Source of the DNA: a virus
IMG/VR virus record: IMGVR_UViG_3300048597_000273
Coordinates: 1-42,199 of that record
DNA length: 42,199 nucleotides
Direction: 5' to 3' (one strand)
Positions 1-42,199 of the stretch are shown one piece after another. Position 1 is the stretch's first letter. Each line of letters starts with the position of its first letter. A program made the position numbers and the translations under genes. Below the pieces are notes generated by a model that saw nothing but the letters and a program-made list of their open reading frames with translations, was not told where the DNA came from and searched no databases.

Positions 1-127
1 CGCACCGAGGGCGGGGAGCGGTCGAGGCCCCCGCCAACGGCCAGCAGATCGGTTCGCATCGCAAGACCCGTGCTCCAGAACGCCGAAAGCCGCCCACGCT
101 GTCTCGGCGCTGGCGGCTCTCAGTCAC
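1..127. other. Host DNA left of the prophage
   Basis: This is host sequence up to the left junction. On the minus strand an ATG at 59 opens a frame that runs off the window edge (MRTDLLAVGGGLDRS...), but 20 residues are too few to identify it. If one GTCAC copy is removed and the flanks are rejoined, this ATG would lie about 100 bp downstream of two good minus-strand promoter-like sequences in the right flank. The prophage may therefore sit in the leader of a host gene. Open frames also run through here on the plus strand, as is common at high GC, so the host gene is not certain. Confidence 0.4.
123..127. repeat. Left 5-bp target-site duplication GTCAC
   Basis: GTCAC directly precedes the prophage terminus TGTAAG and is repeated exactly at 42075-42079, directly after the right terminus. 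Mu-family transposition makes a 5-bp duplication of the target, so this marks the exact left junction. Confidence 0.93.
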
Positions 128-299
128 TGTAAGGGGACAATAGGTCTTGGAGTGGCGGGATTATCCGGGATTAGGCGGGATGGGCCGGAAAGCGGCGCGA
201 ATCCATGGACTTAAGCGCCATGCGATGGAGAGGTCCGAAAAGTCGCCGGGACAAAACTTTTTGGAGTAGCCCGCGCGGCGAGACAATTGGTTCTGGAGT
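128..299 (+). promoter_or_regulatory. attL: left terminus with three transposase-binding repeats
   Basis: Three direct repeats of a 20-nt motif lie at 134-153 (L1), 248-267 (L2) and 280-299 (L3). All begin G(G/A)GACAA and end TGGAGT. L1 starts 6 nt inside the terminus, and the gap from L1 to L2 is much longer than from L2 to L3. The same motif occurs inverted at the right end. This is the layout of Mu attL (L1, L2, L3), which MuA binds to form the transpososome. The role is inferred from that match. Confidence 0.9.
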
Positions 300-566
300 T
301 CGAAGGGCTGGCGTTCGAGCCTTCGAAAGGCCTTCGAGGCCGCACCGCCCACCGATCAGTGCGCGTTAAATCAATGACTTGGAGCATAAGGCGCGGTCGG
401 CGACGGTGCCGCTTATCGCCCCATTGGGGTGCGCCGAACCTCAAAACCGCATCGAGCGCGCGCCGTGTCACCGGCAAACATGGGCAAACGGCGAAATACA
501 GCAATAACTTCAATCATCTAGACTGCCATGAATGTGATCCTCCGCTCCTGGAGAGGTTTCCGGTTT
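300..566. other. Gap between attL and the first leftward gene
   Basis: No gene is supported here. A 32-nt stretch at 310-341 containing CTTCGAAAGGCCTTCGAG closely resembles 21762-21793, and a weaker relative lies at 13770-13796. The rest may be the end of the leftward transcript. I see no clear terminator. A plus-strand open frame starting at 287 overlaps L3 and has no recognisable protein features. Confidence 0.5.
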
Positions 567-902
567 TCAGCGCCTGCGGCGGCCTGATCGGCGCACGGCG
601 GAGCGCAAGGTCGGGCCTGATCGGCCCTTGCGGCGTGGGCGCGAGGCGGCGACTGCAGCGGCACCGGTTGCCCCCGCAACGCCGGAGCCTGCCGGCAGGG
701 AGCCAGCATCCTCGTCCGGTTCATCGCCGAGATTGCAGGTGCGGCGAGACTGGCTCACCGAGCCGTCCTGACAAACAAAGCGGCCGCGTTCGCAATGCGA
801 GACACCACCCTTCTTGCCCGAGCACGGACGATTGCCCCTGCCCTCGGCTGCACCGGCAATGAACAGGGCCGGAAGGCCGAGCAAAAACCACCTGCGATCC
901 AT
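567..902 (-). CDS. YdcA-like secreted small cysteine-rich protein
   Basis: The 111-aa product has an N-terminal signal sequence (MDRRWFLLGLPALFIAGA). A compact motif of the form CSGxKGGxSHCxxGxFVCxDGSxSxSxxxC follows, with Cys at 27, 37, 44 and 56. This is the pattern of the E. coli YdcA family of small periplasmic proteins of unknown function, and the four cysteines suggest two disulfides. The start at 902 is chosen because it begins the signal peptide and has a GGGGGG stretch just upstream. About 55 residues of low-complexity Arg/Ala-rich tail follow the motif, which is longer than YdcA; the tail could be a readthrough after a frameshift. It lies at the end of the leftward lysogeny arm, so it is probably an accessory (moron) gene. 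Confidence 0.6.
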   Translation of the reverse strand: MDRRWFLLGLPALFIAGAAEGRGNRPCSGKKGGVSHCERGRFVCQDGSVSQSRRTCNLGDEPDEDAGSLPAGSGVAGATGAAAVAASRPRRKGRSGPTLRSAVRRSGRRRR

Positions 903-999
903 GATACCCCCCAAAGCTGTAATCCGAGGTCCGATGTTAGGGACACAGCGCCAGATATGCAGCTTCGTTCCTCTACGGAGGGCGATGTCCGGTAATGTC

Positions 1000-1425
1000 T
1001 CAAGTTGAAACCTTGTCATGCCGATCTGCTGCAACGGCGGTCGCCGGTGTCGAGCCTCGCGGCACAATCTTCACAGGTCGGCCCAGCTTGGCTGCGACGA
1101 TGCCGAGCATCGCGGCCTGCGCGCCAACGCAGGGCCAGCCAAGGGGCGGCTGCTGCGCTTCGTGATCATCGGATGCCAGCGCCAGCTCGATCACGTCCGG
1201 CGCACGACCTGACGCCTCCAGCGCGGCCGCCTGCGACACTGCCTCGCTGGCGGCGCGCTCGATCATGGCATACAGGGCGCGAAGCTCGTTTATCGCCCCA
1301 GCGGGCGCGGCGTTGCGCCCGGATGACCAGCTTTTCACCGTATCCGGTCGGACGTTCAAGAACGCCGCGGCCTCCCGGTGAGAGAGGCCGCATCTGTCAC
1401 AAAGAAGGGTGAATGTGGTGATCAT
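1000..1425 (-). CDS. Aca2/YdiL-like HTH regulator
   Basis: This 141-aa protein has an HTH at about residues 14-40 (LSHREAAAFLNVRPDTVKSW). A helical middle follows, then a C-terminal part beginning LGWPCVGAQAAML near residue 95. That layout, HTH followed by a late (L/I)GW...SVAAL-like segment, resembles the Aca2/YdiL (DUF1870-type) regulators that repress anti-CRISPR operons. The resemblance is judged by eye. The ATG overlaps the stop of the upstream small gene (ATGA), so the two are translationally coupled. Their shared promoter carries an inverted repeat, a natural site for this protein. An antitoxin-type repressor is the alternative. Confidence 0.55.
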   Translation of the reverse strand: MITTFTLLCDRCGLSHREAAAFLNVRPDTVKSWSSGRNAAPAGAINELRALYAMIERAASEAVSQAAALEASGRAPDVIELALASDDHEAQQPPLGWPCVGAQAAMLGIVAAKLGRPVKIVPRGSTPATAVAADRHDKVST

Positions 1426-1682
1426 GCCAGTACAACTCTATGAGATATATCCACACTCCGACCTTTGTGCGTCCCGACAACCGACACGTTAGCCTTTGCA
1501 ATATTAACTGATCTGAGCCACTTCTGAATGGTTACATCAGATGCTTTGCCGAACCACGAGCGCTGCTGAATTGGGTACGCTTTTAACGCCTCCCACCGTG
1601 CATCGAGATCATCGGGCAACGTGATGTGAGCGGGAACAGATGAGGCAGTAGCAATGGTGCGGGTGCGAGTAAAATAGCTCAT
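1422..1682 (-). CDS. Small unknown protein, anti-CRISPR candidate by context
   Basis: This 86-aa protein (MSYFTRTRTIAT...) matches no family I recognise. The start at 1682 follows a strong AGGAGG. Hand-counted GC over 1441-1680 is 123/240 (51%), far below the mid-60s typical of the phage, which suggests recent acquisition. It is the first gene of a two-gene operon and overlaps the start of an Aca2-like HTH gene by ATGA. A small unknown protein, own promoter, operator and a downstream HTH gene together are the classic acr-aca layout. Nothing in the protein itself proves that function. A toxin paired with an HTH antitoxin, or another accessory protein, remains possible. Confidence 0.5.
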   Translation of the reverse strand: MSYFTRTRTIATASSVPAHITLPDDLDARWEALKAYPIQQRSWFGKASDVTIQKWLRSVNIAKANVSVVGTHKGRSVDISHRVVLA

Positions 1683-1736
1683 TTTAGGCCTCCTAGCCTC
1701 TTGCGGTGGGCCGTTCCCGCCGCGTTTGTGATGTGC

Positions 1737-1764
1737 AATATACACTAACGGTGTATGTTGTCAA
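1737..1764 (-). promoter_or_regulatory. Promoter with operator for the small-protein/HTH operon
   Basis: On the minus strand, TTGACA (1759-1764) is separated by 16 nt from TATATT (1737-1742). A perfect inverted repeat, ATACAC-N5-GTGTAT (1740-1756), fills the spacer and overlaps the -10. A repressor bound there would block RNA polymerase, so autoregulation by the downstream HTH protein is likely. The promoter elements and repeat are visible; which protein binds is inferred. Confidence 0.65.
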
Positions 1765-1780
1765 GAGGCTCGATCTGGCC

Positions 1781-2293
1781 TCATCTCGATGCCGAACGCC
1801 GACAATCAGCCTGGTACCTCTGCCACTCTCGACGATCTGCGGCCGTCGACGTGACTTTCCCTTCCCTAGCGCTCAGCACCATGTTCGCCAGGCTCTGTGT
1901 GGCCATCGCGCAATGGACCCTGCCGTGTTCGCCCAGTTCGACCGGAGCCTCCCCGATCAATGTGAGAGCCTGCATGTGAAGGGCCGACATCCGTCCGCGA
2001 TCGTTCCGCTTGATGGCGGTCTCAATGCGCCCGGCGACATCCTGCTGCGCAGAAAGCCATTCGCGAACAGCAGCGCTCTGAGGCCGCCATGTCGGATCAA
2101 CCGTTGCCTGCTCGACAGCCTCGGCGGCGGGTGCAGCTGGCCGAATGCCACGGCTCGGCACCCCGACGCATCGTGGGGTAGCCCAAAGCCGGTCAGCTTC
2201 CCGCTCCTCCGGAGTGCAGGCTCTTGCCTGAGCGAGGGTCGAGAAGGACACCGCTGCCAAAGCGACAAGCCCGACAATCAGCTTCCACTTCAT
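1781..2293 (-). CDS. Secreted protein co-expressed with the repressor
   Basis: This 170-aa protein has a clear signal peptide (MKWKLIVGLVALAAVSFSTLA, likely cut near ARA at about residue 25). An Ala/Arg-rich, mostly helical domain follows with several cysteines. I do not recognise the family. The ATG at 2293 has GGAGAAGG just upstream and overlaps the repressor stop (ATGA), so it should be made in the lysogen together with CI. That position suggests a lysogenic-conversion or superinfection-exclusion role in the periplasm, but this is inference from context only. Confidence 0.6.
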   Translation of the reverse strand: MKWKLIVGLVALAAVSFSTLAQARACTPEEREADRLWATPRCVGVPSRGIRPAAPAAEAVEQATVDPTWRPQSAAVREWLSAQQDVAGRIETAIKRNDRGRMSALHMQALTLIGEAPVELGEHGRVHCAMATQSLANMVLSAREGKVTSTAADRREWQRYQADCRRSASR

Positions 2294-2994
2294 AGCACCT
2301 TCTCCGTCCAAAACACGCGACCAACGATTTCGACACGATCAAGATCAGATGCGTCGATCCTCTCGATTGGATAACGGTCCTTGTTGTCGCTGAGTAGCGA
2401 TAAAGACCCATCGAGTAGTTTCTGGACACGCTTCACGCGTGCCTCATCACCCACTACCAGCGACCAGATGTAGTCGCCAACGATTGAGCGCTCACGGGCA
2501 TTTACAAGCATCATGGCACCGTCAGCTATTGTGGGCCACATGCTGTCGCCCCTTGCCCGGATACAGTGCACATGCTCCGGGTCTATCCCTAAGTGGCGAA
2601 GATAGGCGCGCGAGAAGGGAAACCGCGCGACGACATCAGCGCGCTCGTTCCAATGGCCCGGTCCAGCAGCAGCAGTCACGTTAAGGACTGGCAGCATCAC
2701 TGCATCGTCATGCTCGAAGTGAGCCTGCTCTGTCTCGTGAAAGCCCAACGCGTTTGAGCTTTCACCAAACTCTTCTCCGAAGGCCAGCCAAAGCGGGTTC
2801 ACCTCAGCTTCGCGAGCGAGAATCGCTATCGCTAAAAACGGGGCCTTGGCACGCTCATCCCGCCATTTGCCGACCTGTTCGCCGGTCGTGCCGACAAGTG
2901 ACCCTACCTTCTCGAGCGTTCCGATCCGCTCGATGACGGCTTTGAAGCGCTCTCGAAAGCGCTTGTCCCAAGAGTTGCGGGTTTCACTCTTCAT
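2290..2994 (-). CDS. CI-like repressor with S24 autoprotease domain
   Basis: This 234-aa protein maintains lysogeny. The N-terminal part (about residues 10-70) looks like a lambda-type HTH. The C-terminal half is a LexA/CI S24 peptidase with catalytic Ser151 (RGDSMWPT) and a candidate Lys188 (ARVKRVQ). An Ala-Gly bond at AAAG (108-111) fits a RecA-stimulated self-cleavage site. It is thus an SOS-cleavable CI type, unlike Mu c repressor, which has no S24 domain. It is divergent from ner, with both promoters in the roughly 85-bp gap. The ribosome site before 2994 is weak. Confidence 0.88.
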   Translation of the reverse strand: MKSETRNSWDKRFRERFKAVIERIGTLEKVGSLVGTTGEQVGKWRDERAKAPFLAIAILAREAEVNPLWLAFGEEFGESSNALGFHETEQAHFEHDDAVMLPVLNVTAAAGPGHWNERADVVARFPFSRAYLRHLGIDPEHVHCIRARGDSMWPTIADGAMMLVNARERSIVGDYIWSLVVGDEARVKRVQKLLDGSLSLLSDNKDRYPIERIDASDLDRVEIVGRVFWTEKVL

Positions 2995-3078
2995 TTATCG
3001 GCACCACTTGCTCTTCCGAACTTGACATACCGACAAAAGACGGCTTATGGTCACGAAAGTTACCCACATACTTAACAG
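2995..3078. promoter_or_regulatory. Lysogeny/early control region with rightward early promoter
   Basis: This is the divergent gap between repressor and ner. On the plus strand TTGACA (3022-3027) is followed after 18 nt by TATGGT (3046-3051), a good early promoter aimed at ner and the transposition genes. A weak dyad, GTTA-N10-TAAC (3059-3076), lies between the -10 and the ATG at 3079 and could be an operator for Ner or CI. The leftward repressor promoter must also lie here, but I could not pick its elements with confidence. Confidence 0.65.
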
Positions 3079-3357
3079 ATGTCGGCCTCGGCCGCCATCG
3101 GGAGGCGTCTCTTGCACCCTGCGGACATTCTCGCCGCTGTTCGGAAGTCGAAGTTCCGCTTCTTGCCGGCTATTGCAGACAGATACGGTGTGAGTGAGGT
3201 CGCGCTGAGAGCTGCCTTCCGTCGCCCACAGCCTGCGGCCGAAAAAGCCATCTCCAAGGCAACAGGGATCCCGCTTCATGTGCTCTGGCCGGAGCGCTGG
3301 GGTCCGTCGGGCCAGCGCCTCGTGCGTCGCGGCGGCGTCCGCAAGAGCGCCGCGTGA
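3079..3357 (+). CDS. ner: Ner-like early transcription regulator
   Basis: This 92-aa protein has the Ner/Nlp winged-HTH pattern: HPADILAAV, then a helix-turn-helix (LPAIADRYGVSEVALRAAF, about residues 29-47), then GIPLHVLWPERW. In Mu, Ner represses both the early and repressor promoters just after infection. The ATG at 3079 has no Shine-Dalgarno sequence. An in-frame TTG at 3112 has GGGAGG (3100-3105) 6 nt upstream and would give a protein starting right at the conserved HPADI, so the true start may be 3112. It is the first gene of the rightward early operon. Confidence 0.82.
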   Translation: MSASAAIGRRLLHPADILAAVRKSKFRFLPAIADRYGVSEVALRAAFRRPQPAAEKAISKATGIPLHVLWPERWGPSGQRLVRRGGVRKSAA

Positions 3358-3605
3358 TGGAGCGCTGGTTCACCACTCGGGACCTTTCGGCCCTTGCGCT
3401 GCCGGGTCTTCCGAAGGACCGCAGCAGTCTGACCTGCCACCTCAATCGGCTGAGCATATTCGACTGCCGCGCCCGGAAGCATATCGCCTTCCTCGACTAT
3501 CCAGGGCGGCGCGGCCGGAAACCCATCGCGATCCACTTCCTTGGCCTGCCGCGTGCTGCGCGAGACGAGTTTTTCGGCCGGCTGCTCCGTGGGGAGACGT
3601 CCTGA
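3357..3605 (+). CDS. Stand-alone MuA-N-like DNA-binding protein
   Basis: The roughly 82-aa product begins ERWFTTRDLSALALPGLP and continues with a winged-helix-like stretch ending LPRAARDEF. The same plan opens the transposase at 4611 (KQWFTPADILTVAG... then LPAEVRASL). It looks like the Mu N-terminal DNA-binding domain without a catalytic part. In Mu this domain in MuA and in the repressor c binds the internal enhancer/operator. A free copy could regulate or compete with transposase. ATG 3357 overlaps the ner stop (TGATG); GTG 3354 is the alternative. Confidence 0.6.
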   Translation: MERWFTTRDLSALALPGLPKDRSSLTCHLNRLSIFDCRARKHIAFLDYPGRRGRKPIAIHFLGLPRAARDEFFGRLLRGETS

Positions 3606-3736
3606 TGTTTCGCATCGTCCCTTCGATCACCGACACCCTCTGCCTCCTTGTGCTGATGGCGGCGGCCTACGCCGGCTTCGGCGCGGCGGCATCCGCTGAC
3701 CAGTCCATCATCAGCCTGTTGCGAGATCTCCAGTGA
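3605..3736 (+). CDS. Small single-pass membrane protein
   Basis: This 43-aa protein (MFRIVPSITDTLCLLVLMAA...) has one hydrophobic helix at about residues 10-30 and a short charged tail. Its ATG overlaps the previous stop (TGATG) and its stop overlaps the GTG of the ParB-like gene, so it is locked into the early operon. The function is unknown. A role at the inner membrane during early infection, for example exclusion, is only a guess. Confidence 0.55.
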   Translation: MFRIVPSITDTLCLLVLMAAAYAGFGAAASADQSIISLLRDLQ

Positions 3737-4614
3737 GTGACGCCTTCATCCCGCCCGCGCCGTTGCGTCCCGTCATGGAGCGCGTCCTTGAGATCGAGAT
3801 CGGGCTGATCGAGATCAGAGATCGCCTCAGGCCTGTGTCGCCTGCAGGCGTCGAGGCCCTCGCGGCCATGATCTCCGAGCACGGGCTCGAACAGCCGGTG
3901 CTGGTGCGCCCCATTCCCGGGTCCAATCGCGTGCAACTGGTGGCCGGTGCCCACCGGGTGGCAGCCGTCAACCTGCTGGGCCTGACCACCATCCGGGCCA
4001 TTCTGCGCGAGTGCTCGGACGCCGAGGCTCGCATCATCGAGATCGATGAGAACGTCGGCCGAGTGGAGTTGAGCCAGGTCGATCGCGCGGTCTTCCTCGC
4101 GACCCGCAAGGAAATCTACGAGGCCATGCACCCGGAAACGGTCATGGGGAAGGCGAAAAAACCAAAGAAGGGCGACGACTTAGGAAAGGTCGCAAACTTT
4201 GCGACCTTTGCCCGCTTCTCCAAGGATGCAGCCAGAGCGACGGGGTTGTCAGAGCGGACAATCCAGTTGGCGGTGCAGACTGTCTCCGACCTCTCCCCCG
4301 CCATCATCGCCCACCTGCGGGCCAGCCCGTTCGCCGACAATCAGGCGCAGATCATGGCGTTGGCCAGGCAGGTGCCGGATCATCGCCTGCCCATCGCCGA
4401 GGCGCTCGCCACCGGCCAGTACAAGAGCGTGCAGGCTGCCAAGATCGCGCTCGGTCTCGCGCCGAGGGTGCAGGTGGACGAGCAGGAGCAGGTCTTCCTG
4501 AAACTCAGCGACGCATGGTCTCGCGCCAACGCCAAGACGCGCCGCAGGTTCCTGCATCACTTCGAGCTGGCAGAGGCTCCGCGCGCGGGCCGCAAGGCAG
4601 GGGCAAAGCCATGA
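3733..4614 (+). CDS. ParB-like DNA-binding protein
   Basis: This 293-aa protein has a ParB/Srx-type N-terminal domain. RDRLRPVSPAGVEALAAMI is followed by QPVLVRPI and VAGAHRVAAVNLLG (about residues 30-85), matching the ParB box with GAHR in place of GERR. An HTH (ATGLSERTIQLAV, about 168-180) follows. GTG 3733 is used, overlapping the upstream stop (GTGA). ParB-like proteins are common between regulators and transposase in transposable phages of Proteobacteria; the function there is not established. It probably binds DNA. No ParA partner is present, so plasmid-style partitioning is unlikely. Confidence 0.72.
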   Translation: MSDAFIPPAPLRPVMERVLEIEIGLIEIRDRLRPVSPAGVEALAAMISEHGLEQPVLVRPIPGSNRVQLVAGAHRVAAVNLLGLTTIRAILRECSDAEARIIEIDENVGRVELSQVDRAVFLATRKEIYEAMHPETVMGKAKKPKKGDDLGKVANFATFARFSKDAARATGLSERTIQLAVQTVSDLSPAIIAHLRASPFADNQAQIMALARQVPDHRLPIAEALATGQYKSVQAAKIALGLAPRVQVDEQEQVFLKLSDAWSRANAKTRRRFLHHFELAEAPRAGRKAGAKP

Positions 4615-6530
4615 AGCAGTGGTTCACGCCAGCCGATATCCTGACCGTGGCCGGGACGGCCCTGCCGTCGACCATGTCCGGGTTGCAGGAGCATATCCTG
4701 CGCGAGGGCTGGCGTCGCAACCGGTCGCTTGCGCGTCGCCGCGAAGGGGCCGGTGGCGGCTATGAGTACCATGTCGAGCTGCTGCCTGCCGAGGTCCGCG
4801 CCTCGCTCGCGGCGCTCGACGAGACGTCGTCCGGGGCTGCGTTGGCCGCCCCTGCTGCCAGCGCTTCGAATGATGTCCGAAGCCCTCTCTGGGCATCCTT
4901 CGAAGCCCTGCCGCCAAAGGTCCGCGCCCGGGCGGCAGAGCGCCACGCTGCTGTCATGGCGGTGCATGACGCATCCGGGCCGCGTCAGTCGGCGGTGAGC
5001 CTGACCGCCACCGAGTTCGGCGTGTCGGCCTCCTCGCTCTGGGGCTGGCTGCGCCTTGTCGAAGGCGTTCCCCGCTCCGACTGGCTGCCTGCTCTCGCGC
5101 CGCGCTACGATGGCGGGCGCGCCACGGTCGAGGTCGATCCGAACGCCTGGGATTATTTCAAGGCGGATTATCTGTGCCCTGCCCAGCGTGGCTATGCGGC
5201 CTGCTATGACCGGCTCATCCGGGCGGCGAAGGAGCATGGCTGGTCACCCATTCCCAGCCTCAAGACCCTGCAGCGCAAGCTGGAGCGAGAAACACCCCGC
5301 GCCGTGATGACGCTGGCCCGGCAGGGCCGCGATGCCGCCGCCCGCATGATGCCCCACCAGCGGCGCGACCGCACGGTGTTCGCAGCCCTCGAGGCCGTCA
5401 ACGCCGACGGCTACAAGCACAACGTCTTCGTGCGCTGGCCTGATGGCACGGTCGGCCGGCCGATCAGCATCGTCTTCCAGGATGTGCGCAGCGGCGTCTG
5501 GCTGGCGCGCCGGACCGACAAGTCGGAGAACAAGGAGGCCGTCCGGCTCGCCATCGCCGACATGATCGGCCGCTATGGCATCCCCGAACATGCCTACTTC
5601 GACAACGGCCGCCACTTCGCTTCGAAGTGGCTCACGGGCCGGATGGCCTTCCGTTTCCGCTTCAAGGTTCGCGACGAGGAGCCGGAAGGCATCCTCACAA
5701 CGCTGGGCGTCAAGGTCCACTTCACCACGCCATATCGGGGCCAGTCCAAGCCCATCGAACGGTCCTTCCGCGAGATCGGCGAGTACATCGACAAGCACCC
5801 GCAATTTGCCGGGGCCTGGACGGGCGCAAGCCCGATGGCCAAGCCGGAAGATTACGGCAGCAAGGCCATTCCGCTGGATCTGTTCGAGCGGGTCTGCGCC
5901 TCTGAGATCGCGCACCACAACGCCAAGCCGGGCCGGCGCGGCTTTGGCATGAACGGCCGGTCCTTCGAGCAGGTCTTTGCCGAAACGCTCCCGGAGCTCG
6001 GCTTGCGCCGGGCCTCGGTCGAGCAGCAGCGCCTGTTCCTGCTGGCAGCCGAGGGTGTCACGGCCCGCGCGCCGAACGGCGAAATCCACCTGTTCGACAA
6101 CCGCTTCTGGGCGGAGGCACTCACCAACCACATCGGCCAGCGCCTGGTCGTGCGGTTCGATCCGCAGAACATGCGGGCCGGCATCACGGTCTACACGCTC
6201 GACAACAGGCTGATCTGCGAAGCCGAACGTCTCGATGACATCGGCTTCAACAGTGCCAGCGATGCACAGGAGGCCTCGCGCCTCACACGTGGCATCGCCC
6301 GCAACCGGCGCGAGTTCCTCGATCTCAACCGCCGGCTGGATGCCGCCGATCTGGCAAGGCTGACCCCGGTTCACGAGGTGGAGCCGACGCCCGAACCCGC
6401 CGGCAAGGTCACGCGGATGGTCGCCAATGGCCGGCCGCGCATCAGCAACGAGATGGACTTCGACGCCCTTGGCGCGGGGCTCGAACGCCTTGCCGACATC
6501 ACCAGCCTGAAAGCCCGGGACGGGGCCTGA
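4611..6530 (+). CDS. A: Mu-type DDE transposase A
   Basis: The 639-aa product catalyses strand cleavage and transfer for integration and replicative transposition. The N-terminus (WFTPADILTVAG...) is a Mu winged-helix domain. The middle holds HTH end-binding domains. The RNase H-like core carries D266 (NADGYKHNVFVRW), D331 (YFDNGR) and E383 (QSKPIERSFREIGEYIDKHP), nearly the spacing of MuA D269/D336/E392 and with close local similarity. The C-terminal part should contact MuB. ATG 4611 overlaps the end of the ParB-like gene by 4 nt. An upstream in-frame extension from 4515 is not needed, because the conserved N-terminus starts at 4611. It acts on the repeats in attL and attR. Confidence 0.95.
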   Translation: MKQWFTPADILTVAGTALPSTMSGLQEHILREGWRRNRSLARRREGAGGGYEYHVELLPAEVRASLAALDETSSGAALAAPAASASNDVRSPLWASFEALPPKVRARAAERHAAVMAVHDASGPRQSAVSLTATEFGVSASSLWGWLRLVEGVPRSDWLPALAPRYDGGRATVEVDPNAWDYFKADYLCPAQRGYAACYDRLIRAAKEHGWSPIPSLKTLQRKLERETPRAVMTLARQGRDAAARMMPHQRRDRTVFAALEAVNADGYKHNVFVRWPDGTVGRPISIVFQDVRSGVWLARRTDKSENKEAVRLAIADMIGRYGIPEHAYFDNGRHFASKWLTGRMAFRFRFKVRDEEPEGILTTLGVKVHFTTPYRGQSKPIERSFREIGEYIDKHPQFAGAWTGASPMAKPEDYGSKAIPLDLFERVCASEIAHHNAKPGRRGFGMNGRSFEQVFAETLPELGLRRASVEQQRLFLLAAEGVTARAPNGEIHLFDNRFWAEALTNHIGQRLVVRFDPQNMRAGITVYTLDNRLICEAERLDDIGFNSASDAQEASRLTRGIARNRREFLDLNRRLDAADLARLTPVHEVEPTPEPAGKVTRMVANGRPRISNEMDFDALGAGLERLADITSLKARDGA

Positions 6531-6562
6531 TCGCATCACAGCCAGCAGAAAGGGACACCAAC

Positions 6563-7552
6563 ATGAACCAGCAATTCAAGCCCGAAGAACTCGCCGCTCG
6601 GTCATCTCCGGCCATCGTGGTCTCGATCCAGCGGCAGGTGAAGGCGCTGCAGGCCTCGACCGGCATGTCGGATGCCGAGGTCGCGCGCCGCGCCGACACC
6701 TCCGGCAGCACCTTCAGCGAGTTCATGCGCTCGACCTACAAGGGCAACAACATCGCCATCGCGGAGAAGCTGCAGAAGTGGCTGGCGCAGGAGGATGCGA
6801 GCCTCGAAAGCCGGTCCTCGCAGCTCGCATCGCCGGGCTTCGTCGAAACGAGCATCGCGCGCCAGATCATCCAGGCGCTGACCTTCGCGCAGACCAAGCC
6901 GAGCCTCGCCCTCATCACCGTCGGCAGCGGCCTCGGCAAGACCATCAGCCTCAAGCAGTTTCAGGCCAGCCGCCTGCATGCGTGGCGCGTGCCCATCGAG
7001 CCGATCGAGGGCAAGCCTGCAGCGGCCCTGCGCAAGATCGCCCGGGTGATCGGGCTGGTCGAGCCCAAGACAAACCTCGAACTGACAGCGCGCCTGCAGG
7101 AGCGGCTTCGCGGCGATCAGGGCCGGCAACCCCTGCTGATGATCGACGAGGCCCAGAACCTGACGGATGCTGCCGTCAACCAGCTCAGGTTCATCCTCGA
7201 CGAGGCGGGCTGCGGGCTGGCGCTGGCCGGCAACGAGGACCTGATGACGCGCTACTCGATGGGCGCGACGCGCGAGGGCTACGGCCAGATCCACCGGCGC
7301 ATCGGCCTGAGGGTCCACGTCAAGGCTGCGAAGGCATCGGACGCCGACATGATCCTTGATGCCATGGGCGTGACCGACGCCGATATCCGCCGCCTCGGCC
7401 GCCAGATCGTGACACGCACCGGCGGCTACGGCCAGCTGGTCGAGACGCTGCAGCTGGCATCAACCCTCGCCTATGGCGCGCGGGTCGAGGTCTCGGCCGA
7501 TCATGTGCGCTCGGCCTGGCAGAACCGTGCTGGTGAGGAGCTCGGCCGATGA
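6563..7552 (+). CDS. B: MuB-like AAA+ target-selection ATPase
   Basis: This 329-aa protein has an N-terminal HTH (about residues 35-60, MSDAEVARRADTSGSTFSEF). An AAA+ domain follows with Walker A VGSGLGKT (120-127) and Walker B LLMIDEAQ (D195, E196). MuB polymerises on target DNA, captures targets for transposase and protects phage DNA from self-insertion. GAAAGGGA precedes the ATG. It follows A by 32 nt and couples to the next gene by ATGA. Length and motif order match MuB (312 aa). Confidence 0.93.
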   Translation: MNQQFKPEELAARSSPAIVVSIQRQVKALQASTGMSDAEVARRADTSGSTFSEFMRSTYKGNNIAIAEKLQKWLAQEDASLESRSSQLASPGFVETSIARQIIQALTFAQTKPSLALITVGSGLGKTISLKQFQASRLHAWRVPIEPIEGKPAAALRKIARVIGLVEPKTNLELTARLQERLRGDQGRQPLLMIDEAQNLTDAAVNQLRFILDEAGCGLALAGNEDLMTRYSMGATREGYGQIHRRIGLRVHVKAAKASDADMILDAMGVTDADIRRLGRQIVTRTGGYGQLVETLQLASTLAYGARVEVSADHVRSAWQNRAGEELGR

Positions 7553-7929
7553 CAGCCATCGATCCGCGCTCTGCCTCGCTGGTCGAGCGCCTGCAGGATA
7601 TCGAAGTCATGCTTCGCCGGCATCTTGCATCCGGCAAGCCGCTCAATCTCGACAGCGTCGCCGGCTTGCACGTCCTCGTGCGGGATTGCCGCATGCTTGC
7701 TGGCTCCCTGCCGGAGAGGGACCTTGTCAATCACGCGGCAAGTGGGGCCATCGGCCCGAAGATGGGCGAGCTGGTCGATCTGCGCGAGGCGCTGGCGCGT
7801 GAGCAGCGCGCCATCCAGGAGCGGCTTGATGCCGGGCTGGAAGTGGCGGCCGAGCCTGCCCCCGGCAGCGTTGTCATCCTGCCTGTCGTGCGGCGCGACC
7901 GCCAAGAGGACGACGGAGACGCAGCATGA
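7549..7929 (+). CDS. Hypothetical early protein
   Basis: This 126-aa protein is predicted to be mostly helical, with an acidic end (RDRQEDDGDAA). The central part (KMGELVDLREALAREQRAI) could be a short coiled coil. I recognise no family. Its ATG overlaps the B stop by 4 nt and its stop overlaps the next ATG, so it is part of the early operon and probably helps replication or regulation. Confidence 0.6.
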   Translation: MTAIDPRSASLVERLQDIEVMLRRHLASGKPLNLDSVAGLHVLVRDCRMLAGSLPERDLVNHAASGAIGPKMGELVDLREALAREQRAIQERLDAGLEVAAEPAPGSVVILPVVRRDRQEDDGDAA

Positions 7930-8201
7930 CGCGCGCCGCCCCCAGCCTCGAGACCTTGCTCGCAGTCAGCAATGCGCTGGCAGCCCAGCCCCGGCGTACC
8001 GAACGGCCGCCTGCACCGCCGCTGCCGACGCGTCGGCCGCCACTCCGGCCATCGGAAGTGGCCGGTGCCCTGCGCGGCATCGACCGTGACATCACCGCCA
8101 TCCTGAGCCGGCCTGCTGACCTGACGGCGCGCGAGCTTACGCTGGCGGCACTGGGCGGGCAGCTTCTGGCACTGGCCCACCAGGTGGAGGGCGAGCCATG
8201 A
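7926..8201 (+). CDS. Hypothetical early protein
   Basis: This 91-aa protein has a Pro/Arg-rich linker at about residues 20-42, flanked by helices (LETLLAVSNALAA and LTARELTLAALGGQLLALAHQVE). I see no recognised domain or signal peptide. ATGA overlaps on both sides place it in the early operon. Confidence 0.55.
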   Translation: MTRAAPSLETLLAVSNALAAQPRRTERPPAPPLPTRRPPLRPSEVAGALRGIDRDITAILSRPADLTARELTLAALGGQLLALAHQVEGEP

Positions 8202-8707
8202 CACTGAGGCTTGCCCACATCGTCGCCGCCTGCGCCGAGGCCTGGGAGGTGCAGCCGCGCGAGATCCGCAACAGCCGCCGCTCGCCGGCGCTGATCGAGG
8301 CGCGCTGGGCCGTTGCCCTGCTCGCCAGGGAGATGACCGATGCCTCCTTCACCAGGATCGGACTGGCCCTCGGCGACAAGGATCATTCCTCGGCATTCCA
8401 TGGCGCGAGCCGGATGGAGCAGCGGCTGGCCGAAAGCGAAAGCGCCGCCATCCGGTTCGCTGCCGCGCGCACGGCGCTGATCGTGATCCAGAAGGCCGGC
8501 CTCGCCCATCTGCTCGATGCCATCGACGCGGTGGCTGTGGCGCGCCGCATCGAGGCGCGGCCGGAGCGTTTCGCGGCCATGGCCACCACCAACGAGATCA
8601 CCGCCATGGCGCAGTGGATCGTCGAGATGGCCGGGCCATCCGATGCGCCGGCCCCTGAGTTTCCTTCCGCAGCAACCAGAACCACGGAGACCTCCCATGC
8701 AGCCTGA
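8198..8707 (+). CDS. Lone DnaA domain IV-like DNA-binding protein
   Basis: Of 169 aa, residues 5-75 match the DnaA C-terminal (domain IV) plan: HIVAACAEAWEVQPREIRNS, then ARWAVALLAREMTDASFTRIG, then the signature GDKDHSSAFHG (59-69), which corresponds to G(G/N)RDHTTVLHA of DnaA. There is no AAA+ ATPase domain. The remaining roughly 95 residues are helical and unknown. It could bind DnaA-box-like sites to modulate host or phage replication. It is coupled by ATGA upstream, and its last 11 nt overlap the next gene. Confidence 0.75.
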   Translation: MTLRLAHIVAACAEAWEVQPREIRNSRRSPALIEARWAVALLAREMTDASFTRIGLALGDKDHSSAFHGASRMEQRLAESESAAIRFAAARTALIVIQKAGLAHLLDAIDAVAVARRIEARPERFAAMATTNEITAMAQWIVEMAGPSDAPAPEFPSAATRTTETSHAA

Positions 8708-9341
8708 GACCCGGAACACCAGCCCGATCATCGACGTCGGCGGCGCGCAGTACATGCGCGACGCGAAGGGCGCGCTCATCCCGCTGTCGCTGATCAAGCC
8801 TGCCGACAAGCTGCAGGACGAGATGGTGCGCAAGGTCATGGCCTATGCCGTCGCGCTCTCTGGCCAGATCGCCCGGTTCAAGGAACACACCTTCGCTGAT
8901 CTCTACGGCTTCCAGGAACTGCTCCAGCAGGAATACGGCTCCAAGGCTGGCGGCACCAAGGGCAACGTCACCTTCATGTCCATCGACGGGCTGGAGAAGG
9001 TGCAGATCCAGATCGCTGACCAGATCAGCTTCGGCCCGCAGCTGCAGGAAGCCAAGAAGCTGATCGACGCCTGCCTGGTCGAATGGGGTGCATCCTCCCG
9101 CCGGGAGATCCAGGCGCTCGTGACCAAGGCCTTCTCGGTCGAGAAGGAGGGCCAGATCAACAAGGCCGAGCTCTTCATGATGATGCGGCTCGACATCGAG
9201 GACCCGCGCTGGGTGAAGGCCATGGATGCGATCCGCGATGCCATCCGGGTCGTCGGCACCAAGGAATACGTGCGGTTCTATCGCCGGGCCAAGGCGACCG
9301 ACGCCTTCGTGCCCGTCACCATCGACCTCGCGGCAGCGTGA
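8697..9341 (+). CDS. DUF3164 family protein
   Basis: This 214-aa protein has the pattern of the DUF3164 family found in Mu-like phages: MRDAKGALIPLSLIKPADKL, then KVMAYAVALSGQIARFKEHTFAD, then GGTKGNVTFMSIDGLEKVQIQIAD. The molecular function is not known. The start at 8697 follows CACGGAGACC. It lies between the DnaA-IV protein and gemA in the early block. Confidence 0.8.
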   Translation: MQPETRNTSPIIDVGGAQYMRDAKGALIPLSLIKPADKLQDEMVRKVMAYAVALSGQIARFKEHTFADLYGFQELLQQEYGSKAGGTKGNVTFMSIDGLEKVQIQIADQISFGPQLQEAKKLIDACLVEWGASSRREIQALVTKAFSVEKEGQINKAELFMMMRLDIEDPRWVKAMDAIRDAIRVVGTKEYVRFYRRAKATDAFVPVTIDLAAA

Positions 9342-9351
9342 AGAGGCCGGG

Positions 9352-9636
9352 ATGAGCATCCAGATTGGGCCCATCGTCGGCGTGAGGTTCTCGTTCACGG
9401 TCTACCTGATCGATGCGCACGGGAACGGTGCGGAGAAGACCTTTTCCGGCCTGCCTTTCATGCCGAGCATCGATCCTGACCGCCTCAATCCTCACGTTCT
9501 GATGGAAGGCCTGCAGCTCGACCCGACGCTGCCGGAAGGCAGCGGCACGTGGCGGATCATGACCGACGCAGAGATCGCGGACTACAGAAACGGCTACCCG
9601 AATGACGCGGCCGAGCAACCAGATGAGCGGTCGTGA
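9352..9636 (+). CDS. Hypothetical early protein
   Basis: This 94-aa protein is probably a small beta-rich fold (GPIVGVRFSFTVYLIDAHGNG) followed by an acidic tail. It is unrecognised. The start follows GAGGCCGGG. Its stop overlaps the next ATG (TGATG). Confidence 0.5.
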   Translation: MSIQIGPIVGVRFSFTVYLIDAHGNGAEKTFSGLPFMPSIDPDRLNPHVLMEGLQLDPTLPEGSGTWRIMTDAEIADYRNGYPNDAAEQPDERS

Positions 9637-9932
9637 TGACCAAGCCAGCCAACGCCCCGAACACTCCTGATGAGGCTGTCGTCCGCGTCCAGCCCGTCAT
9701 CCGCAACGCGCTCTGCCGGACGGTTGACCTCAATGTCGCGACCGGTTTCGAGGTCGGCGTCTCGGTGCAGATCGTAACGGCCGCTGCGATCGGAGCCGTG
9801 CTCGACCTGTTCTGCACCGAAGCCGTGGCGCGCGGCATACCGCTCGATGTGGCGCAGGACCGCCTGATGAGCAGCGTGGCCGACACAATCGCTGACCAAC
9901 GCGCTCGCTCGAACCCCAACAACATCAACTGA
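9636..9932 (+). CDS. Hypothetical early protein
   Basis: This 98-aa protein has a hydrophobic central helix (VTAAAIGAVLDLFCTEAVARG) that is amphipathic rather than clearly transmembrane. The family is unrecognised. GTG 9633 is an alternative start one codon upstream. It is coupled to the preceding gene. Confidence 0.5.
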   Translation: MTKPANAPNTPDEAVVRVQPVIRNALCRTVDLNVATGFEVGVSVQIVTAAAIGAVLDLFCTEAVARGIPLDVAQDRLMSSVADTIADQRARSNPNNIN

Positions 9933-9943
9933 AGGAGCCTTCG

Positions 9944-10216
9944 ATGACCGTTCAAAGCGCCACCGAAACCATCACCGCCGCCCACGATATCATCCTGAAC
10001 GAGACCGCGCCCGAGCTGGCGATCGGCGATGCCGTCGCCATCACGGTCCGCTCCTGGGAGTGCGGCGAGCGCGAGATCAAGGGCGAGGTCGCCGACCTCT
10101 ACCTGCACGGCCGCGTCAAGCTGCGGCTCGGCACCAGCGTAGTCAGCGTCGATGCCCGCGCCTGCCGCCTGGTGCTCGCCGCGATCGACGCGGCGAGCGT
10201 CCGGAGATCGTCATGA
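9944..10216 (+). CDS. Hypothetical small protein
   Basis: This 90-aa protein is preceded by AAGGAG. The central part (IGDAVAITVRSWECGEREIKGEVADLY) looks like a small beta-barrel, perhaps SH3-like. It is unrecognised. Its stop overlaps the following ATG by ATGA. Confidence 0.5.
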   Translation: MTVQSATETITAAHDIILNETAPELAIGDAVAITVRSWECGEREIKGEVADLYLHGRVKLRLGTSVVSVDARACRLVLAAIDAASVRRSS

Positions 10217-10485
10217 CCGCCGCCCCACTCCCCGCCACCGTGAAAGCCCATCTCCACGCCACCGACCAGATCAGCGGCGCAACCTTTGTCACGGCGCTGA
10301 TCATCGCTGCTCCGGCCCCGGACGTGATCATCAATGGCGAGCACATCTACCGCCGCCATGAGGAGCACTCCGTCCGCCTGCGCCGCCCGGTCTATGTGCG
10401 CGCCACCTATGCCATCACCGGCCCGGTCGCCCGCCGCGCCAGCATGACTGTCGTGGGGGGGGGGGGGGTAAGCGATGGCCAATGA
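10213..10485 (+). CDS. Hypothetical protein ending in a poly-G tract
   Basis: This 90-aa protein is an unrecognised small beta-rich protein (FVTALIIAAPAPDVIINGEHIYRR). Codons 81-86 run through a G14 tract and give a glycine run, followed by VSDGQ. With one G fewer the frame would end at the TAA directly after the tract. With one G more it would read into the next gene. The tract also serves as the ribosome site for the next gene, so the natural end of this protein is uncertain. Confidence 0.5.
   Translation: MTAAPLPATVKAHLHATDQISGATFVTALIIAAPAPDVIINGEHIYRRHEEHSVRLRRPVYVRATYAITGPVARRASMTVVGGGGVSDGQ
10455..10468 (+). repeat. Homopolymer of 14 G
   Basis: Fourteen consecutive G residues end 6 nt before the ATG at 10475, overlapping the 3' end of the preceding gene and the Shine-Dalgarno position of the next. 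Such tracts slip during replication and are also prone to assembly error. Confidence 0.95.
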
Positions 10486-10750
10486 GCAGCCCTTCACGCT
10501 CGATGAGCTGGCCCAGCGCTGCAGCGATGCCGCGCGGGCCGAGATCGCGGCGATCAACCATGTCGAGTTCATCGCCGCCAGCGGCACGCTGTTTGGCGAA
10601 GTGGTCGCCGACATCCGCCGCCAGGCCGCAGCGCTCGCGCTGTCTGGCCGCGTGATGGAACAGCTCAACGCCAACCCCGCCGTGTCGCTCGGCCTCGACC
10701 TGACGGAGTTGATGATGATCGACCGCGAACTCGACGGAGACCCGGCATGA
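10475..10750 (+). CDS. Hypothetical early protein
   Basis: This 91-aa helical protein (FTLDELAQRCSDAARAEIAAINHVEF) has no recognised family. Its ribosome site is the G tract itself. Its stop overlaps the gemA ATG, so it is translated just ahead of gemA. Confidence 0.55.
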   Translation: MANEQPFTLDELAQRCSDAARAEIAAINHVEFIAASGTLFGEVVADIRRQAAALALSGRVMEQLNANPAVSLGLDLTELMMIDRELDGDPA

Positions 10751-11148
10751 GCGCCCTCGCCAAGATCCATGTCGCCAGGAAGCAGCTGGCGCTCGAGGAG
10801 GACAGCTATCGCGCCATCCTCGAGCGCACCACCGGCAAGAGCTCGGCAGCGGCCATGAGCGAGGCGGAGCGGGGCCGCGTCCTGGCCGAGTTCGAGCGGC
10901 TCGGCTTTCGGGCGCAGCCAGGCCGAAAGGGCCGGCCACCGCATGTGAAGAAGATCTACGCGCTTTGGGGCGAGCTCCAGAGCCGGGGCGCTGTCGTCTC
11001 CGGCCCGCGCGGTGCCGCTGCCCTCAGGGCCTTCGTCAGACGCCAGACCGGCGCGAGCGCACCCGAGTTCCTGCCCCCTGACAAGGCCGCCTCCGTGACC
11101 GAGGCCCTGAAAAGCTGGATTGACCGGGTCAAAAAGGGGTCTGTGTGA
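10747..11148 (+). CDS. gemA: GemA family protein (Mu gp16)
   Basis: The 133-aa product has the GemA/DUF1018 pattern: KIHVARKQLALEEDSYRAILERTTGKSSAAAMSEAE, then VLAEFERLGF, then HVKKIYALWGELQSRGAV, and a C-terminal WID helix. In Mu, GemA (gene E16) alters host gene expression and DNA topology. It is coupled by ATGA upstream and TGATG downstream. The match to the family is strong by eye. Confidence 0.88.
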   Translation: MSALAKIHVARKQLALEEDSYRAILERTTGKSSAAAMSEAERGRVLAEFERLGFRAQPGRKGRPPHVKKIYALWGELQSRGAVVSGPRGAAALRAFVRRQTGASAPEFLPPDKAASVTEALKSWIDRVKKGSV

Positions 11149-12032
11149 TGGAACGCCCTGACCTGATGAAGACGCCGCAGCCTGCGCACCACCCGCGCCG
11201 CTCGGTGCTGCTCGAACTGCCAGCGCTTCAGCATGAAAGGCTGGTCCGCATGGCCAAGGAGCGCGGCCAGCCCGTGGCGACCTTCGCGCTTAACCTGTTC
11301 AATGCCGCCTACAGCGCGCGGCAAGCTCCGACTGGCGACACGGCTCTCGATGAGGCCGTGCGCGGAATCGAGTCGGCTGTCACCTCCGCTCCAGCCGCCG
11401 CCGCCGATGTGAGCCGAGAGGTCGAGCGTCTGCAGCAGCTGCTCGCAGGTGCCGTGCAGGACCGCGAGGACGCCGAGGCCGCGATGAGGCAGGCCCAGCA
11501 CGAGCGCGACATGCGTGACAAGCGCATCGCCGAGATGACCGACGCGATGAAGGGCGCGGCTGTGATCTCCGACCACGCCGGAGCGCTCATCCGTGAGCGC
11601 GACGACAGGATCGCCCTGCTGGAGGAGGCGCAGGCCGAGAAATGCGCCGCGAATGCCCTGATGCAGGAGCGGGCTCATGTTCTGACGGAGCAGGTTCTCG
11701 ACCGTGACAACGAAATCGCCGCTCTGAAGGAGCAGCTGTCCGCCCGCGTCCGCGAGCTGCTTGTGGCACGGTCCGACCTCGCCACGTCAGCGGAGGAAAC
11801 ATCCAGATGGCAGGCCATGGCCGACAGCCTCGGCACGCAGCTTGAGGCGGCGCTCAGGACCCGCAATGAGGCGGAGCGCCGCGCCACTGACGCCCTGCCC
11901 ATGCCCGGCCTGACGCCCGCTCAGGTGCGCATGGCCCGAGGGCTGCGCGCCGCCGGCAACAGCATCGATGAGATCGCCACCGAACTCGGCACGACAGCCG
12001 CCCTCGTGCGCCAGGCGCTGGAGGGCAACTGA
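11148..12032 (+). CDS. Coiled-coil protein with C-terminal HTH
   Basis: In this 294-aa protein, residues 15-60 (RRSVLLELPALQHERLVRMAKERGQPVATFALNLFNAAY) resemble a ribbon-helix-helix-like segment. A long coiled coil spans about residues 80-245, rich in Glu, Arg and Ala heptads. The last about 40 residues (LTPAQVRMARGLRAAGNSIDEIATELG...) form a resolvase-type HTH. It is probably a DNA-binding, self-associating regulator or nucleoid-like protein. No named family is recognised. GTG 11145 is the alternative start. Confidence 0.6.
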   Translation: MERPDLMKTPQPAHHPRRSVLLELPALQHERLVRMAKERGQPVATFALNLFNAAYSARQAPTGDTALDEAVRGIESAVTSAPAAAADVSREVERLQQLLAGAVQDREDAEAAMRQAQHERDMRDKRIAEMTDAMKGAAVISDHAGALIRERDDRIALLEEAQAEKCAANALMQERAHVLTEQVLDRDNEIAALKEQLSARVRELLVARSDLATSAEETSRWQAMADSLGTQLEAALRTRNEAERRATDALPMPGLTPAQVRMARGLRAAGNSIDEIATELGTTAALVRQALEGN

Positions 12033-12544
12033 TGGTCGCCTACTCCTTCAACCGACGGTTCGTGCCGGCCATCGAGAGCGGCATCAAGAGCCAGACCATC
12101 CGTGCCCCTCGCCGCCGCCATGCGCGGCCAGGAGAGTGGCTGCAGCTCTACACGGGCATGCGAACCAAAAGCTGCCGCCTTATCCGCGCTGACGTGGTCT
12201 GCAGCCGCCTCGACGAAGTGCGCTTCGACCTGCGCGCGCTGGCCGATGCGCCGATGCCGAAGAACAGCCGCCAACTCCTTTCGGTCGTCGACACCACAGA
12301 CCTGCCACTCACCGTCAACGGGATTCCCGTCGAAGGCTGGCAGAAGGACGTCTTCGCAATTCATGACGGCTTTCTGGGCTGGCAGATCACGGGCGAAGGT
12401 GCTGCCGGCATCAGCCTGCCGCCCTTTGCCGCAATGGTGCTGTTCTGGATGGGCAGCCACGGACCGTCGCTGTTCGAAGGTGTGATGATCAGCTGGGAAA
12501 AGGCTCCATCTCAGGCAGCTTCTTTGCTGGGCAATTCGCCATGA
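12032..12544 (+). CDS. ASCH-like domain protein
   Basis: This 170-aa protein has an N-terminus (YSFNRRFVPAIESGIKSQTIRAPRRRHARPGEWLQLYTGMRTKSCRLI) that follows the ASCH pattern: a short strand, a KxxTIR-like motif and a PGE-W-LY-G-R segment. ASCH/PUA-like folds bind RNA or modified nucleosides, and some act as amidohydrolases. Such proteins are frequent in phage early regions. The exact role is unknown. It is coupled by TGATG upstream. Confidence 0.6.
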   Translation: MVAYSFNRRFVPAIESGIKSQTIRAPRRRHARPGEWLQLYTGMRTKSCRLIRADVVCSRLDEVRFDLRALADAPMPKNSRQLLSVVDTTDLPLTVNGIPVEGWQKDVFAIHDGFLGWQITGEGAAGISLPPFAAMVLFWMGSHGPSLFEGVMISWEKAPSQAASLLGNSP

Positions 12545-12792
12545 CCTCCCCCCGCATTTCACTAGCCCAGCAGATCGAGGCCGTTCGCTTTGCCGAGACG
12601 CGGGCGCGGTCTTTCGCCAATGGCCAGACCGTCAAGCCGATGCGTGGCAGGAGCGCGGAGGAGTATGACCTCCAGCGCCTGGGAGCAGCGGCCCGCACGC
12701 TTGAATGGCTGAAGGGCAACGAGGCCGAGATCCGCGCGCTGCTGGCGGCGCGGAACGGCGGGGCTGACCCCGGCAAGGCGGATGTGCCATGA
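12541..12792 (+). CDS. Hypothetical early protein
   Basis: This 83-aa helical, charged protein (SLAQQIEAVRFAETRARSFANGQTVKPM then LQRLGAAARTLEWLKGNEAEIRALL) has no recognised family. Overlaps by ATGA on both sides keep it in the operon. Confidence 0.55.
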   Translation: MTSPRISLAQQIEAVRFAETRARSFANGQTVKPMRGRSAEEYDLQRLGAAARTLEWLKGNEAEIRALLAARNGGADPGKADVP

Positions 12793-13052
12793 CCCTGCGC
12801 GTCACCGACCACGCCCTCGTCAGGTTCATGGAGCGCGCCGGCGGGCTCGATGCCGAGGCCCTGCGTCTGGCGCTGGCCGCCTCGCTGGTGCGTGCCGAAG
12901 AGGCTGCGGCCGCGATCAGCGCCAGCCGCTACACCGTCATCGTGGACGGGCTGCGCTATGTGGTCGAGGACGGTCACCTGGTCACCGTGCTCGATGCCGA
13001 CATGAAGCTCGGCCGCCTGCATCGGCCAGCCGGCAGTGAGGATCGGCGATGA
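12789..13052 (+). CDS. Hypothetical protein (TDHALVRFMERAGG type)
   Basis: This 87-aa protein opens VTDHALVRFMERAGGLD and continues with a helix and a beta hairpin (RYTVIVDGLRYVVEDGHLVTVL). The HALVRFMER segment recalls small RelE/HigB- or BrnT-like folds, but no catalytic set is evident. I would leave it unassigned. It is coupled by ATGA to both neighbours. Confidence 0.5.
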   Translation: MTLRVTDHALVRFMERAGGLDAEALRLALAASLVRAEEAAAAISASRYTVIVDGLRYVVEDGHLVTVLDADMKLGRLHRPAGSEDRR

Positions 13053-13276
13053 TGCCCGGCCGCCTCGCCCCTGCGCCGATCGATGCCGTGCCGCTGTTCG
13101 TGGCCGGCGAGATCGCGCAGCTGGACCGGCTGGCGGCGCAACGGGATGAGCTGAAGGCACACATTGCCCGCCTCCCGCCCAACGCGCATCGGCGCGTGAT
13201 CCTGCAGTCGAGGCTGGGCGAAGTCGTTCTGGAGATCCTGAAGCTCGAGGCCCAGCTCTATCGGAGCGCGCCGTGA
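13049..13276 (+). CDS. Hypothetical small helical protein
   Basis: This 75-aa protein is likely a helical hairpin or coiled coil (IAQLDRLAAQRDELKAHIARL and RVILQSRLGEVVLEILKLEAQLY). Its function is unknown. It sits directly before the Mor-like activator and overlaps it by 4 nt. Confidence 0.5.
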   Translation: MMPGRLAPAPIDAVPLFVAGEIAQLDRLAAQRDELKAHIARLPPNAHRRVILQSRLGEVVLEILKLEAQLYRSAP

Positions 13277-13695
13277 CAGCCCGGTCGCGCCCCCATGGCG
13301 GGCTTCCCGCCCTGCTCAATGAAGTCGCCAGCGTGGCCGGCGTTGAGGCGGCGCTGACCCTTGCTCGCGTCAAGGGTGGCCAGCGCGTCTACATCCCGGC
13401 GCGTCTGCCACCGGAGCACTGGCTGACCGAGGAACTTGGCAGCGAGGCTGCGGGCAAGGTGGCGCGCCACTTCGCCCAGGACGGTGTCGGTGCCTATCTT
13501 GACATTCCGCTCGGTCCGGGTGGTTCTTACGCAAGCCAGCGCCGGCAGCGTGCGCAGCTGATGAAGGCCGCGATCGACGAGGGACTGAGCGCCAACGCCG
13601 CCTCGCGGGCGGTTGGCATCACCTGGCGCTCGGTCTACCGGGCCAAGGCCAAGGCCCGGCACAGCCGCCAGCCCGGCCTTTTCGACGAGGATTAG
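13273..13695 (+). CDS. mor: Mor/C-family late transcription activator
   Basis: The 140-aa product matches the Mor family plan: LLNEVASVAGVEAALTLARVKGGQRVYIPARLPPEHWL, a dimerisation segment, then a C-terminal HTH (LMKAAIDEGLSANAASRAVGITWRSVYRAK, about residues 95-125). In Mu, Mor and C dimers bind dyads near -35 of the middle and late promoters. It closes the early/middle operon. A perfect palindrome that recurs before two other late blocks starts only 10 bp after its stop, which fits this protein being the late activator. Confidence 0.75.
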   Translation: MTARSRPHGGLPALLNEVASVAGVEAALTLARVKGGQRVYIPARLPPEHWLTEELGSEAAGKVARHFAQDGVGAYLDIPLGPGGSYASQRRQRAQLMKAAIDEGLSANAASRAVGITWRSVYRAKAKARHSRQPGLFDED

Positions 13696-13704
13696 GCCCT
13701 CCCC

Positions 13705-13720
13705 GCTGACGCGCGTCAGC
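13705..13720. promoter_or_regulatory. Late operator 1: 16-bp palindrome
   Basis: GCTGACGCGCGTCAGC is a perfect 16-bp palindrome, with the core CTGACGCGCGTCAG shared with 21884-21897 and 34773-34786. It precedes the lysis/packaging block at 13821. It is followed by CCTTT, similar to CCTTA and GCTTA after the other two. A convincing -10 about 25 nt downstream is not obvious here. Confidence 0.75.
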
Positions 13721-13820
13721 CTTTGGAAATCCCGGAATTCCCGCCACGGTCCGCTCCATCAGATCGCGACCCGAAGGCCCTTCGAGGCCCCTTCGGAGAC
13801 GCTGATATCAGGAGCCGGCC
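13721..13820. other. Leader of the lysis block
   Basis: A non-coding leader between operator 1 and the endolysin gene. It contains a GGCCCTTCGAGGCCCCTTCG element (13776-13795) related to elements at 310-341 and 21762-21793. GGAGCCGG serves as the ribosome site for 13821. Confidence 0.5.
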
Positions 13821-14375
13821 ATGCTTCAACCACGTTTCACATTCCTGCGCGATGCGCCCATGCCGCCCTGGATGCTGTCGGCGTTCGGCGAGATCGGGCA
13901 GGCCGAAGTGCAGGGTGCAAAAAGCAACCCGCGCATCATTCGCTACCGGCAGGAGGCCAAGGTTCCGCTCGCAGGTGATGACGGAGCGGTGCCCTGGTGC
14001 GCGATTTTCACCAACGCCATGCTGGAGCGAAATGGAGGTCTCGGCTCCAAATCCGGCATGGCCCGGTCATACACCTCGGACAGCGACTTTGTCCGGTTGA
14101 GCACGCCGGCTTTGGGCTGCATCGTGGTGCTGTCGTCCAATCGCGGGCCTGCCTCCGGGCATGTCGGGTTCTACGCCGGAGAGGATGGTCTCTTTGTCCA
14201 CCTGCTCGGCGGCAACCAGAACGATGCTGTGAACATCTCGGCCTTCCAGAAAAAGCGCGTGGTCGGGTACTTCTGGCCAAGGGGCCGCGCTCTGCCGCGC
14301 TCGCCCTGGGACAAGGCCATCCGCCTCGCGCGTCCGCAGCTGCCACACGAGAAGAAGGCGGTGCGCGATGACTGA
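13821..14375 (+). CDS. Endolysin, NlpC/P60-CHAP-like cysteine peptidase
   Basis: In this 184-aa protein the catalytic set is visible: Cys60 in VPWCAIFTNAML, His114 in ASGHVGFY and Asn132 in LLGGNQN. This is the arrangement of the TIGR02594-type phage cell-wall peptidases, which cut peptide bonds in peptidoglycan. No signal peptide is present, so export must depend on the holin at 14633. It is the first gene after late operator 1 and overlaps the next gene by 8 nt. Confidence 0.85.
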   Translation: MLQPRFTFLRDAPMPPWMLSAFGEIGQAEVQGAKSNPRIIRYRQEAKVPLAGDDGAVPWCAIFTNAMLERNGGLGSKSGMARSYTSDSDFVRLSTPALGCIVVLSSNRGPASGHVGFYAGEDGLFVHLLGGNQNDAVNISAFQKKRVVGYFWPRGRALPRSPWDKAIRLARPQLPHEKKAVRDD

Positions 14376-14631
14376 ACACCAGCCCCTGCCCGTCTCCGGC
14401 TATCGCCCGCAGCCAGGCGCGGCCGTGACCCTCGTCAACGCCAACAAGGCGGCCGAGGAGCGCATCCTGCGCCTGCTCGATGCGCTCAAGGCGGAGCCCG
14501 GCGTCGACCAGCGCTGGCTGGCGATCGGCCGAACCCAGATCGAGCAGGGCTTCATGGCCATCAACCGGTCGATCTTTCAACCCGCCCGCGTCGACCTTGA
14601 AGGCGACGCGAAGGCCCCATCAGGAGAGTGA
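14368..14631 (+). CDS. acb2: Acb2-like anti-CBASS cyclic-oligonucleotide sponge
   Basis: This 87-aa protein has the pattern of the Acb2/Tad1 hairpin family: SGYRP, then LVNANKAAEERILRLLDAL, then VDQRWLAIGRTQIEQGFMAINR and IFQP. Acb2 hexamers bind cyclic di- and trinucleotides and so block CBASS immunity. As I recall the Pseudomonas phage PaMx33 protein, Tyr11 and Lys26 are needed for ligand binding; here Tyr12 and Lys27 have the same spacing. It lies between endolysin and holin, so it should be made late with the lysis genes. The assignment is by sequence pattern only. Confidence 0.72.
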   Translation: MTEHQPLPVSGYRPQPGAAVTLVNANKAAEERILRLLDALKAEPGVDQRWLAIGRTQIEQGFMAINRSIFQPARVDLEGDAKAPSGE

Positions 14632-14632
14632 C

Positions 14633-14854
14633 ATGGAAGCTGAGACGAAGCCCTGGTATGCGAGCAAGTCTGTCATCGGCGCGCTGGTCGCGCTCGGTGC
14701 CGTGGTCGCCGGTTTCTTCGGGATCAAGGTGGATCCGGTGACGCAAGGCTGGATCGTCGACCAGACGATGGCGCTGGCGACGTCGGCCGGCGCGATCTTC
14801 GGCATCGTGGTGGCGATCTACGGCCGCCTGGTCGCGAAGACGCCGATCGGCTGA
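14633..14854 (+). CDS. Holin-like two-helix membrane protein
   Basis: This 73-aa protein has a short charged N-terminus (MEAETKPWYASK), a first hydrophobic helix (about residues 14-31), a loop (GIKVDPVTQGWIVDQ) and a second helix (about 47-66). Size, topology and position right after the endolysin match small class II holins. AGGAGAG precedes the ATG. It would permeabilise the inner membrane to release the endolysin. Confidence 0.75.
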   Translation: MEAETKPWYASKSVIGALVALGAVVAGFFGIKVDPVTQGWIVDQTMALATSAGAIFGIVVAIYGRLVAKTPIG

Positions 14855-15084
14855 TGACCACACTGATCAGCGCCATCGCCCATCTGTTCGCGCTGCTGCG
14901 CGGGTTTCTGGACGAGCGGCGCGAGCAGGCCGCGACTGACCGGATCCGCCAGGCCGAGGCTATGCGGATCGAGGCAGCGGCACAGACCATAGCCAGGGAG
15001 GCCGAGCATGCTGCACAAGACGAGATGGCTCGTCCTTCCGGCCGTAATGATGTGTCTGGCCGGTTGCGTGACGGGACGTTCTGA
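14854..15084 (+). CDS. Rz-like inner-membrane spanin candidate
   Basis: The 76-aa product has a weakly hydrophobic N-terminus (LISAIAHLFALLRGFL) followed by a coiled-coil stretch (DERREQAATDRIRQAEAMRIEAAAQTI). The lipoprotein gene at 15008 starts inside it in another frame, which is the usual Rz/Rz1 nesting. It is shorter than typical Rz and lacks a strong transmembrane segment, so the spanin role rests mainly on position. Confidence 0.5.
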   Translation: MTTLISAIAHLFALLRGFLDERREQAATDRIRQAEAMRIEAAAQTIAREAEHAAQDEMARPSGRNDVSGRLRDGTF

Positions 15085-15301
15085 GCCGCAGCGACCAGCT
15101 CCGGCACCGGTGCGGATCCCGCTGGTGGACTATCCGCCCGCCCAGCAGGCCAAGGTGGCCGACGAGATTGACGGAGCACCCGCAGAGGCTGTCTGGCCGG
15201 GAATGCTCGCAGACTATGGCCGGACGCGGCGCGCCATCTGCGCCGCCGAGGGCTGGATGCAACCCGTTTGCCGGCGGATGCGGCGAACAAGGAGTGATTG
15301 A
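15008..15301 (+). CDS. Rz1-like outer-membrane lipoprotein
   Basis: This 97-aa protein has a lipoprotein signal peptide with lipobox LAGC and acylated Cys20. A Pro-rich stretch follows (PQRPAPAPVRIPLVDYPP), as in Rz1 proteins, then a tail with two further cysteines (AICAAEGWMQPVC). It begins inside the preceding gene. Together they would form a two-component spanin that fuses the inner and outer membranes at the end of lysis. Confidence 0.68.
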   Translation: MLHKTRWLVLPAVMMCLAGCVTGRSEPQRPAPAPVRIPLVDYPPAQQAKVADEIDGAPAEAVWPGMLADYGRTRRAICAAEGWMQPVCRRMRRTRSD

Positions 15302-15304
15302 CTG

Positions 15305-15898
15305 ATGCGCTGGCTTGCTGCCATTCCGGTGTTCCTGCTGGCCCTGATCGGGCCGCACCTCGCGCTTCGCCAGGGCGACCTGGCGGGGGCTCCCCCAAGG
15401 AGCGTTTCCTCCCTAGACTTCCCCGGCGCTGCGGCAGCACCAAGCCGCCGCGCGCCGGGGCCTTTCAGGGTCGAGGTTCTCGCCGTGCTCGATGGCGACA
15501 CGGTGGAAGTGCGTTTCATGGAAGGCCCGTGCGGCCGGCTGCCATGTGTCGGGCAGGAAGCCTCGATCCGCATCCTCAACATCGATGCGCCGGAGGCTCA
15601 CCGTTGCCGCTCCAGTTCCCGCGCCCGTTCAGGGGGCGCGAGTTGTGCGGCCTGCGAGGCAGAGCATGACCTCGGCCAGCAGGCGCTGGCGTTCACGCGG
15701 GACCTGGTTAAGGGCCGGGCCGCCCGCACCCTGAACGTGCGGCCGGACAAGTATGCCGGCCGGGTTGTCGCCGACCTCGAGGTCTTCAGGGACGGCGGCT
15801 GGACCCCGGTGGGCGCAGCGCTGATCGAGGCCGGCCTTGCCGTGCCCTATGACGGCCGCCGCAAGAACAAGCCCTGGTGCGCTCAGGGGGCACGCTGA
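15305..15898 (+). CDS. Secreted staphylococcal nuclease-like (thermonuclease) protein
   Basis: This 197-aa protein has an N-terminal hydrophobic signal sequence (about residues 1-22) and then an SNase domain. The key residues are D63 and D65 (VLDGDTVEV), R89, D94 and E97 (IRILNIDAPE) and R153 (YAGRVVADL), equivalent to D19/D21, R35, D40, E43 and R87 of SNase. Cysteine-rich inserts (RLPC, RCRSS, CAAC) suggest disulfides. A periplasmic nuclease is likely. Its role in the phage is unclear; it could degrade DNA released at lysis or competing DNA in the periplasm. It lies between the spanin genes and the packaging genes. Confidence 0.82.
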   Translation: MRWLAAIPVFLLALIGPHLALRQGDLAGAPPRSVSSLDFPGAAAAPSRRAPGPFRVEVLAVLDGDTVEVRFMEGPCGRLPCVGQEASIRILNIDAPEAHRCRSSSRARSGGASCAACEAEHDLGQQALAFTRDLVKGRAARTLNVRPDKYAGRVVADLEVFRDGGWTPVGAALIEAGLAVPYDGRRKNKPWCAQGAR

Positions 15899-16254
15899 TG
15901 GAATTCCAGTTCCTCGAGTTCCTGCGCAGCTATGGCAGCGCCATCGCCCTGCTCGCGAGTGTCATCGTGCTGCTGCTCGCCTCCAAGTTCGTCACCAAGG
16001 AGCATCTGGCCGCCCAGGCTGGCGCGCTGGAAGGCAGGCTCAAGATCGCCGAGGGCAAGGTCGACGCTGTCGAGGACCGCGTAACGCTCGTCGAGAAGGA
16101 GATGGAGCACCTCCCGGACAAGGGATCGTTCCACCGCATGGAAATCTCGCTCGTCGAACTCAAGGGGCAGCTGGCTGCCATGGACGAGAAACTCAAACCG
16201 GTCGCACGCATGGCCGACCGCCTGCACGAACACATGCTGGACAACCAGAAATGA
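15898..16254 (+). CDS. DUF2730 family protein (Mu gp25-like)
   Basis: This 118-aa protein has an N-terminal transmembrane helix (about residues 11-28, GSAIALLASVIVLLLASKF) and a coiled coil (LEGRLKIAEGKVDAVEDRVTLVEKEM). DUF2730 proteins occur just before the terminase genes of Mu-like phages; the function is unknown. The ATG overlaps the nuclease stop (TGATG). Confidence 0.78.
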   Translation: MEFQFLEFLRSYGSAIALLASVIVLLLASKFVTKEHLAAQAGALEGRLKIAEGKVDAVEDRVTLVEKEMEHLPDKGSFHRMEISLVELKGQLAAMDEKLKPVARMADRLHEHMLDNQK

Positions 16255-16553
16255 CGGATTTTGAAACCCGGCTGCGGCATGAGGCCCGCCTCGTCATCCT
16301 CAAGGCTCTCGGAGAGCAGAGCAACGGCACCTTGTCGTCGTCCTTGCTCGAGCCCGAATTGCAGATCTTCGGCATCGACCGCACGCGCGCCTGGATCCAC
16401 ACACAGATCCGCCATCTGGCCGACCTTGGCGCTGTGAAGGCAACCGAGCAGGGCACTGTTCTGGTCGCCACCCTGACCACGCTCGGCCGCGACCATCTCG
16501 CCCGGCGCATCCGGCTCGAAGGCGTAAAGCCACCTTCCGACCCCGAGGTGTGA
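16251..16553 (+). CDS. Small wHTH-like protein (Mu gp26 position)
   Basis: This 100-aa protein follows a winged-helix pattern (RLVILKALGEQSNGTLSSSLLEPELQIFGIDRTRAWIHTQIRHLADLGAVK). It resembles the VpaChn25_0724-type family found beside DUF2730 and DUF3486 genes. It probably binds DNA, perhaps in packaging. ATGA coupling on its left. Confidence 0.7.
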   Translation: MTDFETRLRHEARLVILKALGEQSNGTLSSSLLEPELQIFGIDRTRAWIHTQIRHLADLGAVKATEQGTVLVATLTTLGRDHLARRIRLEGVKPPSDPEV

Positions 16554-16554
16554 T

Positions 16555-17160
16555 ATGCGGCTTCGCGGGCGCGGCAGACTTTCATCCGTCGACCTGCTGC
16601 CAGACTGGGCAGAGCAGGCGGTGGTGTCGGCGCTGGCGAAGCTGCGCGAGAACAAGCAGCCACAGATCGAGATCCTCGAAGAGTTCAATGCCGAGCTGCG
16701 TGCCCTTGCCTTTGCAGCCGGCGTCATGGACCCGCCGCAGATCTCGGCCAGCGCCTTCAACCGGCGAACCATGCGGCTGGCCGCCCATGGCCGGCGGCTG
16801 GCGGAGACGCGGGAGATCGCGAGCGTCATCGCATCCAAGATGGAGGATGGCGCGGACGAGGACGTGACACTGCTTCTGGCAGAGACGATCAAGACCATCG
16901 TGTTCGAGATGCTGGAGCGTGCCGAAGGGCTAACGGCCTCCGCCAGCTCGGCCGAGATGATGGCGAACATGTCAGTCGCGCTGGCCAATGCCGAGCGCGC
17001 CAAGAAGATCAGCGCCGACATGAAGCTTCTGGTCGAGAGGAACTTCAAGAAGTCGGCTGATGAAGCGATCGACAGGGTCGCCACCGCCAAGGGCCTGACG
17101 CCCGATACGGTGCGCGAGTTCAAGCGCGTGCTGTACGGAGTGCGCGATGCCCGCGCCTGA
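16555..17160 (+). CDS. terS: DUF3486 small terminase subunit (Mu gp27-like)
   Basis: This 201-aa protein opens RGRGRLSSVDLLPDWAEQAVVSALAKLRENKQPQIEILEEFN, the usual start of DUF3486 proteins, with an HTH-type DNA-recognition region. Long helices for oligomerisation follow. The small terminase recognises phage DNA at the left end of the prophage in Mu-like headful packaging. It overlaps the large subunit by 14 nt. Confidence 0.82.
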   Translation: MRLRGRGRLSSVDLLPDWAEQAVVSALAKLRENKQPQIEILEEFNAELRALAFAAGVMDPPQISASAFNRRTMRLAAHGRRLAETREIASVIASKMEDGADEDVTLLLAETIKTIVFEMLERAEGLTASASSAEMMANMSVALANAERAKKISADMKLLVERNFKKSADEAIDRVATAKGLTPDTVREFKRVLYGVRDARA

Positions 17161-18796
17161 CGTCCACGTTGCCCGCGCCGAGCCGGATGCCCGTCCGGGC
17201 CGGGATGAATGGGAGCTGGCACGCGCCGCGTCGGGCCGGGCAACGTCCGAGGACTGGCAGGACACCCCGGTCCTGCTCTACTACCAGGCACAAATCGTGC
17301 GCGCCTGCGAGATCCATGACGTCGTCGTGGTCGAGAAGTCGCGCCGGACAGGAGCTACATGGGGCGCGGCGGCCGACGCCGTGCTGCGCTCCGGCAGCGC
17401 ACGCAATGCAGGCGGCATGGACACGCTCTACATGGGCACCAGCCATGACATGGCCAAGGAGTTCATCGACGCGGCTGCCAATTGGGCACGGCTGTTCGAC
17501 AGGGCGTGCAGCGACACGACCGACATCCTGTTCGACGATGGCTCCGACGAAGGGATCAAGGCCCTCAAGATCGACTTCGCATCGGGCTTCTCGATCGTTG
17601 CCCTGTCGTCAAAGCCACGCAGCTTGCGCGGCCGCCAGGGCTTCGCGATCCTCGACGAAGCCGCCTTCGTCGACAACCTGGCCGAACTGCTCAAGGCGGC
17701 CCTCGCCTTTCTGATCTGGGGCGGCAAGGTGCTGATCATCTCGACGCACAACGGGGCCGACAACCCTTTCAACCAGACAATCCTCGACATCCGTGCCGGC
17801 CGGCTGCGCTACGGTCTGGTCCGTTTCGATCTCGATGACGCGCTGCGCGACGGGTTGTTCGAGCGCATCTGCCTGATCAACGCCCACAAGCACGGCGCTT
17901 GGACGCCTGCCAAGGAAGCCGACTGGCGCGAGAAGCTGATTGCAGACTACCGCGACGGGGCTGACGAGGAGCTCTACTGTATCCCGAGCCAGGGGTCCGG
18001 CGTGTGGTTGCCCGCGCCGCTGATCGAGGCGCGCATGGTGGATGCTCCCGTCCTGAGGCTGGCTTTCCCGGCGAGCTTCACCATGCTGCCGGAAGCCGTC
18101 CGCAAGGCCGAGGTGCAGCGCTGGATCGACACCGAGCTTCGACCGGTGATGGAGGCGACGCTCGACCCTTATCTCATGAGCGGTTTCGGCATGGACGTTG
18201 GCCGCTACCGCGATCTGAGCGTGATGTGCCCGATGCAGATCACGCGAACACTGCGGCGCACCATCCCCTTCATGGTCGAGCTCGCCCGCGTGCCGTTCCA
18301 GCAGCAGGAACAGATCCGGGATGCCGTGGTCAAGGGGCTGCCGCGTTTCATCGGCGGCCGGACCGACGCCACCGGCATCGGTGCCTCGCTCGCGGAAAGC
18401 GGTGCCCAGACGTTCGGGCCGGCCATGGTCGAGGTGAAGTTCTCTGCCGAGTGGTACCGGACGGAGACGCCACCCGTGAAGGCCGCCTTCGAGGACGACA
18501 TGATCACGGTGCCCCGCGATGCAGAGATCGCAGCTGATCTGCGCGCCCTCAAGATCATCCGTGGCGTCGCCCAGCTGCCGGCCCTGCGGCAGGCCTCCGC
18601 CGGCGGCGGAACCCGGCATGGCGACGCGGCGATTGCCATCATCCTGGCCTACTCGGCGACGCGCCAGCCGCAGGAGGCCTATGACTACCAGTCCGCACGC
18701 CGGGGGGCGCAAGAAGACAACCCCCGGCGTGCTGGCTGGCCCGACCAGTCTGGCCGCGACATGCTCGCGCCCCGACGCAGCGACGGATTGTGGTGA
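17147..18796 (+). CDS. terL: Large terminase subunit (Mu gp28-like)
   Basis: The 549-aa packaging motor has a non-canonical Walker A, KSRRTGAT (64-71), and Walker B AILDE (167-171), followed by a coupling Thr/Asn region (ISTHNG). The C-terminal RNase H-like nuclease shows acidic positions in GMDVGRYRDLS, GRTDATGIGA and HGDAAIA. It cuts and pumps DNA into the procapsid, using host DNA beyond the right end in Mu-like phages. Confidence 0.92.
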   Translation: MPAPDVHVARAEPDARPGRDEWELARAASGRATSEDWQDTPVLLYYQAQIVRACEIHDVVVVEKSRRTGATWGAAADAVLRSGSARNAGGMDTLYMGTSHDMAKEFIDAAANWARLFDRACSDTTDILFDDGSDEGIKALKIDFASGFSIVALSSKPRSLRGRQGFAILDEAAFVDNLAELLKAALAFLIWGGKVLIISTHNGADNPFNQTILDIRAGRLRYGLVRFDLDDALRDGLFERICLINAHKHGAWTPAKEADWREKLIADYRDGADEELYCIPSQGSGVWLPAPLIEARMVDAPVLRLAFPASFTMLPEAVRKAEVQRWIDTELRPVMEATLDPYLMSGFGMDVGRYRDLSVMCPMQITRTLRRTIPFMVELARVPFQQQEQIRDAVVKGLPRFIGGRTDATGIGASLAESGAQTFGPAMVEVKFSAEWYRTETPPVKAAFEDDMITVPRDAEIAADLRALKIIRGVAQLPALRQASAGGGTRHGDAAIAIILAYSATRQPQEAYDYQSARRGAQEDNPRRAGWPDQSGRDMLAPRRSDGLW

Positions 18797-20403
18797 TGGC
18801 GAAGGCTCCTGCGACGACAACTCCGAGGATCCTCGGCCCGGATGGGCGACCGGTGAGCCGCACGATCCTGACCACCGAACGCGCCGTGCCGACGGTCACC
18901 GGCGTGCGCCATGTGTTCGACGAGGCGGTCGTGTCCGGCCTGTCTCCCGCGCGGCTGGCGCGCATCATGCGCGATGCGGCCGAGGGAGACCTGCTCGACT
19001 TCCTGACACTGGCCGAGGAGATGGAGGAGCGCGAGCCGCATTACCGCTTTGCGCTGGAGACCCGGAAGAACGCGGTCACCTCCCTCGACGCCCAGATCGA
19101 TCCGGCCAGCGAGGATACCCGCGACATCGAGATCGCGGACTTCTGCCGCGAACACATCCTGCGCAACCCCGGCTTCCAGACGTTGCCCGACATGCTGATC
19201 GACGGGCTTGCGAAGGGCTTCTCGGTGGTCGAGGTGGTCTGGGCCACGCAAGGTCACTGGCTGCCGGTCAGCTACATCTGGCGCGACCCGCGCCTGTTCC
19301 AGGTCGACCGTGACAGCCGCGCCGAGATCCGCCTGAGGATGCAGGGGTCGAGCGAGGGGACAGCGCTGGAGCCGTTCAAATACCTGCTCCACCGGCCGCT
19401 GCTGAAGATGGGGCTTCCGGGCCGGAACGGCCTGGCACGCGTGGCCGCCTGGGGATTCCTGCTCAAGTCCTATTCATTGCGGGACTGGGCGCAGTTCCTC
19501 GAAGTCTACGGCATGCCGCTGCGGCTCGGGAAGTATGGCCCCGGCGCATCGGCCGACGACAAGGCCGTGCTACTCTCGGCCGTGCGCAATCTCGGTTCGG
19601 ACGCGGCCGCCATCGTGCCTCAGGCCATGGAGATCGAACTGATCGAGGCCAAGGGCTTCTCGGACAAGCCGTTCGAGGCCTTCGCCAGCTACATCGACCA
19701 GCAGATCGCGATGCTGATCACGGGCAAGCGCTCCGAAACCGGCTCATCCAAGGCCGCAGAAGAGACGCACGACAAGGTCAGGCTCGACATCAAGAAGGCG
19801 GATGCACGGGATCTTGCCCTGACGCTCAATGCCCAGCTGGTCAGGCCGCTGGTCGACCTGAACTTCGGCGTGCAGAAGAGCTACCCGTGGCTGTCCTATC
19901 CCGTGCCGGAGCGGCGCGACCTGCAAGTCTGGTCCAATGCCGTCGCCCAGTTGACCGATCGCGGCCTCGAGATCGAACAGGCACAGCTTTACGGTCCACT
20001 TGGCCTGACCGAGCCGGCCAAGGAAGCAAAGCTGCTCAAGGCCAGTGGCGGCAGCGCACCGCCCGCGCCTCCGGTCGAGCGGCCGTCGACGCTGCGCCTC
20101 GATCCCCGGTCCTGCCCCGGGTGCGGTTCACTGGCGCGGCTTGCTGCCGAAGAGATCGGGCCGGGGCCGGGGCAAGACGAAGAAGACAGGCTCGTTGCGG
20201 AAGAACTGGCCCGCTTCGAGGATGTCATGGACCCGGTGCGGCGCATGATCGACGACGAGTTCCGGGCCGCCACCAGCTATGATGATCTCGACCAGCGGCT
20301 TGCCGGCCTCGCCGGCAGACTGCCGATGGAGACGCTCGCCAGGCGCATCGCCATCCTCAATCTGAAGGGGCTCGGCCGGGGGCTCTTGGCTGATGGCGGA
20401 TGA
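18796..20403 (+). CDS. DUF935 portal protein (Mu gp29-like)
   Basis: This 535-aa protein has the DUF935 portal pattern: LLDFLTLAEEMEEREPHYRFALETRKNAV, then DMLIDGLAKGFSVVEVVW, then FLEVYGMPLRLGKYGPGAS. It forms the dodecameric DNA channel at one capsid vertex. ATG 18796 overlaps the terminase stop (TGATG); GTG 18793 and 18790 are alternatives. A short CPGC-containing segment interrupts the C-terminal part. It overlaps F by 11 nt. Confidence 0.9.
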   Translation: MAKAPATTTPRILGPDGRPVSRTILTTERAVPTVTGVRHVFDEAVVSGLSPARLARIMRDAAEGDLLDFLTLAEEMEEREPHYRFALETRKNAVTSLDAQIDPASEDTRDIEIADFCREHILRNPGFQTLPDMLIDGLAKGFSVVEVVWATQGHWLPVSYIWRDPRLFQVDRDSRAEIRLRMQGSSEGTALEPFKYLLHRPLLKMGLPGRNGLARVAAWGFLLKSYSLRDWAQFLEVYGMPLRLGKYGPGASADDKAVLLSAVRNLGSDAAAIVPQAMEIELIEAKGFSDKPFEAFASYIDQQIAMLITGKRSETGSSKAAEETHDKVRLDIKKADARDLALTLNAQLVRPLVDLNFGVQKSYPWLSYPVPERRDLQVWSNAVAQLTDRGLEIEQAQLYGPLGLTEPAKEAKLLKASGGSAPPAPPVERPSTLRLDPRSCPGCGSLARLAAEEIGPGPGQDEEDRLVAEELARFEDVMDPVRRMIDDEFRAATSYDDLDQRLAGLAGRLPMETLARRIAILNLKGLGRGLLADGG

Positions 20404-21601
20404 CCTGTTCCGCACAGCGCCGAAGGAGGTGGTCGATTACTTCGACCGCCGTGGCCTGAAGCCCAGCGGGCGCTGGACAGACTTCGCGCCCCACGAACAT
20501 GCGCTCGGCTTCACTGTCGCCCGCACCGCCGGCTACGACGTGTTGCAGGATCTCCGCGACGCGGTGAGAGGGGCTGTGGTCGACCGGGTGCCGTTCGACC
20601 AGTTCAAGGCAGCGCTCGAGCCGGTCCTGCGCGAGAAAGGCTGGTGGGGCACCATCCGCCGGGATGGCCAGACCATCCAGCTTGGATCGACACGGCGGCT
20701 GCAGACGATCTACTGGGCCAACGTGCGCTCCGCCCAGGCCGCCGGCGAATGGGCGCGGACGCAGTCCACCAAGGACTTCCTGCCCTACCTGACCTACAAG
20801 GTCTCGCTGTCGGAACGCCGTCGGAAGGAACATGAGAGCTGGGTGGGCACGACGCTGCCGGTCGACGATGCCTGGTGGCGCACGCACTACCCGCCCAATG
20901 GTTGGAACTGCAAGTGCCGGGTGGAACAGATCTCGGGTCCGGCAGCCGATCTCATCAAGGGAGCGAAGCGCGAGGCCCCGCCACTGGACCTGCGCCAGGT
21001 GCGCGACCGCAGCACAGGCAGGGTCCAGAATGTGCCGGCAGGGATCGACCCAGGCTGGCAGCGCAACCCCGGCGTCACGCGCGAACGGGTCGCGGCCATC
21101 CTCGAGGCCGACAAGCTCGGGCGGCTGCCCCACCTGGTGCGCTCGACCGCCATCGCCGACCATCGGGCGACGCCGGTGTTCAAACGGACGGTCAGCGACT
21201 GGGCCGGGACCGGGAAACGGCTGCCACGCGAAGGGCGTTCTGAAGCCCTGGCACGGGAGGCGCGGCGGCTTGAGCCGATCGCTTCAATCCCGCCGCAGAT
21301 CGAGACCGCGCTTGGAGGGCGGGCCACTGTGCTGCACATCAGCGCCGAGGATGGCCAGAAGATCGCGTCCGAGCACCGCGTCCTGGCAGCCGATGCCGAC
21401 AGGGTGATCGAGAAGCTGCTTGATGAAGGCATCGTCGAGCGCTCCAAGGGCAATTGGCAAATCGCCATGCGGGTGAATGGACAGCCCTGGCTCCTGATCA
21501 TCAAGCGGACGGCGGACGGCGTCCTGCTTGCCAACAGCCTGCACCGGATCGATCCGAGCACGCTGGCGGCGATCGAAGCGCGCATGGACCGCCGCCCGTG
21601 A
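20393..21601 (+). CDS. F-like minor head protein with a toxin-like C-terminus
   Basis: In this 402-aa protein, residues 1-200 carry the Mu F / SPP1 gp7 head-morphogenesis pattern: YWANVRSAQAAGEWAR, RKEHESWVGTTLPVDDAWW and PPNGWNCKCRVEQ. The last about 90 residues (313-402, from VLHISAEDG to LLIIKRTADG and LLANSLHRI) form a separate domain. MuF proteins of many phages end in RNase-like toxin domains (PBECR group, Barnase/EndoU/ColicinE5-D/RelE-like), and this tail resembles that type. F is a minor capsid protein that may be injected with the DNA. The toxin assignment is tentative. Confidence 0.85.
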   Translation: MADDLFRTAPKEVVDYFDRRGLKPSGRWTDFAPHEHALGFTVARTAGYDVLQDLRDAVRGAVVDRVPFDQFKAALEPVLREKGWWGTIRRDGQTIQLGSTRRLQTIYWANVRSAQAAGEWARTQSTKDFLPYLTYKVSLSERRRKEHESWVGTTLPVDDAWWRTHYPPNGWNCKCRVEQISGPAADLIKGAKREAPPLDLRQVRDRSTGRVQNVPAGIDPGWQRNPGVTRERVAAILEADKLGRLPHLVRSTAIADHRATPVFKRTVSDWAGTGKRLPREGRSEALAREARRLEPIASIPPQIETALGGRATVLHISAEDGQKIASEHRVLAADADRVIEKLLDEGIVERSKGNWQIAMRVNGQPWLLIIKRTADGVLLANSLHRIDPSTLAAIEARMDRRP

Positions 21602-21881
21602 TTGTGGTAGGAATAACCCTGCGGGCGAGCCAGCGCCGTCGGACAAGTTCCGCGAGGGGGTCGTGTCCCTCCGCCCGCATTCCCCTCCCACCAAACGACA
21701 ACGCGAATAAACGGCCACTGGCGGGCGTTCGTGTCTGCCCGGTCCGATGCGCGTGGCAACCGGCGTTCGGGCCTTCGAAGGCCTTCGAAGCGCGATGGCG
21801 GGCCGGTCGCGGCCATCGCGGCGCAAGCATCTCGACAAGGCCACCCGGACCTGCCAGTTTGATGCCATGCCAAGCCGCTCT
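21602..21881. other. Non-coding stretch before the capsid block
   Basis: No gene is supported between F and the protease. The stretch holds an 18-bp perfect palindrome, CTTCGAAGGCCTTCGAAG (21773-21790), set in a 32-nt element almost repeated at 310-341 near attL. The first part may be the end of the upstream transcript, but no T-tract terminator is visible. Late operator 2 follows at 21882. Confidence 0.6.
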
Positions 21882-21899
21882 GGCTGACGCGCGTCAGCC
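21882..21899. promoter_or_regulatory. Late operator 2: 18-bp palindrome
   Basis: GGCTGACGCGCGTCAGCC is a perfect 18-bp palindrome whose core is identical to those at 13706-13719 and 34773-34786. About 25 nt downstream lies TTTGAT, a possible -10 for a promoter driving the protease/capsid block that starts at 21935. Confidence 0.78.
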
Positions 21900-21934
21900 T
21901 TAGGCCAGCGCCCCCGTCCCGCTTTGATGCGGGC

Positions 21935-22939
21935 ATGACGAACCGCCCCGTCCCTTCACTGGCTCTTCTTTCCGGCCGCTTGCCTGAACCGTCTGCCACC
22001 GCAGCCGGTCTCATGTTCGAGGTCGCCATGGCGTCGGCTGGCGCGGGCGAGCCGATGCCGCCGGAATGGATCCAGCTGACACCGCGAGGCCGCGTTACCG
22101 CACGCGACGGCCGGCCCTTCGACTTCAATCCGGAGGTCCTGGTCGAGCGCTTCAAGGCGCAGGGCCTCAAGCTGCCGATCGACTTCGAGCACGAGAGCGA
22201 CTTCACGGCCCTGCTGGGCGCGAGGCCTGCCCGCGCGTGGATCGTCGACATGGCCGCGCGGCCTGATGGCACCTTCGCCCAGGTCGAATGGAACGCCGAT
22301 GCCATCGCGGCGCTCCGGGCCAAGAGCTACCGCTACATCTCGCCCACCATCTGGCTCGACGCTGATGGTGTGACGGGCCGGATGATGAAGGGCGCTGCCC
22401 TCGTCACCGCGCCGGCTCTGGCCATGCCGGCCATTGCATCCGTGACTGCTCACCCAAAGGGACCCACCATGCTGAAAGACCTTCTCGCCCTGCTGGGCCT
22501 GACCGAAGCCGCCACTCTGGACGAGGCGAAGGCTGCCGTGGCGCGCCTGTCGGCGGTTGATGTCACCAGGTTCGCACCCCTCGCGCAGCTGTCCGCCGCC
22601 CAGACCGAGGTCGCCACCTTGCGGGCCGCGCTCGCTGCCCGCGAAGAGGCTGACGCGATCAAGGCCGGCGAGACGCTGGTCGATGACGCCATCACCGCTG
22701 GCAAGATCGCCCCTGCCGCCCGTGAGCAGTATCTCGCGCTGGCCTCGGTCAGGTTCGCCGAGACCAAGGCTGCCATCGACGCGATGCCGGTGGTGCTGTC
22801 GGCCGGCTCTGACGGCAAGCTCGACAAGGTGGACCCTGCCAAGGGCGCGACCGGCAAGGTCAGCGACACGGAGAAGGCCATCATCGCCCGCCTCGGGATT
22901 TCCGAGGCCGACTTCCTCAAGCATCGCGACGCGGCCTGA
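21935..22939 (+). CDS. Capsid maturation protease with fused scaffold (Mu gpI-like)
   Basis: This 334-aa protein has an N-terminal phage protease domain (about residues 15-170) with WIQLTPRGRVTARDGRPF, LPIDFEHESDFTA (probable catalytic His) and YISPTIWLDADGVTGRM. The C-terminal half is helical and alanine-rich, as in scaffolds. In Mu, gpI is the protease and the overlapping gpZ is the scaffold. Protease cleaves the scaffold during prohead maturation. It is the first gene after late operator 2. Confidence 0.9.
   Translation: MTNRPVPSLALLSGRLPEPSATAAGLMFEVAMASAGAGEPMPPEWIQLTPRGRVTARDGRPFDFNPEVLVERFKAQGLKLPIDFEHESDFTALLGARPARAWIVDMAARPDGTFAQVEWNADAIAALRAKSYRYISPTIWLDADGVTGRMMKGAALVTAPALAMPAIASVTAHPKGPTMLKDLLALLGLTEAATLDEAKAAVARLSAVDVTRFAPLAQLSAAQTEVATLRAALAAREEADAIKAGETLVDDAITAGKIAPAAREQYLALASVRFAETKAAIDAMPVVLSAGSDGKLDKVDPAKGATGKVSDTEKAIIARLGISEADFLKHRDAA
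22469..22939 (+). CDS. Nested scaffold protein (Mu gpZ-like)
   Basis: An in-frame ATG at 22469 (codon 179 of the protease gene) has AAAGGGA about 9 nt upstream. It would give a 156-aa protein starting MLKDLLALLGLTEAATLDEAK. The product is the helical scaffold part, matching the Mu I/Z arrangement in which Z starts inside I. The internal start is inferred from the ribosome site and the family's known layout. Confidence 0.68.
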   Translation: MLKDLLALLGLTEAATLDEAKAAVARLSAVDVTRFAPLAQLSAAQTEVATLRAALAAREEADAIKAGETLVDDAITAGKIAPAAREQYLALASVRFAETKAAIDAMPVVLSAGSDGKLDKVDPAKGATGKVSDTEKAIIARLGISEADFLKHRDAA

Positions 22940-22972
22940 TCCCGCGCCGGCAACGTCAACCAGGAGACTGTC

Positions 22973-23377
22973 ATGCCCCTTTCCCGCGATCGCGACACCG
23001 TCATGCGAGCCCGAGACCTGCTCGTCGTGCCGGCTGCCGCCAACACGATGATTTATGCCGGTGCCCTTGTCGCCGCGTCTGCTGCCGGGCTGGCCCAGCC
23101 CGGAGCGGTGGCGACCACGCTGACGGCCCTCGGCCGGGCGGAAGAGCCCTGCGACAACCTCGGCGGGGCCGCAAGCGCCAAGTCCGTCACCATCCGCCGT
23201 GGTGTCTTCCTTTTCAAGAACCTGGGCGCGGATCCGGTCGTGCAGGCCGACATGGGCAAGGACTGCTTCATCGTCGACGACGAGACCGTGGCCAAGACGA
23301 ACGGCGGCAACACCCGCTCGCGTGCCGGCAAGGTGCTCGGCCTCGAAGCCGCCGGCGTCTGGGTCGAGATCGCCTGA
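22973..23377 (+). CDS. Capsid cement (DUF2190-like) protein
   Basis: This 134-aa protein is mostly beta: LLVVPAAANTMIYAGALVAASAAGLAQPG..., then VTIRRGVFLFKN, then GKDCFIVDDETVAKTNGGNTRSRAGKVLG. This is the pattern of decoration/cement proteins encoded just before the major capsid gene in Mu-like phages. CAGGAGAC precedes the ATG. It would stabilise the expanded capsid. Confidence 0.78.
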   Translation: MPLSRDRDTVMRARDLLVVPAAANTMIYAGALVAASAAGLAQPGAVATTLTALGRAEEPCDNLGGAASAKSVTIRRGVFLFKNLGADPVVQADMGKDCFIVDDETVAKTNGGNTRSRAGKVLGLEAAGVWVEIA

Positions 23378-23417
23378 TCTCCACCTTCCTCCTCAACCAT
23401 CCCACGCGAGAGCTGAC

Positions 23418-24311
23418 ATGATCATCAACACCGCCAATCTCCGGACGCTGACAACCGGCTACCGGGCAGCGTTCCAGGCCGGCCTCTCTGGCGTGGCCCC
23501 GATGTGGAACCGCTTCGCCACCGAAGTGCCGTCCACAACCTCCGAGGAGCTCTATCCCTGGCTCGACCAGATCCCGGGTATGAGGAAGTGGATCGGCGAG
23601 CGCCAGATCAAGAACGTGCGCGCGAACTCCTACCGGCTTGTCAACGAGCCCTGGGAGGCCACGATTGCCGTGCAACGCGACACGATCGAGGACGACCGGT
23701 TCGGCATCTACACGCCCCTGATGCGGATGCTCGGTGATGCAGCAGCACGGCAGCCCGACGAGCTGATCTTCGGCACGATCGGCAAAGGCTTCACCACGCC
23801 CTGCTTTGACAGCCAGTTCTTCTTCGACACCGACCACCCTGTGCTCGATGCCACCGGCGCGGAGGTCTCGGTCTCCAACATGCAGGCCGGTGCCGGTGCG
23901 CCCTGGTACCTGCTGGACGTGACCAAGCAGCTCAAGCCGTTTCTGTTCCAGAACCGCAAGAACCCCACCTTCGTCGCCAAGGACAACCCCGAGGACACGA
24001 ACGTGTTCTCGCGCAAGGAGTTCCTATACGGCGCGGACAGCCGCAACACGGCGGGCTTCGGCTTCTGGCAGACCGCGTTCGGCTCGAAGGCCGCGCTGGA
24101 TGCCGCCAACTTCAACGCTGCCTACACGGCCATGACGCTGTTCAAGAAGGACTATGGCGAGCCCCTCGCGATCACGCCGAACGTGCTGCTGGTTGGCCCG
24201 ACCAACCGGGCGGCAGGCGAGGCCATCGTCAAGAAGGCCAACCTGGCGGGCGGCGAAAGCAACCTCGACTTCAACCGCGTCGAACTCGTCGTCGCGCCCT
24301 GGCTTGGCTGA
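23418..24311 (+). CDS. Major capsid protein (Mu gpT-like)
   Basis: This 297-aa protein has the Mu T family pattern: TANLRTLTTGYRAAFQAGLSG, YPWLDQIPGMRKWIGERQIKNV, WEATIAVQRDTIEDDRFGIYTPLMR, and ending GPTNRAAGEAIVKKAN...VVAPWL. It forms the HK97-fold shell. A hairpin follows the gene at 24326-24350. Confidence 0.92.
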   Translation: MIINTANLRTLTTGYRAAFQAGLSGVAPMWNRFATEVPSTTSEELYPWLDQIPGMRKWIGERQIKNVRANSYRLVNEPWEATIAVQRDTIEDDRFGIYTPLMRMLGDAAARQPDELIFGTIGKGFTTPCFDSQFFFDTDHPVLDATGAEVSVSNMQAGAGAPWYLLDVTKQLKPFLFQNRKNPTFVAKDNPEDTNVFSRKEFLYGADSRNTAGFGFWQTAFGSKAALDAANFNAAYTAMTLFKKDYGEPLAITPNVLLVGPTNRAAGEAIVKKANLAGGESNLDFNRVELVVAPWLG

Positions 24312-24325
24312 GGCGGGCTGATGGA

Positions 24326-24350
24326 GAGCCCAGGCAAACCGCCTGGGTTC
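24326..24350. terminator. Hairpin after the major capsid gene
   Basis: GAGCCCAGGC and GCCTGGGTTC pair as a roughly 10-bp stem (one G-U pair) around the loop AAACC. No U-run follows, so it may act as a partial terminator, or as mRNA stabiliser and attenuator, making the capsid gene more abundant than the genes after it. Confidence 0.55.
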
Positions 24351-24378
24351 TGATCAGCCCACCAGCGAGGAGGCCATC

Positions 24379-24654
24379 ATGGCCAGAAAAGACCCTGCAT
24401 CTCCGGACAAGCAGGCGACGGACGTCGCCGCGACCACGCCGCCTGAAGGTCCGGCCGACATGCCTTCCCGGCGCGGGCGATACGTCGAGGCCATCTCGAT
24501 CACCTGCGCCGTTCCGGGTGGCCGACGCCGCGCGGGATACCGTTTCGGGACGGAGCCTGTCGTGATCGCGGTCGCCGATCTGACCGACGAGCAGATCGCA
24601 CAACTGCGCCAGGACGGCGACCTTCGGATCGAGCCGGCCGAGCCGGCCGCCTGA
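24379..24654 (+). CDS. FluMu N-terminal-domain-like protein (Mu gp35 position)
   Basis: The 91-aa product has a disordered Pro/Thr-rich N-terminus and then a compact domain, ISITCAVPGGRRRAGYRFGTEP...LTDEQIAQLRQDGDLRIEP. The pattern matches the small FluMu_N-type proteins found after the major capsid gene. The function in head-tail joining is unclear. Confidence 0.68.
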   Translation: MARKDPASPDKQATDVAATTPPEGPADMPSRRGRYVEAISITCAVPGGRRRAGYRFGTEPVVIAVADLTDEQIAQLRQDGDLRIEPAEPAA

Positions 24655-24675
24655 CCTCACAGCAGGATCACAGCC

Positions 24676-25116
24676 ATGTTCGCGACCAGGGCCGACATCG
24701 AGGCGATCTACGGCGCGCGGCACCTTGAGACGCTGGTGCCGGTCGACGTGGATTTCGATGTGGCGGTGAACCGCGCCCTGGCAGCAGCCCAGAGCGTGAT
24801 CGAGAGCTACATCCGGAAGCGGTATGCCGTGCCGGTCACCGCCTCTCCGGTCCCAGCCTCGCTGATGAATGCGGCGATCGACATCGCCTGCTGGAAGCTC
24901 GCGCCGTCTTCAGATCGGAACTCGGCCGAGATCACGCTGCGCGCCAAGGCCCACATCGACTGGCTCAAGGACGTGGCGGGCGGCAAGGCTGACATTGATG
25001 AACTCGAACCGGCCTCGATGGCCGGAGCGGCAGGACAGACCGGCGCGGCCAGCGAAGGCGGCGCTGTGTTCGTGTCCGATGCGCGCCGCTTCGAACGCGG
25101 CGGGAGGCTGCTGTGA
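24676..25116 (+). CDS. Gp36-like head-tail connector (DUF1320)
   Basis: This 146-aa protein has the DUF1320 pattern: ATRADIEAIYGARHLETL, then AQSVIESYIRKRYAVPV, then SLMNAAIDIACWKL. These proteins sit on the portal as head-tail adaptors. It overlaps the next gene by GTGA. Confidence 0.83.
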   Translation: MFATRADIEAIYGARHLETLVPVDVDFDVAVNRALAAAQSVIESYIRKRYAVPVTASPVPASLMNAAIDIACWKLAPSSDRNSAEITLRAKAHIDWLKDVAGGKADIDELEPASMAGAAGQTGAASEGGAVFVSDARRFERGGRLL

Positions 25117-25592
25117 GCGCGCTGGTCGTGACGATCCAGGGCAAGGACCTTGCGGTGGTCGACCGGGTGATGGCGCGGCTGTCACCGTTCGACGGGATGA
25201 CCCTGATGGAAGGGCTTGCGCGCCTGATGCAGCAGCAGACCCGACGCCGCATCGAAGAAGAGAAGACTGCGCCGGACGGTGCGCCGTGGAAGGCAAACCG
25301 GGCAGGCACCTCGACACTTTACAAGAGCGGTGCGCTGTCGGCTTCCATCGATTACAGCGCCAGCGCAAGCCGGATCGAGCTCGGCTCGGGTCTTGTCTAC
25401 GCGCGCATCCATCAGGAGGGCGGCGTCATCAGGCCGAAGTCCGGCAAGGCGCTGGTGTTCCAGGCCGGCAACCAGATGGTCTTCGCCCGCCAGGTCACCA
25501 TCCCGGCCCGGCCGTTCATTGGTGTCTCGAAGGCCAACGGCACCGAGATCCTGATGGCAACCGTCGATTTCATCCGGAGGAAGCTCGGATGA
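25113..25592 (+). CDS. Phage virion morphogenesis protein (Mu gpG-like tail completion)
   Basis: The 159-aa product matches the PF05069 pattern: DGMTLMEGLARLMQQQTRRRIEEEKTAPDGAPWKAN, then STLYKSGALSASIDY, YARIHQEGGVI and TIPARPFIGVS. It acts in head completion or tail attachment. GTG 25113 overlaps the previous stop. In Mu, G lies directly after F; here it follows gp36, a changed order. Confidence 0.85.
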   Translation: MSALVVTIQGKDLAVVDRVMARLSPFDGMTLMEGLARLMQQQTRRRIEEEKTAPDGAPWKANRAGTSTLYKSGALSASIDYSASASRIELGSGLVYARIHQEGGVIRPKSGKALVFQAGNQMVFARQVTIPARPFIGVSKANGTEILMATVDFIRRKLG

Positions 25593-26143
25593 CATCGCGC
25601 ATCGAAGCCTGGTTGAACGCCCTTCGAGCCGCCATCGAAGGCACCGGTCTGTTTCAGGACGTCCGCGTCCACCTCGATCCCTATGACATCGAGGAGGTCC
25701 TGAAGGAGAGCTTCAAGCCCCCGGCGGCGAGGGTTGTCTTCGGCCTCGGCCAGCCGGAGCCCGAAGCATCGGGTGGCCTTGGCCTGCGCATGGTGGCGGC
25801 CATCGTCATCATCACCGGCCGGGAGGGAAGGCCGGACCCTGCCCTTGCCAGCGCCGATGCCCGCGCGCTCGAGCTGAGCCAGGTCGTGGCCCAGCATGTG
25901 GCCGATGCCCCTTACCTCGGGCAGGCCCGCTCGGCGGCCGTGCAGGTCACGGGCCTGAAGGTGGCGCTCAGCGAGAAGACCAGCAAGCAGGGACTGGCCA
26001 TCACCGTCATCGAGATCGAGGGCCGGCTGCACGAATGGGTCTCGGTCCGGGATCCGGTCGCCGAGATGTTCAGCGGAGCCCGGCCGGCCACGGACCCTGC
26101 CCTTGTGATCAACGGCGAACCGGAACCGCAGGAGCCCACATGA
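25589..26143 (+). CDS. Gp37-like tail terminator/connector candidate
   Basis: In this 184-aa protein, a small alpha/beta domain (IEAWLNALRAAIEGTGLFQDVRVHLDP) fits the Mu gp37/DUF1834 family in the tail-terminator position. The end is a disordered acidic tail (INGEPEPQEPT). ATGA coupling on the left, and on the right its stop overlaps the V-like ATG. Confidence 0.65.
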   Translation: MTSRIEAWLNALRAAIEGTGLFQDVRVHLDPYDIEEVLKESFKPPAARVVFGLGQPEPEASGGLGLRMVAAIVIITGREGRPDPALASADARALELSQVVAQHVADAPYLGQARSAAVQVTGLKVALSEKTSKQGLAITVIEIEGRLHEWVSVRDPVAEMFSGARPATDPALVINGEPEPQEPT

Positions 26144-26709
26144 GCGCGACCGCGATCGAGGAGCTGACGGACCTGGTCCTCAAACTGACGAAGGATGTTT
26201 CGGACCTGCGCCGCCGGCGCAACCAGACACTGATGACCGGCACGGTCGAAAGCCTGAAGGGTTCACGCGCCCAGGTTCGCCTTGCCGATGACGGCGACGA
26301 CGGGCCGGTGCTGACACCCCAGCTGCGGCAGGCGGCTCATACGGGGAACCGTGGTGGCGGTGTCAGCCGGTTCAGCCGTCTCGGTGTCGGTGAAAGCGTT
26401 CTTGTGGTCTCGCCCAACGGAGAGGTCGGCGAGATGTCGGCCGTGATCCCATGGGTGGACACCGAGGATGATCCGGCGGCCGGCACCGCCGAAGAGGATG
26501 GCGATGTCATCCAGCGCGGCAATGCCCGGATCTCGGTCAAGGACGGATCGATCCGGCTGTCTGTCGGCGACGCGTCGCTCGAACTGACAGAGGCGATGAT
26601 CAGGATGCTTGTCGAACGCGTCGAGAACAACGGCCGCAACATCGGCCACTCCCACACCCACCCGGGCATCATGCCCGGCGCGGCCAACACCCAGACCCCC
26701 AACAGCTGA
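26140..26709 (+). CDS. V: Baseplate assembly protein V (spike)
   Basis: This 189-aa protein has a short helical start, an OB-fold region (MTGTVESLKGSRAQVRLAD...VLTPQLRQAA, SVLVVSPNGEVGEMSAVIPW), a beta-helix (GNARISVKDGSIRLSVGDASLELTE) and the HSHTHPGIMPGAANT metal-binding-type tip. It is the P2 V-type membrane-piercing spike. First gene of the P2-like baseplate set; GCAGGAG precedes it. Confidence 0.88.
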   Translation: MSATAIEELTDLVLKLTKDVSDLRRRRNQTLMTGTVESLKGSRAQVRLADDGDDGPVLTPQLRQAAHTGNRGGGVSRFSRLGVGESVLVVSPNGEVGEMSAVIPWVDTEDDPAAGTAEEDGDVIQRGNARISVKDGSIRLSVGDASLELTEAMIRMLVERVENNGRNIGHSHTHPGIMPGAANTQTPNS

Positions 26710-26719
26710 GAGAAGAACC

Positions 26720-26953
26720 ATGAAGACCAAGGCCTACAAGACCACGCCTCTCGCCGGCTACTTCGTGGCGGGCCAGCGCGTGCCGCTTCGCGCCAACACC
26801 GAGACCGGCCAGCCCGAGCCCGTCGTGGGTTCGGTCCTGCACCTGACCGAGGACCAGGCCCGCTACGAGTTGCTGTCGGGCAGCATCGAGCCGGCCGACG
26901 ACGCCAGCACGGCCGATGAACCGTCAACACCTGCTCGGCGCAGGGCAAACTGA
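26720..26953 (+). CDS. Hypothetical small protein between V and W
   Basis: This 77-aa protein has a small beta domain (TTPLAGYFVAGQRVPLRA...VLHLTEDQARYELLSGSI) and an acidic/Arg tail. The LTEDQARYELLSG motif recalls the FluMu-like small proteins, so it may be a minor virion component. Unassigned. Confidence 0.55.
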   Translation: MKTKAYKTTPLAGYFVAGQRVPLRANTETGQPEPVVGSVLHLTEDQARYELLSGSIEPADDASTADEPSTPARRRAN

Positions 26954-27342
26954 TGCGCACCGGCCTCGACGCGAGCACAGGACAGGTGCTGACCGGCTGG
27001 GACCATTGTGTCCAGTCGATCGGCATCATCCTGACGACACGCGTCGGCAGCCGTGTCATGCGCCGCAGCTTCGGCTCCGGGCTCCGCGACCTTCAGGACC
27101 GCAACCCGGATCCGCGCACGATGATCGAGATCTTCGGTGCCATCGCGCAGGCCCTCCGGACACATGAACCCGGCTTCAGGCTTCGCCGCATCACACCACT
27201 CAAGGTCGGGGACGATGGCGTTGCCGAGTTTGATCTCAGCGGCACGTTCTATCCGTACGGGCATCTCGGCGACTACAGCACGAGCGAGGAACGCAACGTG
27301 AGGTTCGGAGAACGAGCCGGGTTCCGGGAGGTCGCCGCATGA
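26953..27342 (+). CDS. W: Baseplate wedge protein W (gp25-like)
   Basis: The 129-aa product has the gp25-like pattern: SIGIILTTRVGSRVMRRSFGSGL, then IAQALRTHEPGFRLRRITPLKV. It is a component of the contractile-tail baseplate that nucleates sheath assembly. Coupled by shared bases on both sides. Confidence 0.9.
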   Translation: MRTGLDASTGQVLTGWDHCVQSIGIILTTRVGSRVMRRSFGSGLRDLQDRNPDPRTMIEIFGAIAQALRTHEPGFRLRRITPLKVGDDGVAEFDLSGTFYPYGHLGDYSTSEERNVRFGERAGFREVAA

Positions 27343-28205
27343 CCGGGTTCTCGCTGGCTGACCTTGCCGCGCTGGCCACGCCGCAGATCATCGAACCTCT
27401 GGTGTTCGAGGATATCCTCGCGGCCCGCAAGGCAGCGCTGGTCGATCGAGCCGGGGCGTTCGGCCTCAGCTACGATGTGGCAGGGCTCGAAACCGACCCT
27501 GCCATCATCCTGCTGCAGGAGAGCGCCGCCCGGGAGCAGCTGCTCAGGGCGCGCGGCAATGACATCGCGCGAGCCGCCTATCTGTATTATGCGCGCGGTT
27601 CCGAGGTCGATCATCTGGGCGCGTTTTATGACACGCTCCGGATGCCCGGCGAAGACGACACGCGCTACAAGGTCCGGATCATCCTCGGCATTCAGGGGCG
27701 TTCGACCGGCGGCACCGCGCCGCGTTACCGGTATGTGGCGATGGGCGCCTCGCTCCGGGTCGCCGATGCGTTCGTCTACCCCGACGCGCTGGGACCGAAC
27801 GTCAACATTGCGGTCTTCGCCAGCGACAACAACGGGGTCGCAGATCCAGCGTTGCTGGCCGAGGTCCGTGCGGCCGTCACGGCGGACACGGTCCGGATGG
27901 TCAATGACCGACTGGTCGTGAGATCGGCGGTTGTCACGGTCGTGTCTGTTACCGCCGATGTCTGGCTGCTGCCCAACACGGATGAGGCCGTGGTGGCGAC
28001 CCTTGCCGCCGGGCTGCCGGCCAGGTGGGCCGCCCAGGGCGGTCTTGGCCGCGATCTGACGGCCAGCTGGCTGACCGCGCGCCTGATGGTGGACGGTGTC
28101 CAGCGGGTGAGCATCACGGCCCCGGCAGCGGACACCGTGATGCAGCCGTTCGAGGCGGTCCGCATCGGAGCTGTGAACCTGACCTTGCGCGGGCGGGCCT
28201 TCTGA
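27339..28205 (+). CDS. J: Baseplate wedge protein J
   Basis: This 288-aa protein has the baseplate J pattern: PLVFEDILAARKAALVDRA, LLQESAAREQLLRARGNDIARAAYLYYARGSEVDHLGAFYD, and the YVAMGASLRVADAFVY domain. Together with W and I it forms the wedge. ATGA coupling upstream, TGATG downstream. Confidence 0.92.
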   Translation: MTGFSLADLAALATPQIIEPLVFEDILAARKAALVDRAGAFGLSYDVAGLETDPAIILLQESAAREQLLRARGNDIARAAYLYYARGSEVDHLGAFYDTLRMPGEDDTRYKVRIILGIQGRSTGGTAPRYRYVAMGASLRVADAFVYPDALGPNVNIAVFASDNNGVADPALLAEVRAAVTADTVRMVNDRLVVRSAVVTVVSVTADVWLLPNTDEAVVATLAAGLPARWAAQGGLGRDLTASWLTARLMVDGVQRVSITAPAADTVMQPFEAVRIGAVNLTLRGRAF

Positions 28206-29323
28206 TGGATGCCGCAGCTACACTCCTGCCGTCGAACGCTCCCGGCTGGATGCGGCTGCAATCCGGCGTCAACGATCCGCTGAAGCCGCTCGCGCCAGCC
28301 TTCGAACAGGTGCGTCTGGCCGGCACGATCAGGCCACCACAATTCATCCCGTGGGTGATCTGGCAGTATGGGCTGGGCGAGCTCACCCCTTATGTGCCGA
28401 CCCTCAACCAGCTGATCGACGAGGGCGTGCGCTGGCAGCGCGTGCGTGGCACGCCGGCAGCGATCTATCAGGGGCTGAACTGGATCGGTTATGGCGGCGC
28501 GATCGAGGAGGCTGCCCCGCGCCGTCGGCGCTGGCACCGGTTCCAGGTCCGGCTCAACCGGGTGCGGGATGCGGACACACCGGATCTTGCCCGGATCGAT
28601 GGCATCGTTGGCCTGTCGCCGCCTGCGCGCAGCCGGTTCGCGCGCGGCTTCCACGGCCATGATGTCCGGGCGGCCGAGACCGCGTTTTCGCGCACCGGTG
28701 CTGCCCTGCTCGGGTCGGACAGCGGCGTCCGCCTGCCGGCCGTCGCCGCGCGCTGGTCGTTCGGCCGCACCCATGAGCGCACCCATGACGTGAGCGAGGC
28801 CGAGCTGACCGCCCTTGATGCCTGGATCGAACCGGTCCCGGCCGGAGACCGCTGGGTTGAGGCAGACTATCCGTGGATCGAGGCCACGATCGCGTGGAAC
28901 GTGCCGGGCGTCACGGCACGGCGCAACGCGATTGCCGAGGCCCTGATCGAGCTGGGCACGCCTTTCATCCGGTTCCGCAACGCCATGGGCGGCATCATCG
29001 GCCACGCCCGGGCTGTCGCCCACAAGGTCCTGAGCGCTGCGGACGGACCCTACCGGATCGGAGCGGCGCGCTTTGCGGTCACACCGCTCGCCACCGAGGC
29101 CTTGCTGGTGGCGGCCCGCACCGGCTTCGGCGACGGCGCAGGCCAAACGGCTGCCAGCATGGCCATCGTGCTGGGCGCGGAGCACAGCCCCGGCATCAAG
29201 CCAGGCGCGCGCTGGATCGGACCGGCCGGGCTCACCGGCGGGGTCGAGATTGCCACGACCGCAGCTGCCATCCCGTTCGGCCAGACCGTCCGGGAGCGAC
29301 CCATTTTCCTGTTGAGGTTCTGA
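28205..29323 (+). CDS. I: Tail protein I, extended form
   Basis: In this 372-aa protein the N-terminus (LLPSNAPGWMRLQSGVNDPLKPL...PWVIWQYGLGELTPYVP then LIDEGVRWQRVRGTPAAIYQGLNWIGYGG) is P2 I-like. The protein is about twice the length of P2 gpI. The additional C-terminal half (from about residue 150) includes SFGRTHERTHDVSEAELTALDAW and IRFRNAMGGIIGHARAVAHKVL, for which I know no function. It may link the wedge to fibres. Confidence 0.78.
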   Translation: MDAAATLLPSNAPGWMRLQSGVNDPLKPLAPAFEQVRLAGTIRPPQFIPWVIWQYGLGELTPYVPTLNQLIDEGVRWQRVRGTPAAIYQGLNWIGYGGAIEEAAPRRRRWHRFQVRLNRVRDADTPDLARIDGIVGLSPPARSRFARGFHGHDVRAAETAFSRTGAALLGSDSGVRLPAVAARWSFGRTHERTHDVSEAELTALDAWIEPVPAGDRWVEADYPWIEATIAWNVPGVTARRNAIAEALIELGTPFIRFRNAMGGIIGHARAVAHKVLSAADGPYRIGAARFAVTPLATEALLVAARTGFGDGAGQTAASMAIVLGAEHSPGIKPGARWIGPAGLTGGVEIATTAAAIPFGQTVRERPIFLLRF

Positions 29324-29325
29324 CC

Positions 29326-32300
29326 ATGTTCGAACACCCGAGCGGTTTGCCAGCTGCCTTCGACCGCACCGATGCCGATCCGGCGCGCGCGCGCCTGGTC
29401 TGGCCGGAAGGATCATACCTCCAGGGCGCGGACCTCAACGAGGCACAGGGCCTGATCGAACGCCGGACGAGGCGGATCGGGAACCTCACCGCACGCGACG
29501 GCGACCGGATCGACGGCGCGGCGATCGTGATCAACACGGCCGAAGCCCGGGCCACGCTCTCGGCCGGCCAGATCTATGTGGCAGGCGATGTCCGGTCCGT
29601 GCCGGCTGCGGTGTTCGATCCATTCCCGCTGATCGGCGAGATCAGCGTGGGGGTGAAGCTGCGCCGCATCCTCGTAACGGCCGACGACGATCCGACCCTG
29701 CTCGGGCTGGAGCCCGGGTCCGATGCCGAGGGCGAACCGGGGGCGGCACGCGTCCGGGAGACACTGGTCTGGGCGCGGTCGAATGACAGCCAGCCCGGCG
29801 ACTATTATCAGGTCTACCAGGTCAGCAATGGCGTCGTGGTCGACAACCGCACGCCGACCGCGCTCAGCGGTGTCATGCAGCAGATCTCCGAATACGACTA
29901 CGATGCCCTGGGCAACTACGCCGTTAATGACGGCTGCCGCGTCACGGCGCTCGGCAAGATCGGCGCCGACCAAGTGTTCTCGATCGCTGCCGGCCGGTTC
30001 AACGTGACAGGCTGGAAGCGCACCCGCGAGGCTGCGGCACGGCATGCCGAGCCGGAGGCGCCGGATCTCGAGGTGGTGACGGCCGAGCCAATCACCATGA
30101 ACGGGCCCACGGGTGGCGCGCATGTGCTGACTGTTGCACGCGCGCCGATCGCCGGCGTGACAGCCGCCGTGATCGTCAAGAGGGTCACGCAGACCGTGAC
30201 GCGGAGCTCGACCCCGAACACATCCGATGCGCTCCAGTTCGCGGCGGTCGTCGCGGTCGAAAGCGTCGTGCAGGGCGGCACGACCTTTGTCCCGGGCACC
30301 GACTACACGGTGGCCGCCGGCGCTATCAACTGGTCCCCGGGCGGCGCGGAGCCGGCTGCGGCCAGCACGTACACGGTCACCTATCTCTACAATGACAGCG
30401 TGACGCCGACCGATGTCACCGCCACGACCGTCACAGTCACCGGCGGGGTGAACGGCCAGCTGGCCCAGATCACCTACACCTCGAAGGTGCCGCGCATCGA
30501 TGTCCTCGGCGTCGATGTTACCGGGCGGTCAGTCTACCTGAAGGGCGTTGCGGCCCGCGAGGGCGGCCTGCCTCCGATCGTGCCCGGCAACATCCTGAAG
30601 CTGGCCGAGATCGTCAATGACTGGATCGGCGTGCCGGTCGTTCGCAACAACGGCACACGCAACTTCACCTTCGCCTACATGGCCCGCATGTTCGCCCGCA
30701 CGGTCGACATTCTCGACCAGTTCGGCCGCCAGCAGCTCCGGAGCAGCATTGCCGAGCTCGCCCCGGTGTCGAAGAAGGGCATCTTCACCGACGATTTCAC
30801 CGACGACACATATCGGGATGCGGGTGCCACACAGACCGCAGCCATCAACCGGCGCGTGCTGCAACTCGGCATCGATAACGTGCTGATGCAGCGGGCGGGC
30901 ACCCAGATCGAGACACTGCCGTTCAGCGAAGAGGTCGTCCTGGCCCAGCCGCTGCGCACGTCCTCGATGCTGATCAATCCATATGACAATTTCACACCAT
31001 TCCCGGCCTCGATCCGGCTCGAGCCGCCGATCGACTTCTGGACTGATGTGGTGACCACCTGGACATCCGAGGTGACGCGCGAGTTCCAGACTGCGCCGAA
31101 TGTGCCGCCCGGCACGACCACGATCACAGAAGAGGTCGAGGTCCGTCGCAGCGCCGCCCCTTCGCTGCGCACCATTGCCGTGGCCGTCACGCTGGAAGGC
31201 TTCGGTGTCGGCGAAAACCTTGCGACCCTCACCATGGACGGTGTCTCGGTGAAGCCCGGCGGCCTGCAGACAGCCAATGCGGCTGGCCTGATTACGCTCA
31301 GCTTCGACATCCCGGCGAACATGCCATCGGGCCGCCGTGTGGTCAGGGCGACCGGTGCAGCCGGCTCGTTTGCCGAGACGATCTTTGTCGGAGAGGGCAT
31401 CATCGACGAACGCATCATGCGGCGCGTCAATCTCGTCACCCGTGCGGCACCGCCACCGCCAGCACCTGTCTTCATCACTGTGATCCAGCAGGTCAGCGAC
31501 CCCACAATCAGCATTGGCAACGAAGGTGGCGGCGGCAACGGGTTTGACCCACTTGCCCAGTCGTTCTCACTGCCCGAAGGCCGCATGGTGATCGGGGTCA
31601 ACTTCCGGTTCTCTGCCATCGGCAACCGCGCCAACGGCGTTCGTATCCGTCTGTCGCCGATGGTCAACAACATGCCCTCCAACGAGGCCCTGGCCGATGC
31701 GTTCGTGTCGATGGCAACCCCGCAGGTTGGCGATCTCGTGGAGGCGCGCTTCCGCGCCCCGGTCTATCTCGATCCCACGCGGCAATACTGCTTCGTCGTG
31801 CTCACGGCAGATGGCGACCATGCCATCTCGATTGCGCGGCTCGGCGATGTCTATGACGCAGGTGGCGGGCTGCAACAGCGTGTCTCCGCCCAGCCCTACA
31901 CCGTCGGCGTGCTGTTCGCCTCGTCCAACGACTTCAGCTGGACACCCATCCAGGATGCGGACGCGCACTTCGAGATCGTCGCGGCCCGGTTCACCGCCAC
32001 AAGCCGGACGGTCGACCTGTGGACCGGCGCGTTCGATGGCATCTCGGACATCATGGTGCGCGGCGGCTTCGACGTGCCGACGGCCGCCGCTGCCCTGCGC
32101 TATGAGCTGGTGCGGGCCTCCGGACAGGTGATCCCGCTCGCCCCGGGGCAGACACGGCCCTTCGCCGAGTTCCTCGACGAGGTCGTCACCATCCGCGCTG
32201 TGCTGACCGGCTCGGAAACAATCAGCCCGATCCTTTATCCCGGCAGCCTGATCATCGGCGGGCGCATCCGGACCAGCGGCACTTATATCAGCCGCGCCTT

Positions 32301-32565
32301 CCCGCTCGGAGCGGCGGTCGAGGTCAGCGCCCTGCTCAAGCAGATCCTGCCGGCGGGGGCCGGTGTGACGATCGATGTCGAAGGCCCCTCGAACACCTGG
32401 TCGGCACTTGATCCGGTGGAGGCTGAGGCCATCGGCGGCAACTGGTCGGAGGTCAAGTACACGCGCGATCCGCACACGGCCGCGAATGGCCGGGTCCGCA
32501 TCACACTGACCGGGGGGCCGGGGGCGCGGCCGTCTGTGGCGGAGTTGCGCGCCTACACGATCTGA
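29326..32565 (+). CDS. Large DUF4815-type tail/fibre-base protein
   Basis: This 1079-aa protein has an N-terminal part (VWPEGSYLQGADLNEAQGLIERRTRRIGN... and DYYQVYQVSNGVVVDN) that looks like the DUF4815 family of phage tail proteins. Ig-like and jelly-roll-like beta modules follow (TYTVTYLYNDS, ITYTSKVPRIDVL, and FDPLAQSFSLPEGRMVIGV near residue 740). It probably forms the baseplate-proximal part of the fibre. The start 29326 follows the I stop by 2 nt. A much longer in-frame opening from 28873 overlaps gene I and is rejected. Confidence 0.75.
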   Translation: MFEHPSGLPAAFDRTDADPARARLVWPEGSYLQGADLNEAQGLIERRTRRIGNLTARDGDRIDGAAIVINTAEARATLSAGQIYVAGDVRSVPAAVFDPFPLIGEISVGVKLRRILVTADDDPTLLGLEPGSDAEGEPGAARVRETLVWARSNDSQPGDYYQVYQVSNGVVVDNRTPTALSGVMQQISEYDYDALGNYAVNDGCRVTALGKIGADQVFSIAAGRFNVTGWKRTREAAARHAEPEAPDLEVVTAEPITMNGPTGGAHVLTVARAPIAGVTAAVIVKRVTQTVTRSSTPNTSDALQFAAVVAVESVVQGGTTFVPGTDYTVAAGAINWSPGGAEPAAASTYTVTYLYNDSVTPTDVTATTVTVTGGVNGQLAQITYTSKVPRIDVLGVDVTGRSVYLKGVAAREGGLPPIVPGNILKLAEIVNDWIGVPVVRNNGTRNFTFAYMARMFARTVDILDQFGRQQLRSSIAELAPVSKKGIFTDDFTDDTYRDAGATQTAAINRRVLQLGIDNVLMQRAGTQIETLPFSEEVVLAQPLRTSSMLINPYDNFTPFPASIRLEPPIDFWTDVVTTWTSEVTREFQTAPNVPPGTTTITEEVEVRRSAAPSLRTIAVAVTLEGFGVGENLATLTMDGVSVKPGGLQTANAAGLITLSFDIPANMPSGRRVVRATGAAGSFAETIFVGEGIIDERIMRRVNLVTRAAPPPPAPVFITVIQQVSDPTISIGNEGGGGNGFDPLAQSFSLPEGRMVIGVNFRFSAIGNRANGVRIRLSPMVNNMPSNEALADAFVSMATPQVGDLVEARFRAPVYLDPTRQYCFVVLTADGDHAISIARLGDVYDAGGGLQQRVSAQPYTVGVLFASSNDFSWTPIQDADAHFEIVAARFTATSRTVDLWTGAFDGISDIMVRGGFDVPTAAAALRYELVRASGQVIPLAPGQTRPFAEFLDEVVTIRAVLTGSETISPILYPGSLIIGGRIRTSGTYISRAFPLGAAVEVSALLKQILPAGAGVTIDVEGPSNTWSALDPVEAEAIGGNWSEVKYTRDPHTAANGRVRITLTGGPGARPSVAELRAYTI

Positions 32566-32575
32566 GGAGCAAACC

Positions 32576-34084
32576 ATGGCGAACGATGCCCGCGAGCCGG
32601 CCTTCAACCTGCCGATCCCGCATCCCGACAATGACATTGCGGAGGAGTTTCCCCGCATCGGGATTGCCTTCACGATGGTGGGCGCGGCCCTCGATGCCTT
32701 TACCACGGCGCTCGCCGGCAAGGCTGCCACGAACCATGGCCATGCCATCGCCGATGTCGCCGGGCTGGGCAGCGCACTGGATGGCAAGGCCGCTGCCTCG
32801 CACTCACATGCGCTCGACAGCCTGAGTGATGTGGCAAGCGCCGGGGCGAGCGCCGGACAGGTCCTCGCCTTCGGATCTTCGGGCTGGCAGCCGGTGACAC
32901 TCAACGCGGCATCGGTCGGCGCCCTGCCGGAGACAGCCGTCTCCACGTTTGGTGCATCGCTGACCGATGACGCGGACGCGGCGGAGGCGCGCGCCACGCT
33001 CGGGCTTGGGTCATCGGCGCTGACCAGCGACGACCGGGTGGCTTACGGCAACACCAACAGCGTCATCGCCGGAGCTGCCCGTGTTGCGGCCCTGACGGCC
33101 GCGCTGACCGCACCGCGCACATGGACCCTGCCGGCCGCCAATGCTGCGGGTGCTCCGCCCTACATCCTGATTGTCGATGAGGCCGGGGGCATCAGTGCGA
33201 CGAACACGCTCACGCTGGCAGCGGGGGGTGGCGACACGATCAACGGAGCCGCGACGCTGGTGTTGACTGTGCCACGCAGCGTGGTGGTCCTGACCCGGAA
33301 CGGGGCCACCCGGTGGACAGCCCTTCAGGCGGCGGGCGCTCCAAATGCAGCAGCGCTGCCCTCAAGCCCGGTTGGCGCGCTTACAGCCAACAACGTCCAG
33401 GCCGCGCTCGAAGAACTGGATGCTGATCTGACGGCAGGGCTGAACTCAAAGCTGGGCACCGGCCACGCCGGCGCGGGTGGTGCCGCCCATGCACTGGCGA
33501 CCGCCCTTGAGGCCGGCTTCATGTCGCCGGGGCAGTTCACCAGATTGCGGAACGTTTCAAGAAGAACCCAACTTTTCACCGCGAGCAGCACATGGGTCGT
33601 CCCGGCTGACGTAACAGAAATTCGCGTAACCGTTGTCGGCGGCGGCGGCGGGGGCACGTCCGGCAGTGCGGCTTTTGGGGGCAGCGGTGGGGTATCGGTT
33701 GGCACGCTGACTGTCACGCCAGGAGCGTCCCTGACGGTGACTGTAGGGCAGGGCGGTAATGGCGTGGCGGGCGTGTCAAACGCTTTTCCGGGCGGGACAT
33801 CGTCGTTCCAGACTTTAAGCGCTACTGGTGGCGGTGGGGGCAATTATGGATCTAACTTACGCGGCGCTAATGGCGCTGGCTCTGGTGGAAACATCCACAA
33901 TAGCGTTGCAAGCGGTCAACTAATTGTTGTTCCGCCGTATCTCGGCAGCACAACAGTTCAACGCCCGACTGGAACGACAGCACCTATCGCCTTTTCCACC
34001 ACAAGCCCAAGCCCTCCCGGTGCTGGCGGGGGGGCGAGTATCGGCGGCATTAGCGGCATCGTTCTCATTGAATGGATTGGGTGA
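32576..34084 (+). CDS. Tail fibre with glycine-rich tip
   Basis: In this 502-aa protein, residues 1-100 contain a shaft-attachment region with alternating short repeats (GKAATNHGHAIADVAGLGSALDG, GKAAASHSHALDSLSD). The middle is a beta-rich shaft. The last about 160 residues are very glycine-rich (VVGGGGGGTSG, VGQGGNGVAG, ATGGGGGNYGSN), like polyglycine receptor-binding tips. GC falls at the tip: a hand count for 33841-33960 is 60/120. Receptor recognition at the tip is inferred. Confidence 0.82.
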   Translation: MANDAREPAFNLPIPHPDNDIAEEFPRIGIAFTMVGAALDAFTTALAGKAATNHGHAIADVAGLGSALDGKAAASHSHALDSLSDVASAGASAGQVLAFGSSGWQPVTLNAASVGALPETAVSTFGASLTDDADAAEARATLGLGSSALTSDDRVAYGNTNSVIAGAARVAALTAALTAPRTWTLPAANAAGAPPYILIVDEAGGISATNTLTLAAGGGDTINGAATLVLTVPRSVVVLTRNGATRWTALQAAGAPNAAALPSSPVGALTANNVQAALEELDADLTAGLNSKLGTGHAGAGGAAHALATALEAGFMSPGQFTRLRNVSRRTQLFTASSTWVVPADVTEIRVTVVGGGGGGTSGSAAFGGSGGVSVGTLTVTPGASLTVTVGQGGNGVAGVSNAFPGGTSSFQTLSATGGGGGNYGSNLRGANGAGSGGNIHNSVASGQLIVVPPYLGSTTVQRPTGTTAPIAFSTTSPSPPGAGGGASIGGISGIVLIEWIG

Positions 34085-34088
34085 CACC

Positions 34089-34607
34089 ATGAAACACGCT
34101 CTGATCTCTCCGTTTGAAGACGTCATTCGCAATGGCATCCGCGCAGGAGCCCGAGTGGCGCAGGTCGAGGCGGCTCCGTTCGAGGTCGCGCCGCCGCTGT
34201 TCTGGGTCGAGGTGCCTGATGATACGATCGCAGACGAGGTCATGTGGGATGGTGGGGATGTTGTGCCGGCCCCAGATCACACTGTGGCCACACCTCCTCC
34301 CCTCACCATTACGCGCCGCCAATGCGCCATCGAATTGTTCATGCGCCAGATGATCACCGACGACGACATGGTGGCCATGACCCAGACCGGCGCGCCACCA
34401 CCCATGGTCGAGGCGATCTTTGTTCAACTCCCCCAGCCGGACCAGAACCTGGCCCGCACCGATTTCGCGGCTGGTAGCTACCAGCGCAACAACCCGCTTC
34501 TCACCGGCCTCATGACCGCCGCGATCACCGCGCAGACACCCGGCGCAACCGAAGCCCAGATCAGCGCAGCCATCGACGACTTCTTCCGCATGGCGGGGGC
34601 TCGATGA
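34089..34607 (+). CDS. Tail-fibre-associated protein
   Basis: This 172-aa protein has a short beta N-terminal part. Near residue 75 it has LTITRRQCAIELFMRQMI, then DFAAGSYQRNNPLLTGLM and an ending AQISAAIDDFFRMAG. ITRRQ...HPL...DDLF-type domains are commonly encoded directly after phage tail fibres and may serve as a fibre chaperone or collar part. The specific function is unknown. Confidence 0.55.
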   Translation: MKHALISPFEDVIRNGIRAGARVAQVEAAPFEVAPPLFWVEVPDDTIADEVMWDGGDVVPAPDHTVATPPPLTITRRQCAIELFMRQMITDDDMVAMTQTGAPPPMVEAIFVQLPQPDQNLARTDFAAGSYQRNNPLLTGLMTAAITAQTPGATEAQISAAIDDFFRMAGAR

Positions 34608-34720
34608 TGCACCGGTGTGCAATCTGTCTTCTTGTGGCCGCAGCGCTCACTGCCTGTGCCGCGCCGCGACAACCCGACTGGGGCGGCATTGCCCGGGCAC
34701 TGCCAGGCATCACGGGATAA
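34604..34720 (+). CDS. Tiny lipoprotein
   Basis: A 38-aa protein, MMHRCAICLLVAAALTAC followed by AAPRQPDWGGIARALPGITG. It is a lipoprotein signal peptide with lipobox LTAC and only about 20 residues after the acylated Cys. ATG 34604 overlaps the stop of the previous gene; ATG 34607 is the alternative. It is the last gene before late operator 3. A role in masking the receptor or blocking superinfection is possible but only a guess. Confidence 0.6.
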   Translation: MMHRCAICLLVAAALTACAAPRQPDWGGIARALPGITG

Positions 34721-34740
34721 GGCACGGGACGGGAGCCGGC

Positions 34741-34765
34741 TGCCCGCTGCCGGACAGGGCGGGCA
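34741..34765. terminator. Hairpin at the end of the fibre block
   Basis: TGCCCGC (34741-34747) and GCGGGCA (34759-34765) form a perfect 7-bp GC-rich stem around an 11-nt loop. It is just after the lipoprotein gene and just before late operator 3. There is no U-run, so termination strength is uncertain. Confidence 0.5.
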
Positions 34766-34772
34766 CGGAAGA

Positions 34773-34786
34773 CTGACGCGCGTCAG
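34773..34786. promoter_or_regulatory. Late operator 3: 14-bp palindrome
   Basis: CTGACGCGCGTCAG is identical to the core of the palindromes at 13706-13719 and 21884-21897. CATAAC begins 26 nt downstream (34813) and could be the -10 of the promoter for sheath and tail genes starting at 34858. Confidence 0.78.
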
Positions 34787-34857
34787 GCTTATCGGGAGAG
34801 GGGAACGGAGAACATAACGGCCACAGATGTCGTTGCCCGTCAACCCGTGAGGCCCGC

Positions 34858-36120
34858 ATGCCGGTAACCGAGAAGTTCCATGGAACCCGCGTCTTCAAGG
34901 GCGCGCAGCAGGCCCGCCCGATCCAGACCGAGGACTACTCGACCATCGGTGCCCTGGTCGTGGCGCCAGCGGCCGATGCCGCAGCCTTCCCGCTCAACAC
35001 GCCGGTCACCGTGTTCACGACCGACACTCCCAAGCGGCTGCTGCTGGGTGCAGGCGGCAATGTCGACGCCGTCTGGGACGCCATCGACGACCAGGCCAAC
35101 GAAGAGTTCGCCGGCGCCGAGCTGACCATCGTGCGGGTGGCCGAGGGCACTGGCACCGGCCAGACACAGCTTGAGAACACGATGGCCAACATGGTCGGGT
35201 CGGGCGCACTCAACAGCGGCGCGCACGCCTTCAAGACCGCGCTCAGCCGGCCAAAGCTGCTGATTGCCCCCGGCTATACCAGCCAGCGGGTGGGCAACCA
35301 GAAGAACCCGGTGGTGAGCGAACTCGAGACGATCGCCATGCGCACGCGCGGCATCGTCATCGCCGACCTGCCCAACACGACCATGGCCGCAGCCGAGACC
35401 TACCGGGGCGACTTCCCCAACAACAAGCGCGTCTATGGCATCGACCCGCATGTGCTTGTCCCCGGAGCAGGGGCGCAGCCTGTGGTGCAGCCCGCATCGG
35501 GGCGCGTGGCCGGTCTGTTCGTGCGCAGGGACAAGGCCGAGGGCGGCCCGCATGTCTCCCCATCCAACCAGGTCATCGGCGGCATTGTCGGTGTAGCCCG
35601 GCCGATCTCCTACTTCGATGGCGATCCGGACAGCGAGGGCAACTGGCTGAACTCGCGCGGTATCACCACGATCATCGACAACGGGCGGCTCTGGGGCAAC
35701 GAGACCTTTGCCTCCGATCCGCTGGATCGCTTCGTCAACGTGGTGCGCACCGAGGACGCGATCGACAGCGCCGTGGTCAAGGGCTTCCGCTGGGCGATGG
35801 ACAACAACCTCAATGTGCCGCTGGCTGTCGCCATCGCACAGAGCCTGGACGCCTTCCTGACCGAGGCGGCGCGGCGCGGCTGGATCATCTCCGGCCGGGT
35901 CAACTTCGACCCGTCTTTGAACAGCTCGGCCTCGATGATGTCCGGCACGCTGGTGCTCGAGTATGACCGCGAGCCCTATGCGCCGCTGAACGACCTGCAG
36001 TTCAGTGCCAGCCGCAACCCTGACTACTACGAATATGTGGCGGAGGGGATCACCCGCGCCATGCAGCAGCTGAACGCCCGGACCACCCGCGTGATCTACG
36101 GCGTCAATCTCACGATCTGA
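34858..36120 (+). CDS. FI: Contractile tail sheath protein (P2 FI-like)
   Basis: The 420-aa product has the P2 FI sheath pattern: FHGTRVFKGAQQARPIQTEDYSTIGALVVAPAAD, then RGIVIADLPNTTMAAAETYRG, SPSNQVIGGIVGVARPISY and LNSRGITTIIDNGRLWGNET. It forms the contractile outer tube. First gene after late operator 3. Confidence 0.93.
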   Translation: MPVTEKFHGTRVFKGAQQARPIQTEDYSTIGALVVAPAADAAAFPLNTPVTVFTTDTPKRLLLGAGGNVDAVWDAIDDQANEEFAGAELTIVRVAEGTGTGQTQLENTMANMVGSGALNSGAHAFKTALSRPKLLIAPGYTSQRVGNQKNPVVSELETIAMRTRGIVIADLPNTTMAAAETYRGDFPNNKRVYGIDPHVLVPGAGAQPVVQPASGRVAGLFVRRDKAEGGPHVSPSNQVIGGIVGVARPISYFDGDPDSEGNWLNSRGITTIIDNGRLWGNETFASDPLDRFVNVVRTEDAIDSAVVKGFRWAMDNNLNVPLAVAIAQSLDAFLTEAARRGWIISGRVNFDPSLNSSASMMSGTLVLEYDREPYAPLNDLQFSASRNPDYYEYVAEGITRAMQQLNARTTRVIYGVNLTI

Positions 36121-36181
36121 CCTTTCGCAGCGCCTTCGGGGGGGCCTCGAAGCGCATCCCTTATCTGAAGGAGACGCCCCA
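36121..36181. other. Sheath-tube spacer with imperfect hairpin
   Basis: GCGCCTTCG (36130-36138) can pair with CGAAGCGC (36148-36155) with one bulge, around a G-rich loop. GAAGGAG further down is the ribosome site for the tube gene. The hairpin may tune the sheath:tube ratio; low certainty. Confidence 0.4.
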
Positions 36182-36712
36182 ATGGCCAGCCAGCCGCTTC
36201 TGATCTGCCGAGGGTTCAACGTGTTCGCGGACGGCCTCAATGTGGGCCTGCCGCTGACCACGATGAAAATCCCGATCCCGCCCGAAAGCGGAGACAGCGT
36301 GACCTTCGGCGGCACGCGCGGGGCCATCGAGATCCCGACCAGCATGGATGCGCCGGAGGCCACGTTCGCCACCAAGGGCATCCAGCCTGACCTGATCCGC
36401 CAGTATGCCCCGGCCTTCGGCCAGCGCCGGACCTACACGCTGCTCGGCGCACTCGTGGACGAGTTCTCCGACGACCTGACCAAGCGCCCTATCCCGGTCG
36501 TCTGCACGGCGATCGGCCGGCTTTCGCCGGAAATGGACGACAAGGAGGGCGGCGCCATGGGTGGCACGAGCTACACCATCAAGTCGATCGTCAAGCTGAC
36601 CTGCGTGATGGGCGGGACCGAGGTGTTCCGGTACGACCTGAAGCTCGGCGGATGGCTCGACACCCAGGGTATGATGACCGACATCGCGTCCCTCATCGGC
36701 CTGAACGCCTGA
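36182..36712 (+). CDS. FII: Major tail tube protein (P2 FII-like)
   Basis: This 176-aa protein has the FII tube pattern: CRGFNVFADGLNVGLPLTTMKIPIPP, MDAPEATFATKGIQPDLIRQYAPAFGQ and FRYDLKLGGWL. It polymerises to the inner tail tube. Strong GAAGGAG ribosome site. Confidence 0.92.
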   Translation: MASQPLLICRGFNVFADGLNVGLPLTTMKIPIPPESGDSVTFGGTRGAIEIPTSMDAPEATFATKGIQPDLIRQYAPAFGQRRTYTLLGALVDEFSDDLTKRPIPVVCTAIGRLSPEMDDKEGGAMGGTSYTIKSIVKLTCVMGGTEVFRYDLKLGGWLDTQGMMTDIASLIGLNA

Positions 36713-36722
36713 GCCCGCACCG

Positions 36723-37202
36723 ATGGCCTTGCGTCCAGACCCAGAGCTCAAGCCGGTGGCAGCGGCCGACGCCGCGATGCGCTCGATGCCGGAGTTCAGC
36801 GCGGCCGGGGCTGGCCCCGCGAGCCCTGCCCCAGCGAGTCCTTTGCCCGCAAGCCCGGTGCCGGCGCGATCCAGACCCGTCGTGACGCCCGCCGACCCTT
36901 GCAACTGGTCAGTGGACGTGGCGCTCGAGCACCCTGTCCTGGTCAACGGGGAGCGGCTCGAGGTCGTGACCATCCGCCGGCCGACGACCGGCGAGGTCAT
37001 CGCACTCATCCTCCAGAACGACGACGAGGCATCGCTGAACCTGCGCTGCCGCGCGATGATGTGCGGGCTCGACCCCGATGTGCTGACCGAGCTGTGGGCC
37101 GATGACGGGCTCGCCATCGCGGAGGCCGCCCGCCCTTTCTTGCCGCGCGCCATCGCCGATATCGAGGCGGGGCTCGCCAGCGGTCTCACGGGCGACCTGT
37201 GA
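36723..37202 (+). CDS. E: Tail assembly chaperone E
   Basis: The 159-aa product has a Pro/Ala-rich N-terminus (residues 20-50, ASPAPASPLPASPVPAR) and a P2 E-like domain (VNGERLEVVTIRRPTTGEVIALI...LNLRCRAMMCGLDPDVLTEL). It chaperones the tape measure. It contains the heptamer C CCT TTC (37133-37139) in the right phase for a -1 shift into E'. Confidence 0.85.
   Translation: MALRPDPELKPVAAADAAMRSMPEFSAAGAGPASPAPASPLPASPVPARSRPVVTPADPCNWSVDVALEHPVLVNGERLEVVTIRRPTTGEVIALILQNDDEASLNLRCRAMMCGLDPDVLTELWADDGLAIAEAARPFLPRAIADIEAGLASGLTGDL
37133..37139 (+). promoter_or_regulatory. Candidate -1 frameshift site in E
   Basis: CCCTTTC fits X-XXY-YYZ in the E frame (CGC CCT TTC). A -1 slip continues in the frame that is open from 37106 to 37342 and contains E'. 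The fusion would be about 205 aa. P2 makes E+E' by a -1 shift at an equivalent place. Confidence 0.55.
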
Positions 37203-37342
37203 AGACCGGTCTGGCGCGCGTGCCTGCCCTCGCGGCAGGTGTGGCGCGGCTGCTGCACACGCCCTTGCCGGTCATTCTGGGCTGGCCGCTGGGTGATCTC
37301 TACTTCTGGCACGAGGAGGCCTGCGAGATCGCAGGCCTGTAA
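37199..37342 (+). CDS. E': E' (GpE-like) tail assembly extension
   Basis: A 47-residue segment in the -1 frame of E, from GTG 37199 (overlapping the E stop) to TAA 37342. It contains LPVILGWPLGDLYFWHEEACEIAGL, the HWPLSEL-WHE pattern of P2 E'. It is most likely expressed as the C-terminus of an E-E' frameshift fusion rather than from the GTG, since no good ribosome site precedes it. Confidence 0.7.
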   Translation: MKTGLARVPALAAGVARLLHTPLPVILGWPLGDLYFWHEEACEIAGL

Positions 37343-37360
37343 GGCAAGGGCAAAGCCGGC

Positions 37361-39808
37361 ATGAGCACCGCATCGCTGAAGGTCCGGCTGCTGCTCGACC
37401 TGGTCAATCGCCTCTCCGGGCCGGCCGGCAAGGCACAGAAGAGCCTCCGGGATGTGCGCGAGGAGGCCAAGGGCCTGAACCGTGCCAAGGGTGGCGAACA
37501 GATTGCCCGCGACCTCGAACGGGCCCGGCAGGCCGCCGCCAGGGCGCAGCGCGAGGTGCGGGCTCTCAAGCGCGAACTCAGGGACGCCTCCAAGGCCGGC
37601 AGCGCCCTGAACATCGTTGCCATGGGCAACATGAAAAAGGCCCAGAAAGCCGGGGCACAGGGCGGGCCTGGGGCGGCTGGTGGTTTGGCAGCAATGGCCG
37701 GAAATGCACGGCTCATGGGCGGTCTGGCCGTCGCATACGGGGGATATCGGGCCGGACAAACGGTCAAGAAGGAGCTCGATTTCGGGCGGCTGATGTTCGA
37801 GCTCGAGAAGGCGACCGACGAGACAGGCGAGGCGCTGGCGAAAAGGGAAGCTGCGATCCGGCGCATGGCTCTTTTGACGGGCAAGACAAAGGAAGACCTC
37901 GCCAGCATCATGACGAATGCCGCGTTCTCGGACCGGCCAAAGGAAGACCTAAACCGCTTCACCGAATATGCCGCTGGGGCGATGAACGCATGGGGCACCA
38001 GCGCGGAGGACACAGGTCAGGCCCTGGCCGAGATCGGCAACATCTACAAGGCCAACCAGGCGCGCATCGAGGAGATCGGGGATAGCGTCAATACACTGGC
38101 TGACAAAAGCGCCTCGCGAGAAACCGATCTTCTACAGTTTCTGCGGACCTCCGGTGAGCAAGCTCGCCTCATGGGCATGTCAGCAGAGCAGACATTGGCC
38201 TTCGGTGCCGCCCTGAAGGAACGAGGTGTTCGTACCGATGTCGCGAGCACCGGCTTTAAGGCTCTACTGACAAAACTTTCCACATTCGATCTGGAAGACG
38301 AAGGCCTGACTGGAGGCATCAAAGCTGCAGGCCTCGACCCCAAAAAGTTCAAACAGGCTCTTGCCAAGGATGCGACGGGGGCCATCGTCACCCTTCTAAA
38401 GGGCCTGGACAAGATCAAGGACCCCTTGAAGCGGATGGAAGCCTTCAAGGGCATTGGGGGCCTCGAATACGCTGACGACTTTTCATCTCTCGCAGGCGCG
38501 ATAGACCGGCTGCAAGAACTCCTCGGCGTGGTCAGCAACAAGGCGAATTATGCCGGCTCGACCATGCAGCAGGCAGCCACGGCAGCAACTAAGGAGTTCA
38601 ACAAGGTCGACCGGTCCATGCGGGCGATCGAGGAGGCAGGCTCGCGCATCGGTGCCGCTCTTATCGGGCCGCTCGGCATCGTCGCCCAGAAGTTCAACGA
38701 CATTGCGCTGGCGGCTGACCAGGCGAAAGAAGCATCCGAATCGATGGCCCGATCCGAGGATGGCATCGCCAAGAAGCTTGCTGCTGATGAAAACCTGACG
38801 CAGGCCGAACGCCGCCAGATCGAGAGCGACCCTGCACTGCGGGCACGTGTCATTCGCGGGGCAAACAGCCGACGTTCACAGGCTGACTTCGACGCGACCC
38901 AACAGAGAATGGATGGTGCTTCGACCCCGGAAGCCGCATTGCGTGAGCGCGGCCGGTTGCTGGCGCGGCAACTGGATCGCCAGATCGAGACGCTGCTGGC
39001 CAGCATGGCAGCTAGCCCTGGGGGTGGCTCGATGGGCGACCGGAAGCGACTGGAAGCGCTGCGTAGACAGCGGGCTGACATGCCCAGCAACACGCTCGAA
39101 GGCGATCTGCCAAACGGCCGCTCCGGCCTCCAGCGTCAAGGCGATCACGGAAATTCGGAAAAGCAGGCAAGAGGGGAAGCGCGGCTCGCAGCCATCCGGG
39201 CTCAAATCGATGCATTGACCGCGCGCATGCACCGCCTGGATGGGCTCGCGCAGGCCTTCGGAAATACCAAGGCTGGACGGGATTTCGCAGCCGATGCCCA
39301 CGACGCTAGACGGCGGCGTGACAATGCTACCTTCGGCATTGCCCCCGGCAGCCGGTTCGGGTTCGGCCGAGGCGGCGCGCCGGGCGGGGGAGCGATGCCT
39401 GCCACGGGCTCGGGCCTGTCCATGTTCGGGCTGGGCACGGGCGTGAGCGGCTGGGCGAAGCGGGCCCGGGCCGCCTTCGAGGTCGACCTGGGCGAGGCAG
39501 GGATGAGCATTACCGACCGGATGGCGGCCGGGCTGACGGGCGGTGAGGGCAAGGTCACCAGTGCGGCCGCGCAACTCAGTGATGGCGTAACCAGCAGGCT
39601 GGCCCAGGCCGATGGTGCCGAGGCCGGCCGGCAGGTGGCCCAGACGTATGCCGATGGGATCCGTTCGGGAGAAGGGGCTGCCGTTGCGGCCGCACAGGCG
39701 CTGGCAGGGAAGGTAAGAGGGGTGCTTTCCGGCGCAGGAGCCGGCACCCAGACAGCCTCGGCCGTGCGATCGCGGGTGTCCGGGGCGCTCAATGACGGGG
39801 TTGCGTGA
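37361..39808 (+). CDS. T: Tail tape measure protein (P2 T-like)
   Basis: This 815-aa protein has a coiled-coil N-terminus (about residues 15-90), a glycine/alanine hydrophobic stretch (GAAGGLAAMAGNARLMGGLAVAYGGY, about 104-129) and the TP901-type tape-measure core (AAGAMNAWGTSAEDTGQALAEIGNIY..., DLLQFLRTSGEQARLMGMSAEQ). It sets tail length and lines the tube. Confidence 0.92.
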   Translation: MSTASLKVRLLLDLVNRLSGPAGKAQKSLRDVREEAKGLNRAKGGEQIARDLERARQAAARAQREVRALKRELRDASKAGSALNIVAMGNMKKAQKAGAQGGPGAAGGLAAMAGNARLMGGLAVAYGGYRAGQTVKKELDFGRLMFELEKATDETGEALAKREAAIRRMALLTGKTKEDLASIMTNAAFSDRPKEDLNRFTEYAAGAMNAWGTSAEDTGQALAEIGNIYKANQARIEEIGDSVNTLADKSASRETDLLQFLRTSGEQARLMGMSAEQTLAFGAALKERGVRTDVASTGFKALLTKLSTFDLEDEGLTGGIKAAGLDPKKFKQALAKDATGAIVTLLKGLDKIKDPLKRMEAFKGIGGLEYADDFSSLAGAIDRLQELLGVVSNKANYAGSTMQQAATAATKEFNKVDRSMRAIEEAGSRIGAALIGPLGIVAQKFNDIALAADQAKEASESMARSEDGIAKKLAADENLTQAERRQIESDPALRARVIRGANSRRSQADFDATQQRMDGASTPEAALRERGRLLARQLDRQIETLLASMAASPGGGSMGDRKRLEALRRQRADMPSNTLEGDLPNGRSGLQRQGDHGNSEKQARGEARLAAIRAQIDALTARMHRLDGLAQAFGNTKAGRDFAADAHDARRRRDNATFGIAPGSRFGFGRGGAPGGGAMPATGSGLSMFGLGTGVSGWAKRARAAFEVDLGEAGMSITDRMAAGLTGGEGKVTSAAAQLSDGVTSRLAQADGAEAGRQVAQTYADGIRSGEGAAVAAAQALAGKVRGVLSGAGAGTQTASAVRSRVSGALNDGVA

Positions 39809-40230
39809 TGACGCCGCTGCTGTCGATCGGCCCCCACATCTTCGAGATTTTCCCGCTCAACCTGCAAAAGATCGAGGAGGAAACCACCGTCAACTGGCCT
39901 GTTGTCGAGCGCTTCGGCATGGGGCCAGCCCGCCAGTTCACCGGTCAGGGCGAGACCAGCTTCAAGATAGAGGGGCTTTGTTTCAACGAGGAGTTCGGCG
40001 GCTACACCGAATATCTGGCGTTGAAGGCGACGGCCGCCGCCGGGCAGCCGCTCGAGATCCTCGGCTGGGGCACGGGCGCAGCCTACGGGCTGGTGATCGG
40101 CCCGGCCTGCATCCTGAAGGTGTCGGCCACACATGAGGCCATCGGGCCGGACGGCATCGGTCGAAAGATCACGTTCCATGTGGAGTGCGGATCGTTCGGC
40201 GAGAGCTTTGGTGGAGGGCTGTTCGGATGA
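39808..40230 (+). CDS. U: Tail protein U
   Basis: The 140-aa product has the P2 U pattern: HIFEIFPLNLQKIEEETTVNWP, RQFTGQGETSFKIEGLCFNEEFGG and GWGTGAAYGLVIGPACI. It acts in tail completion. TGATG coupled to the tape measure; GTG 39805 is an alternative start. Confidence 0.9.
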   Translation: MTPLLSIGPHIFEIFPLNLQKIEEETTVNWPVVERFGMGPARQFTGQGETSFKIEGLCFNEEFGGYTEYLALKATAAAGQPLEILGWGTGAAYGLVIGPACILKVSATHEAIGPDGIGRKITFHVECGSFGESFGGGLFG

Positions 40231-40451
40231 TCGTTGAAGTCACAGCCCCGCTGACAGTGGACGATCTGGTCTGGCGCGCCTTTGGTGACGCCGACACGGC
40301 GCTGGTCGACCAGACGATCAACCTCAATCCGGGGCTGATGGACAGGCTTGCCAGCGCAGGCCCGTTCCTGCCGCCCGGCCTCAAGATTGTGCTGCCCGAG
40401 CGGCGGCAGGGGAGCACCGCGACGCAAGCAACTGTGAAGCTGTGGGACTGA
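40227..40451 (+). CDS. X: Tail protein X
   Basis: This 74-aa LysM-like protein (TVDDLVWRAFGDADTALVDQTINLNPGL...LPPGLKIVLPE) matches P2 X. It may attach to peptidoglycan or the baseplate hub. ATGA upstream, TGATG downstream. Confidence 0.9.
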   Translation: MIVEVTAPLTVDDLVWRAFGDADTALVDQTINLNPGLMDRLASAGPFLPPGLKIVLPERRQGSTATQATVKLWD

Positions 40452-41476
40452 TGGCTCGCGCGTTCACCCCGAAGATCGAAGTGACGGTCGACGGCAAGCC
40501 CGTGGCCGGCATCTTCTACTCCCTGCTGGTCAAGGCGACCCTGAGGGACGAGGCCGGCAAGACGGCCGACAGCCTCACCCTGACCTTTGACGACGCGCGA
40601 AACCAGATTGCACCCATCCGGAAAGGAGCCGAGATCGCTGTCCGCCTCGGCTATCTGGAGACCGGGCTCTTCGACAAGGGCCTGTTCAAGGTCGAGAAAG
40701 CCCCGCTGCGCGGATCGGTCAGCAAAGGTGAGTTCCTCGAGGTGACGGCCAAGGCGGCCGACATGACCAAGGAGGTCAAGGGCGAGGGGCGAAAGGCCTA
40801 TTTCAACAAGACGCTCGGCCAGATCATCGAAGCCGAGGCGAAGGCTGCGGGGTTTGAGGCGCTGGTCGATCCTGAACTCGCAGGCATCCAGCTGCCCTAT
40901 CGCCTGCGCTTCGACCAATCGCGCATCGACTTCATCACGGGTCTGGCGGCCGAGGCAGGCGGCACCGCAAAGCCGGCCGGCGGCAAGATCATCGTGCAGA
41001 AGCGCGGCGGCGGCACATCCGGCTCAGGCCTGGCCCTGGCACCCATCCGGATCGACAAGCGGGACTGCTCGGAGTGGATAATCGACCCTGACGGGCGGCT
41101 GCAATACGGCGAGGTCGAGGCCTTCTTCGTGGACCCCAAGACCGGCAAACGCCAGACCGTGAAGGAGAAGACGGGTCTCGACGGGCCTGCCTTCACCCTG
41201 CGCGAGCCCTTCAGCGACGAAAAGCGCGCGCGGCGGGCCGCCAAGGCCGAGACGGGCCGGCTCAACCAGGGCACCGGGAACGGCACCTTCACCATGGCCG
41301 GCCGCCCCGAAGCACAAGCCGGTGCCCCTGCGATCCTGACCGGGTTTCGGCCGGATGCAAACGGCGAATGGCGGGCCGATGTCGTCGAGCACAACATCGA
41401 GCCGGGATCCTCGGGCGGCTTCACCACCACCGTGGAAGTCAAACCGAAGGAGGACGGCAAGACCAAGAGCGAATGA
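40451..41476 (+). CDS. D: Baseplate hub protein D (late control D-like)
   Basis: This 341-aa protein has the P2 D / gp27-type hub pattern: KADSLTLTFDDARNQIAPIRKGAEIAVRLGY-like start, LRGSVSKGEFLEVTAKAADM, YFNKTLGQIIEAEAKAAG and LRFDQSRIDFITGLAAEAGG. The hub connects the tail tube to the V spike. It is the last structural gene; the start 40451 overlaps the X stop. Confidence 0.92.
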   Translation: MARAFTPKIEVTVDGKPVAGIFYSLLVKATLRDEAGKTADSLTLTFDDARNQIAPIRKGAEIAVRLGYLETGLFDKGLFKVEKAPLRGSVSKGEFLEVTAKAADMTKEVKGEGRKAYFNKTLGQIIEAEAKAAGFEALVDPELAGIQLPYRLRFDQSRIDFITGLAAEAGGTAKPAGGKIIVQKRGGGTSGSGLALAPIRIDKRDCSEWIIDPDGRLQYGEVEAFFVDPKTGKRQTVKEKTGLDGPAFTLREPFSDEKRARRAAKAETGRLNQGTGNGTFTMAGRPEAQAGAPAILTGFRPDANGEWRADVVEHNIEPGSSGGFTTTVEVKPKEDGKTKSE

Positions 41477-41590
41477 CCGAAGGGCGGCGGGGGCCGCGCG
41501 AACGGCACCGGGAACATCCTGGCAGAGACCCGGCCGGCAACACCAATCCATGAACACCGCCCCGCCTGAGCGCAGGAGGCGATGATTCTC
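41477..41590. other. Spacer before the right-end gene
   Basis: There is no gene of size here. An 11-codon frame (41550-41585, MNTAPPERRRR) ends across the ATG at 41582 and may be a leader or chance. AGGAGG (41574-41579) is the ribosome site for the methylase start. Confidence 0.4.
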
Positions 41591-42016
41591 ATGGAGACGG
41601 CAATGCATGAAGCTCTTTTCGATGTGCGCCCCATCAGCCCCGTGGCGGGCTATGTGGGAGGCAAGCGACAGCTGGCCAAAACGGTCATCCGTGCCCTGAA
41701 TGGCATTGACCATCAGGTCTATGCGGAGCCCTTCGTGGGCATGGGAGGCGTGTTCTTTCGGCGCGACAGGCGGCCGAAGGTGGAGGCGATCAACGACCTC
41801 AATCAGGATGTGGCGACGTTCTTCCGGATCCTGCAGCGGCACTACGAGCCATTCCTCGACATGCTCAAGTGGAGGCTTTCAAGCCGCACCGACTTTGACA
41901 GGCTGATGACGATGCCGCCTGATGCCCTGACCGATCTTGAGCGAGCCGCCCGCTTTCTCCAGCTCCAGCGGATGAGCTTGCCGACATCGAACCGCGCTTT
42001 ACCGCCCGGTGCATGA
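41591..42016 (+). pseudogene. Truncated Dam-type adenine methylase
   Basis: The 141 residues correspond to the N-terminal half of a D12-class N6-adenine methyltransferase: PVAGYVGGKRQLAK (SAM-binding entry), AEPFVGMGGVFF (motif I) and AINDLNQDV. The frame then leaves the family after RAARFLQLQRMSL and stops, so the DPPY catalytic motif is absent; full Dam proteins are about 270 aa. It is probably inactive. ATG 41591 has the better spacing (11 nt) from AGGAGG; ATG 41582 is only 2 nt away. Mu also keeps DNA-modification genes at the right end, so this may be the remains of a modification gene. Confidence 0.78.
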
Positions 42017-42026
42017 AATTCGGTTT

Positions 42027-42074
42027 GCTACAAAAGCAATTGTCCCGAACTCCAAAACCAATTGTCCCGCTACA
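42027..42074 (-). promoter_or_regulatory. attR: right terminus with two inverted transposase-binding repeats
   Basis: On the minus strand, GGGACAATTGGTTTTGGAGT (42049-42068, R1) and GGGACAATTGCTTTTGTAGC (42027-42046, R2) repeat the left-end motif. R1 lies 6 nt inside the ACA terminus, as L1 lies 6 nt inside the left one. No third site is evident. They would be bound by transposase A. Confidence 0.9.
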
Positions 42075-42079
42075 GTCAC
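42075..42079. repeat. Right 5-bp target-site duplication GTCAC
   Basis: An exact copy of 123-127 directly after the right terminus, marking the junction with the host. Confidence 0.93.
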
Positions 42080-42199
42080 AATTCGTGAGCGTGCCGGATT
42101 GATAGCCGATCAGCGCGACGCTGTCAAGGACATTATTCCTACAACCTTAACGGGTGTCAAGTTGTATCGTTTCAGCCCCCCGTCCGGGCGTGATGGCTC
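42080..42199. other. Host DNA right of the prophage
   Basis: Host sequence with no identifiable gene. It carries two tandem minus-strand promoter-like sequences (42099-42160). A plus-strand frame is open through it, but it is too short to identify. Confidence 0.4.
42099..42160 (-). promoter_or_regulatory. Tandem host promoters pointing into the prophage
   Basis: On the minus strand, TTGACA (42155-42160) is followed after 17 nt by AATAAT (42132-42137). A second TTGACA (42122-42127) is followed after 17 nt by TATCAA (42099-42104). Both have a perfect -35 and ideal spacing. They point into the right end of the prophage, about 25 bp away, and before insertion would have driven the DNA now in the left flank. 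Confidence 0.6.

What the first reader, a model, noticed from the sequence alone, without database searches (positions are those of the whole stretch)
1000..1764. Putative anti-CRISPR operon (acr-aca)
A low-GC (51% by hand count) operon has its own TTGACA-N16-TATATT promoter, a perfect ATACAC-N5-GTGTAT operator in the spacer, an 86-aa unknown protein with AGGAGG, and an ATGA-coupled Aca2/YdiL-like HTH gene. This is the defining architecture of acr-aca loci. If correct, the 86-aa protein would be a new anti-CRISPR.
Basis: partly seen in the sequence, partly recalled or inferred. Interest (0 to 1): 0.85.

Follow-up and report, generated by a model that had tools for sequence, protein, structure and literature searches.

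The report
Aca2-like operon with conserved RNA leader
A Mu-like phage carries a small self-regulated operon whose regulator resembles Aca2, the repressor of anti-CRISPR genes, and whose promoter and two-hairpin messenger leader are conserved in about 60 otherwise different phage and bacterial loci in front of ever-changing small genes, which makes the leader a handle for finding new phage counter-defence candidates; that this phage's 86-residue protein blocks CRISPR is not shown.

Summary
The sequence features in the finding are real. On the minus strand lie an exact TTGACA-N16-TATATT promoter, a perfect ATACAC-N5-GTGTAT operator, an 86-aa ORF and an ATGA-coupled HTH gene. One correction: only leader plus 86-aa gene (1422-1764) is 51% GC; the HTH gene is 66%. 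The HTH protein is a divergent Aca2/YdiL-fold regulator: profile-profile E 9e-9 over both domains, and the top ten PDB fold matches are all SO3848, Aca2 or YdiL. Sixty-eight of 83 relatives carry the same ~85-nt leader: operator-promoter, then two RNA hairpins, the second holding the Shine-Dalgarno sequence. Both hairpins show strong covariation (at least 43 two-sided pair changes on the HTH tree). Between leader and HTH sit 1-4 small cargo proteins, 77 in 51 clusters, almost all unknown; near-identical operons carry different first genes, and two sibling Mu-like phages lack the leader. The best reading is an Aca2-like, autoregulated, swappable moron operon, probably repressed at both DNA and RNA level as Aca2 is. 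That its cargo is counter-defence is likely; that the 86-aa ORFan is an anti-CRISPR is unproven: no homologue, no known Acr among the cargo, an uninformative fold.

The parts
1759..1764 (-). -35 element TTGACA of the operon promoter
   Evidence: exact consensus; conserved as TTGAC/TTGC in the 62 aligned leaders
1740..1756 (.). operator, perfect inverted repeat ATACAC-CGTTA-GTGTAT lying in the promoter spacer and over the -10
   Evidence: unique in window, 0 expected; conserved and covarying in the family, outer pair A-T 39, G-C 12
1737..1742 (-). -10 element TATATT
   Evidence: 16-nt spacer to TTGACA
1703..1723 (-). leader RNA hairpin P1: GCGG-C-GGG-AACGG-CCC-A-CCGC
   Evidence: MFE and centroid structure, z -2.8; RNAalifold consensus; covariation
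1686..1699 (-). leader RNA hairpin P2 that holds the Shine-Dalgarno sequence: AGGC-TAGGAG-GCCT
   Evidence: pair 87-96 changes among U-A/G-C/C-G/A-U at least 11 times on the HTH tree
1689..1694 (-). Shine-Dalgarno AGGAGG of the cargo gene
   Evidence: sequence, 6 nt before ATG
1422..1682 (-). cargo gene: 86-aa ORFan, basic (pI 10.4), candidate counter-defence protein
   Evidence: open frame directly behind the conserved leader; no homologue; lowest-GC stretch of the window
1000..1425 (-). Aca2/YdiL-like HTH regulator, 141 aa, ATGA-coupled to the cargo gene
   Evidence: hmmsearch vs PDB: 7ezy Aca2 E 7.5e-6; hhalign vs Aca2 prob 95.7%, E 8.8e-9; AlphaFold2 pLDDT 93, Foldseek top ten all SO3848/Aca2/YdiL

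Best explanation
This is an Aca2-like, self-repressing, swappable cargo operon (a moron) of a Mu-like phage. A strong promoter, free of regulator when the DNA enters a cell, produces a burst of the 86-aa cargo protein and, by translational coupling, of the HTH regulator. The regulator, probably a dimer, then binds the ATACAC-N5-GTGTAT operator over the promoter and shuts transcription. It probably also binds the two-hairpin leader RNA (P1 with an A-U-N-G-G-type loop; P2 holding the Shine-Dalgarno sequence) and shuts translation, as Aca2 does. Cargo genes are exchanged behind a constant leader and in front of a constant regulator; by analogy with acr-aca loci they are most likely counter-defence proteins, of which only some would be anti-CRISPRs. 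Shown here by sequence: homology and fold of the regulator, conserved operator, covarying hairpins, cargo exchange, insertion pattern. Inferred: DNA and RNA binding, repression, the counter-defence role.
For: Regulator. Leader: the same ~85-nt element precedes the cargo in 68 of 83 loci, plus a divergent copy in L052, once per genome in 8 genomes of 3-7 Mb. Hairpins: 93.1% of cells paired against 81.3% shuffled; 50 two-sided changes against 13.6; covariation 0.276 against 0.113 shuffled and at most 0.076 when slid. At least 25 (P1) and 18 (P2) two-sided changes on the HTH tree. Blind reciprocal test: all five viral contigs found by leader pattern alone carry a family HTH behind the cargo, one of them new and with a different operator, GTATC-N5-GATAC. 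Cargo: 77 proteins in 51 clusters, 31 of 61 loci with a 4-nt overlap onto the HTH; 88 of 102 locus pairs with HTH 60-80% identical have unrelated cargo, and cargo GC is below HTH GC in 56 of 61 loci, P 6e-11; L074/L075/L076 have 94-98% identical HTHs but three different first cargo genes. Moron pattern: siblings L105/L106 lack the leader in their records. Same architecture in the ZF40 acrIF8-aca2 leader: operator, 9-bp hairpin with AUGG loop, SD hairpin.
Against: No binding or repression data. R1 does not hit the ZF40 leader, so the leader likeness to Aca2 is architectural, not proven common descent. The HTH fails the Pfam Aca2_YdiL cut-off. No cargo protein matches a known anti-CRISPR or anti-defence family. 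Published Aca2-like genes are mostly not beside known acr genes. More than half of the HTH-carrying genomes searched show no Cas1 (15 of 27), though many are incomplete MAGs.
Confidence: 0.72

Rival explanations
1. True acr-aca operon: the 86-aa protein is a new anti-CRISPR and the HTH protein is its Aca.
For: Architecture, Aca2-like regulator, small unannotated upstream gene in a phage.
Against: No homology of the 86-aa protein or of any cargo protein to a known Acr; 15 of 27 operon-bearing genomes show no Cas1; only 3% of Aca2-like genes sit behind known acr genes in published data.
Confidence: 0.22
2. Same operon logic, but the cargo serves other moron functions: anti-restriction, inhibition of other defences, superinfection exclusion or host take-over.
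For: Cargo is far more diverse than one target would suggest (51 clusters) and includes acidic as well as basic proteins and one HNH protein; many carriers lack Cas1.
Against: No cargo protein matches a characterised protein of any of these kinds except the single HNH hit.
Confidence: 0.45
3. The leader RNA is real, but a host factor or ribosome-based attenuation uses it; the HTH protein binds DNA only.
For: RNA binding by this HTH protein is inferred by analogy; the paper on RNA binding by Aca2 was not held.
Against: Leader and HTH family occur together in 68 of 83 loci and in 5 of 5 blind leader hits; both the leader architecture and the protein fold match Aca2.
Confidence: 0.2
4. Toxin-antitoxin pair: the 86-aa protein is a toxin and the HTH protein its antitoxin.
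For: Two-gene operon with HTH second and an operator in the promoter; weak fold matches to NatRT and HigA2 far below Aca2.
Against: No conserved toxin partner; the upstream gene is different from locus to locus; no toxin family hit; the fold is Aca2/YdiL.
Confidence: 0.04
5. Chance ORFs and a chance palindrome.
For: The 86-aa ORF has no homologue.
Against: Operator 0 expected; the leader matches R1 at E 9e-17 in the window, which is one of the 62 sequences R1 was built from; the HTH is conserved in more than 80 loci.
Confidence: 0.02

Closest known systems
acrIF8-aca2 operon of Pectobacterium phage ZF40 (Aca2, PDB 7b5j/7vjo; PMC8434428)
   Same: Two-domain HTH regulator fold, downstream position, inverted repeat over the promoter, 5' leader with one long hairpin (loop AUGG) and a second hairpin over the Shine-Dalgarno
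   Different: About 18% identity in the profile alignment, below the Pfam cut-off; operator ATACAC-N5-GTGTAT instead of GTTCGC-N4-GCGAAC; P1 is 7-8 bp with an internal mismatch and a 4-5-nt loop; alphaproteobacterial phages; cargo not known to be an Acr
Aca2 structure 7ezy
   Same: best sequence-profile match, profile positions 7-119 (E 7.5e-6)
   Different: origin and cargo differ
YdiL (1s4k) and SO3848 (2ox6)
   Same: SO3848 is the best fold match (prob 1.00, TMq 0.79)
   Different: chromosomal and of unknown function; no variable cargo known (PMC8434428)
AcrIC9 operon of Rhodobacter phage RcapNL (PMC7391736)
   Same: small gene followed by an HTH gene in an alphaproteobacterial phage
   Different: its HTH is a distant Aca3 homologue; tblastn of phages with family HTH members lists no Rhodobacter phage

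Membership tests
Aca2/YdiL regulators | two-domain fold, N-terminal HTH plus alpha-beta C-terminal dimerisation domain | tested here: met
   AlphaFold2 pLDDT 93; Foldseek top ten all SO3848/Aca2/YdiL; dimer not modelled
Aca2/YdiL regulators | sequence homology over both domains | tested here: met
   hhalign prob 95.7%, E 8.8e-9, 114 columns; hmmsearch 7ezy 7-119
Aca2/YdiL regulators | Pfam PF08965 score above its gathering cut-off | tested here: not met
   12.8 against 23.8 bits for the window protein: a divergent branch, not a member of the Pfam family as curated
Aca proteins (anti-CRISPR-associated) | encoded in an operon with a verified anti-CRISPR | tested here: not met
   no known Acr among 73 cargo proteins; the libraries hold only part of the known Acrs, so filed as Aca2-like, not as Aca
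Aca proteins (anti-CRISPR-associated) | inverted repeat in the core promoter | tested here: met
Aca proteins (anti-CRISPR-associated) | same regulator downstream of different small genes | tested here: met
   51 cargo clusters in 61 loci with called cargo; 31 with a 4-nt overlap
Aca proteins (anti-CRISPR-associated) | represses its own promoter | not testable with these tools
   needs binding and reporter assays
Aca2-type RNA control | conserved stem-loops at the ribosome-binding site | tested here: met
   ZF40 counterpart
Aca2-type RNA control | regulator binds the leader RNA | not testable with these tools
   inferred from Aca2; that paper was not held
Anti-CRISPR (86-aa protein) | inhibits a CRISPR-Cas system | not testable with these tools
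   needs a targeting assay
Anti-CRISPR (86-aa protein) | homology or fold match to a known Acr | tested here: inconclusive
   no hit; fold pLDDT 53
Anti-CRISPR (86-aa protein) | hosts of the operon enriched for CRISPR-Cas | tested here: inconclusive
Type II toxin-antitoxin | conserved toxin partner | tested here: not met
   upstream genes unrelated between loci, no toxin family

The most novel reading that the evidence does not exclude
A previously undescribed alphaproteobacterial branch of dual DNA- and RNA-binding Aca2-like regulators controls, through one operator and one two-hairpin leader, more than 50 unrelated families of counter-defence proteins, new anti-CRISPRs (this 86-aa protein among them) included, so that the leader alone can be used to find such genes without homology.
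Probability: 0.25. Interest if true: 0.88.

Novelty: new variant of a known kind. Interest (0 to 1): 0.68.

Why it matters
Counter-defence genes are small, fast-evolving and mostly undetectable by homology. A conserved operator-plus-hairpin leader that marks candidate genes in alphaproteobacterial phages, absent from Rfam, gives a homology-free way to list them (77 proteins here). It also shows that the operator plus SD-hairpin arrangement of Aca2 loci is found in a distant branch of the family, with many compensatory changes as natural test cases for RNA recognition. In several loci (L038, L046, L051, L052, L081, L086 and the newly found L119) the operator has changed while the hairpins stay, which makes the separate roles of DNA and RNA control directly testable.

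Tried and rejected
Rfam at gathering level and at permissive E-value: nothing. Homologues of the 86-aa protein: none. AlphaFold of the 86-aa protein: pLDDT 53, so no fold search was made with it. Cargo families against PDB: no anti-CRISPR hit. A cargo family elsewhere in viral contigs (A8): only the two loci already known, both in this operon; A7 was too diverse to search with and one member had no phage hit. A class-wide scan of 385 genomes for the leader found only the genome already known, but only 10 candidates per genome were scored, so it is insensitive. AcrIC9 link: rejected, different HTH. Toxin-antitoxin reading: rejected. Common descent of this leader and the ZF40 leader: not supported by the covariance model, so only likeness of architecture is claimed. 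Papers on RNA binding by Aca2 could not be found or opened.

Full report
WHAT IS THERE. The window is an IMG/VR virus record of 42,199 bases. Its left end is that of a Mu-like transposable phage: CI-like repressor with S24 peptidase (2994-2290, minus), Ner-like winged HTH (3079-3357), ParB-like protein (3733-4614) and Mu transposase A (4515-6530). The finding lies outside the repressor, on the minus strand. Every element described was found at its coordinates. The GC claim needs correction: 1422-1764 (leader plus 86-aa gene) is 50.7% GC and no other 340-bp stretch sampled is lower, whereas the HTH gene has the phage's own 66%. The foreign-looking part is therefore the cargo, not the regulator.

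THE REGULATOR. A single-sequence Pfam scan gives only sub-threshold HTH and Aca2_YdiL scores. Relatives were collected from viral contigs and from genomes, mostly alphaproteobacterial where the organism is named. With a profile of 11 relatives the top four PDB hits are all Aca2; with 66 rows Aca2 7ezy is hit at E 7.5e-6 over profile positions 7-119. Profile-profile comparison with four Aca2 relatives, including ZF40 Aca2, gives 95.7% probability and E 8.8e-9 over 114 columns. The AlphaFold2 model has pLDDT 93 and its ten best PDB matches are SO3848, Aca2 and YdiL, all with probability about 1; YdiL and SO3848 are the structures that the Aca2 crystal paper names as the only ones matching both domains of Aca2 (PMC8434428). 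The protein is therefore an Aca2/YdiL-fold regulator. It is not filed as an 'Aca', because association with a verified anti-CRISPR was looked for and not found.

THE LEADER. The in-frame extensions of many unrelated upstream ORFs spelled a similar pseudo-peptide, which turned out to be conserved DNA. Iterated nhmmer finds the same ~85-nt element upstream in 68 of 83 loci, at 78-1653 nt from the HTH start; several of the rest are cut by contig ends, and L052 has a divergent copy. The element is TTGAC, operator ATACAC-N5-GTGTAT, -10, about 20 nt, hairpin P1 (GCGG-N-GGG, loop mostly AUUGG or AUGG, CCC-N-CCGC), hairpin P2 (AGGU, loop with the Shine-Dalgarno, ACCU), then the cargo ATG. On the unforced MAFFT alignment of 62 leaders RNAalifold predicts P1 and P2, and 8 of its 9 pairs have compensatory changes. 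With the full 11-pair structure, 93.1% of cells pair against 81.3% shuffled and at most 50.6% slid, and the covariation score is 0.276 against 0.113 shuffled and at most 0.076 slid. Because related sequences can inflate such counts, pair states were mapped on a tree of the HTH proteins: parsimony needs at least 25 two-sided Watson-Crick replacements in P1 and 18 in P2. A caveat is that leaders might not follow the HTH tree. The window's leader RNA folds to P1 plus P2 with z -2.8. The operator covaries too: its outer pair is A-T in 39 sequences and G-C in 12. Rfam has no match. The covariance model R1 hits exactly once in each of eight 3-7 Mb genomes. A blind pattern search for the leader in 2.9 million viral contigs returned five contigs; four were already known through the HTH, and the fifth (L119) also has a family HTH directly behind the cargo (E 2.9e-28) although its operator is different, GTATC-N5-GATAC. 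In L038, L046, L051, L052, L081 and L086 the operator has likewise changed while the hairpins are kept.

THE CARGO. Between leader and HTH lie 1-4 ORFs (48 of 62 leaders have one): 77 proteins, median 99 aa, 51 clusters, 41 of them singletons; in 31 of 61 loci the last one overlaps the HTH start by 4 nt. Of 73 scanned, one matches Pfam (an HNH protein) and none matches an anti-CRISPR or toxin family. Of 102 pairs of loci with HTHs 60-80% identical, 88 have unrelated cargo; three Roseomonas operons with 94-98% identical HTHs share the second cargo gene but have three unrelated first genes. Cargo GC is below HTH GC in 56 of 61 loci (P 6e-11). The two nearest sibling Mu-like phages (MuA 62-64% identical) have no leader anywhere in their records (26 and 45 kb; the shorter is probably a fragment); in L105 the neighbouring small gene (GNRPCSGKKGG) and the repressor, which flank the operon in the window, are present without it. 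This is moron behaviour.

HOW IT MOST LIKELY WORKS. Steps shown by sequence: strong promoter with operator inside it, SD-bearing hairpin, coupled regulator, exchangeable cargo. Steps inferred: the regulator represses transcription through the operator, as shown for Aca1-3 and others in PMC9410906, and probably translation through the leader RNA. The acrIF8-aca2 leader of ZF40 has the same order of parts: operator GTTCGC-N4-GCGAAC, a 9-bp hairpin with loop AUGG, a second hairpin CUCC/GAGG over the SD. From memory, Aca2 was shown in 2024 to bind such RNA hairpins as well as DNA (Nature, doi 10.1038/s41586-024-07644-1); this paper was not held and the statement is not counted as a test. The two leaders are not matched by R1, so likeness of architecture is claimed, not descent. 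The circuit would give an early burst of cargo followed by shut-off, which fits counter-defence proteins needed at entry.

IS IT AN ANTI-CRISPR? Not shown. Against: no homology, many hosts without Cas1, and the published figure that only 3% of Aca2-like genes sit behind known acr genes. The 86-aa protein is a reasonable candidate among many; anti-restriction or other counter-defence is at least as likely.

NOVELTY. The circuit type is known (Aca2). New, as far as the held sources show, are a divergent alphaproteobacterial branch of it, a covarying two-hairpin leader absent from Rfam, and about 50 cargo clusters almost without annotation. Hence 'new variant of a known kind'.

Noticed in passing
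L119:4545-4582 (minus); also L038, L046, L051, L052, L081, L086 leaders: The DNA operator has changed to other palindromes (for example GTATC-N5-GATAC in L119, TGCGGAAATTCCGCA in L052) while both RNA hairpins are kept, so DNA and RNA recognition may evolve separately.
   Followed up: partly
L074:5256-5624, L075:5310-5627, L076:5369-5632: Three Roseomonas operons with 94-98% identical HTH proteins and the same second cargo gene carry three unrelated first cargo genes: a recent cargo swap.
   Followed up: partly
L047:5825-5990: A leader stands only 78 nt before the HTH with no ORF of normal length between: an apparently empty operon or one with a very short ORF.
   Followed up: no
L088:5516-5998: The only annotated cargo: an HNH-endonuclease-like protein as second gene of the operon in a Rhodobacter capsulatus genome; the same scans gave weak hits of one cargo protein to PtuB and IscB models.
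   Followed up: no
L036:4346-5996, L043:4539-5954: Leaders driving three or four genes before the HTH; the last genes of the two loci are related to each other, and a similar protein is encoded just downstream of the HTH in L009.
   Followed up: no
window 567-1067 (minus) and L105:1-279 (minus): Small, probably exported protein with GNRPCSGKKGGVSHC motif at the left end of this Mu-like phage and of a sibling; flanks the operon's insertion site.
   Followed up: partly
L097:1170-1245 (ZF40 acrIF8-aca2 leader): The ZF40 leader RNA folds into a 9-bp hairpin with AUGG loop plus an SD hairpin, close in plan to the leader described here.
   Followed up: partly
L099:1444-1755 (Mycobacterium phage harman) and Megabear-type phages, gene 1: The HTH protein of these mycobacteriophages matches both this family and ZF40 Aca2 weakly: a possible further Aca2-like branch, next to the terminase gene in harman.
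   Followed up: no
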